Assembly: GCF_900166585.1 (NCBI RefSeq)
Contig: NZ_FVZC01000007.1
Span: 558,001-622,000, forward strand
Source of the DNA: Mesobacillus jeotgali
Lineage (GTDB): Bacteria; Bacillota; Bacilli; Bacillales; Cytobacillaceae
DNA: 64,000 bases
Direction of reading: 5' to 3'
Shown here piece after piece: positions 1 through 64,000 of this stretch. The position numbers were made by a program, and so were the translations under genes. Under the pieces are notes generated by a model that saw only the letters and a list, made by a program, of their open reading frames with translations, had not been told where the DNA came from and did not search any database. How positions within the stretch are numbered: the first letter of the stretch is position 1; every line of letters starts with the position of its first letter.

Positions 1-1
1 C

Positions 2-232
2 GAAGTTAAAGGTGATCGAGCATTCATTTCAGTAAGAGATGAAGGATGTGGAATACCCCCTGAGAAACTTGCGAAATTGGGAGAACCCTTTTATACAACC
101 AAGCAAAACGGAAATGGTCTAGGATTGATGGTCACGAAAAAAATAATCGAAGAACATGAGGGTACTTTTAATATTGAAAGTCAGTTAGAAAAAGGAACTA
201 TTGTTACTATAACTTTACCCATCTCAAGGTAA
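2..232 (+). CDS. Sensor histidine kinase, C-terminal end (partial)
   Basis: Only the last 76 codons are inside the window; the gene begins upstream. The translation holds the C-terminal half of a GHKL ATPase (HATPase_c) domain: the G1 box as DEGCGIP, the F box as EPFYTTK and the G2 box as [13 protein letters not shown]. The order and the ending ([12 protein letters not shown]) are those of PAS/HisKA sporulation-type or nutrient sensor kinases of Bacillaceae. The N-terminal sensor is not visible, so neither the signal nor the partner regulator can be named. A strong intrinsic terminator follows at once, so this gene is not co-transcribed with the HD-GYP gene. Confidence 0.85.
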
Positions 233-266
233 AGTTATTGTTGAATAACGAAAAACAAAATTGCGA

Positions 267-310
267 ATAAACCAAAAGGACTATTTTATTGAATAGTCCT
301 TTTGGTTTAT
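267..310 (+). terminator. Intrinsic terminator after the kinase
   Basis: A perfect inverted repeat of 19 bases (arms 267-285 and 292-310, ATAAACCAAAAGGACTATT and its complement) closes the kinase gene. The arms include A- and T-rich ends, so it can work on both strands. Confidence 0.8.
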
Positions 311-457
311 AATGGAGAAAAATGTCGAATGATGACAATTTAGACTAGGTCATAATACTTATTTTATTCTTATTTCAATAAAACTATTAATATGTAATGA
401 ATAATGGCGATATGAAGGGAAAATACATAGGTATGTTGACAGAAAAAGAGGTATATC

Positions 458-1660
458 ATGCAAAATTCTTTTGATCAGCCATCTTTGAATCATGAGGAAA
501 AAAGAGCATTAAAGTGGTTTATAACTTTATTTTATATTTTGTTCATTTCCTTTGAAATTTTCTACTATTTTTTATTTCCGAAATATGTAACACACTCGGA
601 TGTTTTGATTTTTGCTAACTATAGATATTTTTATCACCTTTTAATCCTACTGTTATTACCTGGTGTGTTTCTTCTGTTGAAAAAAGGAAAACTGTATGCA
701 ATTAAGTTTATTTTTTTTCTAGGATTTATAGTAATTACAATACTAAATGATTCAGTAACGTACCTAAGTAATGATTCGGGTTATGATGGTGGAAATATCG
801 TTGAAGTGTTCCTAATTCTTTTTGCGCCAATTTTCGTGAATACAGCTTTTTTTTGGACGGTTTCACTTGGAACGATTTTTAAATATTCTTTTATAGGGCT
901 ATTACTTAATACAACTGAAGTTTTATTTCCAATAGCGGTGATTTTAATTCTGTCTTTGTTAGGATTCATTATTTTAAAGAGATATCAAGGATATGTAGAA
1001 GCTATTAAAGAATCTTTTGATAATCAACTATCAGGAATTGTTAAGGGAGTAATTGCAACACTTGAATTAAAGGATCCTTATACAAAGGGACATAGCGAAA
1101 GGGTAGCGTACTATGCAAATTCACTCGCTGAAGCTACTGGCAGATTCACAAAAGACCAATTGCGTTCCTTTACATATGCGTGTTTACTACATGACATTGG
1201 GAAAGTGAATATCCCTGACCCAATACTAATGAAGCCAGGAAAACTGACAAAAGAAGAATACGAGATTATTAAAACCCATCCCGAGGTGGGAGCAGAAGCT
1301 ATTATTAAGGTGAATGGACTAGGAGACAGTATTGATATTATAAAGTCCCATCATGAAAGGTGGGATGGCAAGGGGTATCCAGACCAACTAAAGGGAAGCG
1401 AGATACCTTATGCAGCAAGAATAGTGTCCATTGCGGATGCTTTCGATGCGATGACATCCTCCCGGTCATATCGTTCTGCAATGCCTTTTGATGTCGCATA
1501 TAACAGGATAATCGAAGGTCAAGGTACCCAATTTGACCCTGAATTAGTTGAAAAGTTTAAGGAGGTTTTTCCAGAATGGGTTGCATTCCATACAAAATAC
1601 AAGTGGAATGTAGATCATTTTGTTCAAAAACAGAATAGTATAGAGGAGGCAAGAGCATGA
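458..1660 (+). CDS. Membrane HD-GYP domain protein (putative c-di-GMP phosphodiesterase)
   Basis: The 400-residue protein has five predicted membrane segments between about residues 18 and 174 and a cytoplasmic HD-GYP domain from about 190 to 370. Family signatures are complete: GHSER (His212), LLHDIGK (His245-Asp246), THPEVG (His274), HHERWDGKGYP (298-308) and DAFDAMTS. HD-GYP proteins hydrolyse c-di-GMP to pGpG or GMP; this one has an intact metal-binding set, so activity is expected but not shown. No named sensory domain is visible; the membrane part is the likely sensor. The start at 458 has an AAAGAGGT ribosome site. Its stop overlaps the start of the next micro-ORF (ATGA, 1657-1660), which implies translational coupling with the Cys-Trp peptide. 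Some HD-GYP proteins act as signalling platforms rather than enzymes, so the substrate is inferred. Confidence 0.85.
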   Translation: MQNSFDQPSLNHEEKRALKWFITLFYILFISFEIFYYFLFPKYVTHSDVLIFANYRYFYHLLILLLLPGVFLLLKKGKLYAIKFIFFLGFIVITILNDSVTYLSNDSGYDGGNIVEVFLILFAPIFVNTAFFWTVSLGTIFKYSFIGLLLNTTEVLFPIAVILILSLLGFIILKRYQGYVEAIKESFDNQLSGIVKGVIATLELKDPYTKGHSERVAYYANSLAEATGRFTKDQLRSFTYACLLHDIGKVNIPDPILMKPGKLTKEEYEIIKTHPEVGAEAIIKVNGLGDSIDIIKSHHERWDGKGYPDQLKGSEIPYAARIVSIADAFDAMTSSRSYRSAMPFDVAYNRIIEGQGTQFDPELVEKFKEVFPEWVAFHTKYKWNVDHFVQKQNSIEEARA

Positions 1661-1722
1661 AGATTCGCAAACTAAAAAAAATCAAAACAACCTGTTGGTG
1701 GTGTCCATTTGTTAAACAATAA
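1657..1722 (+). CDS. 21-residue basic CWWC peptide, candidate RiPP precursor or signal peptide
   Basis: A micro-ORF of 21 codons starts inside the stop of the HD-GYP gene (ATGA overlap) and has a near-perfect ribosome site (GAGGAGG about 7 bases upstream), so it is very likely translated. The product is strongly basic at the N-terminus (six Lys/Arg in the first ten residues) and carries the core TTCWWCPFVKQ, with two Cys flanking two Trp. It lies directly ahead of a protein combining a PqqD/RRE-like domain with an M50 protease, the classical context of a ribosomally made, post-translationally processed peptide. I do not recognise a named family. Disulfide, thioether or Trp-based crosslinks and proteolytic trimming are all possible; none can be proved from sequence. 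A free metal-binding CxxC micro-protein is the main alternative. Confidence 0.7.
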   Translation: MKIRKLKKIKTTCWWCPFVKQ

Positions 1723-1728
1723 ATGAAA

Positions 1729-1766
1729 AAAAGGGATGTTAAGTTTTCTGCAAACATCCCTTTTTA
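1729..1766 (+). terminator. Hairpin between peptide gene and RRE-M50 gene
   Basis: AAAGGGATGTT and AACATCCCTTT pair across a 12-base loop and are followed by T residues. As a partial terminator it would give much more peptide mRNA than protease mRNA, a common arrangement for precursor peptides. Confidence 0.7.
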
Positions 1767-1788
1767 ATACTTTAATAAGGTGATGGGC

Positions 1789-2970
1789 ATGGATATTACC
1801 TATGAAACTCATGTTTCACTCAAACAACTGGCTATTCGTAAAGATCACAAACATTATATTGTTGAAGATGTAATGAGTGGTGAATTTTACGAAATGCCAG
1901 AAGTTTGTATTGTTGCGATCGATTTGATAAATCAAAAAAAATCACTTGATGACGTGGAAAAAGAATTGATTGCTAAATATCCTGATGAAGATATAGTCCT
2001 ACTTGATTTTGTCTCTCAACTCCTTAAACTTGACTTAGTTAGCGAGATGGACGGCGAAAAAATATTAAAACGTTTAGGCCGACAGAAAGAACAATGGGGT
2101 AATTCATGGATCCCTATAAGTCTCGGCCGTATCTTCTTCAATTCAACAAGCTCAAAGCTGTATCTGGGTCTACTTATCGGAAGTGTAGGTCTGGTACTCT
2201 ACGACCCAGCTCTATTCCCACGCTATTCGGATTTATTCGCTTTTGATCTCATGCTTCAAAATATTGTTGCTTGGATGGCTATAACTTTCATTCTTGTCCT
2301 GCTCCACGAATTCGGCCATGTGCTCGCAGCTAGGTCAGAAGGACTTCCCGCGAAGATTGGCATTGGCCATCGGTTATTTCTTGTGGTGCTTGAAACGGAT
2401 ATGTCGCAGGTTTGGAAATTGCCGCCTGAGAAGCGGAATAGGCTTTATCTGGCAGGTATCTACTTTGATAGTGTTGTACTATTCATGGCTTTATTGGCTC
2501 AAAATTTCACAACCGAATCTTCGTTTATGATGGGATTATTAAAGTTGGTGGTACTAGATACCTTCATCCGCCTCATTTATCAGGCTGCTGTTTTTATGAA
2601 GACCGATCTTTACTATGTAATAGAAAATAAAACTGGCTGTTATAACTTAATGGAAAATGGCCGGAACTTTCTCGCGCAATGGCTTCCATTCCTAAGAGTG
2701 CCGGAAACTGAAACATTCGAAGGGGAAGAAAAGGTTGTCCGAAGATACTCAGGTTTCTATCTGGCAGGCATCTTCCTAACCATCGCCATCACCGCCTGCT
2801 ACTACATCCCGCAATTGTTTTTCGCGGTGAATCAAATGATGCTGCCGGGCTTTCTTGAGCCGGTAAGCAGTCTTCGATTCTGGGATTCGGTTGTCTTTTT
2901 GCTGCAAATTCTTTTGGTTTTGGGGTTATTGCTTTATTCATGGATAAAGAAATATCGTGTCAGCAGTTAA
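1789..2970 (+). CDS. PqqD/RRE-like domain fused to membrane M50 (site-2-type) metalloprotease
   Basis: Of three in-frame starts (GTG 1780, ATG 1783, ATG 1789), 1789 has the right spacing to AAGGTG, giving 393 residues. Residues about 10-88 match the PqqD / RiPP-recognition-element shape (HYIVEDVMSGEFYEMPEV, then a helical segment ending LLKLDLV). A transmembrane protease follows, with the zinc motif HEFGH at 173-177 in a membrane helix and a second motif KTDLYYVIENKTGC, then two or more C-terminal helices. Membrane M50 proteases of the YydH type occur in peptide-modification operons of Bacilli, and the RRE-like part normally binds a leader peptide. The tiny CWWC peptide just upstream is the obvious substrate candidate. 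No radical-SAM enzyme, cyclase or ABC exporter gene is adjacent, which is unusual and makes the function inferential. Confidence 0.75.
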   Translation: MDITYETHVSLKQLAIRKDHKHYIVEDVMSGEFYEMPEVCIVAIDLINQKKSLDDVEKELIAKYPDEDIVLLDFVSQLLKLDLVSEMDGEKILKRLGRQKEQWGNSWIPISLGRIFFNSTSSKLYLGLLIGSVGLVLYDPALFPRYSDLFAFDLMLQNIVAWMAITFILVLLHEFGHVLAARSEGLPAKIGIGHRLFLVVLETDMSQVWKLPPEKRNRLYLAGIYFDSVVLFMALLAQNFTTESSFMMGLLKLVVLDTFIRLIYQAAVFMKTDLYYVIENKTGCYNLMENGRNFLAQWLPFLRVPETETFEGEEKVVRRYSGFYLAGIFLTIAITACYYIPQLFFAVNQMMLPGFLEPVSSLRFWDSVVFLLQILLVLGLLLYSWIKKYRVSS

Positions 2971-2998
2971 AAAGACAGCCGGGTGGCTGTCTTTTTTA
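2969..2998. terminator. Bidirectional terminator between convergent genes
   Basis: AAAAAGACAGCC and GGCTGTCTTTTTT form a short-loop hairpin with A-rich and T-rich flanks. It serves the M50 gene (+) and overlaps the end of the M20 peptidase gene (-). Confidence 0.8.
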
Positions 2999-4048
2999 AT
3001 AGCTTTTGATGTAATCGATTAAAATATCTTTATACTTTTCCATTGATTCCAGCTCGACATATTCGTCATCTCCGTGCCAGTTTGCACCGATTGGGCCGAA
3101 TTCGATTGCTGGAATTCCATGGACCGCGAAAAACTGAGTGTCAGCGGCTCCATGCTGGCCAAAGATGGCAGCTTCGCCATCGTTATGCCTTTCCAATACA
3201 GGTTTCAGCTGGGTGATGAAGGGGTCATCCTGCTTGGTGGCAACCGGAATCCCCTTCAAGCCGACGGTAACTTTGCCTTCAGCGATGCTTTCAATTTCCT
3301 GAATAATGGAATCGGGATTCTGTCCAGGGAGATAGCGTATATCTAATGACATCTCGCAACGATCCGGTACCTTATTAAATACTTCACCACCTGAGATGAT
3401 AGCTAGATTAACAGAAGGTGATTCATAAAAGTCGGAACTTTCTTTCGTGAAAGGCAATTCCAGCAGTTTTTCGTAAACTCTGTATGCTTTCACAATCGCG
3501 TTCTCGCCTTCCCATGGGCGGCTGCCGTGAGCCGATTTTCCAGTCACTTCTACTTCAAGTCTCAAGACACCTTTGGCCTGCAGGGCGATGCCAAGCTGTG
3601 TCGGTTCAGAGCAAATGACGAAGTCTCCGCGATAGCCGTTTTCAACGAGATAGCCAGTACAATTCATGCCGCCAATTTCTTCATCAGATACAATCTGCAG
3701 CTGGATTTTAACACCAGGTTTTTGATTCCGTAATTCCTTCATAGCGACCATCATTGCAGCTACGCCAGCCTTCATATCCGCTGCACCGCGGGCATAGATT
3801 TTGCCATCCCTCTCAACGGGGACAAATTGTTCCTTTTTACCGCTGACAACATCGACATGGCCATTGAAAACGATTGTTTTATCTCCCTCGCCAATCTCGC
3901 AGACCAGCATTTTATATCCATTATTCTCAATCAAACTTGGCTTCAATTGATGCTCAATCAGCCATTGTCTGCAAAATTCTACTGCCTGATTGGCCCCATC
4001 CCTTGTGGAGCTGTCAATCAGGATCAATTCTTTTAGCAATTCTTTCAT
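2996..4048 (-). CDS. M20 family peptidase/deacylase (ArgE/DapE type)
   Basis: The 350-residue zinc hydrolase shows the M20 motifs in order: FNGHVDVVSG (metal His/Asp), ARGAADMKAG (bridging Asp), SDEEIGG (catalytic and metal Glu), SEPTQ, a dimerisation or lid domain containing GKSAHGSRPWEGENAI, and the final HGAADTQFF and GANWHGDDEYV (last metal His). The family includes acetylornithine deacetylase, succinyl-diaminopimelate desuccinylase and dipeptidases; the sequence alone does not fix the substrate. I start at ATG 4048 because GAGGAG lies 10 bases upstream; an in-frame longer start at 4084 would add 12 residues of no family character. It stands alone, converging on the RRE-M50 gene. Confidence 0.85.
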   Translation of the reverse strand: MKELLKELILIDSSTRDGANQAVEFCRQWLIEHQLKPSLIENNGYKMLVCEIGEGDKTIVFNGHVDVVSGKKEQFVPVERDGKIYARGAADMKAGVAAMMVAMKELRNQKPGVKIQLQIVSDEEIGGMNCTGYLVENGYRGDFVICSEPTQLGIALQAKGVLRLEVEVTGKSAHGSRPWEGENAIVKAYRVYEKLLELPFTKESSDFYESPSVNLAIISGGEVFNKVPDRCEMSLDIRYLPGQNPDSIIQEIESIAEGKVTVGLKGIPVATKQDDPFITQLKPVLERHNDGEAAIFGQHGAADTQFFAVHGIPAIEFGPIGANWHGDDEYVELESMEKYKDILIDYIKSY

Positions 4049-4339
4049 TCCTTCAACACTCCTCAAAAAGGTTCTACAATACACTTACCACTTCTTAATG
4101 GTTTAACACATATAAATAAATAGTAGGTCTTTATCAGGAATAATGATAGATATATTGTTCGTTAAATATGAATCTTTTTCAGGGGTTTAATCATATATAA
4201 GGAAAATAGTACTATAAGTTTCCAATAACTTAATAAAAAATTTAAAAAATTCAGGTCTATCAGTCCATTTCCATTTACATGAATCCTACTATAATTAAAG
4301 TCGTGTTCTACCAATTTAATCACTAAGGAGATGGACCTC

Positions 4340-7300
4340 TTGAAAAAGCCTTTGCGCAAGTTGGGAAAATCCGTTGCTGCCACAACTATGGCATTATCGG
4401 TATTAGCAGGACCTGTTTCATATAAAACATTTGCGGCTGATAAGCCTGTAAAGCCGGCCCAGGCTGAAGTACAGCTTCGTATTTTGGGAACTACAGATAT
4501 TCATACACATATAGCAAACTATGATTATTATAAAGATGCTGAGACGAATGAATTCGGTCTGGCGAAAACTGCTACATTAATTAAGCAGGCAAGGGCAGAG
4601 GAAAAGGGAAAGAATAATCTCCTATTCGACAACGGAGACCTGATTCAGGGAAATCCGCTTGGTGATTATAAAGCAAAGGTTGATGTTCTGGAAGACGGAG
4701 AAAAGCATCCAGTTTTCGAAGCTATGGAACTACTAGACTATGATGGGGCCACAGTCGGCAACCATGAATTTAACTATGGCCTAAACTACCTTGATGAAGT
4801 ACTAGATGACGCGCCAATGCCATACGTGAATGCAAACGTGTTCAAGGATGACGGTGACGATAACCCTGATAATGACGAAAATTACTTTAAGCCATACAGT
4901 ATTTTAAATAAAAAAGTAACAGATGAAAATGGCAAGACCCACGTGATCAAGGTTGGTGTAGTCGGAGCAGTAACGCCGCAAATCACGCAATGGGACAAGG
5001 AAAATCTTGATGGCAAGGTCATCACGAAGGATATTGTAAAATCTGTTGAAGCGCAGATCCCAAAAATGAAGGAAGAAGGCGCTGATATCATTATCGCCCT
5101 CTCTCACTCAGGGATTGGTGACGAGAAAGTTGTAGAGATGGAAGAAAACGCTGCATACGACCTTTCACTTGTTGAGGGAATTGATGCGATTATCACTGGT
5201 CACAACCATTTAACTTTTCCTGGAGACTTCAAGGGCCTTCCTGGAGTAGATGCTGCCAATGGAACAATCAACGGCGTGCCTGTTGTCATGGCTGGAAACT
5301 GGGGCAATCAGCTTGGCGTAATGGACTTGACGATTGCCAAGAATAAAGGAAAGTGGAGCGTTAAAAATTCCAAATCCGAGCTTAGGGCAATTTATGACAA
5401 GAAGAATAAAACTCCTTTAGTGGAAGCAGATGAGGAAGTTTTAGCAGCAGTAAAAGAAGATCATGAAGGCACAGTGAAATATGTGAATCAGCCAGTTGGA
5501 AACACGGAAGCTGACATTCACAGTTACTTCGCTTTGGTTCAAGACGATCCATCAATCCAGATCGTGACGAATGCACAAAAATGGTATGTTGAAAAGCAGG
5601 TAAAAGGAACACCTGATGAGAATCTTCCAATTCTTTCTGCCGGAGCACCGTTCAAATCAGGAAGAGGCGGAGCAAGTGATTATACTTATATCCCTAAAGG
5701 AACAATTGCGATTAAAAACGTTGCGGACCTTTACCTGTATCCTAATACAGTATCCACAATTAAGATTAAAGGAAGCGATGTAAAAGAATGGCTTGAAATG
5801 TCTGCGGGCCAATTCAACCAGATTGATGAAGATAGCAATGCAGAGCAGCCGCTCATCAATCCTAACTTCGCAGTATACAACTATGATGTCATCGATGGTG
5901 TTACTTATGAAATCGATGTAACCGAACCGGCAAAATATGATCCAAAGGGTAACAAGGTAAACGAGAATGCAAACCGTATCAAGAACCTGCAATACAATGG
6001 TCAGCCGATTGATCTTAACCAAGAGTTCCTGGTTGTTACGAACAACTACCGTGCAACTGGTACATTCCCTGGTGTGGTAAATCAGACTGCAGTTGAAATG
6101 TATCCGGATGAAAATCGCCAGGCAGTTATCGATTACATCCGTGAAGTTGGAACGATCGATCCATCTGCGGACAATAACTGGAGTTTCGCAGGCGTAAGTA
6201 AACCGGTGAATGTTACATTCAACTCAACGCCAGCAGCCAAAACAGCTGTTCCAGAGAGTGGCTTAATTGAATACGCAGGAGATTTGGACAGTGGATTTGC
6301 AAAGTTCAATCTTCACTTGCCAATCGGCCTTCAGCTATTGGGGATCAATGACTTCCACGGCCAGCTGGACACTTACAACTCTAAAATCAATGCAGGAGGA
6401 GTAGAATACCTTGCTGCATACTTGAAAGAGCGTGAAGCGACAAATCCTAACACATTGATGCTTCATGCAGGCGATGCGGTAGGAGCAAGCTCCCCGGTAT
6501 CAGCATTGCTGCAGGACGAGCCAACAATTAAAATCCTGAATGAATTAGGTTTTGATGCAGGTACAGTTGGGAACCACGAGTTTGATGAAGGCATTGAAGA
6601 AATGATGCGTTTAATCGATGGTGGAAGCCATCCGAAAACAGTAGAAAAGTATGGCGAATTTGAAGGCGCCAACTTCCCTTATGTTGCGGCTAACCTTGTA
6701 TACAAAGAGACTGGTGAAAATGTTTTAGATCCATACACTGTAATTGATGTTAATGGAATTCCAGTTGGGGTAATCGGGGTAGCTTTATCTGATACTCCAA
6801 GCATCGTAATTCCAAGTGCTGTTCAGAAGGTCCAGTTCACGGACGAAACTGCAGCAATCAACCGCTATACAGAGGAATTAAAATCTAAGGGTGTTGAAAC
6901 AATTGTTGTTTTGGCACACAATCCATCTTTCTCAAAACAAGATGGGTCTGATGCAGGAGAAGAGCTTGTCCAAATTGCTCAAAATGTAGATGATGAAGTG
7001 GACGTGTTATTGGGCGGACATAACCATGCTTTCACAAATACAAAAGTAGACGGTAAAATTGTCGTCCAGTCTTATTCATCAGGTACAGCTTTTTCAGATG
7101 TCGACTTATTGATCAACCCTGTCACGAAGGATGTCATGGTTGGAAAGTCTGAAGTCGTATCAACATTCCGTGACAAAATTCAGCCAGATGCTGAAATTAA
7201 AGCGATGCTTGACCGCTATGTAGCAGATGTGGCACCAATTTTGAATGAAGTGATTGGTACAACTCCTTCCTATATCAGCCGTGATACAAGTGCTGCTGGT

Positions 7301-7810
7301 GAATCAGCGATGGGTAACCTGGTTGCTGACTCCATGCGCTGGCAGACGGGCACTGATTTTGCCTTCATGAACTCTGGCGGAGTCCGTGCTGATATTGATG
7401 CAGGTCAAATTACTTGGAAAGAAGCTTTTACTGTCCAGCCGTTCGGAAATGACCTTGTAACGATGAATGTTACAGGTGAAGTGATCAAGACGTTGTTAGA
7501 GCAGCAGTGGGGCAGTAAAGTCCGAATCATGCCTATATCCGGCCTGAAGGTGAAATATGATGATTCAAGAGCAGCTGGAGATCGTATCGTATCCATCACA
7601 AAGAATGATGGAACACCTGTTGAAATGAATCAAACATACTCAATCACAGTCAATAATTATATGGCTGGAGGCGGTGATGGGTACGCAATCCTTGCGACCA
7701 TTACTGATAAGCAAATCGATGTAGTCGATTTGGATGCTTTGGTGAATTATATTAAGGCACACGGTGAAGTTAATCCTCAAATCGAGGGCCGTGTAACGAA
7801 ACTAAACTAA
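4340..7810 (+). CDS. Secreted two-domain 2',3'-cyclic nucleotide phosphodiesterase / 5'-nucleotidase (YfkN-like)
   Basis: The start is chosen at TTG 4340, nine bases after AAGGAG; the ATG at 4331 abuts that site and is too close. A signal peptide (basic start, then a hydrophobic stretch ending near TFAADK) precedes two complete calcineurin-like phosphoesterase plus 5'-nucleotidase units. Unit 1 (about 45-610) has TTDIHTHI, DNGDLIQGN, GNHEFNYG and GHNH. Unit 2 (about 655-1155) has GINDFHGQL, HAGDAVGAS, GNHEFDEG and GGHNH, and ends with the substrate-binding MNSGGVRADI region. It should release phosphate and nucleosides from extracellular nucleotides. B. subtilis YfkN has the same double architecture but is longer and sortase-anchored; this protein ends at GRVTKLN with no LPXTG or membrane tail, so it is probably released. 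It is monocistronic and closed by a strong terminator. Confidence 0.88.
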   Translation: MKKPLRKLGKSVAATTMALSVLAGPVSYKTFAADKPVKPAQAEVQLRILGTTDIHTHIANYDYYKDAETNEFGLAKTATLIKQARAEEKGKNNLLFDNGDLIQGNPLGDYKAKVDVLEDGEKHPVFEAMELLDYDGATVGNHEFNYGLNYLDEVLDDAPMPYVNANVFKDDGDDNPDNDENYFKPYSILNKKVTDENGKTHVIKVGVVGAVTPQITQWDKENLDGKVITKDIVKSVEAQIPKMKEEGADIIIALSHSGIGDEKVVEMEENAAYDLSLVEGIDAIITGHNHLTFPGDFKGLPGVDAANGTINGVPVVMAGNWGNQLGVMDLTIAKNKGKWSVKNSKSELRAIYDKKNKTPLVEADEEVLAAVKEDHEGTVKYVNQPVGNTEADIHSYFALVQDDPSIQIVTNAQKWYVEKQVKGTPDENLPILSAGAPFKSGRGGASDYTYIPKGTIAIKNVADLYLYPNTVSTIKIKGSDVKEWLEMSAGQFNQIDEDSNAEQPLINPNFAVYNYDVIDGVTYEIDVTEPAKYDPKGNKVNENANRIKNLQYNGQPIDLNQEFLVVTNNYRATGTFPGVVNQTAVEMYPDENRQAVIDYIREVGTIDPSADNNWSFAGVSKPVNVTFNSTPAAKTAVPESGLIEYAGDLDSGFAKFNLHLPIGLQLLGINDFHGQLDTYNSKINAGGVEYLAAYLKEREATNPNTLMLHAGDAVGASSPVSALLQDEPTIKILNELGFDAGTVGNHEFDEGIEEMMRLIDGGSHPKTVEKYGEFEGANFPYVAANLVYKETGENVLDPYTVIDVNGIPVGVIGVALSDTPSIVIPSAVQKVQFTDETAAINRYTEELKSKGVETIVVLAHNPSFSKQDGSDAGEELVQIAQNVDDEVDVLLGGHNHAFTNTKVDGKIVVQSYSSGTAFSDVDLLINPVTKDVMVGKSEVVSTFRDKIQPDAEIKAMLDRYVADVAPILNEVIGTTPSYISRDTSAAGESAMGNLVADSMRWQTGTDFAFMNSGGVRADIDAGQITWKEAFTVQPFGNDLVTMNVTGEVIKTLLEQQWGSKVRIMPISGLKVKYDDSRAAGDRIVSITKNDGTPVEMNQTYSITVNNYMAGGGDGYAILATITDKQIDVVDLDALVNYIKAHGEVNPQIEGRVTKLN

Positions 7811-7816
7811 TACTTT

Positions 7817-7850
7817 AGAAGGGGAGCGCATTATGCGCTCTCCTTTTTTA
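7817..7850 (+). terminator. Intrinsic terminator of the nucleotidase gene
   Basis: GGGGAGCGCA and TGCGCTCTCC pair across a 3-base loop and are followed by TTTTTT. Confidence 0.9.
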
Positions 7851-8130
7851 TGCAAAAAACCAGTATTTACCTACTAGTACTATAGAATCAAATTTGGAAA
7901 CTCGAAGAAAATTTCCCAATAATATACTTGGTAAAAATAGCAAAAATGACACGTGCTTTTGAAACAAAAACAGGAAAATGTACTCAGTTATATTTTTTCA
8001 TCCCGTGTATCGGGCGGCAAAAGCGAAAATTAATAGGTAAATATTATTATATTATAAAAATTTACAATATTTCAAAACCTTGCTACAATCCAATCAGATT
8101 CTTCAGAATATATGAAAAATCAAAACTTGG
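7851..8130. other. Intergenic region upstream of the InhA-like protease
   Basis: About 280 bases of AT-rich sequence. It must hold the protease promoter, but I see no convincing -35/-10 pair, riboswitch or gene. Short reading frames here lack ribosome sites. Confidence 0.5.
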
Positions 8131-8152
8131 AAAATAGCAGGGGGTTATCTTT

Positions 8153-10540
8153 TTGAAGAAGAAAAGTACGTTGAAGGTCCTTTCCAGCGTAGCGGCAAGC
8201 GCTGTCTTTGCTTCCACATTATTTGCTGGTTCGTTTGCTGGATCACCAGCGGCAACTAAGACTGTAGCAGCAGCAACTGCTCCGGAATCAGCACCTATCG
8301 ATTTGAACATCGTTGACCAGGATCGCCTGGCAAAAGCGTTACAGGAGCGTGGCTTGATTGCCAAAGGTGCTTCCAGTGAAGAAATCAACAAAGCAGTAAC
8401 AGAATATATCAAGAAAAAGCAGGGTGCTAAGTCGGGTAAGACAGACAAGCATACTGCAGAAGATGCCTTATCCAAGAAGTCCAAGGACTTTTTAACAAAG
8501 CAAAAGGACAAGCTTACCAAGCAGCTTGAAAAAGGGCATGACAACTATAAAAAGGGCAAGCCGACAGGTTATGCGAAAGTAGATCCTGCAAAACAGGCTA
8601 CTTACAATGGTGAAGTAAGAGAGGATAAGGTTCTTGTTCTTTTAGCTGAATTTGCTGACTTCAAGCACAACAATATCGAGGAGGAAGAAGGCTATATGTA
8701 TTCAGACGACTTTAGCCGTGAACATTATGAAAAAATGCTGTTCGGTGACGAAGAGTTTACACTATTTAATGGTGAAAAGGTCCAGACATTCAAGCAATAT
8801 TACGAAGAACAGTCTGGCGGAAGCTACACTGTCGATGGAACTGTAACTGACTGGGTAACGGTACCAGGCAATGCAGCTGACTACGGTGATGACAATCCAG
8901 AGGGCGGCCATGATAACCTAAGTCCAAAAGGACCGCGCGATTTTGTAAAAGATGCATTGAAAGCAGCCGTTGAAGGCGGTCTTGACCTTTCTGAGTTTGA
9001 CCAGTTCGACCTTTACGACCTGGATGGCGACGGCAACCAAAACGAGCCGGACGGACTTGTTGACCACTTGATGGTCCTTCACGCTGGTGTCGGCCAGGAA
9101 GCTGGCGGCGGAGCACTAGGTGACGATGCAATCTGGTCACACCGCTGGGTATTAAATGGAGTTTATAAGGTTCCAGGAACAGAAGGAAAAGCACAAGTTC
9201 CTTACTGGGGCGGATCAATGGCTGCATATGATTACACAATCGAGCCTGAAGATGGAGCTGTTGGTGTTTTCGCACACGAATTCGGACATGACTTAGGTCT
9301 TCCGGATGAGTACGACACACAGTACACTGGCCAGGGCGAGCCGGTTGCATCATGGTCAATCATGAGCGGCGGCAGCTGGAATGGAGCAGTAGCAGGAACT
9401 GAGCCTACAAGCTTCTCTCCACAAAACAAAGAGTTCTTCCAAAAAGTGATGGGCGGCAACTGGGCAAACATCACTGAAGTGAACTATGACGAAATCGATA
9501 AAAATGGTTTGACTGCGGTCATCGACCAAAGCGTAACAAAGTCTAAAAATAACGGGATTGTTAAAGTGAATCTTCCTAAGAAGAAGGTTAAAGGCATTGA
9601 GCCTGGTTTCGGTGAAAAGTACTATTACAGCACAAAAGGTGATGACCTGCACACTGCATTGGAAACACCAGTATTCGATCTGACATCTGCAACTGCAGCA
9701 AAGTTCGACTACAAAGCATGGTACGAAGTAGAATTTGATTATGACTATGTATACGTAAATGCAGTTACTGCTGACGGCAAATCAGTTAAATTAGATGTAA
9801 TTGGTGACGAAAACACTGCCGACGGAATGGAATCATCAAAAGGCCAGTGGGTAGATAAGTCTTATGACTTAAGCCAATTCGCAGGACAGAAAGTGAAGCT
9901 TGTTTTTGAATATGTAACAGATGGCGGTCTTGCTCCAGAAGGATTTGCAATGGACAACCTGAGCCTGACTGTTGACGGCGCAGTTGCTTTTTCTGATGAT
10001 GCAGAAGGCACTCAGCAAGTGACTCTTGATGGCTTCATCTCTTCAAACGGCTTGTTTGATAAAGATCACTACTACTACCTTGAGTGGAGAAACTACGCTG
10101 GTGCTGACAAAGGCTTGATTGAAGGCCGCGGCGTTAAGTACAACACTGGTTTGGTTGTTTGGTACGGTGACGACAGCTTTACAGACAACTGGGTAGGTGT
10201 TCACCCAGGTGAAGGTTTCATTGGAGTAGTTGATTCACATCCAGAAGCAATCGTAGGTACTAAAAATGGAAGTCCTACTGTTTCACAGAGCACGCGTTAT
10301 CAGATCGCTGACGCAGCATTCTCACTTGATAAGGCACCAGAGTGGTATATCAACTCACCATCACGCGGTGAATATACTTACGAAGGACTGCCAGGTGTGA
10401 CAACTTTTAATGACTCTAACAAGTATATCAACACACTGATTCCGGATGCAGGCAAAATCTTGCCTAACTACGGATTGAAGTTCCAGGTCATCGGCGAAGC
10501 GAAAGACAACTCTGCTGGTGCAGTTTGGATCCGTAAATAA
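8153..10540 (+). CDS. Immune inhibitor A-like secreted M6 metalloprotease
   Basis: The TTG start at 8153 is set by AGGGGG eight bases upstream. The 795-residue preproprotein has a signal peptide ending near residues 37-41, a Lys-rich propeptide, and the peptidase M6 domain with zinc motif [14 protein letters not shown] (His375, Glu376, His379, with the downstream Asp/Glu typical of M6). The C-terminal half contains the MAM/VEG-like beta domain ([20 protein letters not shown], then GFAMDNLSL) seen in InhA. InhA proteases degrade host antimicrobial peptides and matrix proteins in B. cereus and are common as environmental exoproteases in other Bacillaceae; the target here is unknown. Length matches the family. 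It is monocistronic with its own terminator. Confidence 0.9.
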
Positions 10541-10548
10541 TAATATTA

Positions 10549-10578
10549 TGCCGGGCGAATTCTCGCCCGGTTTTTTTG
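10549..10578 (+). terminator. Intrinsic terminator of the InhA-like gene
   Basis: CCGGGCGA and TCGCCCGG pair around a short loop, followed by seven T residues. Confidence 0.9.
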
Positions 10579-10730
10579 TTTTAACTGGAAAAAAACACGA
10601 CTTTTTTCCAAGTCGCTAATAACCATGGCATTTTCGCCAATAATACTGTGAAATCGCCGAAACACTTAAATTATTAGCAAGAAAGTTGTCGATATCGCAA
10701 TAGTATTGTGAACTCCGCCAATAAAATAAC
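10579..10730. repeat. Degenerate intergenic repeat, AACTGGAAA head plus TCGCCAATAA units
   Basis: Directly after the terminator comes AACTGGAAAAAAACACG, then TTTCCAAGTCGCTAATAA and several diverged copies of TCGC(C)AATA spaced about 20-30 bases apart. The same head and a related unit (TCGCTATAAAAA) occur at 28203 and 63513, each time immediately after a terminator. Confidence 0.6.
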
Positions 10731-10810
10731 TCATCGTCACTTTCCCTGACTAAAAAGTGTGAAAAAACGGTATTTATCGGGGGAATACTGGACTTATAAT
10801 CGTGTTTTAG

Positions 10811-10826
10811 CTAGTATCAATACTAG
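10811..10826. promoter_or_regulatory. Palindrome in the helicase leader
   Basis: CTAGTAT and ATACTAG form a perfect inverted repeat with a 2-base spacer about 24 bases ahead of the helicase start. It could be an operator or a 5' stabilising hairpin; nothing decides between these. Confidence 0.35.
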
Positions 10827-10849
10827 AATGTTACGTGAAGGAGAAAATC

Positions 10850-11992
10850 ATGTCAGAAACTCAACCTATAATCGCTCAATTGAAGCCATTCCTCCAGCAG
10901 GCCTGGGAAAAGGCAGGCTTCGAGGCGATGACTTCAGTCCAATTGACGACAATCCCATTAATAATAGAAGGAAAAGATGTTGCGGCTGAATCGCCGACTG
11001 GTACTGGTAAAACCCTGGCGTACCTGCTGCCTGTTCTCAATAAAATCGATGCCAGCATGCAGAATACTCAAGCAGTCATCCTTGCATCGTCACAGGAACT
11101 GGTCATGCAAATCCTTTCGGAAATCCAGAAGTGGGGAGAAGGCAGCGGAATCAAGTCCGCAAGCCTCATTGGCGGTGCCAATTTAAAGCGCCAGCTGGAC
11201 AAGCTGAAAAAGAGTCCGCATATTATAGTCGGAACGCCTGGCCGAACAAATGAACTGATCAAGCAGAAAAAGCTGAAGATGCACAAAGTCCACACAGTTG
11301 TACTGGATGAAGGCGACCAGCTGCTGACACCGGAACATAATGAAACGGTCAAAAGTATTGTAAAATCAACACTTGCTGATCAAAGGCAACTTTTATTATT
11401 TTCAGCAACACTGCCAGAGACCGTCGAAAAATCAATCAACAGGCTGGGAAACGATCCTGAAATCATCAAGGTAAAGAAGGATGAAACGATTGATGCGGCA
11501 AAAGTCGAGCATATCTACTTTTTCAGCGAACAGCGTGACAAAATCAAAATCCTCGAGAAGATAGCCCGTCTGGATGGAACGAAGTCACTTGTATTCATTA
11601 AAGATATCCCTAACCTGACCATCACCGCTGAAAAACTGAACTTCAAAGGAATTCAAGTTGGTCAGCTGCACAGCGAGCTTACTAAGCAGGACCGCCAGAA
11701 ATACCTGAAAAAGTTCCGCGAAGGCAGCAGTGAGATGCTGCTTGTCACCGACATCGCGGCGCGCGGCCTGGACATTAAAGGCGTCACACATGTGGTCCAC
11801 TACGATTTCCCGAGAGAGCAGGACAAATACGTCCACCGCTCCGGCAGGACAGGCCGTTTTGGTGCGGAAGGCACAGTTATCTCGATTGTAAATGAAAGAG
11901 AAGAACGCGATTTAAAAAAATTCTGCAAGGCACTCAATATTTCTCCAGTGCAAAAAGAATTTCACGGTGGCAAAATTGTGGATGCTGAATAA
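10850..11992 (+). CDS. yfmL: DEAD-box ATP-dependent RNA helicase (YfmL-like)
   Basis: The start at ATG 10850 follows GAAGGAG with a 6-base gap; the GTG at 10835 sits inside that site and is rejected. The 380-residue protein is a minimal two-domain superfamily 2 helicase: Q-motif region (GFEAMTSVQ), Walker A SPTGTGKT, GG and TPGR motifs, motif II VLDEGD, motif III SAT, then the second RecA domain with DIAARGLDI and HRSGRTGRFG. Motif II reads DEGD rather than DEAD, a conservative departure at the third position. It has no C-terminal RNA-binding extension, as in YfmL, which helps assemble the 50S ribosomal subunit at low temperature in B. subtilis. It stands alone between repeats and a strong terminator. 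Confidence 0.85.
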   Translation: MSETQPIIAQLKPFLQQAWEKAGFEAMTSVQLTTIPLIIEGKDVAAESPTGTGKTLAYLLPVLNKIDASMQNTQAVILASSQELVMQILSEIQKWGEGSGIKSASLIGGANLKRQLDKLKKSPHIIVGTPGRTNELIKQKKLKMHKVHTVVLDEGDQLLTPEHNETVKSIVKSTLADQRQLLLFSATLPETVEKSINRLGNDPEIIKVKKDETIDAAKVEHIYFFSEQRDKIKILEKIARLDGTKSLVFIKDIPNLTITAEKLNFKGIQVGQLHSELTKQDRQKYLKKFREGSSEMLLVTDIAARGLDIKGVTHVVHYDFPREQDKYVHRSGRTGRFGAEGTVISIVNEREERDLKKFCKALNISPVQKEFHGGKIVDAE

Positions 11993-11999
11993 GTGAATT

Positions 12000-12033
12000 T
12001 AAAGCTATAGGCTGCAGCCTATAGCTTTTTTGT
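12000..12033 (+). terminator. Intrinsic terminator of the helicase gene
   Basis: AAAGCTATAGGCTGC and GCAGCCTATAGCTTT form a perfect stem with almost no loop, then T residues. Confidence 0.85.
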
Positions 12034-12104
12034 CCAGAATGAAGGGATTTCCTTATAGAGAAAGAATATATTCCATAGTTTAATTTTGAAAGGAATTGTT
12101 GATT

Positions 12105-13592
12105 TTGAAAAATCTACGTTTGAATACAATGATGGAAGAGTGGCTTCCGGAAGCAACGATTGATGAAATGCAGGAAAAAATGAAGAACGGTGAGTTGACT
12201 TCGCATGATCTCGTCCTGATGTATCAGGCTCGGATTGCTGCTTTTGATAAAACAATTAAATCTGTAATTGAGTTGAATCCGGATGCTCTTCACATTGCTG
12301 CTGCACTGGATGCTGAAAGAAAGCAAAAAGGTTCAAGAGGTCCGCTGCATGGCATACCAGTCTTAATAAAAGACAATATCGATACTGGCGATAAGATGCA
12401 TACAAGTGCTGGTTCGCTGGCGCTGAAAGATTCCATTGCCAGGAAGGACTCCTTTGTTGCCGCTAAGCTCAGGGAAGCTGGTGCAGTCATCCTGGGGAAA
12501 ACGAATATGACTGAGTGGGCCAATTTTATGGCAAATGGCATGAAGAGCGGTTATAGTTCACGAGGCGGGCAGGTGCTGAATCCATATGGACCTGGAAAAT
12601 TCGAAGTCGGTGGATCTAGCGCAGGGTCTGGCGCAGCGATTGGAGCAAATCTGGCTGCAGCGGCGGTCGGTACCGAAACAGATGGTTCAATTTTAAATCC
12701 TTCCTCGCAAAATTCACTTGTCGGCATCAAGCCGACAGTCGGTCTGGTCAGCCGCAGCGGCATCATACCGATCGCCCACACCCAGGACACCGCGGGACCG
12801 ATGGCAAGGACAGTAAGGGATGCGGTTTATCTTTTGGAAGCCATAGCTGGGAAGGATCCACAGGACCCGGCAACCATGGCGCTTTTACCAGAGTTCAGCC
12901 ACGATTCCTTATTTGATGACCAGGCATTTAAAGGAGCAAAGATTGCTGTTGTGAGGGAAGACTATAGTGGAAAATTGACCGAGGAACAGGAACTTATTTT
13001 TCAAAACGCGGTTGATAAACTGGCTGAGCTCGGCGCTGAGGTAGTGGAAGCATCTATCCCGGCTTCAAAAGCAAATTGGGGATACAAGGTATTGAGCTAT
13101 GAGTTTAAGGCTGACCTCAATGCTTATTTGAACGGATTAGGACCTAATGCACCTGTTAAAACCCTGGCTGATGTGATTGCCTTCAACTATCAGCACGGCG
13201 AAAAAATGCTGAAGTATGGCCAGGAAGTTCTGCTTGAATCAGAAGCAACCAGCGGGACCTTGACAGAACCTGAGTACCTCGAAGAACTTGAATATAATCT
13301 TTATATGGCAAGAGAGCAGGGGATTGACTATGCCCTGAGGGAATACGGAGCGGATGCGGTGCTTTTCCCGATGGATGGCTCCACAATAGGATCAAAGGCG
13401 GGATACCCATCAGTTACAGTCCCGACTGATTATACACAAGAGGGGGAGCCAATTGGAATTACCTTCTCAGGCACCGCCTTCAGTGAACCGAATTTGATCA
13501 GATTTGCCTATGCCTACGAGCAGGCAACCAGGGTCCGACGGGCACCTGTGCTTGGAATAAATGCCAAGGAAAAAATCCATACTACTCCATGA
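12105..13592 (+). CDS. Amidase signature family hydrolase
   Basis: About 495 residues of the amidase-signature fold: catalytic Lys in PVLIKDNID, the Gly/Ser-rich signature GGSSAGSGAAIGANLAAAAVG holding the cis-Ser and nucleophile Ser, then TDGSILNPSSQNSLVGIKPTVG. It lacks GatA-specific neighbours (no gatC or gatB here) and resembles the stand-alone enantioselective or fatty-acid amide class seen in Bacilli. Several TTG starts are possible; 12105 lies 10 bases from AAAGGA, 12099 is too near it, and ATG 12129 would lose conserved N-terminal residues. A micro-ORF follows after 24 bases and is probably co-transcribed. The substrate cannot be named. Confidence 0.85.
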   Translation: MKNLRLNTMMEEWLPEATIDEMQEKMKNGELTSHDLVLMYQARIAAFDKTIKSVIELNPDALHIAAALDAERKQKGSRGPLHGIPVLIKDNIDTGDKMHTSAGSLALKDSIARKDSFVAAKLREAGAVILGKTNMTEWANFMANGMKSGYSSRGGQVLNPYGPGKFEVGGSSAGSGAAIGANLAAAAVGTETDGSILNPSSQNSLVGIKPTVGLVSRSGIIPIAHTQDTAGPMARTVRDAVYLLEAIAGKDPQDPATMALLPEFSHDSLFDDQAFKGAKIAVVREDYSGKLTEEQELIFQNAVDKLAELGAEVVEASIPASKANWGYKVLSYEFKADLNAYLNGLGPNAPVKTLADVIAFNYQHGEKMLKYGQEVLLESEATSGTLTEPEYLEELEYNLYMAREQGIDYALREYGADAVLFPMDGSTIGSKAGYPSVTVPTDYTQEGEPIGITFSGTAFSEPNLIRFAYAYEQATRVRRAPVLGINAKEKIHTTP

Positions 13593-13616
13593 ATCCATTA
13601 AAAGGAGCGAGGAAGC

Positions 13617-13751
13617 ATGGGTAGACAAAAGCTTGGCAACGGAAACGCCCAGCGCAACAACAATAAGAAAAAAGGCAATAACACGCCGGAAGAACTAGTT
13701 GAATTCACAACCGGCCAAAAAGAAAAGAAATTAAACAATCCGATTGATTAA
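13617..13751 (+). CDS. Small hydrophilic protein (44 aa)
   Basis: A 44-codon frame with a good site (AAAGGAGCGAGGAAGC before ATG). The product is extremely hydrophilic: a Gly/Asn/Lys-rich first half (GRQKLGNGNAQRNNNKKKG) and an acidic-then-basic second half. Composition and size recall minor spore proteins of Bacilli, but I recognise no family. It follows the amidase closely and was originally ended by the terminator that an IS later split. Confidence 0.65.
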   Translation: MGRQKLGNGNAQRNNNKKKGNNTPEELVEFTTGQKEKKLNNPID

Positions 13752-13815
13752 ACAGTAAAGTGCCCTGGCAACCAGAATAAAGTGTACCCTTTGTAAAGGA
13801 CATTCTAAAAAAAAC

Positions 13816-14667
13816 CTATGCAGTTTTAAGAAGATGATCTCTGTATTGAACAGGGGTCATCTTCTTTAGATTCCACTGATATCTCTGATTATTATAGTAA
13901 GTAATATACTTGCTTATCTCACTTCTCAGTTCATCTAAAGTCTTACATGCTTTTATATCAACCTCGTCTTTAAGGTGGCCAAAAAAGGATTCTATAGGGG
14001 CGTTGTCCCAACAGTTTCCACGTCTGGACATTGACTGACGCAAGCCCAGCTTCTTGACGAGTTTCTGAAAATCAGGGTGGGTATAGTGAGTCCCCTGATC
14101 AGAGTGAATTAACGCATTCTTAGCCTTCTTGAAGTTTCGATTCCTCTTCAGCTTGTCCAGGGTGTTAATGGCGAGTTCCATGGTCATCCGGTCAGATAAA
14201 TACTCAGCCAGGATTTGACCTGTCGACCCATCCTTTATGACGGATAAGTAAGCTCTTTGTCCATTCCAGTAAGTTAGATAAGTAATATCAGTAAGCAGAA
14301 CTTTTCCAGGTATCCCTTGCTTAAATTTACGGTTTAACAGGTTTGGCATCACCCGGTGCTCTTGGGTGGCCTTCATCATTCTCCTATAAGGGTTGGCCTT
14401 TCTAATGGGGCAGATAATACCGTATTTCTTCATGATTCGGCGAATGCGCTTCAGATTGTAGACAACACTAAATTGACCCGCCAATGTCATTTTGATTTGG
14501 CGTGCGCCTTTCTTACGCTTTTTGAATTGGAAGGCTTTTAGAATGATTTCTTTAACCAGCTGATCATTCTCCTCTTTTCGCTTTCTTCGTTTTTGTGAGT
14601 CCACTGAAAAGTAATTATAATAACCACTTTTTGAAACACCTGATACCGCACATAGATAGCTGACCAT
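13816..14667 (-). CDS. IS3-family transposase OrfB (DDE integrase)
   Basis: OrfB of an IS150-type element, 283 residues from its own ATG. The rve integrase core shows DITYLTYWNGQRAYLSVIKDG (first Asp), IHSDQGTHYT (second Asp) and SMSRRGNCWDNAPIESFFGHLK (catalytic Glu), with an N-terminal HTH_21 segment (KKGARQIKM). It is normally made as an OrfAB fusion: a -1 shift at the A6G site (14766-14772) opens a frame that runs without stop into this ORF through 33 bridging codons. Confidence 0.92.
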   Translation of the reverse strand: MVSYLCAVSGVSKSGYYNYFSVDSQKRRKRKEENDQLVKEIILKAFQFKKRKKGARQIKMTLAGQFSVVYNLKRIRRIMKKYGIICPIRKANPYRRMMKATQEHRVMPNLLNRKFKQGIPGKVLLTDITYLTYWNGQRAYLSVIKDGSTGQILAEYLSDRMTMELAINTLDKLKRNRNFKKAKNALIHSDQGTHYTHPDFQKLVKKLGLRQSMSRRGNCWDNAPIESFFGHLKDEVDIKACKTLDELRSEISKYITYYNNQRYQWNLKKMTPVQYRDHLLKTA

Positions 14668-14732
14668 ATTCTTCAGCTTATATTTCTCAATGACTGAACG
14701 AATAAGGATATACTTTTGGCAAGGGGGGAGGG

Positions 14733-15146
14733 CTACTTCTTCATCCCCCTTTCCGCGAACCGGATCTTTTTTAGCAGCTCGTTCTCCGCCTTTAGTAAGT
14801 TGATTTGTGCCTCCAGGCGGGCATTTTTCTCTTCTAATGACAGTTCTCTGTCTTTCGGACGCCCTGAATTTCCAGGCCTGGTATCACGCAGTCCAGCCAC
14901 ACCATTCTCCATGTATGCTTTCTTCCATCTTTTACTGGCTGACCTAATTCTATCCGTCCCCAAGATTTCTACATCAAACCCACACTCTTCAAATATTTCT
15001 CTCGCCAATTTGCCTGATTCTTTTTTTGCGATAAATAAACTCTTAAAATCATCTGTATAGGTGATTCCTTTTGAAGATACAGATTTAACATATTTGTTAG
15101 CTGAAAGCTTTTTGATCTCTTTCTCTGTAAATGTCTTTTTACTCAT
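14733..15146 (-). CDS. IS3-family transposase OrfA (DNA-binding)
   Basis: OrfA of the same element, 137 residues from ATG 15146 (an ATG at 15167 would add seven). It has two helix-turn-helix segments, the second with RSASKRWKKAYMENGVAGLRD, then a C-terminal leucine-zipper-like coiled coil (EEKNARLEAQINLLKAENELLKK) used for multimerisation. The zipper ends at the frameshift site, as in IS150 and IS3. Confidence 0.9.
   Translation of the reverse strand: MSKKTFTEKEIKKLSANKYVKSVSSKGITYTDDFKSLFIAKKESGKLAREIFEECGFDVEILGTDRIRSASKRWKKAYMENGVAGLRDTRPGNSGRPKDRELSLEEKNARLEAQINLLKAENELLKKIRFAERGMKK
14766..14772 (-). promoter_or_regulatory. Programmed -1 frameshift site A6G
   Basis: On the minus strand the heptamer A AAA AAG lies in the last quarter of orfA, in the register used by IS3-family elements. 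After a -1 slip the frame reads to OrfB with no stop. Confidence 0.85.
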
Positions 15147-15322
15147 AACCCTTCTCCAGTCCCTCATGTTGTATTGCTTAATTATACAAAAAAGTACCCT
15201 ATAGGTAGACTTTTTTTAGGTGTCTACTCTATAGGGTACACTTTAGAATGCCAGGGCACTTTTTTTCCTAATAGGTATTATTCTATCCTAAATCCAATTA
15301 TCAATATTGGCTAAAACGATGA

Positions 15323-15460
15323 TTTATCGACCACATTAGAAGACATATCAGTCGATTTTAAATTTTATCGACCACATTCATGAATATATCGACCACATGC
15401 ACGAATATATCGACCACATTCACAATTAGTCAATCAGTCAGAATACATTGATCACATCCA
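15323..15460. repeat. TATCGACCACAT repeats, copy 1
   Basis: Five diverged units with core TATCGACCACATtcacgaa and about 22-base spacing where best preserved (15364-15430). The same core recurs at 40985-41120. They lie downstream of the YitT-family gene, in what would be its 3' untranslated region. Confidence 0.7.
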
Positions 15461-15488
15461 CGAAAAACAACCGAAATAAATCTTGCAA

Positions 15489-16355
15489 TCAATGCCCGGT
15501 CCCTTTATCGAAATTGCTTCCCGAGACATCGGCTACATTTTCAATCGCGATGAGCGCATTGGGATCGATATCATCGACCACTGAACGCAGGGTGGATAAT
15601 TCAATCCGGCTGACAATGGTGTAGATGATTTTCTTCGGTTCGCTTGAAAAAACGCCCTGGCCCTGGATATAGGTCAAGCCGCGGCCTAGTTGTTTCAACA
15701 GGGCTTCAGCGACTTCTTCCGGGACATCGGAAATGATGGTCACCGATTTTAACTCTTCCATTCCTTCGACGACTACGTCAATCATCTTGAACGCGAAAAA
15801 ATAAGTGATGATTGAGTACATGGCTGTATCCCAGCTAAACACAAGCAGGGCGGCCAAAATAAAGATGAAAAAATTCATGATCATGACAATCTGTCCCACC
15901 GACACGGTGCGCTTTTTGCTGACTAGAATGGCGATGATTTCGGTGCCATCCAGTGCTCCGCCAGCGCGGATAACGAGGCCGACACCGGTTCCAAGGATGA
16001 CGGCACCAATGATGGTTGCCAGGAATAAATCATCTGTCACACGGTCAAAGTGATGGAAATACGCCGTTGCCCCGGATAAAATGATGACTCCGTATAAGGT
16101 GCGCAGCGTAAATTTCAAGCCCATCCTTCGGTACCCAATATAAAGAAAGGGCAGGTTGAACACAATCAGGAATATACTCATCGAGGTGTTGGTCAATTCT
16201 GCTGCGATAATCGAAAGCCCTATGACCCCGCCATCCAGGATTGCGTTGGGCACGAGGAACATATCAAGCCCGAATGCCGCAATGATAGCCCCAATTGTGA
16301 TTGTTATAATATTTGTGACCTCTTTGATCACTCTTTTTTTCTTTGTAGCTGCCAC
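15489..16355 (-). CDS. YitT family membrane protein (DUF161/DUF2179)
   Basis: 288 residues starting at GTG (16353-16355). Six predicted membrane helices (about 15-200) include the family hallmark FLVPNAILDGGVIGLSII and the internal repeat GLVIRAGGALDGTEIIAILVSKK. The cytoplasmic DUF2179 domain (about 215-280) contains the GVFSSEPKKIIYTIVSRIELSTLRSVVDDIDPNALIAIENV stretch, typical of YitT, YpjC, YqfU and YvjA of B. subtilis. The biochemical role of the family is unsettled. It is monocistronic, with weak upstream ribosome-site complementarity. Confidence 0.88.
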   Translation of the reverse strand: MAATKKKRVIKEVTNIITITIGAIIAAFGLDMFLVPNAILDGGVIGLSIIAAELTNTSMSIFLIVFNLPFLYIGYRRMGLKFTLRTLYGVIILSGATAYFHHFDRVTDDLFLATIIGAVILGTGVGLVIRAGGALDGTEIIAILVSKKRTVSVGQIVMIMNFFIFILAALLVFSWDTAMYSIITYFFAFKMIDVVVEGMEELKSVTIISDVPEEVAEALLKQLGRGLTYIQGQGVFSSEPKKIIYTIVSRIELSTLRSVVDDIDPNALIAIENVADVSGSNFDKGTGH

Positions 16356-16529
16356 TAATTATCAAACCCTTTACTATGAAATCTACTAACTATTTACAGT
16401 GTATGTACTATACTTATTGTAACAAACTTTAAGTACAGCTGGAATTTTTACATTATATATCCATGATTAGTAAAAGTACAAATTGGGGTAATGAGTAGAG
16501 AAGTTACTCGAAACAACGGAGGGACCATT

Positions 16530-17807
16530 TTGGCAAAGAATACTCAGGTTGAACATAGATCGAATCGGACATCTTCGAAAAAACAGAAGAGTCAACAGTC
16601 TCGTAAAGCGAATGAAAAACGGGGCAGCAACTCTTATTTAAGAACTAACCCCAACCCGGTAACTGAGAATCACCGGCTAAAACGTGTTGATGAGAACGAG
16701 GATCAGGCGGAGAAAAGCCCCCAACATAACACAGGAAAGGCAGTAAAGCAGAACAGCGGCAAACAAAAAACGCAGAATGTAAAGGAATCAGCGTCTCAAG
16801 AATCAAAACAAAAAGGGAGCCGCAGGAAAGCAGGTCAGTCCAAAAAAGCTCCTGACCCCAACGCTGAGAATGGTACAGGTAAAAATCAAAACACTAAATC
16901 GCCCCAGGATCAAAATTTTAAAACTTCCGGGGATAAAGAATTGAAATCATCACAGGATAAAAACGGCAATTCAGCTAAAGTTAGAGAGTCATCAAAATCA
17001 TCACAAGCAAAAAATCAGGAGAAAACTTCACCAGACAAAAATTCCAAATCTGCAAAAAACATAGATTCTAAATCTGGACCAAATGAAGAAGTAAAGCATA
17101 AGGAGCAATCTGGCAAGTTTGAGACGGCGTTCAACAGGATCCATAAAGCGCTGAAAGAGATGGTGAAGGGGACGGACAGCGATGCGTTTGTCGAGCTGCT
17201 GTACTCGGGTTATAAAAACCATTCATTGATCCGAAAATATAAGAGTGAGCTGCATCAGTTTGCAAAGCTGCGGAATGCCATTGTCCATGAGAGGGTGAAT
17301 GCAGACTATTATATTGCCGAACCGCATATCGAGGTAATTGAACAGATTGAGGAAATCGCAAAAGAGTTCGAGAAGCCGCAGACAGCTTTATCAATTGCGA
17401 CAAGTCCTGTATTTTACTATTATGAGGATGCTTATTTAAAAGATGTGCTCAAGGTGATCAACAAGTTTGATTTTACAAGATTCCCTGTCTATGACAAGGA
17501 AGACAAATATGTGGCGCTGCTGACGTCAACGGAAATCATCCAGTGGATGGCGAAGCATTTTTCTGACAATGTTGTCCATTTTGAAGACGTCCGGGTAAAA
17601 GAATTGCTGACGAAGGGAAAAAATTATTTCGTGACTTTTGTGGATGAGGAGGCTTCCTTATATCATATTGAGGAATTATTCGAGCGTTATCACACTAGAG
17701 GCAAGAAGCTTCAGGCGGTTATCATCACAGAAACAGGCGATCGTCATGGAAAACCGATCGGTGTGATCACGCCATGGGATTTGCTTGACAGTGACCCGGA
17801 TGACTAA
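16530..17807 (+). CDS. CBS-domain-pair protein with long Lys/Ser/Gln-rich N-terminus
   Basis: The TTG start at 16530 is preferred because ACGGAGGG sits six bases upstream; an ATG at 16491 has a poor site. The first ~190 residues are low complexity and strongly basic, with imperfect reiterations of K-S-x-Q-D-K-N (KSPQDQN, KSSQDKN, KTSPDKN), so they should be disordered and could bind nucleic acid or polyanions. A helical segment follows (FETAFNRIHKALKEMV...LRNAIVHERV), then two CBS motifs (about 290-425) ending ITPWDLLDSDPDD. CBS pairs usually bind adenosyl nucleotides. Similar CBS proteins in Bacilli lack this long tail, so the fusion is unusual. Function unknown. Confidence 0.7.
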   Translation: MAKNTQVEHRSNRTSSKKQKSQQSRKANEKRGSNSYLRTNPNPVTENHRLKRVDENEDQAEKSPQHNTGKAVKQNSGKQKTQNVKESASQESKQKGSRRKAGQSKKAPDPNAENGTGKNQNTKSPQDQNFKTSGDKELKSSQDKNGNSAKVRESSKSSQAKNQEKTSPDKNSKSAKNIDSKSGPNEEVKHKEQSGKFETAFNRIHKALKEMVKGTDSDAFVELLYSGYKNHSLIRKYKSELHQFAKLRNAIVHERVNADYYIAEPHIEVIEQIEEIAKEFEKPQTALSIATSPVFYYYEDAYLKDVLKVINKFDFTRFPVYDKEDKYVALLTSTEIIQWMAKHFSDNVVHFEDVRVKELLTKGKNYFVTFVDEEASLYHIEELFERYHTRGKKLQAVIITETGDRHGKPIGVITPWDLLDSDPDD

Positions 17808-17905
17808 ATTCTCACACCGCTTAATTCATTTGAAAATCCTTCATTGACGAGGTAACGGCCATATTGATATACTTCAGCTAATATCATTCATTTTAAAAAA
17901 TAACT

Positions 17906-18032
17906 CTTATCCAGAGCGGCGGAGGGACAGGCCCTGTGAAGCCCGGCAACCTTCTTTATTAGAAAGGTGCTAATTCCTGAAGGATAAGTGAGGCTGAGCA
18001 TTTGGAACCTCTCCTTATTTGGAGAGGTTTTT
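17906..18032 (+). promoter_or_regulatory. SAM-I (S-box) riboswitch with terminator
   Basis: The aptamer runs 17906-17988: P1 arms CTTATCC and GGATAAG, then the conserved AGAGCGGCGGAGGGA core, CCCTGTGAAGCCCGGCAACC, and AAAGGTGCTAATTCC. An intrinsic terminator follows (AACCTCTCC / GGAGAGGTT with T tract, 18006-18032). SAM binding should favour termination and switch off the downstream trans-sulfuration gene. Confidence 0.96.
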
Positions 18033-18160
18033 ATTGTTGGCTTCTTTTTCTAGTTTACTGTAGCACTTCGACTATCAGTAGATAAAAAGCGACTGAGTTT
18101 CATTCCAGTTGTCGGTGCAAACAAACAATAAGCAAAACTATTCAGAAGCAGGTGGACGAA

Positions 18161-19303
18161 ATGAGGAAAAGGTTTGAAACGGAAGTGCTTCATTCCAAAC
18201 ATACGAAGCAAAAGGGAATAAAAAGCAAAGCAACGCCAATTTATCAGACTTCGGCTTTTACCTTCAATGATCTCGATGAACTTGAAGGGTTTTACCAGGG
18301 TGAAGGCAATTATTTATACTCCAGGGTTGGCAATCCAAATACGGATGAGCTCGGACAGTCGGTGGCGGCTCTTGAGCATGCAGAGGACGGGGTGGCAGCA
18401 TCCTCGGGATTGGCTGCGATTTTGGCAGGTGTCCTTGCAGTAGTGAGAAGCGGTGACCATATAGTTGCCGCGGATGATGTATATGGAGGAAGTTTCCATA
18501 TGTTAAAAGCAGAGCTAGAACGCTTCGGTATTGAAACGACATTTGTGCCGTTCTCCGACTTGAACAATGCCGTAAACGCCATAAAGCCAAACACGAAGCT
18601 CCTGTATACAGAGTCGATCACAAATCCGCTCCTTCGGGTTGAAAAGCTGGACGAAGTTATCGCGCTGGCAAAAGAGAGAAATCTTGTATTATTAGTAGAT
18701 AATACATTTGCTACGCCACTCCATGTGCGTCCGTATGAGTTTGGTGCCGACCTAGTTGTCCATAGTGCAACTAAATACATCGGCGGACATAGCGATGTCA
18801 CTTCAGGTGTCATTGTTGGCAGAAAGGAATTAATTGCTGAGGCCCGCGCGAGGATCGTGAATTTAGGAGCGAATCTCAGCCCTTTTGAGGCTTGGCTGAC
18901 CTGCAGGGGCTTAAAGACACTTGCCCTAAGGATGAAAGCCCAATCAGAAAATGCTAAATTGCTTGCTGAAAGTCTGCGCGGAAACAAGAATGTCGCAAGG
19001 GTATACTTTCCATTTGCAGAAGCTGAAAAAGGCTTCGGAGCTATCGTCACGATTGAGCTTGCAGAGCATGTAGATACAGATTTATTTTTCAAATCCCTTG
19101 GCTGGATAAAAATCGTTCCGACACTGGCCGGAGTTGAAACAACGGTTTCCCATCCTCTGAAAACCTCCCATCGTGCACTGCCTGCTGAGGCTCAAGCCGA
19201 ACTTGGCATAAGCTATCGTCTGGTCAGGATTTCGGTTGGAATCGAACACAGCGAGGATATCGTTTCACAATTCGATGCGGCACTGGCTAATGCTTTAAAA
19301 TAA
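18161..19303 (+). CDS. Cys/Met metabolism PLP-dependent enzyme (trans-sulfuration family)
   Basis: 381 residues; the start at ATG 18161 is spaced 5 bases from AGGTGG (GTG 18152 overlaps that site). It belongs to the Cys/Met PLP family: phosphate-binding YSRVGNPNTDELGQSVAALEHAE, ASSGLAAI, DNTFATPL with the cofactor-binding Asp, and the PLP Lys in HSATKYIGGHSDVTSG. Members include cystathionine gamma-synthase, O-acetylhomoserine sulfhydrylase, cystathionine lyase and methionine gamma-lyase, and sequence alone does not separate them safely. Control by a SAM riboswitch argues for a step of methionine synthesis or recycling. It is transcribed alone. Confidence 0.88.
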   Translation: MRKRFETEVLHSKHTKQKGIKSKATPIYQTSAFTFNDLDELEGFYQGEGNYLYSRVGNPNTDELGQSVAALEHAEDGVAASSGLAAILAGVLAVVRSGDHIVAADDVYGGSFHMLKAELERFGIETTFVPFSDLNNAVNAIKPNTKLLYTESITNPLLRVEKLDEVIALAKERNLVLLVDNTFATPLHVRPYEFGADLVVHSATKYIGGHSDVTSGVIVGRKELIAEARARIVNLGANLSPFEAWLTCRGLKTLALRMKAQSENAKLLAESLRGNKNVARVYFPFAEAEKGFGAIVTIELAEHVDTDLFFKSLGWIKIVPTLAGVETTVSHPLKTSHRALPAEAQAELGISYRLVRISVGIEHSEDIVSQFDAALANALK

Positions 19304-19399
19304 ATCAAATGCATTTACAGCTCTGTTTTGAATGGCAAAATGGACTTCAAATAGTGGTACTGAATGTCCATATAACCTTTGATAATCCTTCGACATAAG

Positions 19400-19424
19400 G
19401 TTTACACCTCCTGGAGGCGGGTAT
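19400..19424 (+). promoter_or_regulatory. SigB-type promoter
   Basis: GTTTAC, a 13-base spacer, then GGGTAT: an almost exact match to the general-stress sigma-B consensus, 38 bases ahead of the YflT-family gene. Confidence 0.82.
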
Positions 19425-19461
19425 CTATAAAAGGACTACTCGTCTAAAGGAGGCTGTTAAT

Positions 19462-20049
19462 ATGTTTGAACATGAAAAACATCTTGTAGGAGTATATAAT
19501 AACGAGCAAGACGCAATTCAGGCCGTTGAGGATCTGAAAAGGCAAGGGTATCATACCGATGATATCTCTGTTATTAGTAAAAACGACGAAGAAGTTGATC
19601 ACGTCAACGAAGCAACCGGTACGAAGACTGAGGAAGGTCTTGCTGCGGGTGCAGCAACAGGCGGAATCTTAGGCGGACTTACCGGATTACTTGCAGGCAT
19701 CGGTGCACTTGCGATTCCTGGTATCGGCCCAATCGTGGCTGCAGGTCCGATTGCTGCTACGCTTACAGGCGCCGCAGTGGGCGCAGGTGCGGGCGGATTG
19801 GCTGGAGCATTGATTGGAATGGGTATTCCTGAAGATGAAGCCGAACGCTACGAAGGCTATGTAAAAGAAGGTAAAATCCTGGTCGTAGTCGAGCGTGATG
19901 AAAACAGAGTTGGTCTGAATGATACAACTACTGTTGATTCAACTAGAACTGCTGGCTTGGACGGAACAAGATCTCACAACCCGGTTGATGCTCCGCTTAC
20001 GTCGGACAACCCAGCCAACACTCGTTTTGACAACACACGTGATTTTTAA
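19462..20049 (+). CDS. General stress protein, YflT/GsiB-like (DUF1269-type glycine zipper)
   Basis: 195 residues. The N-terminal ~60 residues form the heat-induced stress protein YflT domain (VGVYNNEQDAIQAVEDLKRQGYHTDDISVISK). The middle is a glycine-zipper membrane segment (about 75-130, rich in GxxxG: GGILGGLTGLLAGIGAL and GAAVGAGAGGLAGALIG), then an EDEAERYEGYVKEGKILVVVE block and a hydrophilic tail. The sigma-B promoter upstream fits its role as a general stress protein. Molecular activity is not known for the family. It is monocistronic with a long palindromic terminator. Confidence 0.85.
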   Translation: MFEHEKHLVGVYNNEQDAIQAVEDLKRQGYHTDDISVISKNDEEVDHVNEATGTKTEEGLAAGAATGGILGGLTGLLAGIGALAIPGIGPIVAAGPIAATLTGAAVGAGAGGLAGALIGMGIPEDEAERYEGYVKEGKILVVVERDENRVGLNDTTTVDSTRTAGLDGTRSHNPVDAPLTSDNPANTRFDNTRDF

Positions 20050-20091
20050 CCTATAAAAAAGGCTGCCATCTGGCAGCTTTTTTTATAGGTT
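20049..20091 (+). terminator. Intrinsic terminator of the stress protein gene
   Basis: An inverted repeat of about 20 bases, ACCTATAAAAAAGGCTGCCA and its near-exact complement, with a 2-base loop and internal T run. Confidence 0.88.
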
Positions 20092-20291
20092 AAAATAATG
20101 AGTGCGTTCATGCAAGGTTCTTTCATAGACAGGCATACCCACCTGCACAGAGGACGATGATGCAAAACCGCCTTTGGTTTAACCGGATTTCGGAGTGGAA
20201 AAACTGTCCTAACTGGCTGGATTTCATTAGTAGATCTAAGTTGTGTTACCGATGCCAATGCAGTAGTTGATGATTAGGAAAGTGTTGTGAA

Positions 20292-20325
20292 CAAGCTGGC
20301 TGCAGCGACATAGCAGCCAGCTTTT
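20292..20325 (+). terminator. Hairpin with T tract
   Basis: AAGCTGGCTGC and GCAGCCAGCTT pair over 11 bases with loop AGCGACATA, then TTTTG on the plus strand. It abuts the 3' end of the small minus-strand gene. The 200 bases between this and the previous terminator hold no gene I can support. Confidence 0.65.
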
Positions 20326-20326
20326 G

Positions 20327-20470
20327 CTACTCTTCTTCCCTAGTATCCAGTAAATCAATCCGACTTGCGTCATCAAAGTCAAAAGCAGAGGTTATGAAAA
20401 ACATTAATACGCCGGCAACCAGGCCGAGACAAATGACAAAACCGATGGTCATTACCCAAAGATATCCCAT
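20327..20470 (-). CDS. Small single-pass membrane protein (47 aa)
   Basis: A minus-strand frame of 47 residues starting ATG 20470, with GGAGG and GAGGAAT upstream. The first 30 residues are one hydrophobic helix (MGYLWVMTIGFVICLGLVAG); the tail is acidic and ends EEE. I recognise no family. Strong codon-level plausibility, good ribosome site and an isolated position support a real gene. Confidence 0.65.
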   Translation of the reverse strand: MGYLWVMTIGFVICLGLVAGVLMFFITSAFDFDDASRIDLLDTREEE

Positions 20471-20592
20471 ATTCCTCATTCCTCCCTCAATAAACTATAT
20501 GCAATGTGAAAGTGATGTTTTCTTCTAATCTAAAGTTAAATCGGTATATTTCAATCGAATAATCTCATCCTATCAGGTGAGGAGGCATGAAA

Positions 20593-21201
20593 ATGTTTAA
20601 AAAAATCATATTGGCAATGGTTTTAATGTATCTGGCTGTTCCGACCTCGTCGTTCGCTCAGCAGGTCTATACGGTTCAGTCAGGAGATACCCTCTGGAAG
20701 ATTTCGATTAGATACAGGGTTGGCCTTTCAGAGATCATTTCAGCTAACCTGCATTTAAAGAATCCTAACTTGATTTATCCTGGCCAGAGGATCAATATTC
20801 CTAACTTAAGGGCAACAAAGAGTATTGAAAGCGAGGTAATCGAGCTGACAAACCAGGAACGCTCAAAGAATGGACTCAAGCCGTTTGCAGAGGACTGGCA
20901 GCTTTCCAGGGTTGCTCGCTACAAATCTGTTGAAATGAGAGATAAAAACTATTTTTCTCATACAAGCCCTGTATATGGCAGTCCATTCTCCATGATGAGA
21001 AGCTTTGGAATCAATTATCGAAATGCCGGCGAAAATATAGCCGCCGGCCAGAGGACTCCAAATGATGTAGTGCAGTCATGGATGAACAGTCCGGGACATC
21101 GGAAGAATATCCTGAACCCTGCCTATACCCATATTGGTGTCGGGCATGCATCAGGAGGAAATTATGGCCACTATTGGACCCAAATGTTTATCGCTAAATA
21201 A
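20593..21201 (+). CDS. Secreted LysM plus CAP/SCP domain protein
   Basis: The start at ATG 20593 lies seven bases after GAGGAGG; the ATG at 20587 is too close. The 202-residue product has a signal peptide ending near SSFAQQ, one LysM peptidoglycan-binding domain (YTVQSGDTLWKISIRYRVG ... YPGQRINIP, about 25-70) and a CAP domain (about 80-200) with LTNQERSKNGLKPF, SHTSP, AGENIA and SWMNSPGHRKNIL. It is the YkwD/SafA-like class of Bacilli, expected at the cell wall or spore surface. The CAP family role in bacteria is poorly defined. It ends at a strong terminator. Confidence 0.88.
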   Translation: MFKKIILAMVLMYLAVPTSSFAQQVYTVQSGDTLWKISIRYRVGLSEIISANLHLKNPNLIYPGQRINIPNLRATKSIESEVIELTNQERSKNGLKPFAEDWQLSRVARYKSVEMRDKNYFSHTSPVYGSPFSMMRSFGINYRNAGENIAAGQRTPNDVVQSWMNSPGHRKNILNPAYTHIGVGHASGGNYGHYWTQMFIAK

Positions 21202-21205
21202 AGAA

Positions 21206-21238
21206 ATACCCCAGTGAAGCTGTCGCTGGGGTATTTAT
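21206..21238 (+). terminator. Intrinsic terminator of the LysM-CAP gene
   Basis: AAATACCCCAG and CTGGGGTATTT pair perfectly across an 11-base loop. Confidence 0.85.
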
Positions 21239-21358
21239 ATTGAATGGTCCGGCATATCAGTAAGCCTCAGGACCTACATGAAAATCAAGCTCAGGCACGT
21301 TATAGATATTTTCCGTAAAAGGTAAGATGAGTACATAAGAGATAAGGAGGAATTGAAC

Positions 21359-21703
21359 ATGAAAAAAATTGGTTTGCTTGCTGCCGGTTTCATTGCTGCC
21401 ATGGTGCTGATCTCCAACCTTGGCCCGCTCGTGGGATTGGGCATAAGCGTGTTAGTGCTTTACTTTGTCATCAAGAAGTTCTTAAAGGCTAACTCGACAG
21501 GAGGCAAAGTCGGCTGGGGAATTGCAGGATTCATCATCCTGATGGCCACTGCTTCAAACGTGCCAGCCATCCTGGGAATAGCAGCAGCTTACGTGCTCTA
21601 CCTTGTGTATAAGAATTGGGACAAGAAAGAAAACGTCATGCAACAAGAGAACGATCCTTTCATCAATTTTGAAAAGCAATGGGCACAATTGAAAAACAAC
21701 TAA
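21359..21703 (+). CDS. liaI: LiaI-like small membrane protein of the lia operon
   Basis: 114 residues from ATG 21359 (AAGGAGG eight bases upstream). It carries two hydrophobic double segments (GLLAAGFIAAMVLISNLGPLVGLG and VGWGIAGFIILMATASNVPAILG), a charged linker and a hydrophilic C-terminal tail. Position directly ahead of a PspA/LiaH gene and the LiaF-LiaS-LiaR genes identifies it as the membrane anchor that recruits LiaH. It is the first gene of the operon; no LiaG gene is present. Confidence 0.8.
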   Translation: MKKIGLLAAGFIAAMVLISNLGPLVGLGISVLVLYFVIKKFLKANSTGGKVGWGIAGFIILMATASNVPAILGIAAAYVLYLVYKNWDKKENVMQQENDPFINFEKQWAQLKNN

Positions 21704-21749
21704 GCTTTTAAAAAGCAGAAATCATTAGAATCCAAAGGAGAGATATTAA

Positions 21750-22472
21750 ATGGCTAATCTATTAACAAGAATTAAAAACACCGTAATGGCAGACCTTCAT
21801 GAGGCACTTGACCAGAAGGAGAGAAAGAACCCAATTGCACTTTTGAACCAGTACCTTCGTGAGTGTGAAGCAGAAACGGAAAAGGTGAGAAAGCTGCTTG
21901 AGCGCCAGAGTCAGCTAAAGGAACAGTTTGCTCGTGAATACCATCAAGCGCTTGAAATGGCAGAAAAAAGGAAGTATCAGGCAGATATCGCGCTGAGCGC
22001 AGGAGAATCCGAACTTCAGGAGTTTGCAAATCAGGAACAGATCCAATACGAAGAACGTGCAGCCAGGCTGAAGGAAGCGAAAGAAAATGCGGGCAAGCAG
22101 CAGCTGGAACTGGAACGGAAATACGAAGAAATGAAGCACAAACTAAAGGATATGAATATCCGCCGACTTGAGCTGATGGGCCGTGAAAATGTAACCCGGG
22201 CCCATTACAGGATGGATCAGGTGCTCGATAATAGTTCCTACTCCGACAAGCCATATTCAAGGTTTGCGGAAATGGAAACCTATCTTGGCCAGCTAGAAGA
22301 AAAGGTCAACAGCGATTATCACCGGAACACCATTGAGGCAGGATTGCCAAGCTTGAAAAAGAGTACAAAAATAAAGAAACCCATACTATTTAATAGGCAA
22401 AACATGGTATCCTATAAAGGCGCAGGCAGCTGCGCCTTTTGGATATCACCTCGAATGAACTTCAAGTTATAA
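21750..22472 (+). CDS. liaH: LiaH, PspA/IM30 family membrane-stress protein (aberrant C-terminus)
   Basis: 240 residues; the first ~205 are the coiled-coil PspA/IM30 fold (LLTRIKNTVMADLHEALDQKE, PIALLNQYLRE and long heptads). LiaH oligomerises on the membrane after cell-wall antibiotic damage. The last ~35 residues (after GLPSLKKS) do not look like the family and are read through a terminator-like hairpin at 22416. In the alternative frame the sequence continues EKEYKNKETHTI and stops at 22393 just before the hairpin. A one-base loss near 22350-22360, real or from assembly, would explain this; function may be intact because the core is unaffected. Confidence 0.82.
   Translation: MANLLTRIKNTVMADLHEALDQKERKNPIALLNQYLRECEAETEKVRKLLERQSQLKEQFAREYHQALEMAEKRKYQADIALSAGESELQEFANQEQIQYEERAARLKEAKENAGKQQLELERKYEEMKHKLKDMNIRRLELMGRENVTRAHYRMDQVLDNSSYSDKPYSRFAEMETYLGQLEEKVNSDYHRNTIEAGLPSLKKSTKIKKPILFNRQNMVSYKGAGSCAFWISPRMNFKL
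22416..22440 (+). terminator. Internal terminator between liaIH and liaFSR
   Basis: AAAGGCGCAG and CTGCGCCTTT pair over 10 bases with loop GCAG, then TTGG. In B. subtilis a similar site gives an abundant liaIH transcript and little read-through into the regulatory genes. Here it overlaps the extended liaH frame. Confidence 0.7.
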
Positions 22473-22520
22473 TCCTCTCAAAAATTAGTCCAATATTTTA
22501 GAAGAAAGGGGGAAAACAGC

Positions 22521-23252
22521 ATGTTGAATATGAAAAATGATTATATTAGCTGGATTGTGATTACCGGACTCATCTTGCTTTTACTGGAAGTTTCTTTTTT
22601 CAACGAAGGGCTGATTTTCTCCCTTCTGGCCAGTGGAGCGATGATCTACTTTGGGCGTTCGTTGATGCCGAGAAAATCAGGGAAACTGCTTTTTTGGGCC
22701 GGATTGTTCTTTTTGCTCAGCAGCGTTTTCAGCATGATGACCTTCAGGTTTTTCCTGTTAGCGGTTCTGGTCTATCTGGCTTATCAATACATTCAGTCAA
22801 AAAAGAAACCCGAAATCATCACGCCAGTTTTACAGGAGCCTGAAAAAGCAAACGGTAAGGAAATGCTGATTGAAAAACCGCCTCTTTTCAAAAACCGTTT
22901 CTTTGGCCATCAGGAAACGCCATCTTATGTATATGATTGGGATGATGTCAACATCCAGGCAGGGATTGGCGACAGCGTTATTGACTTAAGCCTGACAGTA
23001 CTGCCAAAGGGTGAGACGGTAATCTTTATCCGGAATCTCATCGGGAATGTTAAGGTGTACGTACCATATGATTTAGAAGTGACCCTCCGTCATTCATCGG
23101 TAGTCGGTTCTGCGGAGATTTTTGAGCATCAAGAAGCGAGGGTACTGAATCAGAGCCTATTCATACAGACACCTGGCTACGAACAGGCATCGCAAAAGGT
23201 GAAAATCTTTACCTCGATGGTCGCGGGGAATATCGAGGTGAAACGTATATGA
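22521..23252 (+). CDS. liaF: LiaF, membrane inhibitor of the LiaS kinase
   Basis: 243 residues: four N-terminal membrane helices (about 10-90), a charged linker, and a C-terminal beta-rich domain of the cell-wall-active antibiotic response family (about 130-243, DDVNIQAGIGDSVIDLSLTVLPKGE ... YVPYDLEVTLRHSSVVG). LiaF keeps LiaS quiet without stress. The stop overlaps the liaS start (ATGA), showing tight coupling. AAGGGGG precedes the start. Confidence 0.88.
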   Translation: MLNMKNDYISWIVITGLILLLLEVSFFNEGLIFSLLASGAMIYFGRSLMPRKSGKLLFWAGLFFLLSSVFSMMTFRFFLLAVLVYLAYQYIQSKKKPEIITPVLQEPEKANGKEMLIEKPPLFKNRFFGHQETPSYVYDWDDVNIQAGIGDSVIDLSLTVLPKGETVIFIRNLIGNVKVYVPYDLEVTLRHSSVVGSAEIFEHQEARVLNQSLFIQTPGYEQASQKVKIFTSMVAGNIEVKRI

Positions 23253-24295
23253 CAACTGCCATGCGCCAAATTCTATGGGGTCTGGCCCTTGGAATCATTC
23301 TGTTTATAGCACTGACACTGTCCTATTGGCTAGTTTTCCCGGCTCCGCGTTTTTCTGATCTGTGGAACCGTGAACTGATGGATATCCCGTTTGTCATCTT
23401 TACCTTCAGTATAAGTGTAGTAGCGGGCATCGCATTCGGGATGACTTCTGGCATATACTGGCGCAAGCAGTTTAAAGCGGTCAACAACTGGCTCTTTCAG
23501 CTTGAAGAAGGGCAACAGCCAGAAATCGATGTAATCCAGGGATATACAGAGCTTTCCACAATCTCACAACGAGTCACCAAACTGCATAAGCAAATATCTG
23601 AAAAAGCGATGCTGTCACAGAGGCTGGCTACTGAAAAAGCGGAGGAGCAGGAATCGCGGATACAGGATATCATTTCTCAGGAGCGCAACCGGCTTGCGAG
23701 AGAGCTGCATGATTCGGTTAGCCAGCAGTTATTTGCGGCATCCATGCTGATGTCAGCCATCAATGAAACAAAGGGTCCTTCCGAGGAACGTGAAGCAAAA
23801 CAGCTGAAGATGGTAGAGGAGATGATCCATCAATCACAGCTGGAAATGAGGGCACTGCTTCTCCATCTCCGACCGGTAGCGTTAAAAGGGAAGAGCCTGC
23901 AGGAAGGAATTGAAGAGCTCCTGCTAGAATTAAGACAAAAAGTCACGATGGATATAAATTGGAAGGTCGAGCAATTTCCGCTGGATAAGGGAGTCGAGGA
24001 CCACCTTTTTAGGATTCTGCAGGAATCGATTTCCAACACACTGCGCCATGCAAAAGCGGACCAGCTTGAGGTCCTGTTGATCCACCGCGATGACATAGTC
24101 ATATTGCGGGTGGTTGATGACGGGATAGGTTTTAACGTCGAAGAAGCGAAAGCAGGCTCGTACGGCCTTCAGAATATGCATGAACGTGCCGGTGAAATCG
24201 GAGGGACAATGAAGATTGTAAGCGTTGAAAATAAAGGGACCAGGCTTGAGGTTAAGGTTCCTATTTTAGTGATGGCAGGTGAGAAGAATGATTAA
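23249..24295 (+). CDS. liaS: LiaS, sensor histidine kinase
   Basis: 348 residues. Two membrane helices (about 8-30 and 45-68) enclose a very short external loop, the intramembrane-sensing layout of LiaS. A HAMP-like linker leads to a HisKA_3 domain with phospho-acceptor in [18 protein letters not shown] and a HATPase with [18 protein letters not shown] and [17 protein letters not shown]. It phosphorylates LiaR in response to lipid-II-cycle antibiotics. Confidence 0.92.
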
Positions 24296-24920
24296 AGTAG
24301 TGTTTGTGGACGATCATGAAATGGTGCGGATTGGAGTTTCATCTTACTTATCAGCACAGCCGGACATCGAGGTAATCGGTGAAGCCGACAACGGCAAGGC
24401 TGGAGTCGATATGGCACTTGAATTGCGGCCTGATATCATCCTGATGGATCTGGTCATGAAGGAAATGGACGGAATAGAAGCGACAAAGCAAATCATTGAA
24501 CAATGGGCAGAAGCGAAAATCATCATTGTGACCAGTTTCCTCGATGATGAAAAGGTATATCCAGCGCTAGAAGCAGGGGCAACAAGCTATATGCTGAAGA
24601 CCTCAAAGGCCAGCGAAATAGCAAATGCAGTACGGGTTACCTATTCTGGCCAGCCTGTCCTTGAACCTGAGGTGACCGGAAAGATGATGATGAAAATGCG
24701 CCAGAAGCACAGCGTCGAATTGCATGAAGAGCTGACCGAACGCGAGATGGAAGTGCTGAAGCTGATCGCGGAAGGAAAGACAAACCAGGAAATTGCAGAT
24801 GAGCTCTTTATCGCCTTGAAGACCGTAAAAACGCATGTCAGCAATATCTTAAGCAAACTGCAGGTACAGGACCGCACCCAGGCAGTCATCTATGCATTCA
24901 GGCATTCTCTTGTAACATAA
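24288..24920 (+). CDS. liaR: LiaR, NarL/FixJ-family response regulator
   Basis: 210 residues from ATG 24288, overlapping the liaS end by eight bases. The receiver ([11 protein letters not shown], phospho-Asp in [14 protein letters not shown], switch Thr in IIIVTSF, Lys in YMLKTS) is followed by a LuxR-type HTH ([40 protein letters not shown]). It activates the lia promoter on phosphorylation. The region upstream of liaI (21240-21345) should hold its box, but I could not recognise one with confidence. Confidence 0.93.
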
Positions 24921-24938
24921 AAAAAGGAGGTGGAGCGG

Positions 24939-25120
24939 ATGGAACCGCTTGCGGGTATATTCAGCCTGATGGGGATTTGGGTTTCAATAGTCCTTCCGCT
25001 GTCCTGGCCACCTTATTCGTCATCCTTGTGACAAGCACAAAAAGACAGGAAGCATTGATGAAGGAAATTCTTGCAGAATTAAGGAAGAACCATTCTGATA
25101 AAAGTTATTTAGACCAATAA
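24939..25120 (+). pseudogene. Frameshifted small membrane protein gene after liaR
   Basis: A perfect ribosome site (AAAGGAGGT) precedes ATG 24939. Frame 1 gives MEPLAGIFSLMGIWVSIV and then stops at 25031. From about 24990 the shifted frame continues a natural-looking membrane helix and hydrophilic tail (AVLATLFVILVTSTKRQEAL ... KSYLDQ) to the stop at 25120. One base has been lost (or two gained) around 24990-25000. The intact product would be a ~60-residue one-helix protein tied to the lia operon. It could be a real pseudogene or a sequencing error. Confidence 0.6.
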
Positions 25121-25159
25121 GACTATCAATGGACAATTAAACGAGCGGCTCTCTCTAAA

Positions 25160-25187
25160 AAAACAAAAAGAGGCCAAGCGATGGCCC
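25160..25187 (-). terminator. Hairpin ending the 25.2-kb minus gene
   Basis: On the minus strand GGGGCC and GGCCTC pair (one G-U) around ATCGCTT and are followed by TTTTTG. Confidence 0.55.
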
Positions 25188-25196
25188 CAGATAAAA

Positions 25197-25391
25197 CTAA
25201 TTGGCTTTTTCTTCGATTACATCTAACTTCATAAGCATTTCGCTTAACGCAATGGATATGACTTCCCGTTCTTCAAATTCATTTGGATAATGGGAAGCGC
25301 AATTTATATAGTTATGCTTTTCAGCTAACTTTTCTTTAATTTTTTTACACATCCAGAGCTGGTAATCGGAAAGTTCCAGTTGTCTTAGCAT
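25197..25391 (-). CDS. Hypothetical protein (64 aa)
   Basis: The start at ATG 25391 is 9 bases from AAGGAG; the GTG at 25397 is too close to it. The product is acidic and helical (LRQLELSDYQLWMCKKIKEKL ... EEREVISIALSEMLMKLDVIEEKAN), with no membrane segment or recognised motif. A minus-strand terminator follows. A real gene is likely, function unknown. Confidence 0.6.
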   Translation of the reverse strand: MLRQLELSDYQLWMCKKIKEKLAEKHNYINCASHYPNEFEEREVISIALSEMLMKLDVIEEKAN

Positions 25392-25399
25392 TGTCACCC

Positions 25400-25900
25400 A
25401 CTCCTTCGTTAATTATCCTTACCCGCGGTCCAAGCATGCTTAAACACTATATCCACAAGATTATCAGTTTGGGAAAAATTGAGAAAACCCCATGCCTACA
25501 GCAATGGGAAGATTTAATTAAACGATTGATTAATAAGTCTCTCTTTTCGTAAACCTTATTAAAAACCCGCATTAAACTCCAATCTAGAAATCTCTCTTCT
25601 AATGAATCCCTAATAGCAAAGACTACCACAGACAGAAATAGCGGGGAAACCAGAAACATTGTCCGCCACCGGGTATATGACCGACAAAAATGATGGAGAA
25701 ATAAGAAGAAGTGTCCATCAACCGGTCTATGATGGACAGAAATAGAGAAGCGATCGAGTAAATTGTCCGTTAACAGAGTTATGAGTGACAGATATGGCGA
25801 AGGTAATCGAAAAAACTGTCCAAAATCAAAAGCCGTTACAAAGCCCCTAAAAAAGTACTGCTCAACAGTAACGTTTAAGGAAAAACTTGCTAAAATAATA
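25400..25900. repeat. Intergenic region with GTCC/GACA repeats
   Basis: From about 25660 to 25840 there are three or four diverged units of about 65-70 bases, each starting near TTGTCC and holding TATGA(C)-GACA(GAA)AAT and GGAGAA. GTCC and GGAC/GACA segments could pair within a unit. The part 25400-25655 shows no feature I can support; a 70-codon minus-strand frame there lacks a ribosome site. Confidence 0.5.
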
Positions 25901-25949
25901 TAGAGATTGTAGAATAAAACTAATTATTATTGAACGGAGGTGAGGAGAG

Positions 25950-26105
25950 ATGATCAAGACTGTTTTTGTACGCGGATTTTGGAATGAATTCCTTTATTTT
26001 TGTCGTGCAAAATTTGCTGTTGCAGCTGCCAACGGGATACGTATGCCCTTTTTTAACAGCTCAATATCAAAAACAAACGGTACGATCATCTCTTTTCCCG
26101 CTTAG
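25950..26105 (+). CDS. 51-residue leader peptide upstream of the ABC-F gene
   Basis: A 51-codon frame with a very strong site (GGAGGTGAGGAG) encodes a peptide beginning MIKTVFVRGFWNEFLYFCRA, with aromatic clusters and a small-residue AVAAANGI stretch. It ends 60 bases before a strong terminator that lies ahead of an ABC-F ATPase gene. In Firmicutes, antibiotic-responsive ABC-F genes are often controlled by a short upstream ORF whose stalled translation prevents termination; this layout fits. I do not recognise the peptide family. Confidence 0.7.
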   Translation: MIKTVFVRGFWNEFLYFCRAKFAVAAANGIRMPFFNSSISKTNGTIISFPA

Positions 26106-26123
26106 GAATAAGTTTCAGTGAAT

Positions 26124-26149
26124 TGAGAGGGCACACTAGTCCTCTCTTT
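26124..26149 (+). promoter_or_regulatory. First leader hairpin (possible antiterminator partner)
   Basis: GAGAGG and CCTCTC pair around a 10-base loop, followed by TTTG, 20 bases after the leader peptide stop. Confidence 0.5.
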
Positions 26150-26165
26150 GTATTCATGGAATCCG

Positions 26166-26202
26166 AAGCCAGGTGCAGAGCTATCTGCCCCTGGCTTTTT
26201 TG
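26166..26202 (+). terminator. Leader terminator ahead of the ABC-F gene
   Basis: AAGCCAGG and CCTGGCTT enclose an inner stem GCAGA/TCTGC and are followed by TTTTTT. It sits between the leader peptide and the ABC-F gene, so it should act as an attenuator. Confidence 0.8.
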
Positions 26203-26262
26203 CGTTTTATTAGCAAGCCGGGGTTCAGGAGAAAAGGGGGATCAATTTAGGAGGAAAACATT

Positions 26263-28161
<1,899 letters not shown>

Positions 28162-28170
28162 AGACATATC

Positions 28171-28202
28171 AAGAACTGCTGGGAGCCAGCAGTTCTTTTT
28201 TA
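28171..28202 (+). terminator. Intrinsic terminator of the ABC-F gene
   Basis: AAGAACTGCT and AGCAGTTCTT pair across GGGAGCC, then a T tract. Confidence 0.88.
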
Positions 28203-28330
28203 ACTGGAAAATAACGAGTGGAATTTCCAATTCGCTATAAAAATCACATAAACTTGATATAAAAAGAAAAACTGCGATAAAATCAGGTCCTCGCTTATAA
28301 AAACTGTAAACTTTGCTGTAATATCCACTA
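28203..28330. repeat. AACTGGAAA head plus TCGCTATAAAAA-type units, second locus
   Basis: Begins AACTGGAAAATAACGAG, then TTTCCAATTCGCTATAAAAA and diverged units (ACTTGATATAAAAA, CTGCGATAAAAT, CTCGCTTATAAAAA). Same head and unit as at 63513, and again directly downstream of a terminator. Confidence 0.65.
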
Positions 28331-28431
28331 TCTGCCCAGGGTATCTTAACCAATTTGCACTTTCTTTAATATTGTCCGGACTTGTCTCATATGTTTAAAG
28401 GAGTAAATGAGACAGGATTGGGAGAGAAGCT

Positions 28432-29763
28432 ATGAATACTTTTTTGAAAGGGATGTCCATCCTCGTAATTGCTACTTTTCTTGCTGAAATAGTGGAGTTC
28501 CTCGTTAATATGATTCTTGCGCGCGAGCTTGGGGAAAGCGGGATGGGGCATTATATGACCATTTTGCCGACGATTTTCCTGATCATGATGCTGGCTAGTT
28601 TTGAACTGCCAGTGTCAATATCAAAGATGATTGCTGAGAAGGATGAGGTGTACCACCGGAGCATGATCAGGCACGCCATCAGGCTGGCGCTGGTGTTCAC
28701 AACCGTTCTGCTGATCGCGGCTGCCATAGTGATTCCAATCATACCGGTTTTCACTGAATACCATCCGCTGCTGAAATGGGTGGTGCTGTCGCTCATCCCG
28801 GTGATGACGATTACGGCCATTGCCAGGGGATTTTTCATGGGAAAGCAGGAGATGGGAAGAATCGCTGTTTCTCATTTCCTGCGCAGGGCAGTTCAGTTAA
28901 TCCTGTTATCTGCCCTTTTCCAGTATTTCGAATTCGGCAGTGATACGGCACTTCTTGTAGCCTTTTGTACGCTTGCTGGAAGCGAATTGGTTGTATTCCT
29001 ATATTTATTGCATCATTTTATCATGTCCTATCAAAAAATCAGGAGGGTTCCAGGAAATCCTGTAAGCGGAAGGGAGGTGCGAAAGAGTCTCGTTGAAGTT
29101 TCCGTCCCGACGACGGGCCTGAGGATTTTTCACTCGCTGACCCATGCCGTACAGCCGTTTTTGATTAAATATGCCATCGTAAGCACAGGACTTTCTGCAG
29201 ATATGGCGACTGAACAATTTGGGATGATGGCGGGGATTGCGATGACAATTGGTTTTTTTCCGGCATTCATTGCGCATTCATTCCTGATTATCCTTATTCC
29301 AACTGTATCAAAGGCTTATGCGGAAAAAGATTTCCGAAAGCTGCAAAAATTGCTTCAGCACGTGATGCTGCTGACTTTACTGTATGGCTTACCGTCTGTC
29401 ACCGCATTTTATTTTCTGGCTGAGCCATTGACGATGACATTTTTTCACTCTCAACAAGCCGCTGTTTACTTGCAGCTGTTGGCTCCATACTTCCTGTTCC
29501 ACTACTTCACCATTCCGATGCAGGCCTATTTAATCGGTCTTGGTCTGGTAAAGGACACTTTTATCCATTCTGTATACGCTACCGCTGTCACTTTTGCACT
29601 GATTTACCTGCTTGGCTCAAGGCCGGAATGGGGAATGGAGGGGGTTATCATAGGCATGAATGCTGGAAGTATGGTTATCTTGCTTCTCCATTACCTGACG
29701 ATTTGCAAGAAAATTGGCATCACCTGGCTGGCCAGGAGCACAATCACCGATTCCAGAACTTGA
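28432..29763 (+). CDS. Polysaccharide/lipid-linked oligosaccharide flippase-like protein (SpoVB/MurJ-type MOP superfamily)
   Basis: 443 residues with about 12-13 predicted membrane helices through the whole length. Family marks include the N-terminal FLAEIVEFLVNMILARELGESGMGHY, ELPVSISKMIAEK and the central ITAIARGFFMGKQEMG. These resemble SpoVB and YtgP-like proteins of Bacilli, which belong to the MOP flippase superfamily and move lipid-linked cell-wall or polysaccharide precursors. There is no sporulation gene cluster around it, so a specific substrate cannot be assigned. The next gene lies 61 bases on and might be co-transcribed. Confidence 0.8.
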   Translation: MNTFLKGMSILVIATFLAEIVEFLVNMILARELGESGMGHYMTILPTIFLIMMLASFELPVSISKMIAEKDEVYHRSMIRHAIRLALVFTTVLLIAAAIVIPIIPVFTEYHPLLKWVVLSLIPVMTITAIARGFFMGKQEMGRIAVSHFLRRAVQLILLSALFQYFEFGSDTALLVAFCTLAGSELVVFLYLLHHFIMSYQKIRRVPGNPVSGREVRKSLVEVSVPTTGLRIFHSLTHAVQPFLIKYAIVSTGLSADMATEQFGMMAGIAMTIGFFPAFIAHSFLIILIPTVSKAYAEKDFRKLQKLLQHVMLLTLLYGLPSVTAFYFLAEPLTMTFFHSQQAAVYLQLLAPYFLFHYFTIPMQAYLIGLGLVKDTFIHSVYATAVTFALIYLLGSRPEWGMEGVIIGMNAGSMVILLLHYLTICKKIGITWLARSTITDSRT

Positions 29764-29824
29764 AAGGAATTTAGACCTTTTTTGAAGAATTAATTAAGTA
29801 AACAATTTTTTCAGGAGTGATGGT

Positions 29825-30262
29825 GTGGAAAAAGTATTGCGAGGGCACCATCTCCTCTGTGTTCATGGTTTCAGGGGGATGGGTTACAGTCCGGAGTTTG
29901 TGAAGAAAATGGAGAGTATCGTGAATGATATTCGCGATCCGGAAAAGGATTTTTACATAAAGGTGGTTGCAGCCTTCGATGACGCCTGCATGTCATGTCC
30001 GCACCGCGGGCTAGAGATTTGCGAGGCAAGCGAGGGTTCGAATGAACATGTATTGTCAATGGACGGGAAAGTCATCCGTCACTTAGGTCTCGTACCTAAT
30101 AAACATTATCTAAAGTCAGAGCTGGTAAATTGGACTGCAGAAAAGGTTGAACCTGCTGACCTTGATGAGCTTTGTAAAAACTGTTCCTGGCTGCAATATG
30201 GAGTGTGCAAGGAAGGGATTGCGGAACTGCGCGATAAGAAGAGTGCTAGCGTCCAGGGTTAA
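29825..30262 (+). CDS. DUF1284 domain protein
   Basis: 145 residues from GTG 29825 with CAGGAG upstream. The sequence opens VLRGHHLLCVHGFRGMGYS, the DUF1284 signature, and holds conserved Cys sets (CMSCPHRGLEIC and CKNCSWLQYGVC) that suggest metal or iron-sulfur binding. No activity is established for the family. It lies behind the flippase and is closed by a terminator shared with the convergent TrkA-C gene. Confidence 0.85.
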   Translation: MEKVLRGHHLLCVHGFRGMGYSPEFVKKMESIVNDIRDPEKDFYIKVVAAFDDACMSCPHRGLEICEASEGSNEHVLSMDGKVIRHLGLVPNKHYLKSELVNWTAEKVEPADLDELCKNCSWLQYGVCKEGIAELRDKKSASVQG

Positions 30263-30284
30263 AGTCTGCAGCGCAATCTTTTTT

Positions 30285-30338
30285 ACTAAAGATGCCTGAC
30301 TCATGGTAGAACCTAAAACCAGCGGGTCAGGCATCTTC
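30285..30338. terminator. Bidirectional terminator
   Basis: AAAGATGCCTGAC and GTCAGGCATCTT pair across about 25 bases. It lies between convergent genes and overlaps the end of the minus one. Confidence 0.7.
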
Positions 30339-30986
30339 AAATTTTTCTTCAATTTTAGGGTTATTGCCATACAAAATTAATTTGTCACCCGGCTCTAATT
30401 TTGTATTATATGCTTTGTTCCTTATATTGATTTCGCCTCGTTTAATGAATAGGAGCATGATATCATCGTCTGCATCCACTATTTCATCGAAGGTCATATC
30501 AGCATATTGAGAGTCCTCTTTGATGGCAATTTCCCGGACCTCATCATCTTCGTCCATTAAAAGGACATCGCTGATTGGCAAATCAGCAAGCTCATAGTTT
30601 TCTTTCATTTCACTTTTCAATTTCCCTGTCATCAGGGCTTGCACTTTGGGCGCTCTCAAAATAAACACTAGAACTAATAATCCGCCAGCAGCATAGGCGA
30701 TTTCCATGGTATAAAAAGTATCTTCTAAAAGTTTGCTTATGGCCGAAATAATAACGGCAAGTGAGAAGGCTCCAAAAAGAATCAAAAAAGCTCCCAATTT
30801 TCTTCTGACAGGATGATCAATGATCAATTCCGATTCACCCGTTGTAAAACCAGTGCCGGTTAACATGGAGATCACCTGGAATCGGGCTACAGTTCTGTCT
30901 AATCCAGTTGCTATAAAGATAGATGTATTAATCTCAATCACGGTAAAAACTATGAACAAGTATATGAAAATGAAAAGAATACCCAT
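30327..30986 (-). CDS. Membrane protein with C-terminal TrkA-C (RCK_C) domain
   Basis: 219 residues: membrane helices at about 2-25, 62-80 and 92-110, then a cytoplasmic RCK_C/TrkA-C domain (about 130-217, with EVREIAIKEDSQYADMTFDEI ... PGDKLILYGNNP). TrkA-C domains bind small ligands and gate potassium or other cation transport; c-di-AMP is a known ligand for some in Firmicutes. There is no partner channel gene adjacent. GGGAGAGGAGGAA precedes the start. Confidence 0.82.
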   Translation of the reverse strand: MGILFIFIYLFIVFTVIEINTSIFIATGLDRTVARFQVISMLTGTGFTTGESELIIDHPVRRKLGAFLILFGAFSLAVIISAISKLLEDTFYTMEIAYAAGGLLVLVFILRAPKVQALMTGKLKSEMKENYELADLPISDVLLMDEDDEVREIAIKEDSQYADMTFDEIVDADDDIMLLFIKRGEINIRNKAYNTKLEPGDKLILYGNNPKIEEKFEDA

Positions 30987-31045
30987 TTCCTCCTCTCCCC
31001 TCGTACTATCTAGTATAGATTGCCGAGGTGTGAATTAAACAAAAA

Positions 31046-31075
31046 TAGACCGGGGAACTTGTTCCCCGGACATTT
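31046..31075. terminator. Bidirectional terminator
   Basis: CCGGGGAAC and GTTCCCCGG form a 9-bp stem with a 2-base loop and an A/T-rich border on both sides; it serves the minus-strand gene ending at 31077. Confidence 0.75.
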
Positions 31076-31076
31076 T

Positions 31077-31340
31077 TTATCGCTGTTCTTGAAGATTCTC
31101 ATTGTAATAGTTGACTCCGTACATAGCGCCTTCGCTGACCATTTTGTTGTCCTCAACATCCATTGGGTCAGGGTTGCCTGCTTTTTGTACAGGGAGCACA
31201 TCCGTTTTGGGTGGCATGATTTTTTCTTTTACCTGTGTGGCCATCTCTGTCAATTTCGTTTTATTTTCCGGTTTCATCGCCATCCACAGTGCTGCAGCTC
31301 CAACACCTAGCATGACAGCATTTTTGGCTTTTGTTTGCAT
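31077..31340 (-). CDS. Hypothetical small protein (87 aa) with one N-terminal helix
   Basis: Starts at ATG 31340 with TAGGAGGG upstream. A hydrophobic helix (NAVMLGVGAAALWMAM) is followed by a hydrophilic, helical stretch resembling YtxH/YbyB-type surface or stress proteins (ENKTKLTEMATQVKEKI), then an Asp/Pro-rich tail ending in NYYNENLQEQR. Family assignment is tentative. Confidence 0.65.
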   Translation of the reverse strand: MQTKAKNAVMLGVGAAALWMAMKPENKTKLTEMATQVKEKIMPPKTDVLPVQKAGNPDPMDVEDNKMVSEGAMYGVNYYNENLQEQR

Positions 31341-31500
31341 ATTGTATCCCTCCTAAATTATTTTCACCTATGCTGTTGTCTATACTGTTTTTACCCGCTC
31401 TATTAAAAACAGAAACATTTTTAAAATGGAAAGCCTTCCAAGAATTAGCGATTTCGTTTCAAGCTCGCACAAAAAGGGAAGAGTAATAGTTGATTAACAA

Positions 31501-32457
31501 ATGAAAGGTCTGAGACCATTGAAATATACATTTAATGAAAAAAGATGGGTGTGGTATGACTTCGATAAAGGGGAAGAGGAGAAGGCAAGGGAATTGATTT
31601 CAAAAGATATTTTTTCTGGAGAATGGCTGGAAAATATTAAAGATAAGGAAGGGAATCTTCTCGGAATCAACACAGAGACAAGGGGCGAGGAATACATTTG
31701 GGGCTCATTAATCTATCAGCAGGATATTGAGGATAAGTCTGAAAAAAATATCTTCCATTTTTATATCGGAAAAGACTTCTTTATAACGGTTGATTTCGAT
31801 TTTTCCATTCTTAAAGCAAATCCGGTTAGAGTCCATAAACAGATGGACCAGGCTGAAAATGCGGTTGAAGGCTTTTTTATCCTTTTGGGACAAATTCTAT
31901 CGAGCTACTTACAGAAGATTGATGGCTATGAGGAGCGCCTTCATAAGTTGTTATGGGAAATGAAGGAGCAGAACAATTTAGGAATCCTGGAAAGAATTTA
32001 TGAGAACCGACACGAACTACTTGTTTGGATCAATCTTGTCATCCCAATTATAGAGCTTAAACTGGCAGCGGAGGAAGCATATGGAAAAGAAATCCATGAA
32101 AAACCGGAATTTAACCGGGTTGAAACCCGGGTTCAGCGTGTCCGTATGCTGCTGGATGAATACCAGCAGGCAATCGATACGATGATCAATCTGGAAGAAG
32201 TAGTTTCAACCCATCGGGGAAATGAAATCATGAAAACATTGACGGTCCTGACGACTCTATTTACACCTGTGACCGCCTTAGGAGCGATCTGGGGGATGAA
32301 CTTCAAGCTCATGCCAGAGCTGGAATGGAAGTTTGGCTATTTTTTTGCTGGAGTATTAATCGTAGTCTCGACAGCAGGGCTCTATTATTATCTGAAGAGA
32401 AAAGGCTGGATGGGGGATATCCTCAAGGTGAATAAGAAGAACAGGTTTTTTGGCTAG
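31501..32457 (+). CDS. CorA-like magnesium/divalent metal transporter
   Basis: 318 residues. A long acidic cytoplasmic N-terminal alpha/beta and helical-stalk domain leads to two C-terminal membrane helices; the first ends with the CorA signature GMNF (GAIWGMNFKLMPELEWKFGY). This is the YfjQ type of Bacilli. CorA channels take up Mg2+ or related cations. The ribosome site is weak (GAGTAATAGTTG). A bidirectional terminator follows. Confidence 0.88.
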   Translation: MKGLRPLKYTFNEKRWVWYDFDKGEEEKARELISKDIFSGEWLENIKDKEGNLLGINTETRGEEYIWGSLIYQQDIEDKSEKNIFHFYIGKDFFITVDFDFSILKANPVRVHKQMDQAENAVEGFFILLGQILSSYLQKIDGYEERLHKLLWEMKEQNNLGILERIYENRHELLVWINLVIPIIELKLAAEEAYGKEIHEKPEFNRVETRVQRVRMLLDEYQQAIDTMINLEEVVSTHRGNEIMKTLTVLTTLFTPVTALGAIWGMNFKLMPELEWKFGYFFAGVLIVVSTAGLYYYLKRKGWMGDILKVNKKNRFFG

Positions 32458-32503
32458 GACCATTGTAGAGCTTGCAATCCATGCGATAAACAAACTGGGA
32501 ATG

Positions 32504-32534
32504 AAAAAATCGCCCGAGGGCGATTTTTTTTATT
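32504..32534. terminator. Bidirectional terminator
   Basis: AAAAAATCGCCC and GGGCGATTTTTT form a perfect stem with a 2-base loop between convergent genes. Confidence 0.88.
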
Positions 32535-32862
32535 CAGCCAATTTAACCAGCATATGGGCAAGAGAATGCTGCTGTTCTTTATTACCCACCTTCCAAAGCT
32601 CCTGCAATAGCTGCTCCTCTTTATTACGCGGTGCAACGTTCTCGGCTAGATAATCAGCTACCTTTTCTGCCGTCTTTGCCAGCTGCTCTTCATCTAAACC
32701 AGCTTTTTTGCCCAGATTGATTCGTTTGCTTAAATAAGTCCTGAACTCATTGAAATCACCAAGGATCTCATCCGCTTTCTGGGAATCCATCCGTTCAAGC
32801 GTCTCATCCACCTTGCTAGTATCTACTTCTCCATCTTTATGAATCATATGATCTTTTTCCAT
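32530..32862 (-). CDS. DUF3243 family protein (YmfJ-like)
   Basis: 110 residues from ATG 32862, eight bases from AAGGAGG (a longer frame from 32880 has no site of its own). The C-terminal 80 residues match DUF3243: FRTYLSKRINLGKKAGLDEEQLAKTAEKVADYLAENVAPRNKEEQLLQELWKVGNKEQQHSLAHMLVKL in overall pattern. B. subtilis YmfJ is the best-known member; its function is unknown. All-helical and cytoplasmic. Confidence 0.85.
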   Translation of the reverse strand: MEKDHMIHKDGEVDTSKVDETLERMDSQKADEILGDFNEFRTYLSKRINLGKKAGLDEEQLAKTAEKVADYLAENVAPRNKEEQLLQELWKVGNKEQQHSLAHMLVKLAE

Positions 32863-33017
32863 GTAAAAAACCTCCTTCAATAAGATATTTATTAAATACC
32901 CTGTAGCTGGAATCTAGTAAACCTCTGGCAGCACATCCAGGTTGGAGCCTAAAAGTTATCTTTAACGCACCAGCAGGCGAATTTCCCTTGCTTAGAATGG
33001 ACGAAAATAGCTTCATT

Positions 33018-33057
33018 AAAAAAGGTGCGGGCCGCCTGGCCTGCACCTTTTTTAAGT
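33018..33057. terminator. Symmetric terminator-like palindrome
   Basis: AAAAAAGGTGC-GG and CC-TGCACCTTTTTT enclose a small inner loop. It has A and T tracts on both sides and stands between the DUF3243 leader and the micro-ORF copies. Confidence 0.65.
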
Positions 33058-33125
33058 CCGACATACGGACGATGGGAGGAGAATTAAATTTTGCTATTCA
33101 ATTGCCCATCTGGGGTAAATCGATA

Positions 33126-33263
33126 TTAAATATATCGATTTAAGACCAGCGTGCCTTGAGACAGCAGCGCGAATCTTCCTCCGCTTGCATAGCCAATGAC
33201 GTATTCCGAAGTCGCCGTAAAGTCTTTCAACTTAACCAGTCCCTTCCTTACTAGTATTGGCAT
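33126..33263 (-). CDS. Micro-ORF A (45 aa), tandemly duplicated
   Basis: A 45-codon minus-strand frame from ATG 33263 (TTGGAG upstream), product MPILVRKGLVKLKDFTATSE continuing YVIGYASGGRFALLSQGTLV and LNRYI. A second copy lies 210 bases upstream on the same strand. Between copies most changes in the shared 38 codons are silent third-position or CTG/TTA changes, which argues for selection on a protein. An A/T hairpin containing ATCGAT follows each stop. I do not recognise the family; predicted beta-rich. Confidence 0.55.
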   Translation of the reverse strand: MPILVRKGLVKLKDFTATSEYVIGYASGGRFALLSQGTLVLNRYI

Positions 33264-33476
33264 TGCTCCAATCCTGCGGACTACTTAGAGGAGTGTTTTG
33301 CTGAAACTATGCAAGAAATACATTGTGATCAATCGATTTTAAGTCCATCGATTTAAGACCAGCGTTCCTTGAGACAGTAACGCAAATCTTCCTCCATTTG
33401 CTAAGCCAATGACATATTCCGAAGTCGCCGTAAAGTATTGCACTTTAACCAGTCCCTTCTAAGTTTTGTATTGGCC
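33135..33476. repeat. Tandem ~130-bp direct repeat (two copies)
   Basis: Copies 33135-33262 and 33348-33476 align with few differences (for example ATTCCGAAGTCGCCGTAAAG and GCCAATGAC shared). Each carries one copy of the micro-ORF on the minus strand. Confidence 0.8.
33339..33443 (-). CDS. Micro-ORF B (34 aa or longer), diverged copy of A
   Basis: The paralogue of micro-ORF A. The shared region reads KGLVKVQYFTATSEYVIGLA then NGGRFALLSQGTLVLNRWT, but the upstream ATG of copy A is replaced (AGG) and a stop precedes KGLVK, so translation would start at GTG 33443 with GAAGGGA nine bases upstream. It may be a shortened gene or a decaying copy. Confidence 0.45.
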   Translation of the reverse strand: MQYFTATSEYVIGLANGGRFALLSQGTLVLNRWT

Positions 33477-33601
33477 TTGCACTATATATATACCCGAAGA
33501 AAAACTCAGAAAACTTAATAAACTTAATAAAAATCTGGTGATTAATCCAAATAATGGTACAAGCAAAAAGACAGCCGCTCTGGACTGCCTTTTAATCATT
33601 A

Positions 33602-34237
33602 TTAGTCATTGCTTGATAGGATCCCGAAGAAGCGCAGGATATATAGGAAAAGATTGATGAAATCCAGATACAGATTAAGCGCCATAAGCGGTACTTCTTC
33701 CGGACTCACTCCATAATGCTTCATCCTATTGAAATCGAATAAAACATACCCACTGAAGACTAGGATCCCAATGAAGGAATAAGCCATCATTCCAGTGCTG
33801 CTAAGCGGCCAAATCAAGTTAAAGATAGCTACAGCAATCAATGCCAGCAAAGCGGCCATCAGCATTCCGCCAAGGAAGCTCAGGTCACGTTTTGTTTTTG
33901 ACGCATAAATCGCAAGACCGGTGAAAACAACTGTAGTTGCCCCGAGCGCATTAATGACGACATTCGCCCCGGAAACTGCGATGTAATGGGCAATGACAGG
34001 ATACATCGTCATTCCGGAGATGAACGTAAACGCATATAGAAATGCATATGAAATAGCTTTCTTTTTCCTTAAAAAGAACACTCCGATCAACATCACGAGC
34101 TCAATGATAACGAGCGGGAGGAACAGCGCTGGCGGAACGAACACTCCGGACATTGTGCCGATAAATGCAATTGCCAGTGAAAACGCGAAGGTTCTCATTA
34201 CCGATGGCATCATCGAGTTATCAGTATAAGTGTACAT
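33602..34237 (-). CDS. Bax inhibitor-1 family membrane protein (YetJ-like)
   Basis: 211 residues with seven predicted membrane helices. The N-terminal helices (MRTFAFSLAIAFIGTMSGVFVPP) and the C-terminal signature (GYVLFDFNRMKHYG, and DFINLFLYILRFFG with the paired acidic residues that sense pH in YetJ) place it in the BI-1/LFG family. YetJ is a pH-sensitive calcium leak channel; the same role is inferred. A GAGGTGACATATTAG leader gives the site. A weak hairpin (33571-33600) follows. Confidence 0.85.
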   Translation of the reverse strand: MYTYTDNSMMPSVMRTFAFSLAIAFIGTMSGVFVPPALFLPLVIIELVMLIGVFFLRKKKAISYAFLYAFTFISGMTMYPVIAHYIAVSGANVVINALGATTVVFTGLAIYASKTKRDLSFLGGMLMAALLALIAVAIFNLIWPLSSTGMMAYSFIGILVFSGYVLFDFNRMKHYGVSPEEVPLMALNLYLDFINLFLYILRFFGILSSND

Positions 34238-34311
34238 CTAATATGTCACCTCATAAATTTTATTTGATTATGTATACGGATGACAGGCAGCACAGGTTTC
34301 AAAAATTCTTT

Positions 34312-34680
34312 TTATAATTCCTTTTTTTCTCTTAAAAGATCACGGATTTCTTTTAATAGTTCTTCTTTTGCATCAGGCACCAATGTTGCAGGCTTGGCCT
34401 CTTCTTTTTTTCGGTAACGGGTTATGATTTTCACAAAGATGAAAATGGCGAATGCAGTGATGAAAAAATCAATAATCGTCTGGAGAAAAGCCCCATATTT
34501 AATCGCTTTGTATGAGAGCTCGGAAAAATCCTTGCCAATAGCCAAAAGTCCCACCACCGGCATTATAATATCATCCACAAGTGAAGAGACGATTTTCCCG
34601 AACGCCGCGCCGATGATGACCCCGATGGCAAGATCCAGTACATTCCCTTTAAAAGCGAATTTCTTGAATTCATTCCACAT
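34312..34680 (-). CDS. mscL: Large-conductance mechanosensitive channel MscL
   Basis: 122 residues: N-terminal amphipathic helix ([38 protein letters not shown] compact pattern), TM1 with the pore Gly/Ala face, periplasmic loop, TM2 ([19 protein letters not shown]) and the charged C-terminal bundle KKEEAKPA ... LLKEIRDLL. Length and motifs are canonical. It opens under hypo-osmotic shock. GGGGG lies upstream of the start. Confidence 0.95.
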
Positions 34681-34743
34681 ATTATATGTACCCCCTAAAA
34701 TTATATCTCTTCTATTTTGCGAGAATGGGAGGCAAAATGCAAT

Positions 34744-34774
34744 AGGGCCAGGTCCCTTTACAAGAGACTGGCCC
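34744..34774. terminator. GC-rich hairpin
   Basis: GGGCCAGGTC and GACTGGCCC pair around CCCTTTACAAGA, between mscL and the LuxR-type regulator gene. T tracts are poor, so terminator activity is uncertain. Confidence 0.5.
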
Positions 34775-34815
34775 AGTAGAATCTATTAACTTAATTATAG
34801 CTATGCTAACCCTGC

Positions 34816-36315
34816 TTACTGAATCAATCTCATTTTCAGGGCTTTGACTGCAGCATCTGTACGATTCTTGGCGTCGAGTTTATGGATGATGGCTGAAATA
34901 TAGTCACGTACCGTATAGGAACTAAGATGAAGTGTATCGGCTGCTTCATTGATGGACGCGCCTTCGGCAATGAGTTTCAGGACTTCCCGTTCACGTATGG
35001 TCAGGAGGGCATGCTGGACGCCAAACAGCTGGACGGCATCCTCATAATATTGGTTCAGTAATTCGCCTCCATATTGCCCGAACTTAATGAGAGCCGTCAG
35101 AGTCTGATTGTTAACGGTGAATGATTTGTTTTCCCCTCGGTCAAGGATGGCCAGGCCAATCAGTTTATTCTCAGCAGGTACATAAATCGGCAGGACGACC
35201 AGGGATTTCAAACTGTAATCACGGACATACTTGGCCGGCAGAATATCTGCTGCATCCTCAATGAAAATCGGCTTGGAATGGCTGAAATGTTTTAAGTATT
35301 TTCTCAGCAGCGGAAATTCAGCGATGCTTTCCTTAATATGCTGGACCGAACCTGTATTGACATTATGCGCATGGACTCCAACACCGCTGTGTTCGCCTGG
35401 TGAGTAGATGAAAAGCGCACAACGGGAAAAAGGAAGATAATCAACTAGTCCCTGGGTGATCATTTTTACAGCCTCGGAAGCGCTCTGTGATTGAATCAGC
35501 CGCTGCTGGAATAGGAGCGTCGCGTCCTTCCACTCAAGCTCGCTTTCCAGGTGGTTGAGCTTCATCTGTTTCAGATACATTTTTCTCAGTGTCTCTATTT
35601 GCTCAACTGTGACGGTATCCGTGCTGTCCTTTATACAAATCATCAGAGTTTCAGTCAGACAGGGAATCGTTATGATTTGAGACAGTTCCTGGCCTGGTGT
35701 CAGTAATCTGCTAAGAGCCGTCGACAAGTCCTCCAGTTCATTGGCCTGGAGTCCCTCACACATGGTGATAAGCTGCTCATTTGCTGGCAGGGTTTCAGCA
35801 CCGACAACTTTGCTAACTTTATAGAGGGATTTTTCATTTCGGATGACCGCAAGCCAATTGCTTGGCACAGTCCGAAGGTTTACTAGTGTCTTCAGCCATT
35901 TGTCATCCTGGTATTCCAGCAGTTGTGTGCGAAGGACCTTATCAATAATTCTCGTAAAAAAGACCTGGACTGCTTGATGGTCAAGAAATCCAGCATTCCT
36001 TCTCTTTAGCACTTTATGAAATGAGTTTTCCACGGCACTGATCAGAAAGATGGCTTCAAAATCATCAACAAATTCAGGATGATGTTTTTGCCATTTAAGA
36101 ACCAGTAACTGGATGAAATCGTTTGAAGAAACGAAAGTGGTTTTTGAAAGATTAGTGAAGCCAAAAACAATCATGCTTTCAAACTCTGAAATAAGGTTAT
36201 TTTCCCAACCCCTCAAATCCTTCTTTAAGCTAGTCCATTCTTTAAGAAAAGGTTTCTCGTATTCTTTTAAAAGAAATAAACCTCTAATGGCTAATTCCTC
36301 AATCTTATGTTCCAT
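34816..36315 (-). CDS. LuxR-type transcriptional regulator with GAF-like domain
   Basis: 499 residues. A long helical N-terminal region (about 1-265, unrecognised) leads to a GAF-like domain (about 270-420: ALLFQQRLIQSQSASEAVKMITQGL, FSRCALFIYSPGEHSGVGVHAHNV, LVVLPIYVPAENKLIGLAILDRGE) and a C-terminal LuxR HTH ([55 protein letters not shown] in pattern). It is divergent from the DUF6230/DUF6114 operon with a ~200-base shared promoter region, so it is the likely regulator. The GAF ligand is unknown; no phospho-receiver is present. Confidence 0.82.
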   Translation of the reverse strand: MEHKIEELAIRGLFLLKEYEKPFLKEWTSLKKDLRGWENNLISEFESMIVFGFTNLSKTTFVSSNDFIQLLVLKWQKHHPEFVDDFEAIFLISAVENSFHKVLKRRNAGFLDHQAVQVFFTRIIDKVLRTQLLEYQDDKWLKTLVNLRTVPSNWLAVIRNEKSLYKVSKVVGAETLPANEQLITMCEGLQANELEDLSTALSRLLTPGQELSQIITIPCLTETLMICIKDSTDTVTVEQIETLRKMYLKQMKLNHLESELEWKDATLLFQQRLIQSQSASEAVKMITQGLVDYLPFSRCALFIYSPGEHSGVGVHAHNVNTGSVQHIKESIAEFPLLRKYLKHFSHSKPIFIEDAADILPAKYVRDYSLKSLVVLPIYVPAENKLIGLAILDRGENKSFTVNNQTLTALIKFGQYGGELLNQYYEDAVQLFGVQHALLTIREREVLKLIAEGASINEAADTLHLSSYTVRDYISAIIHKLDAKNRTDAAVKALKMRLIQ

Positions 36316-36521
36316 CAGGCAACCTCACTCTCAAAATCTGGTAAGATAATGTTCGTTTAAAAATTCAGATTTTTGTCCGTCGGTTTCTAATACCCGACAT
36401 TTAACGGGGTTAACACAATGTTAACGATTTTTTTCGCGGTTGTAGGCACGATTTTTTGGGGATATAGTATGGGCAAGAATTAATTTTGAATTTTAAAAAT
36501 ATTTATGCGGGGGTGGCTTCC

Positions 36522-37094
36522 TTGAACGGAGCTGTTGTAATGGAAAGCAAAACGAATAAGAAGGTTTTTTGGGGTGCTCTGGCAGCTGGACTTCTTGCGC
36601 TGGGAATCTTGCTGATGTCCTTCGGAGTGTCGGGTGTCGCTTATGCAGTCCCGATTGCGGGAGTAGGAGACTTTTATGTTGAGTTCGATAAGCTTGAAGG
36701 AGAGGGCTATAAGTTTTATCCAAAGCTTGGGGAAACGAGCAGTTCAGATGCTGCACCACAGGGTACTAATATCATTGAAAAATTGACAATCGACAATCTT
36801 CAATTATACAAGGATTTCCAGGTAGGCGGGGAATGGATCCGCGTAAAAATTCAGGCTTCAAAACCTGTACAAATTTCTGGTCTGCAGCATGATGCCGGTT
36901 TGATCGAGGCGAACGCCAAGTTCCAAAACCTTGCGCTTGCCGAAAACAACAGCACAGACTGGACAAAGCAGTTCCAGCAGACATCGAGCACCATCATCCT
37001 TGAAAATGCTAAGTTAAAAACTCATTACTTATTCCAGGAAACCATCAATATGGCCGGCATGAAATTGACAGTGGAAAAAATCGATAAGAAATAA
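36522..37094 (+). CDS. DUF6230 family secreted/membrane-anchored protein
   Basis: The TTG start at 36522 is placed by GGGGGTGG; a frame-open ATG at 36486 lacks a site. About 190 residues: one N-terminal hydrophobic segment (FWGALAAGLLALGILLMSFGVSGVAYA) working as signal or anchor, then a beta-rich extracellular domain (VPIAGVGDFYVEFDKLEG ... IDNLQLYKDF ... VQISGLQHDA ... LKLTVEKID pattern). It heads a three-gene operon. DUF6230 is best known from actinobacteria, where it also neighbours DUF6114. Function unknown. Confidence 0.78.
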   Translation: MNGAVVMESKTNKKVFWGALAAGLLALGILLMSFGVSGVAYAVPIAGVGDFYVEFDKLEGEGYKFYPKLGETSSSDAAPQGTNIIEKLTIDNLQLYKDFQVGGEWIRVKIQASKPVQISGLQHDAGLIEANAKFQNLALAENNSTDWTKQFQQTSSTIILENAKLKTHYLFQETINMAGMKLTVEKIDKK

Positions 37095-37109
37095 TCGAGG
37101 TGATATGCA

Positions 37110-37502
37110 ATGGTTTTTAAAAAATGGAGGCATACTCGGCCTTTTTTCGGGGCGATTTTAACAGTCTTGAGCGGGCTGATGATTTTATGGGTACCGTTGA
37201 ACTTGTATCTCAGTACTTTTCTGCCAGGATCGGTAGCAGTCATCGGCTTGCTGTTTGGCGGCCTGATCACGCTGATGGGGCTGATGGCTTTCTTTTTGCC
37301 AGGTGCCTCTAAAGCACTCGGAATTATTGTGATTTTTTTATCCATTCTATCTGTCATCGGAGCTTTAGGAGGTTTTCTGTTCGGAACGATATTCGGCATT
37401 ATCGGCGGGGCATTGTTGACAGCATGGCGGGTGTTGCCGGCGGAAGAATCAGCAGGATCACCTGAATCGAACGTCACTTCGCAGCCAGCTAAAACGGGGT
37501 AA
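37110..37502 (+). CDS. DUF6114 family membrane protein
   Basis: 130 residues with four tightly spaced hydrophobic helices (FFGAILTVLSGLMILWVPL, LPGSVAVIGLLFGGLITLMGL, GIIVIFLSILSVIGALGGF, and FGIIGGALLTAW), and a short hydrophilic tail. The TRPFFGA start and small-residue helices match DUF6114. It is 15 bases after the DUF6230 gene and 12 before the next, so the three form an operon. Function unknown. Confidence 0.78.
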   Translation: MVFKKWRHTRPFFGAILTVLSGLMILWVPLNLYLSTFLPGSVAVIGLLFGGLITLMGLMAFFLPGASKALGIIVIFLSILSVIGALGGFLFGTIFGIIGGALLTAWRVLPAEESAGSPESNVTSQPAKTG

Positions 37503-37514
37503 AGGGGAGAAAAA

Positions 37515-38810
37515 ATGAAAATTGTAAAACAACGATTAATTTTAATAGGAATGTGCATTCAACTGGCTGCATTATCCTTTCTCCCTTATATCGAAAAAGT
37601 GAATGCTTCCACCAGCGATGTCGAGGGATTCATCATTCAAGCTGACAGAGTGGTCGGTGAAAATATGAAGGCAATGGTTGTCGCTGGCGAAACGTCCGGT
37701 TCAAGCGCCAGGCCAATGCTGCGGATCACCTATGATTCTGCGAAGATTTATGGAATGAAACTGACAAAGCAGTTTAAGTCGCCTGGAGGAACCGTGAGCA
37801 TCACGATGAAAGCTAACGGACCAGTCCATATAAAAGGGATGCAGGTTGACGCCAGCGCAATTTCATTTATGGGAGCATGTGTCCACGCGGCAAAAATCAT
37901 TCCGAATGCGGCTCTTGAAGGAGTGACCATGGTCGCCCATTCAATGAACGCAGCAAACAGCAGTCTCGACCAGCTTCAGCTGCAAACAGTCAGCGGCAAT
38001 GGGGGAGTCAAGAAGCCAGGGACCTTAAAAATCTTACAGGACCTTGGATCGATGCCCTTAGAGCAGATGAAGAAAGAAATTGCGAAAATTACCTCCGGCC
38101 AGCTTCCGCTAACATGCGAAGGAGCTGGGGATGAGCCGATGGAGGATCAAGTTGAAGATACGGTAGGCTCAATTACCGAACCAGCTGACGACCTGCTAGA
38201 AGACGTTACAGACCCGTTAGATGGTACAATCGAAAAAGTGACTGATCCACTGGATGATACGGTTGGAAAAGTGAAGGACCCGCTCAATGACACAATCGGA
38301 AAAGTGACGGACCCGCTCAAAGAGGTGACGGATCCACTGAAGGACACAGTTGATAAAATAACTGACCCGGTAAAGGATACGGCCGACAAGGTGGTTACAC
38401 CCGTGGAAGAGACAATCGGAAAAGTGACAGATCCTGTAAGAGAGGTAGTCAAAGACACGACTGACACAGCAAAGAAAGTGACAGCGCCAGTCACAGAGCC
38501 GGTGAAAAAAACCGTTGACGTCACTGCCAAAACTGCGTGTGAAAAGGTTAAGGCTGCGAATGGCGAGATCACCAAAGAACTGGCTCTTGAATTGATCGAC
38601 AAGGCACTGTCGGAGAAAAAAATGCTGGATGAACTCTGCCCTTCAGATGCGACATTCACAGAACAACTTGAAAGCTGGACAGAAGGCCTGCTCGATTCAC
38701 TCGGCCTGCTGAATCTGCTAGGGTTAAAGCCAAACGAGGAAGATCAGCTGAAAAAGATGAGAGAGGCGATTTTAAAAGAGCCAGACGGATCAATCATCAA
38801 TTTTGACTAA
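37515..38810 (+). CDS. Secreted DUF6230-related protein with 11-residue amphipathic repeats
   Basis: 431 residues with a signal peptide (ending near VNAST). Residues about 30-160 repeat the beta-rich character of the first operon gene (VEGFIIQADRVVGENMKAMVV ... VHIKGMQVDASAISF). Residues about 215-345 are a run of degenerate 11-mers of the form VTDPLxDTIGK (VTDPLDGTIEK, VTDPLDDTVGK, VKDPLNDTIGK and so on), like LEA or apolipoprotein helices. A C-terminal ~80-residue helical domain with two Cys follows. The repeats probably form an amphipathic helix binding membrane or other surfaces. The repeats are coded by similar but not identical DNA. Function unknown. Confidence 0.75.
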   Translation: MKIVKQRLILIGMCIQLAALSFLPYIEKVNASTSDVEGFIIQADRVVGENMKAMVVAGETSGSSARPMLRITYDSAKIYGMKLTKQFKSPGGTVSITMKANGPVHIKGMQVDASAISFMGACVHAAKIIPNAALEGVTMVAHSMNAANSSLDQLQLQTVSGNGGVKKPGTLKILQDLGSMPLEQMKKEIAKITSGQLPLTCEGAGDEPMEDQVEDTVGSITEPADDLLEDVTDPLDGTIEKVTDPLDDTVGKVKDPLNDTIGKVTDPLKEVTDPLKDTVDKITDPVKDTADKVVTPVEETIGKVTDPVREVVKDTTDTAKKVTAPVTEPVKKTVDVTAKTACEKVKAANGEITKELALELIDKALSEKKMLDELCPSDATFTEQLESWTEGLLDSLGLLNLLGLKPNEEDQLKKMREAILKEPDGSIINFD

Positions 38811-38814
38811 CAGA

Positions 38815-38846
38815 AAAGGCAGAGGAAAATTCCTCTGCCTTTTAGT
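38815..38846. terminator. Bidirectional terminator
   Basis: AAAAGGCAGAGGAA and TTCCTCTGCCTTTT form a near-perfect stem, serving the operon and the convergent acyP gene. Confidence 0.88.
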
Positions 38847-39114
38847 ATTTTATTGCGAAAGATTTATAGGATTCAATGTTTTTGATTTCATTCACTTCAA
38901 TGTGATCAACCGTTGAAAAAGGATTGCCTCTTCGTACCTCATCGATGAATTTTTCAAGTTCGGCTTTAGGGCCAGAAGCAAGAATCTCAACCCCGCCTTC
39001 CTGAAGATTCCTAACCCATCCCGTAATCCCAAATTGAATAGCCTTCATCTGTGTATAGTAACGGTATCCCACACCCTGAACCTCTCCTGACACAATAATT
39101 TGTAATTGAATCAA
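38842..39114 (-). CDS. acyP: Acylphosphatase
   Basis: 90 residues beginning at TTG 39114 (GGGGGCG five bases upstream). The acylphosphatase loop is intact: VSGEVQGVGYRYYTQMKA, with the catalytic Arg and the later GWVRNLQEGGVEILASG with the catalytic Asn. It hydrolyses acyl phosphates such as carbamoyl or acetyl phosphate. Single gene. Confidence 0.94.
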   Translation of the reverse strand: MIQLQIIVSGEVQGVGYRYYTQMKAIQFGITGWVRNLQEGGVEILASGPKAELEKFIDEVRRGNPFSTVDHIEVNEIKNIESYKSFAIKY

Positions 39115-39179
39115 GACGTCGCCCCCAGATAAACAATTAGGTTAACAATATATCTAATATTATATGTAAAGATTCCTTG

Positions 39180-39515
39180 GTAACTTCATTATAGCATACA
39201 GAAATGGGGCGCATAAGGGAAAAGGAAGTTTATTCTTGCTGACTGCTGGTAATTACACGCTAAATGGGCAGGTGTTCCTGAAAGCAGGATTAGGAAGAGC
39301 GCGTATTCAGACAAGTTTAAGGAGAAGTGATTAGAAGCTGTCCAAAGTAGGACGATGTTTGCACAGGTTTGAGGGGATAGGTGGAAAAGCTGTCAGAAGT
39401 TGAACCAAGTTCGGATTAGAGTAAAAGCTGTCAGATTCAGATGGGGCCTCGGACAGCTTTTAGAGGCAGGAACATGCTCAGAGAATTCCCCAGAAAATAC
39501 CCCGCGTCTAACCAT
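39180..39515. repeat. Intergenic region with AAGCTGTC repeats
   Basis: Three AAGCTGTC units (about 39337, 39388 and 39426; 38-51 bases apart) are followed at 39449 by GGACAGCTTTT, the complement of the unit start, so the array ends in a terminator-like inverted repeat. The part 39180-39330 shows nothing I can support. Confidence 0.5.
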
Positions 39516-39517
39516 CA

Positions 39518-39552
39518 AAAAAACAGCCGAACGAAATATCCGGCTGTTTCCT
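39518..39552 (-). terminator. Terminator of the aminopeptidase gene
   Basis: AAACAGCCG and CGGCTGTTT pair across a 10-base loop, with A-rich sequence that reads as a T tract on the minus strand. Confidence 0.78.
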
Positions 39553-39567
39553 CTCATATATAGAATC

Positions 39568-40800
39568 TTACAGAGCCCAGTCCCCATTGCGGAATACTGG
39601 TTCAGCTGTTCCGTCTGCTGTGATTCCGTCGATGTCCATTTTATCGGAACCGATCATGAAGTCGACGTGAGTAATACTTTCGTTCAGGCCGTTTTCAGCC
39701 AGCTCTTCGGATGACATTGTTTTGCCGCCTTCCACGCAGAATGCATATGCGCTTCCGATTGCGAAATGGTTCGAAGCATTCTCGTCAAACAATGTGTTGA
39801 AGAACAGCACATTTGATTGAGAAATCGGTGAATTGAAAGGAACCAGTGCAACCTCGCCAAGATAGTGCGAGCCTTCGTCTGTCGCCACCAGCTGCTTAAG
39901 GATTTCTTCGCCTTCTTTTGCTTCGACACCGACGATTTTTCCATTTTCAAAAGTAAGTTTGAAGTTGTCAATGATGTTTCCGCCGTAGCTAAGCGGCTTT
40001 GTGCTTGATACATAGCCGTTTACGCCAGTTTTCAAAGGTACAGAGAAAACTTCTTCAGTAGGCATGTTGGCCATGAACTCGTTCCCTTGCTCGTTAACAC
40101 TGCCTGCGCCAACCCAGATATGTTTTTCCGGAAGCTCAACAGTCAGGTCTGTGCCAGGTGCTTTATAGTGAAGCTTTTTGTAGCGTTTGCTGTTCAGGTA
40201 GTCAACCTTTTCATGCAGGGAAGCGTCATGCTCTTTCCATGCAGCAACAGGATCCTGGGTATCAACGCGGACTGCCTTGAAAATTGCGTCCCAAAGCTTT
40301 TGAACAGCTGTTTCAGCTGTTTCCTCAGGGAAAACCATTTTCGCCCAGCCTTCAGAAGGAGCAGCAACAACCGTCCAGCTGACTTTATCGGATTGTATGT
40401 ATTTGCGGTATTTTGAAAGTGCTGTTCCGGCTGCTTTCTGGAAGTTTGCAATACGCTCAGACTTAACCCCTTTTAATAGGTCAGGGCTTGATGACACAAT
40501 TGACATGAAGGCAGCTCCATTCTCAGCAAGCTCCTCCATTTCACGAGCACGCCATTCAGGATACTCAGTGAATGCCTCATCAGGTGCAAGGTCGTATTTC
40601 GTCCTGTTTACAACATCATCATTCCAGTTCACCACGACGTTCTTGGCGCCTGCTTCATATGCTTTTTTCGCAACAAGACGAACAAACTCTGCTGAGTCGA
40701 TTGTCGTATTGATGACAAGCGTCTGGTCTTTCTGAATGTTAACACCAACCTTGACAGCAAGGTCCGCATATTTCTCTAAATTCTTTTGGAATTCACTCAT
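39568..40800 (-). CDS. ampS: M29 family aminopeptidase (AmpS-like)
   Basis: 410 residues. The N-terminal half starts FQKNLEKYADLAVKVGVNIQKDQTLVI and the C-terminal half carries the M29 metal ligands: HIWVGAGSVNEQGNEFMANMPTEEVFSVP (Glu), EGSHYLGEVALVPFNSPI (Glu, His region), FFNTLFDENASNHFAIG (Asp/His) and HVDFMIGSDKMDIDG. It is a dizinc or cobalt exo-peptidase of the thermophilic aminopeptidase T/S group. Length is typical. Start ATG with AAAAGGGGCG upstream. Single gene. Confidence 0.9.
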   Translation of the reverse strand: MSEFQKNLEKYADLAVKVGVNIQKDQTLVINTTIDSAEFVRLVAKKAYEAGAKNVVVNWNDDVVNRTKYDLAPDEAFTEYPEWRAREMEELAENGAAFMSIVSSSPDLLKGVKSERIANFQKAAGTALSKYRKYIQSDKVSWTVVAAPSEGWAKMVFPEETAETAVQKLWDAIFKAVRVDTQDPVAAWKEHDASLHEKVDYLNSKRYKKLHYKAPGTDLTVELPEKHIWVGAGSVNEQGNEFMANMPTEEVFSVPLKTGVNGYVSSTKPLSYGGNIIDNFKLTFENGKIVGVEAKEGEEILKQLVATDEGSHYLGEVALVPFNSPISQSNVLFFNTLFDENASNHFAIGSAYAFCVEGGKTMSSEELAENGLNESITHVDFMIGSDKMDIDGITADGTAEPVFRNGDWAL

Positions 40801-40938
40801 TTATTTCGCCCCTTTTCTGAATCTTCTTTTATATTGTACCGATTTCATGGAAAAAAAGAAACTTAATACATTCGACTATAGGAGACAATGGTGTCTGGGA
40901 TCCCTTCATGAAACAGAGTCGCTGTGCAACATAGCAAA

Positions 40939-40971
40939 AATCCATGCAACATTGATAATGTTGCATGGATT
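40939..40971 (-). terminator. Perfect hairpin, terminator of the MFS transcript
   Basis: AATCCATGCAACATT and its exact complement with a 3-base spacer; on the minus strand it is followed by TTTTTGC. It lies about 155 bases beyond the MFS stop, so the TATCGACCAC repeats are inside that gene's 3' untranslated region. Confidence 0.75.
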
Positions 40972-40984
40972 ATAGAATGCCGGG

Positions 40985-41120
40985 AGTTTTAATAGCGAGA
41001 CATATCGACCACTTTTTGCGATACATAAGCTGTAATTATATATCAGCGGAAAATTAAAAATATCGACCACATCTTCTAATATATCAGCGGAAAAACATAT
41101 ATATCGGTCAACTAGCCATT
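40985..41120. repeat. TATCGACCAC repeats, copy 2
   Basis: Three TATCGACCAC/TATCGGTCAAC units alternate with ATATCAGCGGAAAA units. The core is shared with 15323-15460. Confidence 0.65.
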
Positions 41121-41126
41121 CATTCC

Positions 41127-42395
41127 CTAAATTCCAGCTTCCTTTCTATTCTCATACATCCTGAACATCACCCAGAACAACACCGCACTCAAAACAGCGA
41201 GGATGCTCAAGATCGTGAAGGTCCAGCTATAGCCGATCCACACGGTTAGCGGAATGCTGATTGGTGCGATTGTACGGCCTAGTGTATAGCGCAATGAGGC
41301 TGCTGCGAAATACTGACCGCGCATCTTCTCTGGTGCAAGGTTGGAAATGAAGGTTTGCTGCAAGCCTGCTGTCATCAGTTCAGCCAGTGTAAAGACTGCC
41401 ATGGCCAGAATTAATCCCCAAATCCAGTTCGTTGCACCGAACATCAGGATTGCGACTGCATAAGTTAAGGACGACAATACAAAGACATTCAGTTCGCGGA
41501 ATCGTGTGACCCATTTCGTTACAGCAACAGTGAACAGGGCGACCAGCAATCCGTTCTCGGAAAGAATCAATCCAAAAGCCTGCTCTCCATTGACGGTGAA
41601 GACTTTGCTGCCAAGCTCTAGAACGGTTTGATTTTGTACCATATCTTTTGTATAAACAGGGAATAACAAATCCAGCTGCATGAAAGTTTGCGCTGCCAGA
41701 ATCCCGGCGATGATGAACATGAGAAAAACTTTATCCTGAATGATGACCTTATAATCGGCAATCTGTTCTTTCAGGAAGTCATACCATTTTCCATTTTCAG
41801 CGCGTGCCTGCTTTGCCGAAGCAGGGACGGTTTCACGGGTCCATTTTGAGAGGACAAGCGCTAGCAGGATAGAGATAATCGCAACTGCAATCATCAATTC
41901 AAACCGATATTTCACATAAAAAATCGCACCTAATATTGGGCCGACAACGACTGCAATATTGATCTGTGTATAAAAAATCGCGAATACACTGCTGCGGTCT
42001 TTTTCCGGGACGACGTCTGCAACCATCGCCTGGCTGGCCGGCCAGTAAATCGAGCCGAACACTCCGACCAGGGCGAAGCAGATAAATCCAAGCATCGGTG
42101 ATGTGTACCATGGAGAAACCGCGTAGGCAAAAACAAGGAAAGCAATGCCTTGCCCGAATGCTGATATAACCATCATCCGCTTGCGGCCGAACCTGTCTGC
42201 TGTATAGCCTCCGAGCAGATTGGCGAATACCGAGAACACCTGGGAAAAGATGAGCAGGAATCCTGCCTTGTCCTTTCCAAAGCTTTCGGCAAAATAGATC
42301 GTTAAAAACGGGAAAAACATCCAAAATGTTATATTCATTAATGCTTCGCCAAACAGGCGAATTTTCAGGTTCCGGTCCCAATCCCTTATCCTCAT
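41127..42395 (-). CDS. MFS transporter (multidrug-type)
   Basis: 422 residues with twelve predicted membrane helices and the MFS loop 2-3 motif GGYTADRFGRKRMM. It resembles YttB/MdtG-like drug:H+ antiporters of Bacilli. The region between helices 6 and 7 is long and charged, as normal. No regulator gene adjoins it. AAAGGAG precedes the start. Substrate unknown. Confidence 0.85.
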   Translation of the reverse strand: MRIRDWDRNLKIRLFGEALMNITFWMFFPFLTIYFAESFGKDKAGFLLIFSQVFSVFANLLGGYTADRFGRKRMMVISAFGQGIAFLVFAYAVSPWYTSPMLGFICFALVGVFGSIYWPASQAMVADVVPEKDRSSVFAIFYTQINIAVVVGPILGAIFYVKYRFELMIAVAIISILLALVLSKWTRETVPASAKQARAENGKWYDFLKEQIADYKVIIQDKVFLMFIIAGILAAQTFMQLDLLFPVYTKDMVQNQTVLELGSKVFTVNGEQAFGLILSENGLLVALFTVAVTKWVTRFRELNVFVLSSLTYAVAILMFGATNWIWGLILAMAVFTLAELMTAGLQQTFISNLAPEKMRGQYFAAASLRYTLGRTIAPISIPLTVWIGYSWTFTILSILAVLSAVLFWVMFRMYENRKEAGI

Positions 42396-42685
42396 GATGC
42401 TTCTCCTTTGTTTCCTTTAAGTATTAACTTATATATGGATAGTGCCCAGCATCAGCACCTTACCAGTTCTTGATTCTGAATGATCTTCCGCAGTTTGCGA
42501 AACGAGCAGCTCGAGCCTTATCAGTCCTGTACTGAAGTTAAAAAGCAACTTCATACGCAGGCAATCCAACTCTTTTCATAGCTAAAAAAGTGCATTTTCT
42601 CTATTCGATTTAAATGACAACCAACGAATATCATACTACTCCTAAGGAATTTTTTACAAGGTAAATCCTTCTACAAGTTTTTTCA
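42396..42685. other. Intergenic region between MFS and topB
   Basis: About 290 bases. It should hold the MFS promoter (minus strand). A small hairpin (GAAGTT / AACTTC near 42533-42552) and an AGTTTGCGAAAC element are visible; neither matches a regulator I know. Confidence 0.4.
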
Positions 42686-42726
42686 AAAAAACAGCACCTC
42701 CATAAATGAGGTGCTGTTTAAGTCTA
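42686..42726 (-). terminator. Terminator of topB
   Basis: AAACAGCACCTC and GAGGTGCTGTTT pair across CATAAAT; the A-rich left flank reads as a T tract on the minus strand. Confidence 0.88.
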
Positions 42727-44823
42727 TTATTCTTTATCCTCAAGTGCTGCTTTCAGTAAGTCACCGAGGCTGGTGCCAAAATTCTCCTGGGATGGCGCAT
42801 ATTTTTCCTTGAGTTTACGTTCCTCACGCTTGGAAACGCCTTTTTTCTTTTTGTCCTCAGCCTTTTCGACAACATTGCAGCGTCGGCATTGGAAGTAGGC
42901 GCCTGCTTTGCCGTCGTGTATTTCCATCCGCTTGTGGCATTGCGGGCAGCGTCGGTGTGACAGCTTAGGGTCTTTATGCTTGCGGAAGCTGCATTCAGGA
43001 CTAGAGCAGACAAGGATGCGTCCTTCTTTTGTCTTGCGTTCCTTCATGAACTCCCCGCACTCAGGGCACTTGGAACCTGTAAGGTTATGGGCACGGTATG
43101 TTTTGTCACTCTTCTTGATTTCAGATACCAGAAGGGAGGTCTGTTCACGAATCCTTTTTTTGAATGCCTTTGCATCGCCTTTGCCGCGGGCAATTTCCTC
43201 TAGTTCTTTTTCCCATTTTGCGGTCAGCTCCGGGGAAGTCAGTTCATCGTTCACAAGGTCGATGAGCTGCTTGCCTTTTTTCGTAGAAAAGAGACGGCCA
43301 TTCTGGCGTTCGACGACCTCCGACGAAATCAGGCGTTCGATGATTTCTGCCCTTGTTGCCGGAGTACCCAGGCCGAATTTCTCCATTTTTGAAAGGATAT
43401 CCGATTCAGACATGCGCAGCGGTGGCTCGGTCATCTTTTTGTTCATTGTTACCTGGCCTACAGAGTAGCTTTTGCCTTTTTCTAGATGGCCAAGAGATTG
43501 AGTGCTCGAATCATCCTCATCTTTTCCAAGAACCTTTTTAAAGCCGAGTTCAAGGATGTTCGTTTCGCGAGCGGACAATGTTTCGCCCTCGACCTCGAAG
43601 CTTGCATGGACAACTTCATATTGATAGGCCGGGTAAAATAAAGCAAGGAACCTTCGGACAATTAAGTCATAGAGCTTTCGTTCATCAGGTGACAAATCAG
43701 CGAGATGAAGCCGTTCCTCTGTCGGGATGATGGCATGGTGGTCAGTGACTTTTTCATTATTGAACACACGGCGTGCCTGGACCTTGCCCTTGTTTGCAAG
43801 TGCCGGCCTCGCTTCATCCCTGTAGCCGGACATGATTCCCTGAAGCCGGTCCGCCATCGTCGCTTCCATATCAGTCGTCAAATAGCGTGAGTCTGTCCGC
43901 GGATAGGTGACAAGCTTGTGCTGTTCATACAAGCCCTGAAGCACATTGGATGTTTTCTTTGCCGAGAAGCCGAAGCGTTTATTGGCGTCACGCTGCAATT
44001 CTGTAAGATCATACGGCATCGGCTGCGGATCAGACTTCTGCTTGCGGTCAAGTGATTTCAGGATTGCTTTTTTATTGGAAAGCTTCTGTTTGATCTGTTC
44101 TGCTTTTTCCTTGGAAAAAATTCGTTTTTCGCCTTTATGCTCCCATTCTGCATTCAGGGAGCCAACCTTTGCCTGGATGGTCCAGTAATCCTTAGGGACG
44201 AATTTGTTAATTTCATCCTCACGCTCGAGTATCATGGCCAAAGTCGGTGTCTGAACCCGGCCGGCAGATAATGGATCCTTATATTTGGTTGTCAAAGCCC
44301 TGGAGACATTCAAGCCAATCAGCCAGTCAGCCTCAGCTCTGCATACAGCTGATTCGTAAAGATCTTCAAACTGCTTGCCAGGCTTCAGATTTTTGAACCC
44401 ATCTTTGATGGCCCGGTCGGTCTGGGAAGAAATCCACAAGCGTTTGATTGGCTTCCGCCAGTTGATGCGTTGAAGAATCCATCTGGCGACAAGTTCCCCT
44501 TCACGCCCGGCGTCAGTAGCGATGATGAATTCGCTGACATCCTTGCGTTCGGCGAGATGCTCAATCGCCTTAAATTGATGGCTCGTCTGCTTGATGACCT
44601 TCAGCCCCATTTTATCAGGGATGATTGGGAGCTCCTCAAGTTTCCAAACCTTATACTTAGGATCATAGTTCTCCGGCATCTTTAGTTCGATCAAGTGGCC
44701 AAGTGCCCAGGTCACGATATATTGATTTCCTTCAAAATAGCTTTTATTTGTTTTATTACAGCCAAGCACACGCGCAAGCTCACGGGCAACACTTGGTTTT
44801 TCTGCAAGGACTAATGATTTCAT
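42727..44823 (-). CDS. topB: DNA topoisomerase III
   Basis: 698 residues from ATG 44823 (AAAGGAGC upstream). The TOPRIM domain (MKSLVLAEKPSVARELARVL, EFIIATDAGREGELVARWI) is followed by the type IA core with the catalytic Tyr in LVTYPRTDSRYLT and the PTLAMILERE and MPYDLTELQRDANKRFG motifs. The C-terminus has two zinc-ribbon units (CPECGEFMKERKTKEG ... C and CPQCHKRMEIHDGKAGAYFQCRRC). Topo III decatenates replication and recombination intermediates. Length is close to B. subtilis TopB. Single gene. Confidence 0.95.
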   Translation of the reverse strand: MKSLVLAEKPSVARELARVLGCNKTNKSYFEGNQYIVTWALGHLIELKMPENYDPKYKVWKLEELPIIPDKMGLKVIKQTSHQFKAIEHLAERKDVSEFIIATDAGREGELVARWILQRINWRKPIKRLWISSQTDRAIKDGFKNLKPGKQFEDLYESAVCRAEADWLIGLNVSRALTTKYKDPLSAGRVQTPTLAMILEREDEINKFVPKDYWTIQAKVGSLNAEWEHKGEKRIFSKEKAEQIKQKLSNKKAILKSLDRKQKSDPQPMPYDLTELQRDANKRFGFSAKKTSNVLQGLYEQHKLVTYPRTDSRYLTTDMEATMADRLQGIMSGYRDEARPALANKGKVQARRVFNNEKVTDHHAIIPTEERLHLADLSPDERKLYDLIVRRFLALFYPAYQYEVVHASFEVEGETLSARETNILELGFKKVLGKDEDDSSTQSLGHLEKGKSYSVGQVTMNKKMTEPPLRMSESDILSKMEKFGLGTPATRAEIIERLISSEVVERQNGRLFSTKKGKQLIDLVNDELTSPELTAKWEKELEEIARGKGDAKAFKKRIREQTSLLVSEIKKSDKTYRAHNLTGSKCPECGEFMKERKTKEGRILVCSSPECSFRKHKDPKLSHRRCPQCHKRMEIHDGKAGAYFQCRRCNVVEKAEDKKKKGVSKREERKLKEKYAPSQENFGTSLGDLLKAALEDKE

Positions 44824-44907
44824 AATTGCTCCTTTCAAAAAACAACAGTTTACATATGCTTTACTTAGTATAATAGAAAAAACCGAATTTTTGTAATGGG
44901 GGAGAGT

Positions 44908-45813
44908 ATGAGCGATTATATTAAAGAAATCCGCGCCTTGATTAGCAGCCGTCCGTTCATCCTGGCTGGGTCTGCTGTCCTTGTTTTTAATAAGGAATAT
45001 GAAGTGCTGCTGCAGCTTCGGACTGATACTGGCAGTTGGGGGATTCCAGGCGGTGCGATGGAACCTGGCGAGAGTTTTGAAGAGACAGCCCGCAGAGAAT
45101 TATATGAGGAAACGGGACTGCATCTGAATACATTGAAGTTTTTGGATGTGATCGCTGGTGAGGAATACTACTTTCAATATCCGAACGGCGACGAAATCTA
45201 TAACGCGATTGCATTGTACGCTTGCACCGATTGGGAAGGCGTGCTGCAAATACTCGACGGCGAAAGCAAGGAGCTGCGCTTTTTTGCATTGGACAATCTC
45301 CCTGCTCTTCAAGGCAGGCCTGAGTTGATCTTAAGCAAAATAAATGATTATGGAATCCTGCCTGTCATCAGGGAAATTGAGCTGTTTGATGTGCTGGCAG
45401 CGGCCGAAATCCTCGATCTACAGAGAAAGTCATACAGAATAGAAGCAGATTTGATTGGAACGGATGAAATCCCTCCTTTAAAGGAAACATTCGAGCAGCT
45501 GCAAAATTGCGGTGAAACCTTCCTTGGCTATTATCTTGATGGCCGTCTTGCTGGTGCGGTTTCTTTTAAAATAGACAGGGAAGTGATGGATATTCATCGT
45601 ATGATGGTTGATCCAGACTTTTTCCGCAGAGGAATTGCCAGGAAGCTGATTGCATATTTGGAACATCAAAACTTCTCCGAAATGATTGTCTCAACCGGTG
45701 CTGCAAATACACCAGCGATAAAGCTCTATGAGAAACTTGGCTTCGTGAGGCAAAATAACTCAGCAGTAGGTGGCGGGCTGGTGATCGCCAATTTTAAAAA
45801 GCGGCGAAATTGA
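44908..45813 (+). CDS. Nudix hydrolase fused to GNAT acetyltransferase
   Basis: 301 residues from ATG 44908 (GGGGGAGAG upstream; ATG 44896 is part of that region). Residues 1-150 are a Nudix domain with the box GGAMEPGESFEETARRELYEETGL followed by the usual helix and EELRFFALDNLP-like end. Residues about 155-300 are a GNAT domain (LLGYYLDGRLAGAVSFKI-type core, MMVDPDFFRRGIARKLIAYLE acetyl-CoA loop, STGAANTPAIKLYEKLGFVRQ). Each domain is complete. The fusion suggests linked nucleotide-derivative hydrolysis and acetylation or a housekeeping repair function, but no substrate can be read. Confidence 0.85.
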   Translation: MSDYIKEIRALISSRPFILAGSAVLVFNKEYEVLLQLRTDTGSWGIPGGAMEPGESFEETARRELYEETGLHLNTLKFLDVIAGEEYYFQYPNGDEIYNAIALYACTDWEGVLQILDGESKELRFFALDNLPALQGRPELILSKINDYGILPVIREIELFDVLAAAEILDLQRKSYRIEADLIGTDEIPPLKETFEQLQNCGETFLGYYLDGRLAGAVSFKIDREVMDIHRMMVDPDFFRRGIARKLIAYLEHQNFSEMIVSTGAANTPAIKLYEKLGFVRQNNSAVGGGLVIANFKKRRN

Positions 45814-45824
45814 TGGCTTCATGC

Positions 45825-45858
45825 AAAAGGACCGGGCAGCATGCCAGGTCCTTTAAGC
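45825..45858. terminator. Bidirectional terminator
   Basis: AAAGGACC and GGTCCTTT pair across a GGGCAGCATGCCA loop with internal symmetry, between convergent genes. Confidence 0.75.
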
Positions 45859-45859
45859 A

Positions 45860-46177
45860 TTATTCCTTTATTTTGACTGCCGTTCCTGTGGCGATGCACA
45901 TCATCATACCTTCGCGCAGTGTCTCGAAGTCAAGGTCAACACCGATTATGGCATTGGCGCCCATCCGGCGCGCTTTGTCCTCCATTTCGCGAATCGCGAT
46001 TTCACGCCCTTCCGCTAGCTTATTTTCATAAGCAGAACTCCTGCCCCCGATTACATCGGTGACGCTTGCCAAAAAGTCACGCACCACATTTGCCCCCATA
46101 ATCGCTTCTCCAGAGACAATCCCCAAATATGAGTCCACTTCTTTGCCTTGCAATGCCGATGTAGTTGTAACAATCAT
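45860..46177 (-). CDS. YbjQ family (UPF0145) heavy-metal-binding-domain protein
   Basis: 105 residues, full family length: the start MIVTTTSALQGKEVDSYLGIVSGEAIMGANVVRDFLASVTDVIGG pattern, SSAYENKLAEGREIAIREMEDKARRMGANAIIGVDLDFE and the terminal ATGTAVKI. Structures form pentamer-like rings; the role is unknown. GAGGAGGAAT precedes the start. Confidence 0.92.
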   Translation of the reverse strand: MIVTTTSALQGKEVDSYLGIVSGEAIMGANVVRDFLASVTDVIGGRSSAYENKLAEGREIAIREMEDKARRMGANAIIGVDLDFETLREGMMMCIATGTAVKIKE

Positions 46178-46303
46178 GTTTATTCCTCCTCAATTTTCAA
46201 GTGAAGCGTGTAAAATACTGTGTATGAGTACATATACGAAGACCGGTGGAAAAAGTTTCAAAAAAAAGAACCCGGCCAGAATAGCTGGGTCCGGGAATGA
46301 ATA

Positions 46304-46468
46304 TTAAACGTCTTCTTCCTCAATCCGGTTTTTAAATGCTTCCTGTACGACCAGGAATTCCTCGTCTTCCTGTGCTTCGGTTTCAGGCCGTTTTGCTTTT
46401 AGCGCACCTGATGGCAAGTCTCCGGGATGGCCTTTTTTCTTATGGTTAAAATCTTTTCCTCTGCTCAT
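46304..46468 (-). CDS. Small hydrophilic protein (54 aa)
   Basis: A 54-codon frame, ATG 46468, eight bases from AAAGGAGGG. Product: basic start (MSRGKDFNHKKKGHPGDLP), then acidic tail (EAQEDEEFLVVQEAFKNRIE). It is followed on the minus strand by an imperfect CCCGG hairpin (46260-46291). Composition resembles small stress or spore proteins; no family recognised. Confidence 0.65.
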   Translation of the reverse strand: MSRGKDFNHKKKGHPGDLPSGALKAKRPETEAQEDEEFLVVQEAFKNRIEEEDV

Positions 46469-46581
46469 TCATGAACCCTCCTTTCCTGTCAAAAGTAGTT
46501 TTTCCTGATGGAACCTGAAATATAAAAAATGAACAGCATATGATTATATAGATACAAATTTTAAGAAAGGAGGGCGCTGTT

Positions 46582-47193
46582 ATGGATGAAAAACTTTATG
46601 CTGAAGATTTAGTGGAGTGCCCGACTGTTTTTTGTGCAAACCGAGACGATCAGGCTCCGTTATTTACGGCAGATGCCTTGATAAATGGGGATATCAAAAA
46701 GATTAATCTGGAGGATTATCGGGGAAAGTGGGTGATTTTATTTTTCTACCCAAGCAATTTCACTTTCGTTTGACCTACAGAACTGGCGGCGGTCGCCGCT
46801 ATTTACCCTTATATTAAGGCTCTGGGTGCAGATTTGATGTCGATTAGCACGGACAGTGTATACAGCCACAGGGTGTTTAAACAAACATCGCCTTCCTTGA
46901 AAAATGTGACGTACCCAATGGTCAGTGACAGAACACAGGTCATCAGCCGGGCATACAGGGTTCTTGATGCTGCAAGTGGTGCTTGCTTCAGGACATCCGT
47001 GTTCATCGATCCGGAAGGGATCATCAGGGTAAAGCTTACTTATCCTGGTAATGTTGGCCGAAATCTCCCCGAACATCTGAGAATCCTCCAGGCCCTTGAT
47101 TATGCAAAACAAACTGGTAAGAGTGTACCGGCAAACTGGGTACCCGGTCAGCCAGGTGTCAGTACGAATCCATCAAATATAGGGAATATTTAA
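46582..47193 (+). CDS. Peroxiredoxin with UGA (selenocysteine) at the peroxidatic position
   Basis: A 203-residue AhpC/Prx1-type peroxiredoxin if the TGA at 46771-46773 is read through. Before it: [22 protein letters not shown]; after it: [28 protein letters not shown] and on to the end in the same frame. In normal enzymes this place is FTFVCPTE, so the stop stands exactly at the catalytic Cys (residue 64). The rest keeps Thr-61-type, Glu and Arg active-site residues ([11 protein letters not shown]). The usual C-terminal resolving Cys motif (EVCPANW) reads KSVPANW, so it would be a 1-Cys/Sec type, as in PrxU of anaerobes. A SECIS-like hairpin follows the UGA directly. AAGAAAGGAGGG gives a strong start. 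A simple nonsense mutation is the alternative. Confidence 0.8.
46771..46804 (+). promoter_or_regulatory. Putative bacterial SECIS element
   Basis: Downstream of the UGA, GGCGGC and GCCGC pair (7 bp in all: 5 GC, one G-U, one U-A; 46784-46790 with 46795-46801) closing a four-base loop GGUC (46791-46794), 17 bases after the UGA. The E. coli fdhF SECIS has the same GGUC loop at nearly the same distance. Confidence 0.75.
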
Positions 47194-47200
47194 TTGCTGC

Positions 47201-47227
47201 AGGTCCTGATTACAGGGCCTATTTTTT
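47201..47227 (+). terminator. Terminator of the peroxiredoxin gene
   Basis: AGGTCCTG and CAGGGCCT pair (one G-U) across ATTA, then TTTTTTG. Confidence 0.75.
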
Positions 47228-47230
47228 GTC

Positions 47231-47246
47231 TGTGATACGCATCACA
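47231..47246 (+). promoter_or_regulatory. FNR/CRP-type box upstream of cydA
   Basis: TGTGATACGCATCACA is a perfect TGTGA-N6-TCACA palindrome as used by Bacillus Fnr for anaerobic activation. A half site TGTCACA follows near 47271 and a GTTTCACAAA Rex-like half site near 47337. Confidence 0.75.
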
Positions 47247-47370
47247 AAATCAAGAAAAAATGTCACAGAAAATCTACAAAAATCTTCGATATCACTCACA
47301 AAGTTTTTTTAAAATAGAATCAGGACTATGTTAATTGTTTCACAAACTAAAAATTTGGGAGGAACCAAAA

Positions 47371-48723
47371 ATGGATGAGGTCTTGATTTTAAGCCGGATC
47401 CAGTTTGCTGTAACTGTGTTTTATCATTTTTTGTTTGTTCCGTTGACGCTTGGATTGGTCATCCTTGTCGCCATCATGGAGACCAAGTATGCACGGACAC
47501 TAGACCAGACTTATAAAATGATGGCGGATTACTGGGGAAAGCTGTTTGCGATCAATTTTGTTCTTGGTGTCATCACTGGCATTACGATGGAGTTTCAATT
47601 TGGGACGAACTGGTCTGAGTATTCGAAGTATATGGGAGATATCTTTGGCTCGCCGCTTGCGATTGAAGCTCTGGCCGCTTTTTTTCTTGAATCCACCTTC
47701 ATGGGCATCTGGCTGTTCGGCAAGGATAAGTTCTCACCCAAGATGCGGGCAATTTCCATCTGGATGGTCGCCCTCGGGACCAATATTTCTGCTCTCTGGA
47801 TTATCACTGCAAATGGATTCATGCAAAATCCGGTAGGCTACGTCCTGAAGAATGGCCGTGTGGAGTTGAACAGCTTTTCAGAGCTCGTCACGAATCCATA
47901 TGCATGGTACATGTTCGTACATACTGTCATAAGTGCTTATATTGTCGGGGCTTTTTTCATGATGGCCATCAGCGCGTACCACTTGCTGCGCAAAAATGAA
48001 ACGGCTTTTTATAAAAAATCGTTTAAATATGGACTGGCTATGGCATTGTTCTCTGCCACTTTAACTCCATTCATCGGACACCAATCCGGGGTGTTTGCGG
48101 CAAAAATGCAGCCGGCAAAAGGTGCGGCAATGGAAGCAGTATGGGAGACACAGAAAGAGATGCCTTTTCATCTTATTCAGATACCCGATCAGGAAAATGA
48201 GCGCAATGCTTTTGAGGCAATCAGCATACCAAAGCTCGGAAGCTTCTTTTATACTAACTCCTTCAAAGGCGAAGTAACTGGCCTGAGGGATATACCCGCG
48301 GATGAACGGCCTAACGTGGAACTGGTATTTTATGCATTCAGGGTCATGGTTGCGCTTGGTGTCTTTTTTCTTGCTGTCTCATGGTATGGCCTTTATCTAT
48401 ATCGAAAAAATAAACTCGAGAACTCCCCAAGATATTTGAAGCTCGTCCTTTACTCTGTACTCCTCCCATACATTGCCATCAATGCAGGCTGGATGGTAGC
48501 AGAAGCGGGCAGACAGCCATGGGTTGTCTACGGGCTAATGAAGACTTCCGAAGGGGTATCTCCATTAGCTGTATCCCAGGTGGTTTTCTCGCTTGCAGCA
48601 CTTGTCATTTTCTATACTGTCCTGCTGATTGCGGATGTTTATTTGATCATTAAGTATGCGAAAAAAGGGCCGGAATCAGAGGTTAAATATGGTCTTGGAG
48701 GGGGCGTGAAGCATGTCTCATGA
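47371..48723 (+). CDS. cydA: Cytochrome bd quinol oxidase subunit I
   Basis: 450 residues from ATG 47371 (GGGAGGA eight bases upstream). Nine membrane helices; haem ligands are in place: the N-terminal His (SRIQFAVTVFYHFLFVPLTLG), the GRQPWVVYGLMKT quinol/haem region and a Met ligand helix. The Q-loop is the short Firmicute form. Bd oxidase reduces oxygen at very low levels and resists nitrosative and peroxide stress. The upstream Fnr box fits low-oxygen induction. It overlaps cydB by 11 bases. Confidence 0.95.
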   Translation: MDEVLILSRIQFAVTVFYHFLFVPLTLGLVILVAIMETKYARTLDQTYKMMADYWGKLFAINFVLGVITGITMEFQFGTNWSEYSKYMGDIFGSPLAIEALAAFFLESTFMGIWLFGKDKFSPKMRAISIWMVALGTNISALWIITANGFMQNPVGYVLKNGRVELNSFSELVTNPYAWYMFVHTVISAYIVGAFFMMAISAYHLLRKNETAFYKKSFKYGLAMALFSATLTPFIGHQSGVFAAKMQPAKGAAMEAVWETQKEMPFHLIQIPDQENERNAFEAISIPKLGSFFYTNSFKGEVTGLRDIPADERPNVELVFYAFRVMVALGVFFLAVSWYGLYLYRKNKLENSPRYLKLVLYSVLLPYIAINAGWMVAEAGRQPWVVYGLMKTSEGVSPLAVSQVVFSLAALVIFYTVLLIADVYLIIKYAKKGPESEVKYGLGGGVKHVS

Positions 48724-49741
48724 TACACTGGCGATTATTTGGTTCGGGCTCTGGGGCTTGATCTGGACGGTTTACTTTATCCTTGATGGATATGCGCTTG
48801 GAACAGGGATGCTATTCCCGTTCATTACAAAAAACCGGCAGGAACGAAATCAGCTGCAGGAAGCAGTCGGCCCGTTCTGGGGCGGGAACGAGGTATGGCT
48901 TATTACAGCGGGAGGAGCAACATTCGCAGCATTTCCGGCCGTCTATGCGGACATGTTCAGCTTTTTATACACGCCGTTATTTCTCGTATTGATTGCCCTG
49001 TTCATAAGGGCCATTGGTCTTGAATTCATGCATAAGGATGACAATCCAATCTGGCAGGCAGCGTGTAAATGGGCTTTTTTTGCGGGAAGCTTCCTGATCG
49101 CCTTCTTGTTTGGTGTGACATTCGCAAATCTGTACAGAGGCCTGTTGATTGGAGCCGATGGCTATGAGGGAAATCTGTTTAGCCTTCTCAATGGCTACGG
49201 AATTTTAGGAGGATTATTATTTGTCTCTTTATTCCTGCTATCCGGTTCATTATGGATTCAGATAAAGACTGCAGGACAAACGGCAGTAAGAGCCCATAGG
49301 CTTTCACGCTTTTTGGCAGGAGTGGCGCCTGCGATGCTGTCCCTATTCTTCCTGGCAACTGTGAACCGCACACCATTGCTCGATAACTACTCACATAATC
49401 CAATTCTCTGGATGGTACCTGCTCTGGCATTGACAGCCATGCTTTCCTCCGCGTACTTTATTTTTAAAAAGAAAATTGGCTATGCCTTTACTGCAGTATG
49501 TGTGACCATTTTCACCAAAATGGCATTCGGGTTCATTGGCATGTTCCCGAACATGCTGCCATCAAGAATAGACAGCGCCTATAGTGTCAGCCTATATGAC
49601 GCCGCAGGAAGCAAGCTGAACCTGACCATCATGTTCATCGTCGCGCTCATCTTCGTGCCAATCATCATTGCCTATCAAATATGGAGCTACACACTATTCA
49701 AGGACAAAATCCTAAAAGAAAGCGCAAAAGGATACCAATAA
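48713..49741 (+). CDS. cydB: Cytochrome bd quinol oxidase subunit II
   Basis: 342 residues, eight or nine membrane helices, with the family start LAIIWFGLWGLIWTVYFILDGYALGTGML and the GPFWGGNEVWLITAGGATFAAFP block. It stabilises CydA and the haem pair. Translational coupling with cydA is implied. The cydC and cydD exporter genes, usually next, are absent; a 1-kb repeat array follows instead. Confidence 0.95.
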   Translation: MSHDTLAIIWFGLWGLIWTVYFILDGYALGTGMLFPFITKNRQERNQLQEAVGPFWGGNEVWLITAGGATFAAFPAVYADMFSFLYTPLFLVLIALFIRAIGLEFMHKDDNPIWQAACKWAFFAGSFLIAFLFGVTFANLYRGLLIGADGYEGNLFSLLNGYGILGGLLFVSLFLLSGSLWIQIKTAGQTAVRAHRLSRFLAGVAPAMLSLFFLATVNRTPLLDNYSHNPILWMVPALALTAMLSSAYFIFKKKIGYAFTAVCVTIFTKMAFGFIGMFPNMLPSRIDSAYSVSLYDAAGSKLNLTIMFIVALIFVPIIIAYQIWSYTLFKDKILKESAKGYQ

Positions 49742-49749
49742 GAGAGTTA

Positions 49750-50760
49750 GGGGAGAACGGAATTCTTATAGCGAGGAATTTCATGACATAAGGGTCGTAT
49801 TAGGAGAGACGGCACCCTTATGGCGAGGAATGTCGTCGCATAAGGGTGTCATTAGGAGAGAACGGCACCCTTGTGGCGAGGAATGTCGTCACATAAGGGT
49901 GTCAATAGGGGAGAACGGCACCCTTATGGCGAGGAATATTGTCACATAAGGGTGTCAATAGGGGAGAACGGCACCCTTATGGCGAGGAATGTCGTCAGAT
50001 AAGGGTGTTATTAAGGGAGAACGGCACCCTTATGGTGAGGAATGTCGTCGCATAAGGGTGTCATTAGGAGAGAACGACACCCTTATGGCGAGGAATGTCG
50101 TCACATAAGGGTGTCATTAGGGGAAAACGGCACCCTTATGGTGAGGAATCACGTCACATAAGGATCACATTAGGAGAGAACGACACCCTTATGGCGAGGA
50201 ATGTCGTCAGATAAGGGTCGTATTAGGAGAGACGGCACCCTTATGGCGAGGAATGTCGTCAGATAAGGGTGTTATTAAGGGAGAACGGCACCCTTATGGT
50301 GAGGAATGTCGTCGCATAAGGGTGTCATTAGGGGAAAACGGCACCCTTATGGTGAGGAATCACGTCACATAAGGATCACATTAGGAGAGAACGACACCCT
50401 TATGGCGAGGAATGTCGTCACATAAGGGTGTTATTAGGGGAGAACGGCACCCTTATGGTGAGGAATGTCGTCAGATAAGGGTGTCATTAGGGGAGAACGG
50501 TACCCTTATGTCGAGGAATGTTGTCACATAAGGGTGTCATTAGGGGAGAACGGCACCCTTATGGTGAAAAATGTCGTCAGATAAGGGTGTCATTAGGGGA
50601 AAACGGCACCCTTATAGCGAGAAAACCCGCCGCATAAGGGTGTCATTAGGAGAGAACGACACCCTTATGGCGAGGAATCTCTTCACATAAGGATCACATT
50701 AGGCGGGAACGGTACCCTTATAGCAAGAAAATCCACCATATAAAGATAACCTTTGGCGGG
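49750..50760. repeat. Array of about 19 hairpin-forming 53-bp repeats
   Basis: Nineteen units of 53 bases follow cydB without spacers. Each contains the inverted repeat CACCCTTATG / CATAAGGGTG around GCGAGGAATGTCGTCA, joined by TCATTAGGGGAGAACGG. The first and last units are degenerate, and blocks of several units (for example near 49970-50180 and 50250-50400) are repeated with the same variants, showing internal duplication. It is not a CRISPR, as there are no unique spacers. Confidence 0.92.
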
Positions 50761-50819
50761 AATAAATCCTCCCTCCTGAGAAGACTTAACTAAAGGTCAT
50801 AAACTAACAACAGCCAAAT

Positions 50820-50854
50820 AAAAGACCTATTAGATTCACTCTAATAGGTCTCAT
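50820..50854 (-). terminator. Terminator of the SSS symporter gene
   Basis: AGACCTATTAGA and TCTAATAGGTCT pair across TTCAC, with A and T flanks. Confidence 0.85.
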
Positions 50855-50856
50855 TT

Positions 50857-52668
50857 CTATGATAGGTCGGTAAGGGTAATTTTTATTTTTGCCTTAGTGC
50901 CAACGTTTTTTTCAAAAACTGTATTTTCTTTTTTCAGGTAGCTGGCATACGATCTGTTCCATTTTTTTATGGTGACAATGGACAAAATAATCGTGACCGC
51001 AAGTATAGCTGCGATGGTTGGCCAAAAGGCTGCGGAGACATAACCTCCTGAGTAAGCTAACCCAATCGGTGAGAATACAACATAGATAATAGCAACGAGT
51101 GCAAGCAGGATCACTGATACAGGTAATGTGTATTTCCATGGCACCATATTAACGGCTGCTTCTGAACGGAAGGTATATGGTGTCGCTCTTGGTTTCCAGA
51201 TCCCGAATGCGAGCATAATCGCGACTTCTACCACGAATAGGATTGCGTATATATGGATGAAGTGGATGGGAACAGTATAGTCGAAAAGATGCTGTGTACC
51301 CCAGACCATCATATAATATGCAATAACGTGGAAGATTATCACGACTTTTGCTGCAAGTGACGGTACGCGTTTCGAGAAGATGCCGACAAGCAGGATGGCG
51401 ATGATCGGAATATTGAAAAAGCCTGTGAATCTTCTGATCAGATCCCATAATCCTTCAGGCGCGTTCATCAAAAGCGGTGCTATACATAATGAAATGACCG
51501 CCAGCAGCGTTCCGGAGATTTTGCTTACGGAAATCAACTTCGCGTCATCTGCTTCTGGGTTGTAGCGGGCTTTATAGATATCGAGTGCGAACATAGTAGC
51601 CGCGCTGTTCAATAAAGAATTGAAAGAGCTCAATACAGCGCCCAGCAGGACTGCCAGGAAGAAGCCTGACATCCATGTCGGAAGGACATCGGAAATCAAC
51701 GCCGGATAGGCTAGATCAACGGACTTTAAGCCGTCTCCATACATATGGAAGGCAATGACACCTGGAATCATCATCGTCAGCGGTACAAGCAGCTTGTAAA
51801 AACCAGTGATTAATACACCCTTTTGGCCTTCTGCGAGACTCTTTGCGCCGAGAGTTCTCTGGATCACATACTGATTTGACGCCCAATAGAAAAGATTGGC
51901 AAAAATCATCCCAGTAAAAATAGTCCCAAATGGCACGGAGTCCTGCTTCGTCCCTATAGAGTTCATTTTTTCGGTATTGGTTGTCGCGATTTGTTTCATT
52001 CCATCACCGATATTGCCGTCACCAAGGGCAATCAGGCCGAGTACCGGAACAAGCAGTCCGATGATGATCAAGCCAACACCATTCAAGGTATCTGAAATAG
52101 CCACTGCTTTCAGACCTCCGAAAATAGCATAGATGGCTCCTATGATCCCGATGATCCAGATGACGATCCATACCGATGCTTCATAAGAAATGCCAAATAG
52201 CTCAGGGACATTGAAAAGCTGCAGGACCGCAAGAGCTCCTGAATAAAGCATGGACGGTGCAGTAACGAATATGTACCCCAGCATGAACAGAAATACAGTG
52301 TATTGTCTTACCCCTTCATCAAACCGTTTGCTTAAAAACTCGGGAAGGGTGGTGAAATTTCCACCAAGGTATTTTGGAAGCAAGTATGTAGCCATGATTA
52401 TGATTGAGAAAGCGGCAGTGACCTCCCAGGCCATGTTGGATAAGTTTGTTCTGTAGGCTTGTCCATTCAAACCGACCAGTTGTTCTGCGGAAAGATTGGT
52501 AAGCAGCAGTGAACCAGCGATAAAACCTCCTGTCAGACCCCTGCCAGCCAGGAAATAGCCAGCTGAATCACTGACTTCGCCTTTCGTTTTTACATAAGAA
52601 TACCAGGCTACCAGACCCATGAAAAAGGCAGCCGATACGAGCGTGAATCCAATTCCCCCAAAATTCAT
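50857..52668 (-). CDS. Sodium:solute symporter (SSS family)
   Basis: 603 residues, about 14 membrane helices. The N-terminal half has GRGLTGGFIAGSLLLTNLSAEQLVGLNGQAYRTNL and the LLPKYLGGNFTTLPEFLSKRFDEGVRQY motif of SGLT-like carriers (YidK/vSGLT branch). It should use Na+ to import a sugar, inositol or similar solute; nothing adjacent narrows this. Start ATG with AAGGGGTG upstream. Confidence 0.85.
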   Translation of the reverse strand: MNFGGIGFTLVSAAFFMGLVAWYSYVKTKGEVSDSAGYFLAGRGLTGGFIAGSLLLTNLSAEQLVGLNGQAYRTNLSNMAWEVTAAFSIIIMATYLLPKYLGGNFTTLPEFLSKRFDEGVRQYTVFLFMLGYIFVTAPSMLYSGALAVLQLFNVPELFGISYEASVWIVIWIIGIIGAIYAIFGGLKAVAISDTLNGVGLIIIGLLVPVLGLIALGDGNIGDGMKQIATTNTEKMNSIGTKQDSVPFGTIFTGMIFANLFYWASNQYVIQRTLGAKSLAEGQKGVLITGFYKLLVPLTMMIPGVIAFHMYGDGLKSVDLAYPALISDVLPTWMSGFFLAVLLGAVLSSFNSLLNSAATMFALDIYKARYNPEADDAKLISVSKISGTLLAVISLCIAPLLMNAPEGLWDLIRRFTGFFNIPIIAILLVGIFSKRVPSLAAKVVIIFHVIAYYMMVWGTQHLFDYTVPIHFIHIYAILFVVEVAIMLAFGIWKPRATPYTFRSEAAVNMVPWKYTLPVSVILLALVAIIYVVFSPIGLAYSGGYVSAAFWPTIAAILAVTIILSIVTIKKWNRSYASYLKKENTVFEKNVGTKAKIKITLTDLS

Positions 52669-52841
52669 TTTTTGACACCCCTTGATGTGTAATTTTTTCC
52701 CTATTTAATAACCTCCTTGCTGCCTCTCTAAACCTTTAACGCAATAAAATATTATTTCCAAATATTTTAATTAGAAAAAAATGGATGAAAGTTATATACT
52801 GATAGTAGCAATGTTGAATTTAATGGACGGGAGTGGTTCAG

Positions 52842-53216
52842 ATGGATTTTTCAATGATAATATCGGAAGACCGTATCAAGCGTGCCTATAAAGACGGTGA
52901 GTTTGAAAACTTGCCTGGCTACGGAAAACCGTTGAATCTGGAAGATTTATCAGCAGTTCCGGAAGAATTAAGAATGGCTTACAAGATGCTGAAAAATGCT
53001 GGTTTTTCTCCAGAAGAACAAAGGCTAAGGCAGGAAGTTATGTCAATCGAAGACCTGATCCGAACTTGTGAAAACCCGGAAGAGAAAACCAGGCTGAACC
53101 AGGAACTCAGTGCAAAATTGCTAAAGTACAATAAAATCATGTCCAGCAGGGGTGCCAGGACAAATTCTTCTATATTTAAAAATTACGAGCGGAAGATTGA
53201 AAAGAAACTATTATAA
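52842..53216 (+). CDS. DUF1992 domain protein (DnaJ-homologue subfamily C28 type)
   Basis: 124 residues from ATG 52842 (GGGAG eight bases upstream; GTG 52833 is inside that site). The sequence DRIKRAYKDGEFENLPGYGKPLNLED is the DUF1992 hallmark; helices with basic C-terminus follow. Bacterial members are uncharacterised. Ends at a very strong terminator. Confidence 0.88.
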   Translation: MDFSMIISEDRIKRAYKDGEFENLPGYGKPLNLEDLSAVPEELRMAYKMLKNAGFSPEEQRLRQEVMSIEDLIRTCENPEEKTRLNQELSAKLLKYNKIMSSRGARTNSSIFKNYERKIEKKLL

Positions 53217-53218
53217 AT

Positions 53219-53254
53219 AAAGGGCCAGGCGGGAATTCCCGCCTGGCCCTTAAA
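53219..53254 (+). terminator. Strong intrinsic terminator
   Basis: AAGGGCCAGGCGGGAA and TTCCCGCCTGGCCCTT form a perfect 16-bp stem with no real loop. Confidence 0.85.
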
Positions 53255-53324
53255 TGTTTAGAAGTTCATGTGAAAAGTCCTGTTCAGCTTATCGATCTTA
53301 CCAGGGGCTATGCGTTTTTTTTGG

Positions 53325-54806
53325 TTACGCCCCTAGTGTCTTGATTTTTTCAGCAGCACCCGCTGTCTGGCTGACGTAAGCTGCTATTGTCTGATTATCA
53401 TCATTCAATGTTTCAATTGTTGCGTTCATTTCCTCGAGGCCCGCGGTGGCCTGCTCGATAATCGCAGCCAGCTCACGTGTGGATGCTTCGACATCACCTG
53501 TCTGATTCATGACATCACTGACCGTTAATTCGAATTGGCCGAATTGAGTGGTCAGTTCGCGAAGAGTACTGCTGACTTCTCCGAAGAATCCGGAAACTTC
53601 CTCAACCGCAGAACGGCTTTCTTCGAGCTTTTCACTGCTGTCGTTCATTTTTTCCAGTGCAGCTGAGTTTGTTTCATTTACAGAAGTAAGGTTCTCAGTA
53701 ATCTGAATGGCGGTTTCCTTTGTCATTTCGGCAAGCTTGCGAATCTCATTGGCTACTACCGAGAAGCCCTTTCCAGCTTCGCCGGCGCGTGCGGCTTCAA
53801 TTGATGCGTTAAGGGCAAGCAGATTCGTTTGCTCGGTGATATTGCGGATGTTGACGATGAATCCATTCGTTTCTTCGATTTTTTTTGTCAGCATGGAGAA
53901 GGTCTGGCTCAGTTCGGATATCGAAGCCGCCAGCTCCTTCATATCGCCCTGAAGCTCGCCAATCTTAACAGAACCGCTTTCGGAAGCTTTGGCAGCCTGT
54001 AAGGTATTTTCAGAGAGCAAGACTGACATATCAGACATTTCGTCCATTCTTTGCTTAGTCATCTCGGCATTCTCGGAAATTTGGTTGATCTGTTCAGTCT
54101 GCACCTGGCTTCCGGCAGAAATTTCATTTACAGCGATTTTCATTTCTGTTTGTGAAGACAGATGGGTCTGGATTTGTTCATTGATTTTGCCAAGACTCTC
54201 TGTTACGACAAGCAGCTCGCTATGGAGCAGGGCGCTATGCTGTTCCTTACGGGCTTTTTCATTTTCCGATTCTGCTAGAAAAGCTTCCAGTGATTTAAAC
54301 GCATTGCTGTTTAAGCGAATCAACACGAATAGCACTGCGCCAAGCAAAATATAACAGAGCAGGATTGCCGCGAAGGTGCTGCTTAAAAAATCCTGATTCT
54401 CTGTGGCAAGCAAGGTATTCATGACCACTGCCGCCAACCCAAGACTGTAGCCGGTAATAAAGACCTTCAGGTTGAAATGGATGGCGGAGAAGACGGCCAG
54501 AAATAACAGAACCAGCAAAAACGCCCCGTTCCCTCCAAACATTCCGATATAAAAGAAATGGTGGATGAAGATAGCAGCAAAAGCGGCATAAGGGAATAAG
54601 GCTTCCTTCTTAAGCCATAGCTGGAAGATTAGAAAGAACAGAACAAAAAATGATAATTCACTTACATATACCATTGTTTTGAGCATTGTTTCCTTTTCAA
54701 TAATGGTATAAACAGATGTCGCGATCAGGGATACCGAATAAGTACTGAGCATTAAGATGTTCTTCTTTTTCGTATCCTGTCTGCGGAGATTTTCAATAGC
54801 CTCCAC
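53325..54806 (-). CDS. Methyl-accepting chemotaxis protein with six-helix membrane domain
   Basis: 493 residues from GTG 54806 (AAGGGGG upstream). The N-terminal 180 residues hold about six membrane helices with very short loops and no periplasmic ligand domain; the C-terminal 300 form the coiled-coil signalling domain with the hairpin tip [41 protein letters not shown] in pattern. There is no HAMP. It feeds CheA/CheW and probably senses a membrane-linked signal such as energy state. A SigD promoter lies upstream. Confidence 0.92.
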
Positions 54807-54845
54807 GTTAATCCCCCTTAGATGGTAAATGTCTTTACATATGTT

Positions 54846-54872
54846 ATATCGGCATAAAAAATCACAAACTTA
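54846..54872 (-). promoter_or_regulatory. SigD promoter of the chemoreceptor gene
   Basis: On the minus strand TAAG, a 15-base spacer and GCCGATAT: seven or eight positions of the -10 and three of four in the -35 fit the motility sigma-D consensus. Confidence 0.85.
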
Positions 54873-54920
54873 ATGGCAGGCGAAAAATTATTTTTTGGTC
54901 CTCATTTCAGTTAAATTACT

Positions 54921-54946
54921 TAAGATTTATAAAAATATGTCGAAAT
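54921..54946 (+). promoter_or_regulatory. SigD-like promoter of motAB
   Basis: TAAG, a 14-base spacer and GTCGAAAT lie 70 bases upstream of motA. The match to TAAA-N15-GCCGATAT is degenerate but in the expected place. Confidence 0.5.
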
Positions 54947-55015
54947 AAAAAGAGATATTATGACAGTCACGAATTAGAGATAGAAGTTAAAGCAAAGCAG
55001 ACAGGGGAGTCGTAC

Positions 55016-55810
55016 ATGGATAAGTCGTCAATTATTGGTGTCATATTAGCAATCATTGCGGTAGGAGTCGGGATGGTGTTCAAAGGTGTCAGCCCGAGTG
55101 CCCTTGCCAACCCCGCAGCGATCTTAATCATAGTGGTGGGTACTGTTGCGGCGGTGACAATCGCCTTTCCCGCAAATGAACTGAAGAAAGTACCCAAGCT
55201 GTTTAAAATTTTATTTAAAGAACAAGAAAGTGCAGATTTACCTTCATTAATTCGTTTGTTTTCTGAATGGGCCCAGCTTGCCCGTAAAGAAGGGTTGCTT
55301 GCGCTTGAGGCGAAAACGAGTGAAGTGGATGATGAGTTTTTGAAAAATGGCTTATCGCTTGCTGTTGATGGCCAGAGTGCTGATTATATCAGGGATGTTT
55401 TAACTGAAGAGGTTGAAGCGATGGAGGAACGCCACTTATCAGGTGCCGCGATTTTCACCCAGGCTGGCACTTATGCACCAACTTTAGGGGTTCTGGGTGC
55501 AGTAGTTGGCCTGATTGCGGCGTTGAGTCATATGGACAATACAGACGAGCTTGGCAGAGCAATCAGTGCTGCCTTCGTTGCAACATTATTGGGGATCTTC
55601 ACTGGTTATGTTTTATGGCACCCATTCGCCAATAAATTGAAGCGCAAATCCAAACAGGAAGCGCAAGTGAAATACATGATGATTGAAGGTATTCTTTCCA
55701 TCCTTGAGGGGGAAGCACCGCGGGTGATTGAACAAAAGCTCGCTTCCTATCTGCCAGCTGGGGAACGGAAGCTGATACTTGAAGAAAGCGTCGTGGCCCA
55801 GGATGAGTAA
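55016..55810 (+). CDS. motA: Flagellar motor stator protein MotA
   Basis: 264 residues very close to B. subtilis MotA: start MDKSSIIGVILAIIAVGVGM, SALANPAAILIIVVGT, cytoplasmic RKEGLLALEAK region that contacts FliG, and TM3-TM4 AGTYAPTLGVLGAVVGLIAALSHMD with the conserved Pro. Four membrane helices. With MotB it forms the proton-driven stator. It overlaps motB by eight bases. Confidence 0.96.
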   Translation: MDKSSIIGVILAIIAVGVGMVFKGVSPSALANPAAILIIVVGTVAAVTIAFPANELKKVPKLFKILFKEQESADLPSLIRLFSEWAQLARKEGLLALEAKTSEVDDEFLKNGLSLAVDGQSADYIRDVLTEEVEAMEERHLSGAAIFTQAGTYAPTLGVLGAVVGLIAALSHMDNTDELGRAISAAFVATLLGIFTGYVLWHPFANKLKRKSKQEAQVKYMMIEGILSILEGEAPRVIEQKLASYLPAGERKLILEESVVAQDE

Positions 55811-56576
55811 GAAAAGGAAAAAGAAGCATCATGAGGATCATATGGACGAATCCTGGCTGATTCCATATGCGGATCTGCTCACTCTCCTGCTGGCATTGTT
55901 TATCGTCCTGTTCGCAATGAGTTCAGTAGATGCCGTTAAGTTTCAGCAGATGTCAAAGGCATTCAATGATGTTTTCACAGGAGGGACAGGGGTGTTCGAC
56001 TTCCAGAGCCCGATGCCCGAAGGCCAGATGGAATCGCCTGATGAACGTAAAGAAGACGTTGAAAAGAATGATAAGGAAACGACTGATACTGCCAAAGATC
56101 AGATGGAGCTTCTGGCCATCCAGCAGAAGGTCAATTCCTATATAGAAGAAAAAAAACTGACAGATAAACTCAATACAAAACTTACCGATGAGGGACTGCT
56201 GCTGACAATTCGGGACAATGTCCTCTTTGAATCAGGCAGGGCAGAGGTCCGGGCTACAGATACCAATATCGCAAATGAAATTGCGGACTTGCTGGTTATG
56301 GAGCCTCCCCGGAATATTATCATCAGCGGGCATACAGATAATGTGCCGATCAGGACCGCGAGATATGAATCGAATTGGGAACTGAGTGTCATGAGAGCCG
56401 TTGAATTCATGAAGATCATTTTGAAAAATGAACAGCTTGATCCTCGCTGGTTCAGTGCCAAAGGATTTGGGGAGTTTCAGCCAGTAGCTACCAATGACAC
56501 CACAGAAGGCAAGGCAAGGAACCGCCGGGTAGAAATTTTAATTCTTCCGCGGACAAGCAATAATCCGGGACAATAA
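55803..56576 (+). CDS. motB: Flagellar motor stator protein MotB
   Basis: 257 residues from ATG 55803 within the end of motA. It starts with a basic tail and one membrane helix PYADLLTLLLALFIVLFAMS with the proton-accepting Asp. The plug region follows and then an OmpA-type peptidoglycan-binding domain (about 150-250: LFESGRAEVR, ISGHTDNVPI, SVMRAVEFMKIIL, NRRVEILILP). It anchors the stator to the wall. Confidence 0.95.
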   Translation: MSKKRKKKHHEDHMDESWLIPYADLLTLLLALFIVLFAMSSVDAVKFQQMSKAFNDVFTGGTGVFDFQSPMPEGQMESPDERKEDVEKNDKETTDTAKDQMELLAIQQKVNSYIEEKKLTDKLNTKLTDEGLLLTIRDNVLFESGRAEVRATDTNIANEIADLLVMEPPRNIIISGHTDNVPIRTARYESNWELSVMRAVEFMKIILKNEQLDPRWFSAKGFGEFQPVATNDTTEGKARNRRVEILILPRTSNNPGQ

Positions 56577-56578
56577 AC

Positions 56579-56615
56579 AAACTGCTGCCAGGCAAAATGG
56601 CAGCAGTTTTTTGTT
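56579..56615 (+). terminator. Terminator of motAB
   Basis: AAACTGCTGCCA and TGGCAGCAGTTT pair across GGCAAAA, then TTTT. Confidence 0.88.
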
Positions 56616-56693
56616 GAAAAAATATTTTGGGTATTTTCATAATTTTGGTTATTTGCTATGATTTAGGAATCTTAATTTCCGAGGTAAAAAGAA

Positions 56694-57908
56694 ATGAATA
56701 AACTAAAAGGCTATTATAAGCAATTCCACCCGATTGTCTGGGTGCTCCTGGGCGGTACTGTTCTTGCAAGGGGATCCGCTTTTGCAACATTGCCATTTCT
56801 GGCCATCTATCTTTCTAGGAATCTGGATCTGCATCCAGTATTGATCGGGATCACGATTGGAATCAGTCCATTGTCTGGAGTGATTGGCGGCTTCCTTGGC
56901 GGCCATTTATCAGACAAATACGGCCGCAAGCCGGTGATGATTGGTTCGTTGTTTGCGATGTCGCTTGTCTATTTTGGCTTCATGATTGCTGAGACCCCGG
57001 GATGGTTCATTGTCCTGAATGCACTGAATGGCTTGAGCGGCTCATTTTTTGAACCGACCGGCCAGGCGCTGATTGCCGATTTAACAGAAAAAAGCAAGCG
57101 TATGAGGGCATTTTCACTAAGATATACGGCTATCAATATCGGAGCTTCTGTCGGCCCGTTACTCGGTGCCTATCTGGCTGTCGTTTCAGCTAAATCAGCT
57201 TTCATGGTAACAGGAATCATGTATTTCATTTATGTCCTCATACTGTCATTGATGATGAAGAAATACAATCTGGGCAACCCGGTGGGTGAAGGTTCAAAAG
57301 TAACATTCGCCAGTTCATTAAAAATCATCAGCAAAGATAAAGCCTTAAGATATTTGATACTGGGAACAATCATCATTAATTTTGGCTATTCACAAATGGA
57401 ATCCAATGTACCGCAATATCTAGAATCATCTATTGCAAATGGGGTGCTTGTCTATTCCGTGATGCTTTCGATCAATGCAGTGATGGTTGTCTTGCTGCAA
57501 ATGCCAATCAGCCACATCGCAGAAAAGTTCAAGACGATGCAGGTGATGATGGCCGGTGCGGTTTTCCTCTCATTGGGAATGCTGACATTTGGATTTGTGA
57601 CTGGCTGGTACACTTGCATAATAGCGATTATCTTCATAACCATAGGAGAAATACTTATCTTTCCATCAAGCAGTTATCTTGTTGACCAGCTTGCAACAGA
57701 TGAACTAAGGGGAACGTACTTTGGAGCGGCGCAGTTCCGGAGGATCGGCCATTTTCTGGGACCGATTGTCGGTGGTTTTTTACTGAAAGAAGCAGGAGGG
57801 ACGATCTTATTTACTTTTGTTTCTTTCGCAGTGCTTGGAAGTATCCTTTTTTTCATCCAGGGTAACAGAATTTTTGTAAAAACAGCACCATCAGTAATGA
57901 AAAGTTAA
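56694..57908 (+). CDS. MFS transporter
   Basis: 404 residues with twelve helices, the MFS motif GGHLSDKYGRKPVMIGS and ALIADLTEKSKRMRAFSLRYTAINIGASVGP (motif of drug-resistance H+ antiporters). The second MFS of the window; it is only weakly similar to the one at 41.1 kb. Substrate unknown. Ends at a strong terminator. Confidence 0.85.
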   Translation: MNKLKGYYKQFHPIVWVLLGGTVLARGSAFATLPFLAIYLSRNLDLHPVLIGITIGISPLSGVIGGFLGGHLSDKYGRKPVMIGSLFAMSLVYFGFMIAETPGWFIVLNALNGLSGSFFEPTGQALIADLTEKSKRMRAFSLRYTAINIGASVGPLLGAYLAVVSAKSAFMVTGIMYFIYVLILSLMMKKYNLGNPVGEGSKVTFASSLKIISKDKALRYLILGTIIINFGYSQMESNVPQYLESSIANGVLVYSVMLSINAVMVVLLQMPISHIAEKFKTMQVMMAGAVFLSLGMLTFGFVTGWYTCIIAIIFITIGEILIFPSSSYLVDQLATDELRGTYFGAAQFRRIGHFLGPIVGGFLLKEAGGTILFTFVSFAVLGSILFFIQGNRIFVKTAPSVMKS

Positions 57909-57952
57909 CAAAAGAGAGCAAGATTCCATGGAGAATCTTGCTCTCTTTTGTG
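57909..57952 (+). terminator. Terminator of the MFS gene
   Basis: AAAAGAGAGCAAGATTC and GAATCTTGCTCTCTTTT form an almost perfect stem around CATGGA. Confidence 0.9.
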
Positions 57953-58018
57953 TTTATAGGCACTTTATTAGATAAAATAGCGAACTTAAAAAAATCCCAG
58001 GAAGAATCGAAGCATAAA

Positions 58019-58054
58019 AAAGGAAACCGATTAAATTTTACTCGGTTTCCTTAC
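58019..58054 (-). terminator. Terminator overlapping the 58.0-kb minus gene
   Basis: AAGGAAACCGA and TCGGTTTCCTT pair around the stop codon of the gene; on the minus strand TTTTTT follows. Confidence 0.75.
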
Positions 58055-58157
58055 CCGGCATGTCTGGCTGGCACATTTTATCGATCGCAGCGCCGATGAC
58101 TAACATCATAATGATTGGAATGGAGAAGTTCAGTATATGAACAATAGTCATGTCCAT
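58038..58157 (-). CDS. Small membrane protein (39 aa)
   Basis: ATG 58157 (or 58151) with AGAGGGGG upstream. One helix (IVHILNFSIPIIMMLVIGAA) and a short charged tail (DKMCQPDMPGKETE). No family recognised. Confidence 0.6.
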   Translation of the reverse strand: MDMTIVHILNFSIPIIMMLVIGAAIDKMCQPDMPGKETE

Positions 58158-58159
58158 AA

Positions 58160-58476
58160 CCCCCTCTGAATTATAAGGTTTACATATTACTTACATTATA
58201 TTGTATTTGTCACAAAATAGACACAATTAAATTTGACTATTCTGAATATTTTCCGCTCTCATTGCACGATATGTATTAACTTCAAAGTTCTCAACATAGA
58301 TTCCAAGATTTCCACACATGCGTGGGGAAAAAGTAAGGAATTTTAACAGTTTTACTATTATCAATGGCTGCCTCATTTAATAATTGGAACTAAATTTTAA
58401 TAGTATTGTGTATATTCGGACAAAGGTATAAGATTTAATTGGTAAGCTATATTCTGGAAATAGCGAGGTGCGCTGC
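58160..58476. other. Intergenic region upstream of the PsuK-like gene
   Basis: About 300 AT-rich bases. A hairpin TTTCCACACATGCGTGGGGAAA (58310-58330) looks like a terminator or regulatory stem. No other feature can be supported. Confidence 0.4.
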
Positions 58477-59574
58477 ATGAACGAAAAAGAGGCCCTTATT
58501 TTAAAGCTGATCAAAGAGGATCCGTTCATTTCACATTTTGATCTTGCCGCAAAGGCAGATTTACCGGGTGACAGAGTTGCTGGCTATATTTCCTCCTTAA
58601 TGAAGCAGGGAAAGATCGTGGGGAGAGCATATGTTTTACCAGAGCAACGGCAGGTATTATGTGTAGGTGGCGCTAATATCGACCGCAAAATATGGTCAAA
58701 AGGGGTGCTGGAACTGGGTACTTCTAACCCGGCTGAGAGTTCAAAGTCCTGTGGAGGGGTTGCCAGGAATATAGCCGAGAACCTGGGCAGGCTTGGAAGC
58801 GGTGTCAGTGTGCTGACGGCCGTAGGTGAAGACCACGAAGGACACTGGCTGATGGAATACACTAGGGCTTTCGCCGATGTCGCTCCGTCAGAAATCCTAA
58901 AGGGACATTCTACTGGAACATATACGGCTGTGCTGGATCAGGAGGGTGAGATGACTGTCGCTTTAGCGGAAATGTCACTCTATGATTCTATTACTCCTGA
59001 ATTCATCGATCGCAAATGGAGTTACTTTGCTTCCTCGGATTTCATCATGCTGGATACCAACTTTCCTGCTGATGTGCTCAATCGGATCATCGAGCGATGC
59101 CGTAAGGAAAACATCCAGCTTTGTATCACGCCAGTGTCATCTCCAAAAGCGAAGAAGTTGCCTCATGACCTGCTGGGGGTTACATGGCTGATTGCAAATA
59201 AGGATGAAGCTGAAGCCATTTCAGGGATCAAGATTGAAACAGAAGGGGACTTTTTCAGAGCGGCCGAAACAATCATACATAAAGGCGTTGAAAAGGTTGT
59301 CATCAGCCGCGGTGATAAAGGACTGATTTACTTTACTGAAAAAGGAGAAGCAGGCGTACTGATTCCTCCGGCGATTTCTATCATCGATGTAACGGGAGCC
59401 GGTGATTCGCTGGTGGCCGGTATCATTTATGCCCATCTGAACCGCATCCAGACTGAGGATGCCTGCAAGATTGGAATGGCCTGTTCCATACTTACATTGC
59501 AGTCAATCGAAACAGTCAATCCGATTTTGAATAATCAACAATTGCTAGAAACATTTAAACAAAACTTTAAATAA
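58477..59574 (+). CDS. PfkB-family kinase with N-terminal HTH (pseudouridine kinase-like)
   Basis: 365 residues from ATG 58477 (GCGAGGTG six bases upstream). Residues 1-60 are a winged-helix (ALILKLIKEDPFISHFDLAAKADLPGDRVAGYISSLMKQGKIVGR pattern); residues 65-360 a PfkB/ribokinase fold with GGANIDRK, GGVARNIAENLGRLG and the anion hole/catalytic DVTGAGDSLVAGI. The layout matches PsuK-type kinases that phosphorylate pseudouridine before PsuG cleavage. A psuG remnant immediately downstream supports this assignment. Confidence 0.85.
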   Translation: MNEKEALILKLIKEDPFISHFDLAAKADLPGDRVAGYISSLMKQGKIVGRAYVLPEQRQVLCVGGANIDRKIWSKGVLELGTSNPAESSKSCGGVARNIAENLGRLGSGVSVLTAVGEDHEGHWLMEYTRAFADVAPSEILKGHSTGTYTAVLDQEGEMTVALAEMSLYDSITPEFIDRKWSYFASSDFIMLDTNFPADVLNRIIERCRKENIQLCITPVSSPKAKKLPHDLLGVTWLIANKDEAEAISGIKIETEGDFFRAAETIIHKGVEKVVISRGDKGLIYFTEKGEAGVLIPPAISIIDVTGAGDSLVAGIIYAHLNRIQTEDACKIGMACSILTLQSIETVNPILNNQQLLETFKQNFK

Positions 59575-59587
59575 GGCGAGGTACAGC

Positions 59588-59780
59588 ATGCTGGAAAACA
59601 GGATTGAATACTCTCGCTCGAGTATCTGGAAACCCGGGCATACCTCTTGCAGGCTTTGGGACCGATTCACTGCCAGCATTTATACCAGGACTAGCGAAAG
59701 GGAAAAGCCTAGTCGCCAATATCGCGCTTGTCAAAAACAATGGAAGTGCGGGAGCAAAGATTGCCGCCAGCCTTTCCTAG
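59588..59780 (+). pseudogene. Remnant of psuG (pseudouridine-5'-phosphate glycosidase)
   Basis: Three separated PsuG-like pieces survive in about 190 bases: the N-terminal MLENRIEYS, then LEYLET and GIPLAGFGTDSLPAF (different frames), then the C-terminal KGKSLVANIALVKNNGSAGA plus KIAASLS. Family enzymes are about 305 residues, so some 200 N-terminal and 60 central codons are gone and the frame is broken. A ribosome site remains. The pseudouridine pathway seems lost while the kinase stays intact. Confidence 0.8.
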
Positions 59781-59783
59781 CAG

Positions 59784-59814
59784 GAAATCAGCCTTTAAGG
59801 CTGATTTTTTTTGT
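59784..59814 (+). terminator. Terminator after the psuG remnant
   Basis: AAATCAGCC and GGCTGATTT pair across TTTAA, then T residues. Confidence 0.85.
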
Positions 59815-59893
59815 TTAGGATACTTATATTAGGTCTAATGAGCCCTTTCGGATTGTACTTTATAGTAATATTCATTTTTAAAATTTCGTGAAA

Positions 59894-60154
59894 TCAAGGT
59901 AGTAGGAGAAGGTAGTCTTTACTGATTCCATTTTTAATTGCCTCATCAACCAGAATCTTCTCTGATTTGGTTGTCTGCTGTCCCATCAAGTCTTCTCCTC
60001 TCTCGATATAGCTGAGGCATGACTTGGAAACCTCTGCTTTTAGAGAAAGTTCGATAAGTTTCTTTCGAGCCTTAGTCTTTGGATTCCTTTTCCAATCATC
60101 ATATGGTTGTTTTAATTCATTATAACGAACATTAGTATTCTTTAAAAAACACAA
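59894..60154 (-). pseudogene. Degenerate SinR-like paralogue
   Basis: An 86-codon frame with a poor TTG start. It contains a damaged HTH (LSLKAEVSKSCLSYIERGEDL, compare AEQAGVAKSYLSSLERNLQT in SinR of this window) and a C-terminal segment EKILVDEAIKNGISKDYLLLL that resembles the SinI/SinR dimerisation hook. The middle of SinR is missing. It could be a dead paralogue or a short SinR-interacting protein; a perfect SinR-like palindrome lies just upstream. Confidence 0.5.
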
Positions 60155-60175
60155 GAAAGTGAGAAAACGGCAGTA

Positions 60176-60216
60176 TTTTCTTAAAAAAGAACGAAAAATG
60201 TTCTTTTTTAAGAAAA
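60176..60216. promoter_or_regulatory. Palindrome with SinR-type half sites
   Basis: TTTTCTTAAAAAAGAAC and its exact complement, 7-base spacer. Each arm holds AAAGAAC / GTTCTTT, the known SinR half-site (GTTCTYT). It lies between the divergent SinR-like fragment and the zinc-ribbon gene and could control both. Confidence 0.6.
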
Positions 60217-60308
60217 TTTGCCTTATTATCGAATTTTTCAGAAATGATTCCTATGAACTATACTCGAATAAAGATGTGGAACAAATAATATAAAGGAGGC
60301 GGATGGTG

Positions 60309-60524
60309 ATGTACAGGAAAAACTGTGATAGATGCAACCGTCCATCGTTTAGCAGCAGTGAACAAGGGGAATGGATATGTCCGATCTGTGGTCAAGATCT
60401 GACAAGGTATCCATTTTTCGATGCCATCAGCCTAGAAAAAGCAGTCATAACTTCCCGTAGGAAAAGGCTGACCTTTTCACCATCTTCGCAGTCCAAAGCA
60501 CTATCTTCAGATTTATGGGGGTGA
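60309..60524 (+). CDS. Small zinc-ribbon protein (71 aa)
   Basis: The start at ATG 60309 is nine bases from AAAGGAGG (ATG 60303 is too close). Two CxxC pairs, CDRC and CPIC, 18 residues apart, form a zinc ribbon (about 6-29); the rest is basic. It stands just downstream of the SinR-like palindrome. No family name recognised. Confidence 0.65.
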   Translation: MYRKNCDRCNRPSFSSSEQGEWICPICGQDLTRYPFFDAISLEKAVITSRRKRLTFSPSSQSKALSSDLWG

Positions 60525-60746
60525 ATCCTAAAAAAGAGTTCAACAATAAGGGAGATAATATGACAAAAAACCTCCGCTGATTGGTTGGAATTTTCAGAAA
60601 AGTAAAGCGTGAGATTGTGATTTTGTAATTATTTGGAATATAAGCTAGGAAATCGATGTGATACAGCCGACAAATAATTACATGTTAAATATATAGAACA
60701 ATGTACAATGACTTTAGGAGTAAAAGATTAAGCAAAAAGATACAGA
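60525..60746. promoter_or_regulatory. Promoter region of the GEMM-sinI transcript
   Basis: The 220 bases hold no gene. A candidate -10 TACAAT lies at 60708. GCCGACAAA (60666-60674) is a seven-of-nine match to a reversed Spo0A box (TTTGTCGAA). Neither was confirmed. Confidence 0.35.
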
Positions 60747-60826
60747 TAAAGGCAAACTGATTGAAAAATCAGGACGCAAAGTCACGGATCTAAGGTACAA
60801 ACGTACTATGATGGCCGGGCCGCCTG
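60747..60826 (+). promoter_or_regulatory. Cyclic-di-GMP-I (GEMM) riboswitch
   Basis: The aptamer core is complete: AAAGGCAAACT, a tetraloop stem GATTGAAAAATC, AGGACGCAAAG, CACGG, CTAAGG, stem GGTAC/GTAC(T), and ATGATGGCCGGGCCGCC closing P1. It lies 31 bases upstream of the sinI start. No terminator intervenes, so control is probably at translation, by masking GGGGGG of the ribosome site, or through an unseen alternative fold. Confidence 0.92.
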
Positions 60827-60856
60827 GGATACTAACTGTATTTTGGGGGGAAGAAC

Positions 60857-60988
60857 TTGATTAAAGAGCAGGTAATTTTCGAAGAATTGGATACAGAATG
60901 GATGCAGCTTATATTGGAAGCATTGGAAATGGGAATTAATAAAGAGGAAATCAGAGAGTTTTTAATGCAGTCTAGCGGGCAATTATAA
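60857..60988 (+). CDS. sinI: SinI-like antirepressor of SinR
   Basis: 43 residues starting TTG 60857, five bases after GGGGGGAAG. The body ELDTEWMQLILEALEMGINKEEIREFL aligns with B. subtilis SinI (DQEWVELMVEAKEANISPEEIRKYL), the helical hook that splits the SinR tetramer. B. subtilis sinI sits upstream of sinR on the same strand and answers to Spo0A; here it converges on sinR and sits behind a c-di-GMP riboswitch. Its job should be to derepress matrix genes when made. Confidence 0.88.
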   Translation: MIKEQVIFEELDTEWMQLILEALEMGINKEEIREFLMQSSGQL

Positions 60989-61014
60989 GTTTTCTACATA
61001 GAAATAATAATATT

Positions 61015-61043
61015 GAGCAGCTCTTAGGGAGGTGCTTTTTATT
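61015..61043 (+). terminator. Terminator of sinI
   Basis: AGCAGCTC and GAGGTGCT pair imperfectly across TTAGG, then TTTTTATTT. Confidence 0.65.
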
Positions 61044-61054
61044 TGCGTAAAAAA

Positions 61055-61080
61055 AGGACAGGCAATATGCTGTCCTTGAA
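61055..61080 (-). terminator. Terminator of sinR
   Basis: AAGGACAG and CTGTCCTT pair across GCAATATG; on the minus strand TTTTTT follows. Confidence 0.8.
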
Positions 61081-61081
61081 G

Positions 61082-61402
61082 TTATTTATTGCTGATTCTC
61101 CATTTATTAAACTCTAGAAATTCGCGGAACTGGTCTTTGCTGATTCCGGAATCCATTGCTTCTTTAACAAGATTAACCCATTCGGAATCCATATTTTCCT
61201 TGTCGACTTGTTCATGAATTAATTGATCAACTGGCACATTCAGGACTCCAGCAATCTTTTCTAAAAATTGAATAGAAGGATTTGTTTGCAGATTCCGTTC
61301 CAGCGAGCTTAAATAGGACTTAGCTACGCCAGCCTGTTCTGCCAATTCGGATAGGGACATTCTTTTTTCTTGTCGAAGTTTTTTGACGCGTTCACCAATC
61401 AC
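61082..61402 (-). CDS. sinR: SinR, master biofilm repressor
   Basis: 106 residues from GTG 61402; this start gives (M)IGERVKKLRQEKRMSLSEL, aligned with B. subtilis SinR, with AAGGTG 11 bases upstream (a GTG at 61414 would add four residues). The HTH_3 domain (about 5-62: LSELAEQAGVAKSYLSSLERN, LQTNPSIQFLEKIAGVL) is followed by the SinI-binding dimer domain (DSEWVNLVKEAMDSGISKDQFREFLEFNKW). It represses exopolysaccharide and matrix operons. Here it is convergent to sinI, not downstream in the same operon. Confidence 0.92.
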   Translation of the reverse strand: MIGERVKKLRQEKRMSLSELAEQAGVAKSYLSSLERNLQTNPSIQFLEKIAGVLNVPVDQLIHEQVDKENMDSEWVNLVKEAMDSGISKDQFREFLEFNKWRISNK

Positions 61403-61684
61403 TGTTATCCACACACCTTATCAATTTATAGTTATATCATAACAAATCTGATAAAATAGTTCCATATTGAGAACAGCTTACAGAACAATTATAATCAATC
61501 TTTTCGATTTTTACGGTATTTTTTTAAAAAAACTATCCCCGGCAGGTTGGGAAAAAAATAGTCACTATAATTATCGGCAATTTAGTGTGAAATCTTTATT
61601 GTATTCAAACACGATAGTCTGCTATATTCTTTTAATTGAAAAAAAGGTAAAATGATAGCAATCAGACAAGTTACGGGTGATGAT

Positions 61685-62410
61685 ATGCAGAAGAAGTATT
61701 TATTGATTTATGAAGAAATCGCTAAACAAATCCAGGATGGGCATTATCCGGCTAAAACGATCTTACCATCAGAGAATGAATTCGCCGATATGTATAGAAC
61801 ATCACGGGAAACCATTCGCAAAGCGCTGAACATGCTTGCGCAAAATGGCTTCATCCAAAAGATTCGCGGCAAAGGCTCTCTCGTGCTGGATTTAAAAAGG
61901 CACCAGTTTCCGATTTCCGGATTGATCAGTTTTAAAGAGCTTGCGGAAAATATGGGCGGCACCGCGCGGACAACGGTGGAAGAGTTCACTCTCGAGCAGG
62001 CAGGACGGGATATCGGCAGAGAATTAAATGTTGAGAATAATGAGATGGTCTGGAAGGTGAAGAGAGTAAGGCATATTGATGAAGAGCGAGTCATTCTCGA
62101 TAAAGACTTTATCGTCGAAAGGCATGTGCCAGGGCTGTCACGCCAGAAATGTGAGAATTCCATTTTCGAGTATATCGAGAAGGAACTGGAGAAAAAAATC
62201 AGTTTTGCAAAAAAGGAATTCACAGTTGAAAAACCAAGTGCAGAAGATTTGGAACTGCTGGATATGGAAGGTTTCCATGCCATTGTCATCGTTAAAAACT
62301 ATATTTACTTTGATGATGCGACCCTGTTTCAGTATACGGAATCAAGGCACCGTCCCGACAAGTTCCGGTTTGTGGATTTTGCGAGACGTATGGATACACA
62401 GTCGATTTAA
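61685..62410 (+). CDS. treR: TreR, GntR-family trehalose operon repressor
   Basis: 241 residues from ATG 61685, matching the length of B. subtilis TreR (an ATG at 61652 would add 11 unmatched residues). The GntR HTH (ILPSENEFADMYRTSRETIRKALNMLAQNGFIQKIRGKGS) precedes the UTRA effector domain (FPISGLISFKELAE, ILDKDFIVERHVPGL, FQYTESRHRPDKFRFVDFARR). It normally binds trehalose-6-phosphate to release treP-treA. No tre PTS or phosphotrehalase gene is seen in the window, so the regulator is separated from its targets here. Confidence 0.88.
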   Translation: MQKKYLLIYEEIAKQIQDGHYPAKTILPSENEFADMYRTSRETIRKALNMLAQNGFIQKIRGKGSLVLDLKRHQFPISGLISFKELAENMGGTARTTVEEFTLEQAGRDIGRELNVENNEMVWKVKRVRHIDEERVILDKDFIVERHVPGLSRQKCENSIFEYIEKELEKKISFAKKEFTVEKPSAEDLELLDMEGFHAIVIVKNYIYFDDATLFQYTESRHRPDKFRFVDFARRMDTQSI

Positions 62411-62413
62411 AAA

Positions 62414-62468
62414 AGAAGCTGCCATTAAATGGGCCTGGATTACGAGGCCATTCAATAGGCAGCTTTAT
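62414..62468. terminator. Bidirectional terminator between treR and comFB
   Basis: AAGCTGCC and GGCAGCTT enclose an inner stem ATGGGCCT / AGGCCATT. Confidence 0.75.
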
Positions 62469-62743
62469 TAATGCTTTGGATATTTACCAACTAGATGGAT
62501 GGCACTGATGATCCTTTTATTGATCCAGGTCCTGTTTTCCTGGGTGTTAAGCTGTTCAAAGACCATTTTGCGGCCATCTTCAGTAGTGACATAGTGACTT
62601 GGAAGAGTGTTCAGGCTAATCGCGATGATATCATCCCGGCACTTCTGGCAATTGCAGAATGTCTGATAATCCGGGCTCATCATCAGCACATTGACAAGAG
62701 TGGAAACCACTTCTTCCATTACATTGACATAACCAAATTTCAT
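62468..62743 (-). CDS. ComFB-family protein (putative cyclic-dinucleotide receptor)
   Basis: 91 residues, AAGGAG upstream. The sequence has the ComFB pattern: NVMEEVVSTLVNVLM, CNCQKCRDDIIAISLNTLPSHYVTTE and a terminal helix, with the paired Cys motif. ComFB is the second gene of the comF operon in B. subtilis; cyanobacterial homologues bind c-di-AMP or c-di-GMP. Here it is away from comFA and comFC, convergent to treR. Binding of cyclic dinucleotides is inferred. Confidence 0.78.
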   Translation of the reverse strand: MKFGYVNVMEEVVSTLVNVLMMSPDYQTFCNCQKCRDDIIAISLNTLPSHYVTTEDGRKMVFEQLNTQENRTWINKRIISAIHLVGKYPKH

Positions 62744-62881
62744 GATGCTCCTTCTCTCCCTATTGATGTCCTAAATTAAATTATAGAGTAATGGCGAAAA
62801 TATAAAATGATTTTTTCTCCATTGGCTTAAGATAGGTCTTTTTTCACTTTTTTATTCTAAAAAGTGGAAGTGTGATTCAAT

Positions 62882-62906
62882 GTTTTACAGGCTGCAGACA
62901 GGGAAG
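62882..62906 (+). promoter_or_regulatory. Possible SigB promoter of the DJ-1/PfpI gene
   Basis: GTTTTA, 13 bases, GGGAAG. One or two mismatches from the sigma-B consensus; YfkM-type genes are SigB-controlled in B. subtilis. Confidence 0.45.
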
Positions 62907-62947
62907 ATTTAATAGTGGAGAATTTATAAAAGGGAGATGTTATATCA

Positions 62948-63463
62948 ATGGCTAAAAAAATTGCTTGTTTAATAACGGACCTATTTGAAGACTCAGAATA
63001 CCTCGAGCCTGCCCGTGCTTTTGCAGAAGCAGGACATGAGGTTATGACCATCGAAAAAGAAAAGGGGAAGACAGTAAAAGGCAAGCAGGGCAAAGCCGAG
63101 GTAAAAATTGATGAAAGCATCGATCAAGTAAGACCGGAAGATTTCGATGCATTGTTCATTCCTGGCGGTTTTTCTCCGGACCAGCTTCGCGGGGATGAAC
63201 AATTCGTAAAATTCGCCAAGTCGTTCATGGATGAGAAGAAGCCCGTGTTTGCGATTTGCCATGGCCCACAGCTTCTGTTGACCGCCAAGACACTAGAAGG
63301 AAGAGATGCAACAGGCTATAAATCAATCCGTGTGGACATGGAATACGCCGGGGCAAAATACGCGGACAAGGAAGTCGTCGTTTGCAGCAACCAGCTGGTG
63401 ACTAGCCGGGAGCCAAAAGATATTCCTGCATTCAACCGCGAAGCACTGAACTTGTTAAAATAA
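62948..63463 (+). CDS. DJ-1/PfpI family protein (YfkM/general stress protein 18-like)
   Basis: 171 residues: start KKIACLITDLFEDSEYLEPARAFAEAGHEV, the nucleophile elbow AICHGPQLL with Cys near residue 104, Glu-17 type residue in FEDSEY, and the DRKVVTSREPKD-like end (NQLVTSREPKDIPAFNREAL). PfpI-type members are glyoxalase or protein-repair enzymes and stress proteins. Length equals YfkM. Confidence 0.9.
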   Translation: MAKKIACLITDLFEDSEYLEPARAFAEAGHEVMTIEKEKGKTVKGKQGKAEVKIDESIDQVRPEDFDALFIPGGFSPDQLRGDEQFVKFAKSFMDEKKPVFAICHGPQLLLTAKTLEGRDATGYKSIRVDMEYAGAKYADKEVVVCSNQLVTSREPKDIPAFNREALNLLK

Positions 63464-63467
63464 AGAC

Positions 63468-63503
63468 TGAACCCCTCCTGCTTAAGAGCGGGAGGGTTTT
63501 TTA
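63468..63503 (+). terminator. Terminator of the DJ-1/PfpI gene
   Basis: ACCCCTCC and GGGAGGGT pair around TGCTTAAGAGC, then TTTTTT. Confidence 0.82.
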
Positions 63504-63512
63504 CTGTGTGTA

Positions 63513-63700
63513 GAACTGGAAAAAAACACGCTTAATTTCCAATTCGCTATAAAAACGATAAACTCGCTATAAAAAGGTGAAATTCGCTATAAAAAGTTGA
63601 ATTTCGCTATAAAAAGTTGAAACTCGCTATAAAAAAGAAAAATTCGCTATAAAAATAAAAAAGTCTCTATAAAAGTAAAACAGTGGCTATAAAGATGGTA
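63513..63700. repeat. AACTGGAAA head plus TCGCTATAAAAA array, third locus
   Basis: AACTGGAAAAAAACACG, TTTCCAATTCGCTATAAAAA, then about eight units of (A/T)TCGCTATAAAAA at 18-20-base spacing, degenerating to CTCTATAAAAG and GGCTATAAAGA. It is the best-preserved array of this family in the window. Confidence 0.85.
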
Positions 63701-63845
63701 AGATGAGATTGGTTTTGGGATGTAAGACCAAGAAAGGTGGCATTCCCAGGCTATTTTCCTTTTACCTTGTATTGAACTGGTTCATTTTGCGGAATTTTAC
63801 GTATAAGATAATATGGAGGATGAAAAGAATCAGGGAGATGACGGA

Positions 63846-64000
63846 ATGATTGTTTTAAAATCAAAACGAGAAATTGAAAATATGAAGGAAGCAGGAAAAT
63901 TGCTTGCTTCTGTGCATAAAGAGATCCGCAAAATTATTAAGCCTGGAGTGACGACCTGGGAAATTGATGAGTTTGTAGAAGACTACCTGAAAAAACATGG
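63846..64000 (+). CDS. map: Methionine aminopeptidase, type I (partial, N-terminus)
   Basis: The first 51 codons are in the window: MIVLKSKREIENMKEAGKLL, ASVHKEIRKIIKPGVTTWEI, DEFVEDYLKKHG. This is the standard start of type I methionine aminopeptidase, here the YflG-like second copy type found away from the ribosomal-protein operon. It removes the initiator Met. The metal-binding half lies beyond the window edge. Confidence 0.88.
   Translation, partial: MIVLKSKREIENMKEAGKLLASVHKEIRKIIKPGVTTWEIDEFVEDYLKKH

Follow-up and report, generated by a model that had tools for sequence, protein, structure and literature searches.

We analyzed a 64-kb stretch of DNA (hereafter the window) from the genome of Mesobacillus jeotgali, an assembly of 4.63 Mb in 9 contigs. 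At 46582-47193, the window carries a gene that starts with ATG and is interrupted by a single in-frame TGA at 46771-46773, with the frame open on both sides. This TGA sits within FTFV*PTE, the position of the peroxidatic Cys in AhpC/Prx1 enzymes. The locus comprises the following elements:

46566-46573, plus strand: Shine-Dalgarno-like AAAGGAGG, 8 bases 5' of the ATG, read directly from the sequence
46582-47193, plus strand: predicted selenocysteine (Sec) peroxiredoxin gene, coding for 203 residues if the UGA is taken as Sec and ending in TAA
46771-46773, plus strand: UGA codon 64, predicted peroxidatic Sec (PxxxTxxU), TGA in all orthologues examined
46784-46801, plus strand: putative SECIS stem-loop of 7 pairs with a GGUC loop, based on fold, conservation and synonymous-site constraint
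47125-47127, plus strand: Val182 at the resolving-Cys position, Cys in 0/99 family orthologues
47201-47230, plus strand: possible intrinsic terminator, an 8-pair stem (47201-47220) and a T-rich tail

The frame, the TGA and the stem-loop observed in the window are confirmed to be real. A preliminary description of this DNA had placed the TGA exactly at the peroxidatic Cys codon of an intact frame, and this placement was borne out, as the TGA is codon 64 of a frame that stays open up to the TAA. The terminator scan yielded 1 match against 0.7 expected in shuffles, which is weak on its own. Directly downstream of the peroxiredoxin gene, two genes resembling cytochrome bd subunits by eye are located at 47335-49741 (plus strand). 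An Rfam search of the window at gathering scores returned two riboswitches only, namely a SAM riboswitch at 17904-17990 and a c-di-GMP-I riboswitch at 60741-60827, both on the plus strand.

With the UGA read as Sec, the predicted product contains the motif PSNFTFVU, which fits PxxxTxxU, the peroxidatic codon being a recoded stop, and it matches the Pfam family AhpC-TSA (PF00578) with 117.1 bits (cut-off 26). T61, U64 and R137 are invariant in 30/30 aligned orthologues. The structure predicted for the protein, modelled with C for U, reached a pLDDT of 89.9 and a pTM of 0.88. Its top Foldseek matches are Prx1/AhpC-type enzymes, including human Prx2, Schistosoma Prx1 and Salmonella AhpC, with TM-scores of 0.81-0.86 by query length.

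Sec-decoding genes and distribution of the TGA-containing gene

The preliminary description had suggested searching the rest of the genome for selA, selB, selC and selD, and all four were found above cut-off. The scores were 560.3 bits for selA (cut-off 267.9), 363.6 bits for selB (cut-off 242.25), 399.2 bits for selD (cut-off 125) and 56.1 for tRNA-Sec (gathering score 47), the latter also being reported by ARAGORN as tRNA-SeC with the anticodon tca. In addition, four further genes of the host genome carry an in-frame TGA at known Sec sites. Two of them are formate dehydrogenase genes (L270, L271) of 702 codons (CNRTUHAPS) and 1013 codons (ARIUHSST), in which the TGA presumably marks the known Sec site of these enzymes. 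The other two are selD itself, with its TGA in KAGUGCKI, and a SelW-like gene between selA and selD (locus L238, G000:C9:1348909-1349124, minus strand), with its TGA in FCMQU (CxxU); Sec-site motifs of SelD and SelW are given in Table 1 of PMC9312934. In both formate dehydrogenase genes, GGUC follows 18 bases past the TGA and lies within the hairpin loop of a 47-base fold. In a 60-base fold, GGUC stays in the hairpin loop for the 1013-codon gene, and the 702-codon copy prefers another structure. The hairpins of SelD and SelW have a GUU loop, not GGUC.

Among 193 genomes of the host's family, 96 contain orthologues, 99 in number (E 3.1e-60 or better). The search extended to E 8.1e-35, with the TGA-containing matches ending at 3.1e-60 and the next match, at 2.3e-36, having no stop. 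All 99 orthologues carry TGA at the peroxidatic codon and no Cys form occurs among them; the preliminary description had proposed checking close relatives for Cys or TGA, with Cys in relatives together with a lack of selB/selC as the refuting outcome, and the opposite was found. In 6/99 sequences, TAA or TAG was counted besides the TGA, because the proteins at those loci end early and the match overran the gene's own stop. Within the genus of the host, 21/21 genomes carry the TGA peroxiredoxin, and three genomes of the family (G051, G094, G191) hold two copies each. TGA was likewise present in 80/80 named loci (best 80 of 126), which overlap with the 96 family genomes, and in all 28 loci fetched from the phylum by best score. 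Mesobacillus boroniphilus, M. selenatarsenatis and M. subterraneus are among the nearest named records; some of the closest bear other names.

Seen in the window alone, a stop in a conserved codon is also what a pseudogene or a sequencing error would display, with an ordinary Cys codon mutated to TGA. Such an origin has a negligible probability given the presence of TGA in every orthologue of 96 genomes and the 34 invariant columns that flank the TGA on both sides among 30 aligned orthologues.

The preliminary description had further remarked on Sec being rare among aerobic Bacillaceae. This was not supported for the host's family, as selA was found above cut-off in 172/193 family genomes, a count made regardless of oxygen use. 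The peroxiredoxin gene was present in 96/172 genomes with selA above cut-off versus 0/21 without it (Fisher p 2.8e-7, with related genomes counted as independent). One genus of the family (g20; 13 genomes, G165-G177) showed 0/13 genomes with selA above cut-off and 0/13 with a TGA peroxiredoxin and looks like a lineage without Sec. A survey from 2006 gave 3 selenoproteins for Firmicutes/Bacillales (PMC1794560). Judged from the genomes sampled here, the spread of the Sec peroxiredoxin in the family is wider than the preliminary description had supposed, and our analysis places a predicted selenoenzyme together with the whole Sec pathway in 96/193 sampled genomes of one Bacillaceae-type family.

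Regarding the genomic context, a cytochrome bd-like gene was found downstream in only 13/80 named loci (the 80 best of 126; flanks of up to 4 kb, genes labelled by eye), and the most widespread neighbour, topoisomerase-like by eye, in 39/80 of the same loci. Conserved neighbours were considered as functional partners and rejected, these frequencies being read as local synteny. Upstream of the named loci, the best matches to a PerR box were no better than shuffled ones (one plain shuffle per locus).

The stem-loop downstream of the UGA

The stem pairs UGGCGGC (46784-46790) with GCCGCUA (46795-46801) and closes the loop GGUC at 46791-46794. The preliminary description had put the 7-bp stem that closes this loop 17 bases after the UGA; this distance applies to the loop, but not to the stem, which already starts 10 bases past the UGA. 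Bacterial SECIS elements have been modelled with a loop of 3-9 nt and an upper stem of 4-16 bp (PMC13188914, Fig. 2A legend), G at loop positions 1 and 2, a UGA-to-loop distance of 16-37 nt and a minimum free energy of at most -7.5 kcal/mol (PMC13188914). The element of the window lies within every one of these limits (loop 4, stem 7, GGUC, 17 nt, and -11.8 kcal/mol for the 24-nt stem-loop), and the 24-nt stem-loop reaches -7.5 kcal/mol or lower in 98/99 family orthologues.

As evidence from a single sequence, the stem is weak. The window copy folds with a z-score of -0.77, 38/200 shuffles being as stable, and any SECIS-like stem of at least 7 pairs is found behind 141/2718 TGA triplets in the 64-kb window. 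The exact arrangement of GGTC, 17 bases and 7 bp occurs behind 1/2718 window TGA triplets, that of the peroxiredoxin only. Used as a genome-wide pattern, the exact SECIS core gave 11 matches versus 26 for a reversed-pattern control and was discarded as uninformative.

What raises the stem above chance is its conservation: next to the invariant TGA, the loop is GGUC in 98/99 family orthologues, and third-base entropy is lowest at residues 69-73, inside the SECIS, when 24 conserved four-fold-degenerate sites are ranked (Thr66 follows with 1.00 vs 0.98). The single orthologue with another loop, AGUU, lies at L087 4373-4420 (minus strand). Covariation of the stem among relatives, which the preliminary description had suggested as a check, gave a divided answer. 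On the one hand, 99.0% of stem cells are paired in 85 distinct sequences and the covariation score is 0.279 versus 0.210 in shuffles, with 0/500 shuffles as high (kinship kept in). On the other hand, only 1/7 stem pairs shows a both-sided change (G-C 45, A-U 31 and G-U 9 of the 85 distinct sequences), a level equally attained by 412/500 shuffles; moreover, the stem is a palindrome, and sliding it by -3 columns leaves 93.8% of cells paired. The synonymous-site test on the coding sequence is the stronger evidence for selection on the SECIS, and as judged from these alignments the element is under selection.

These data also bear on how the UGA is decoded. A suppressor could read it as Cys, Trp or another residue rather than as Sec via SelB; UGA read-through can in principle occur without a SECIS, and Sec at codon 64 is itself a prediction. 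Such decoding is very improbable in light of the full Sec gene set, the four additional genes with TGA at known Sec sites, the lack of the gene in all 21 genomes without selA above cut-off, and the location of the most constrained synonymous sites at the expected SelB binding position. With Sec genes in the genome and TGA in every family orthologue, a Sec peroxiredoxin with a bacterial SECIS, as originally put forward, is the best reading. The gene at 46582-47193 is very probably a real selenoprotein gene whose product is a selenocysteine peroxiredoxin related to AhpC/Prx1, with Sec64 presumably inserted via SelB and the SECIS.

Resolving position and proposed catalysis

The resolving Cys had been noted as missing as well, which the family alignment corroborates. 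Its position is occupied by Val182 in VPANW, the corresponding motif of the host's own AhpC being CPAKW, and across the 99 family orthologues this column holds Val (84), Thr (7), Ile (4), Leu (2) or Ala (2) and in no case Cys.

The genes, the UGA codon, the stem-loop, the intact peroxiredoxin site and the missing resolving Cys can be read at the level of sequence, and on this basis we propose the following mechanism. Selenophosphate would be made by SelD, tRNA-Sec(UCA) would be charged with Sec by SelA, and SelB on the stem-loop at 46784-46801 would deliver the Sec-tRNA to the UGA at 46771. This would yield a peroxidase of 203 residues whose peroxidatic position is held by Sec64, next to Thr61 and Arg137, both conserved; lack of selenium would leave a fragment of 63 residues. 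The Sec64 selenolate would react with peroxide to a selenenic acid, and the selenenic acid would be reduced by an outside thiol, making the protein a one-Sec enzyme. Reduction from outside is proposed since the protein lacks the resolving Cys; thioredoxin, bacillithiol or another thiol of this sort are conceivable reductants. From the residues present, we infer that the peroxidase is of the one-Sec kind and relies on a thiol from outside for its recycling.

This one-Sec status is not certain, because Cys18 (74/99 family orthologues) and Cys13 (38/99) could serve as unusual resolving residues. In particular, Sec might be inserted as proposed and the N-terminal Cys18 act as its resolving partner. 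The occurrence of Cys18 in most orthologues favours this arrangement, but it is missing in 25/99, and no Cys besides the Sec site is kept in all of them; we regard it as unlikely, while giving it some weight. A further alternative is that the UGA mainly works as a selenium-dependent switch and that the protein senses peroxide instead of removing it in bulk. The host genome also encodes a typical 2-Cys AhpC (G000:C8:79100-79660) with an adjoining gene that is AhpF-like by eye, and thus has another enzyme for bulk peroxide removal. A sensor role is nevertheless improbable, as the invariance of T61, Sec64 and R137 is what would be expected for a working enzyme. For a predicted one-Sec peroxidase, the question of most interest is how an enzyme without a resolving Cys is recycled.

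Comparison with known peroxiredoxins

Sec peroxiredoxins with PxxxTxxU (PF00578) are a described kind of selenoprotein (PMC13188914; PMC9312934, Table 1), and a 2016 survey counted Prx selenoproteins in 78 organisms (PMC5029168). Among the matches listed in our search of open-access literature, titles and abstract openings named no Bacillaceae Sec peroxiredoxin, most subscription journals being outside its scope, and the same literature held little on Sec in the host's Bacillaceae-type family. One article lists Bacillus peroxiredoxins as selenium-related, the portion of its text considered here containing neither UGA, TGA nor stop codon (PMC11076775). Another terms peroxiredoxins not selenoproteins (PMC10298544), a statement that, as excerpted and set against the bacterial reviews, looks like a mammalian viewpoint. 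In NCBIfam, no model naming the window protein scored above its cut-off; consequently, automatic annotation may truncate the gene at the UGA or label it as defective.

A close point of reference is PrxU, reportedly the Sec peroxiredoxin of Eubacterium acidaminophilum described by Sohling in 2001 (cited in PMC13188914), for which we take NCBIfam NF040737 to be the model. The window protein resembles PrxU as an AhpC-TSA protein with PxxxTxxU, and those sequences of our tree that pass NF040737 also have no resolving Cys. It differs in scoring only 159.5 bits, below the NF040737 cut-off of 270, and in lying across a well-supported branch (100/98) of the tree, with the proteins of Bacilli and of some other Bacillota on one side and the NF040737-passing sequences on the opposite side. 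Among 10 further relatives, 4 exceeded the NF040737 cut-off (L214, L217, L223, L229) and 6 fell below it, two of the latter from the host's family. According to these scores, the window protein is within the Sec peroxiredoxin kind but outside the PrxU equivalog as curated.

The tree was built from 30/99 family orthologues, 28 phylum loci picked by score, 8/80 named loci and 19 hand-picked relatives (15 Cys and 4 TGA) and was rooted at the midpoint. The Cys sequences occupy one side of a branch with a support of only 50/34. In its alignment, a resolving Cys is present in 0/70 Sec sequences and 15/15 Cys sequences. We tentatively suggest, with clearly less than even confidence, that the Bacilli hold a separate Sec peroxiredoxin class that is always Sec, invariably lacks the C-terminal resolving Cys and turns over via an outside small thiol, e.g. 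bacillithiol, Sec and a resolving Cys being mutually exclusive in AhpC-type enzymes.

The stem-loop can be compared with the SECIS of E. coli fdhF, which has a GGUC apical loop 18 bases from the UGA. The loop is alike, whereas the stem sequence differs and the distance is 17 bases in the window. The Sec AhpC of Blastococcus saxobsidens likewise has its Sec encoded by a recoded stop that precedes a bacterial SECIS, but uses a UAG codon and a CUA anticodon (PMC5330540), in contrast to UGA and UCA for the Mesobacillus gene.

Finally, the window protein shares with typical AhpC (TIGR03137) the predicted fold and the FTFVxPTE motif. AhpC has Cys at both sites, whereas the window protein has predicted Sec and Val. 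It scored 151.2 bits against TIGR03137, below the cut-off of 272, with Val182 at the position where this family has its C-terminal resolving Cys. The natural contrast between Sec without a resolving Cys and Cys with one could offer a handle on what selenium buys a peroxidase.
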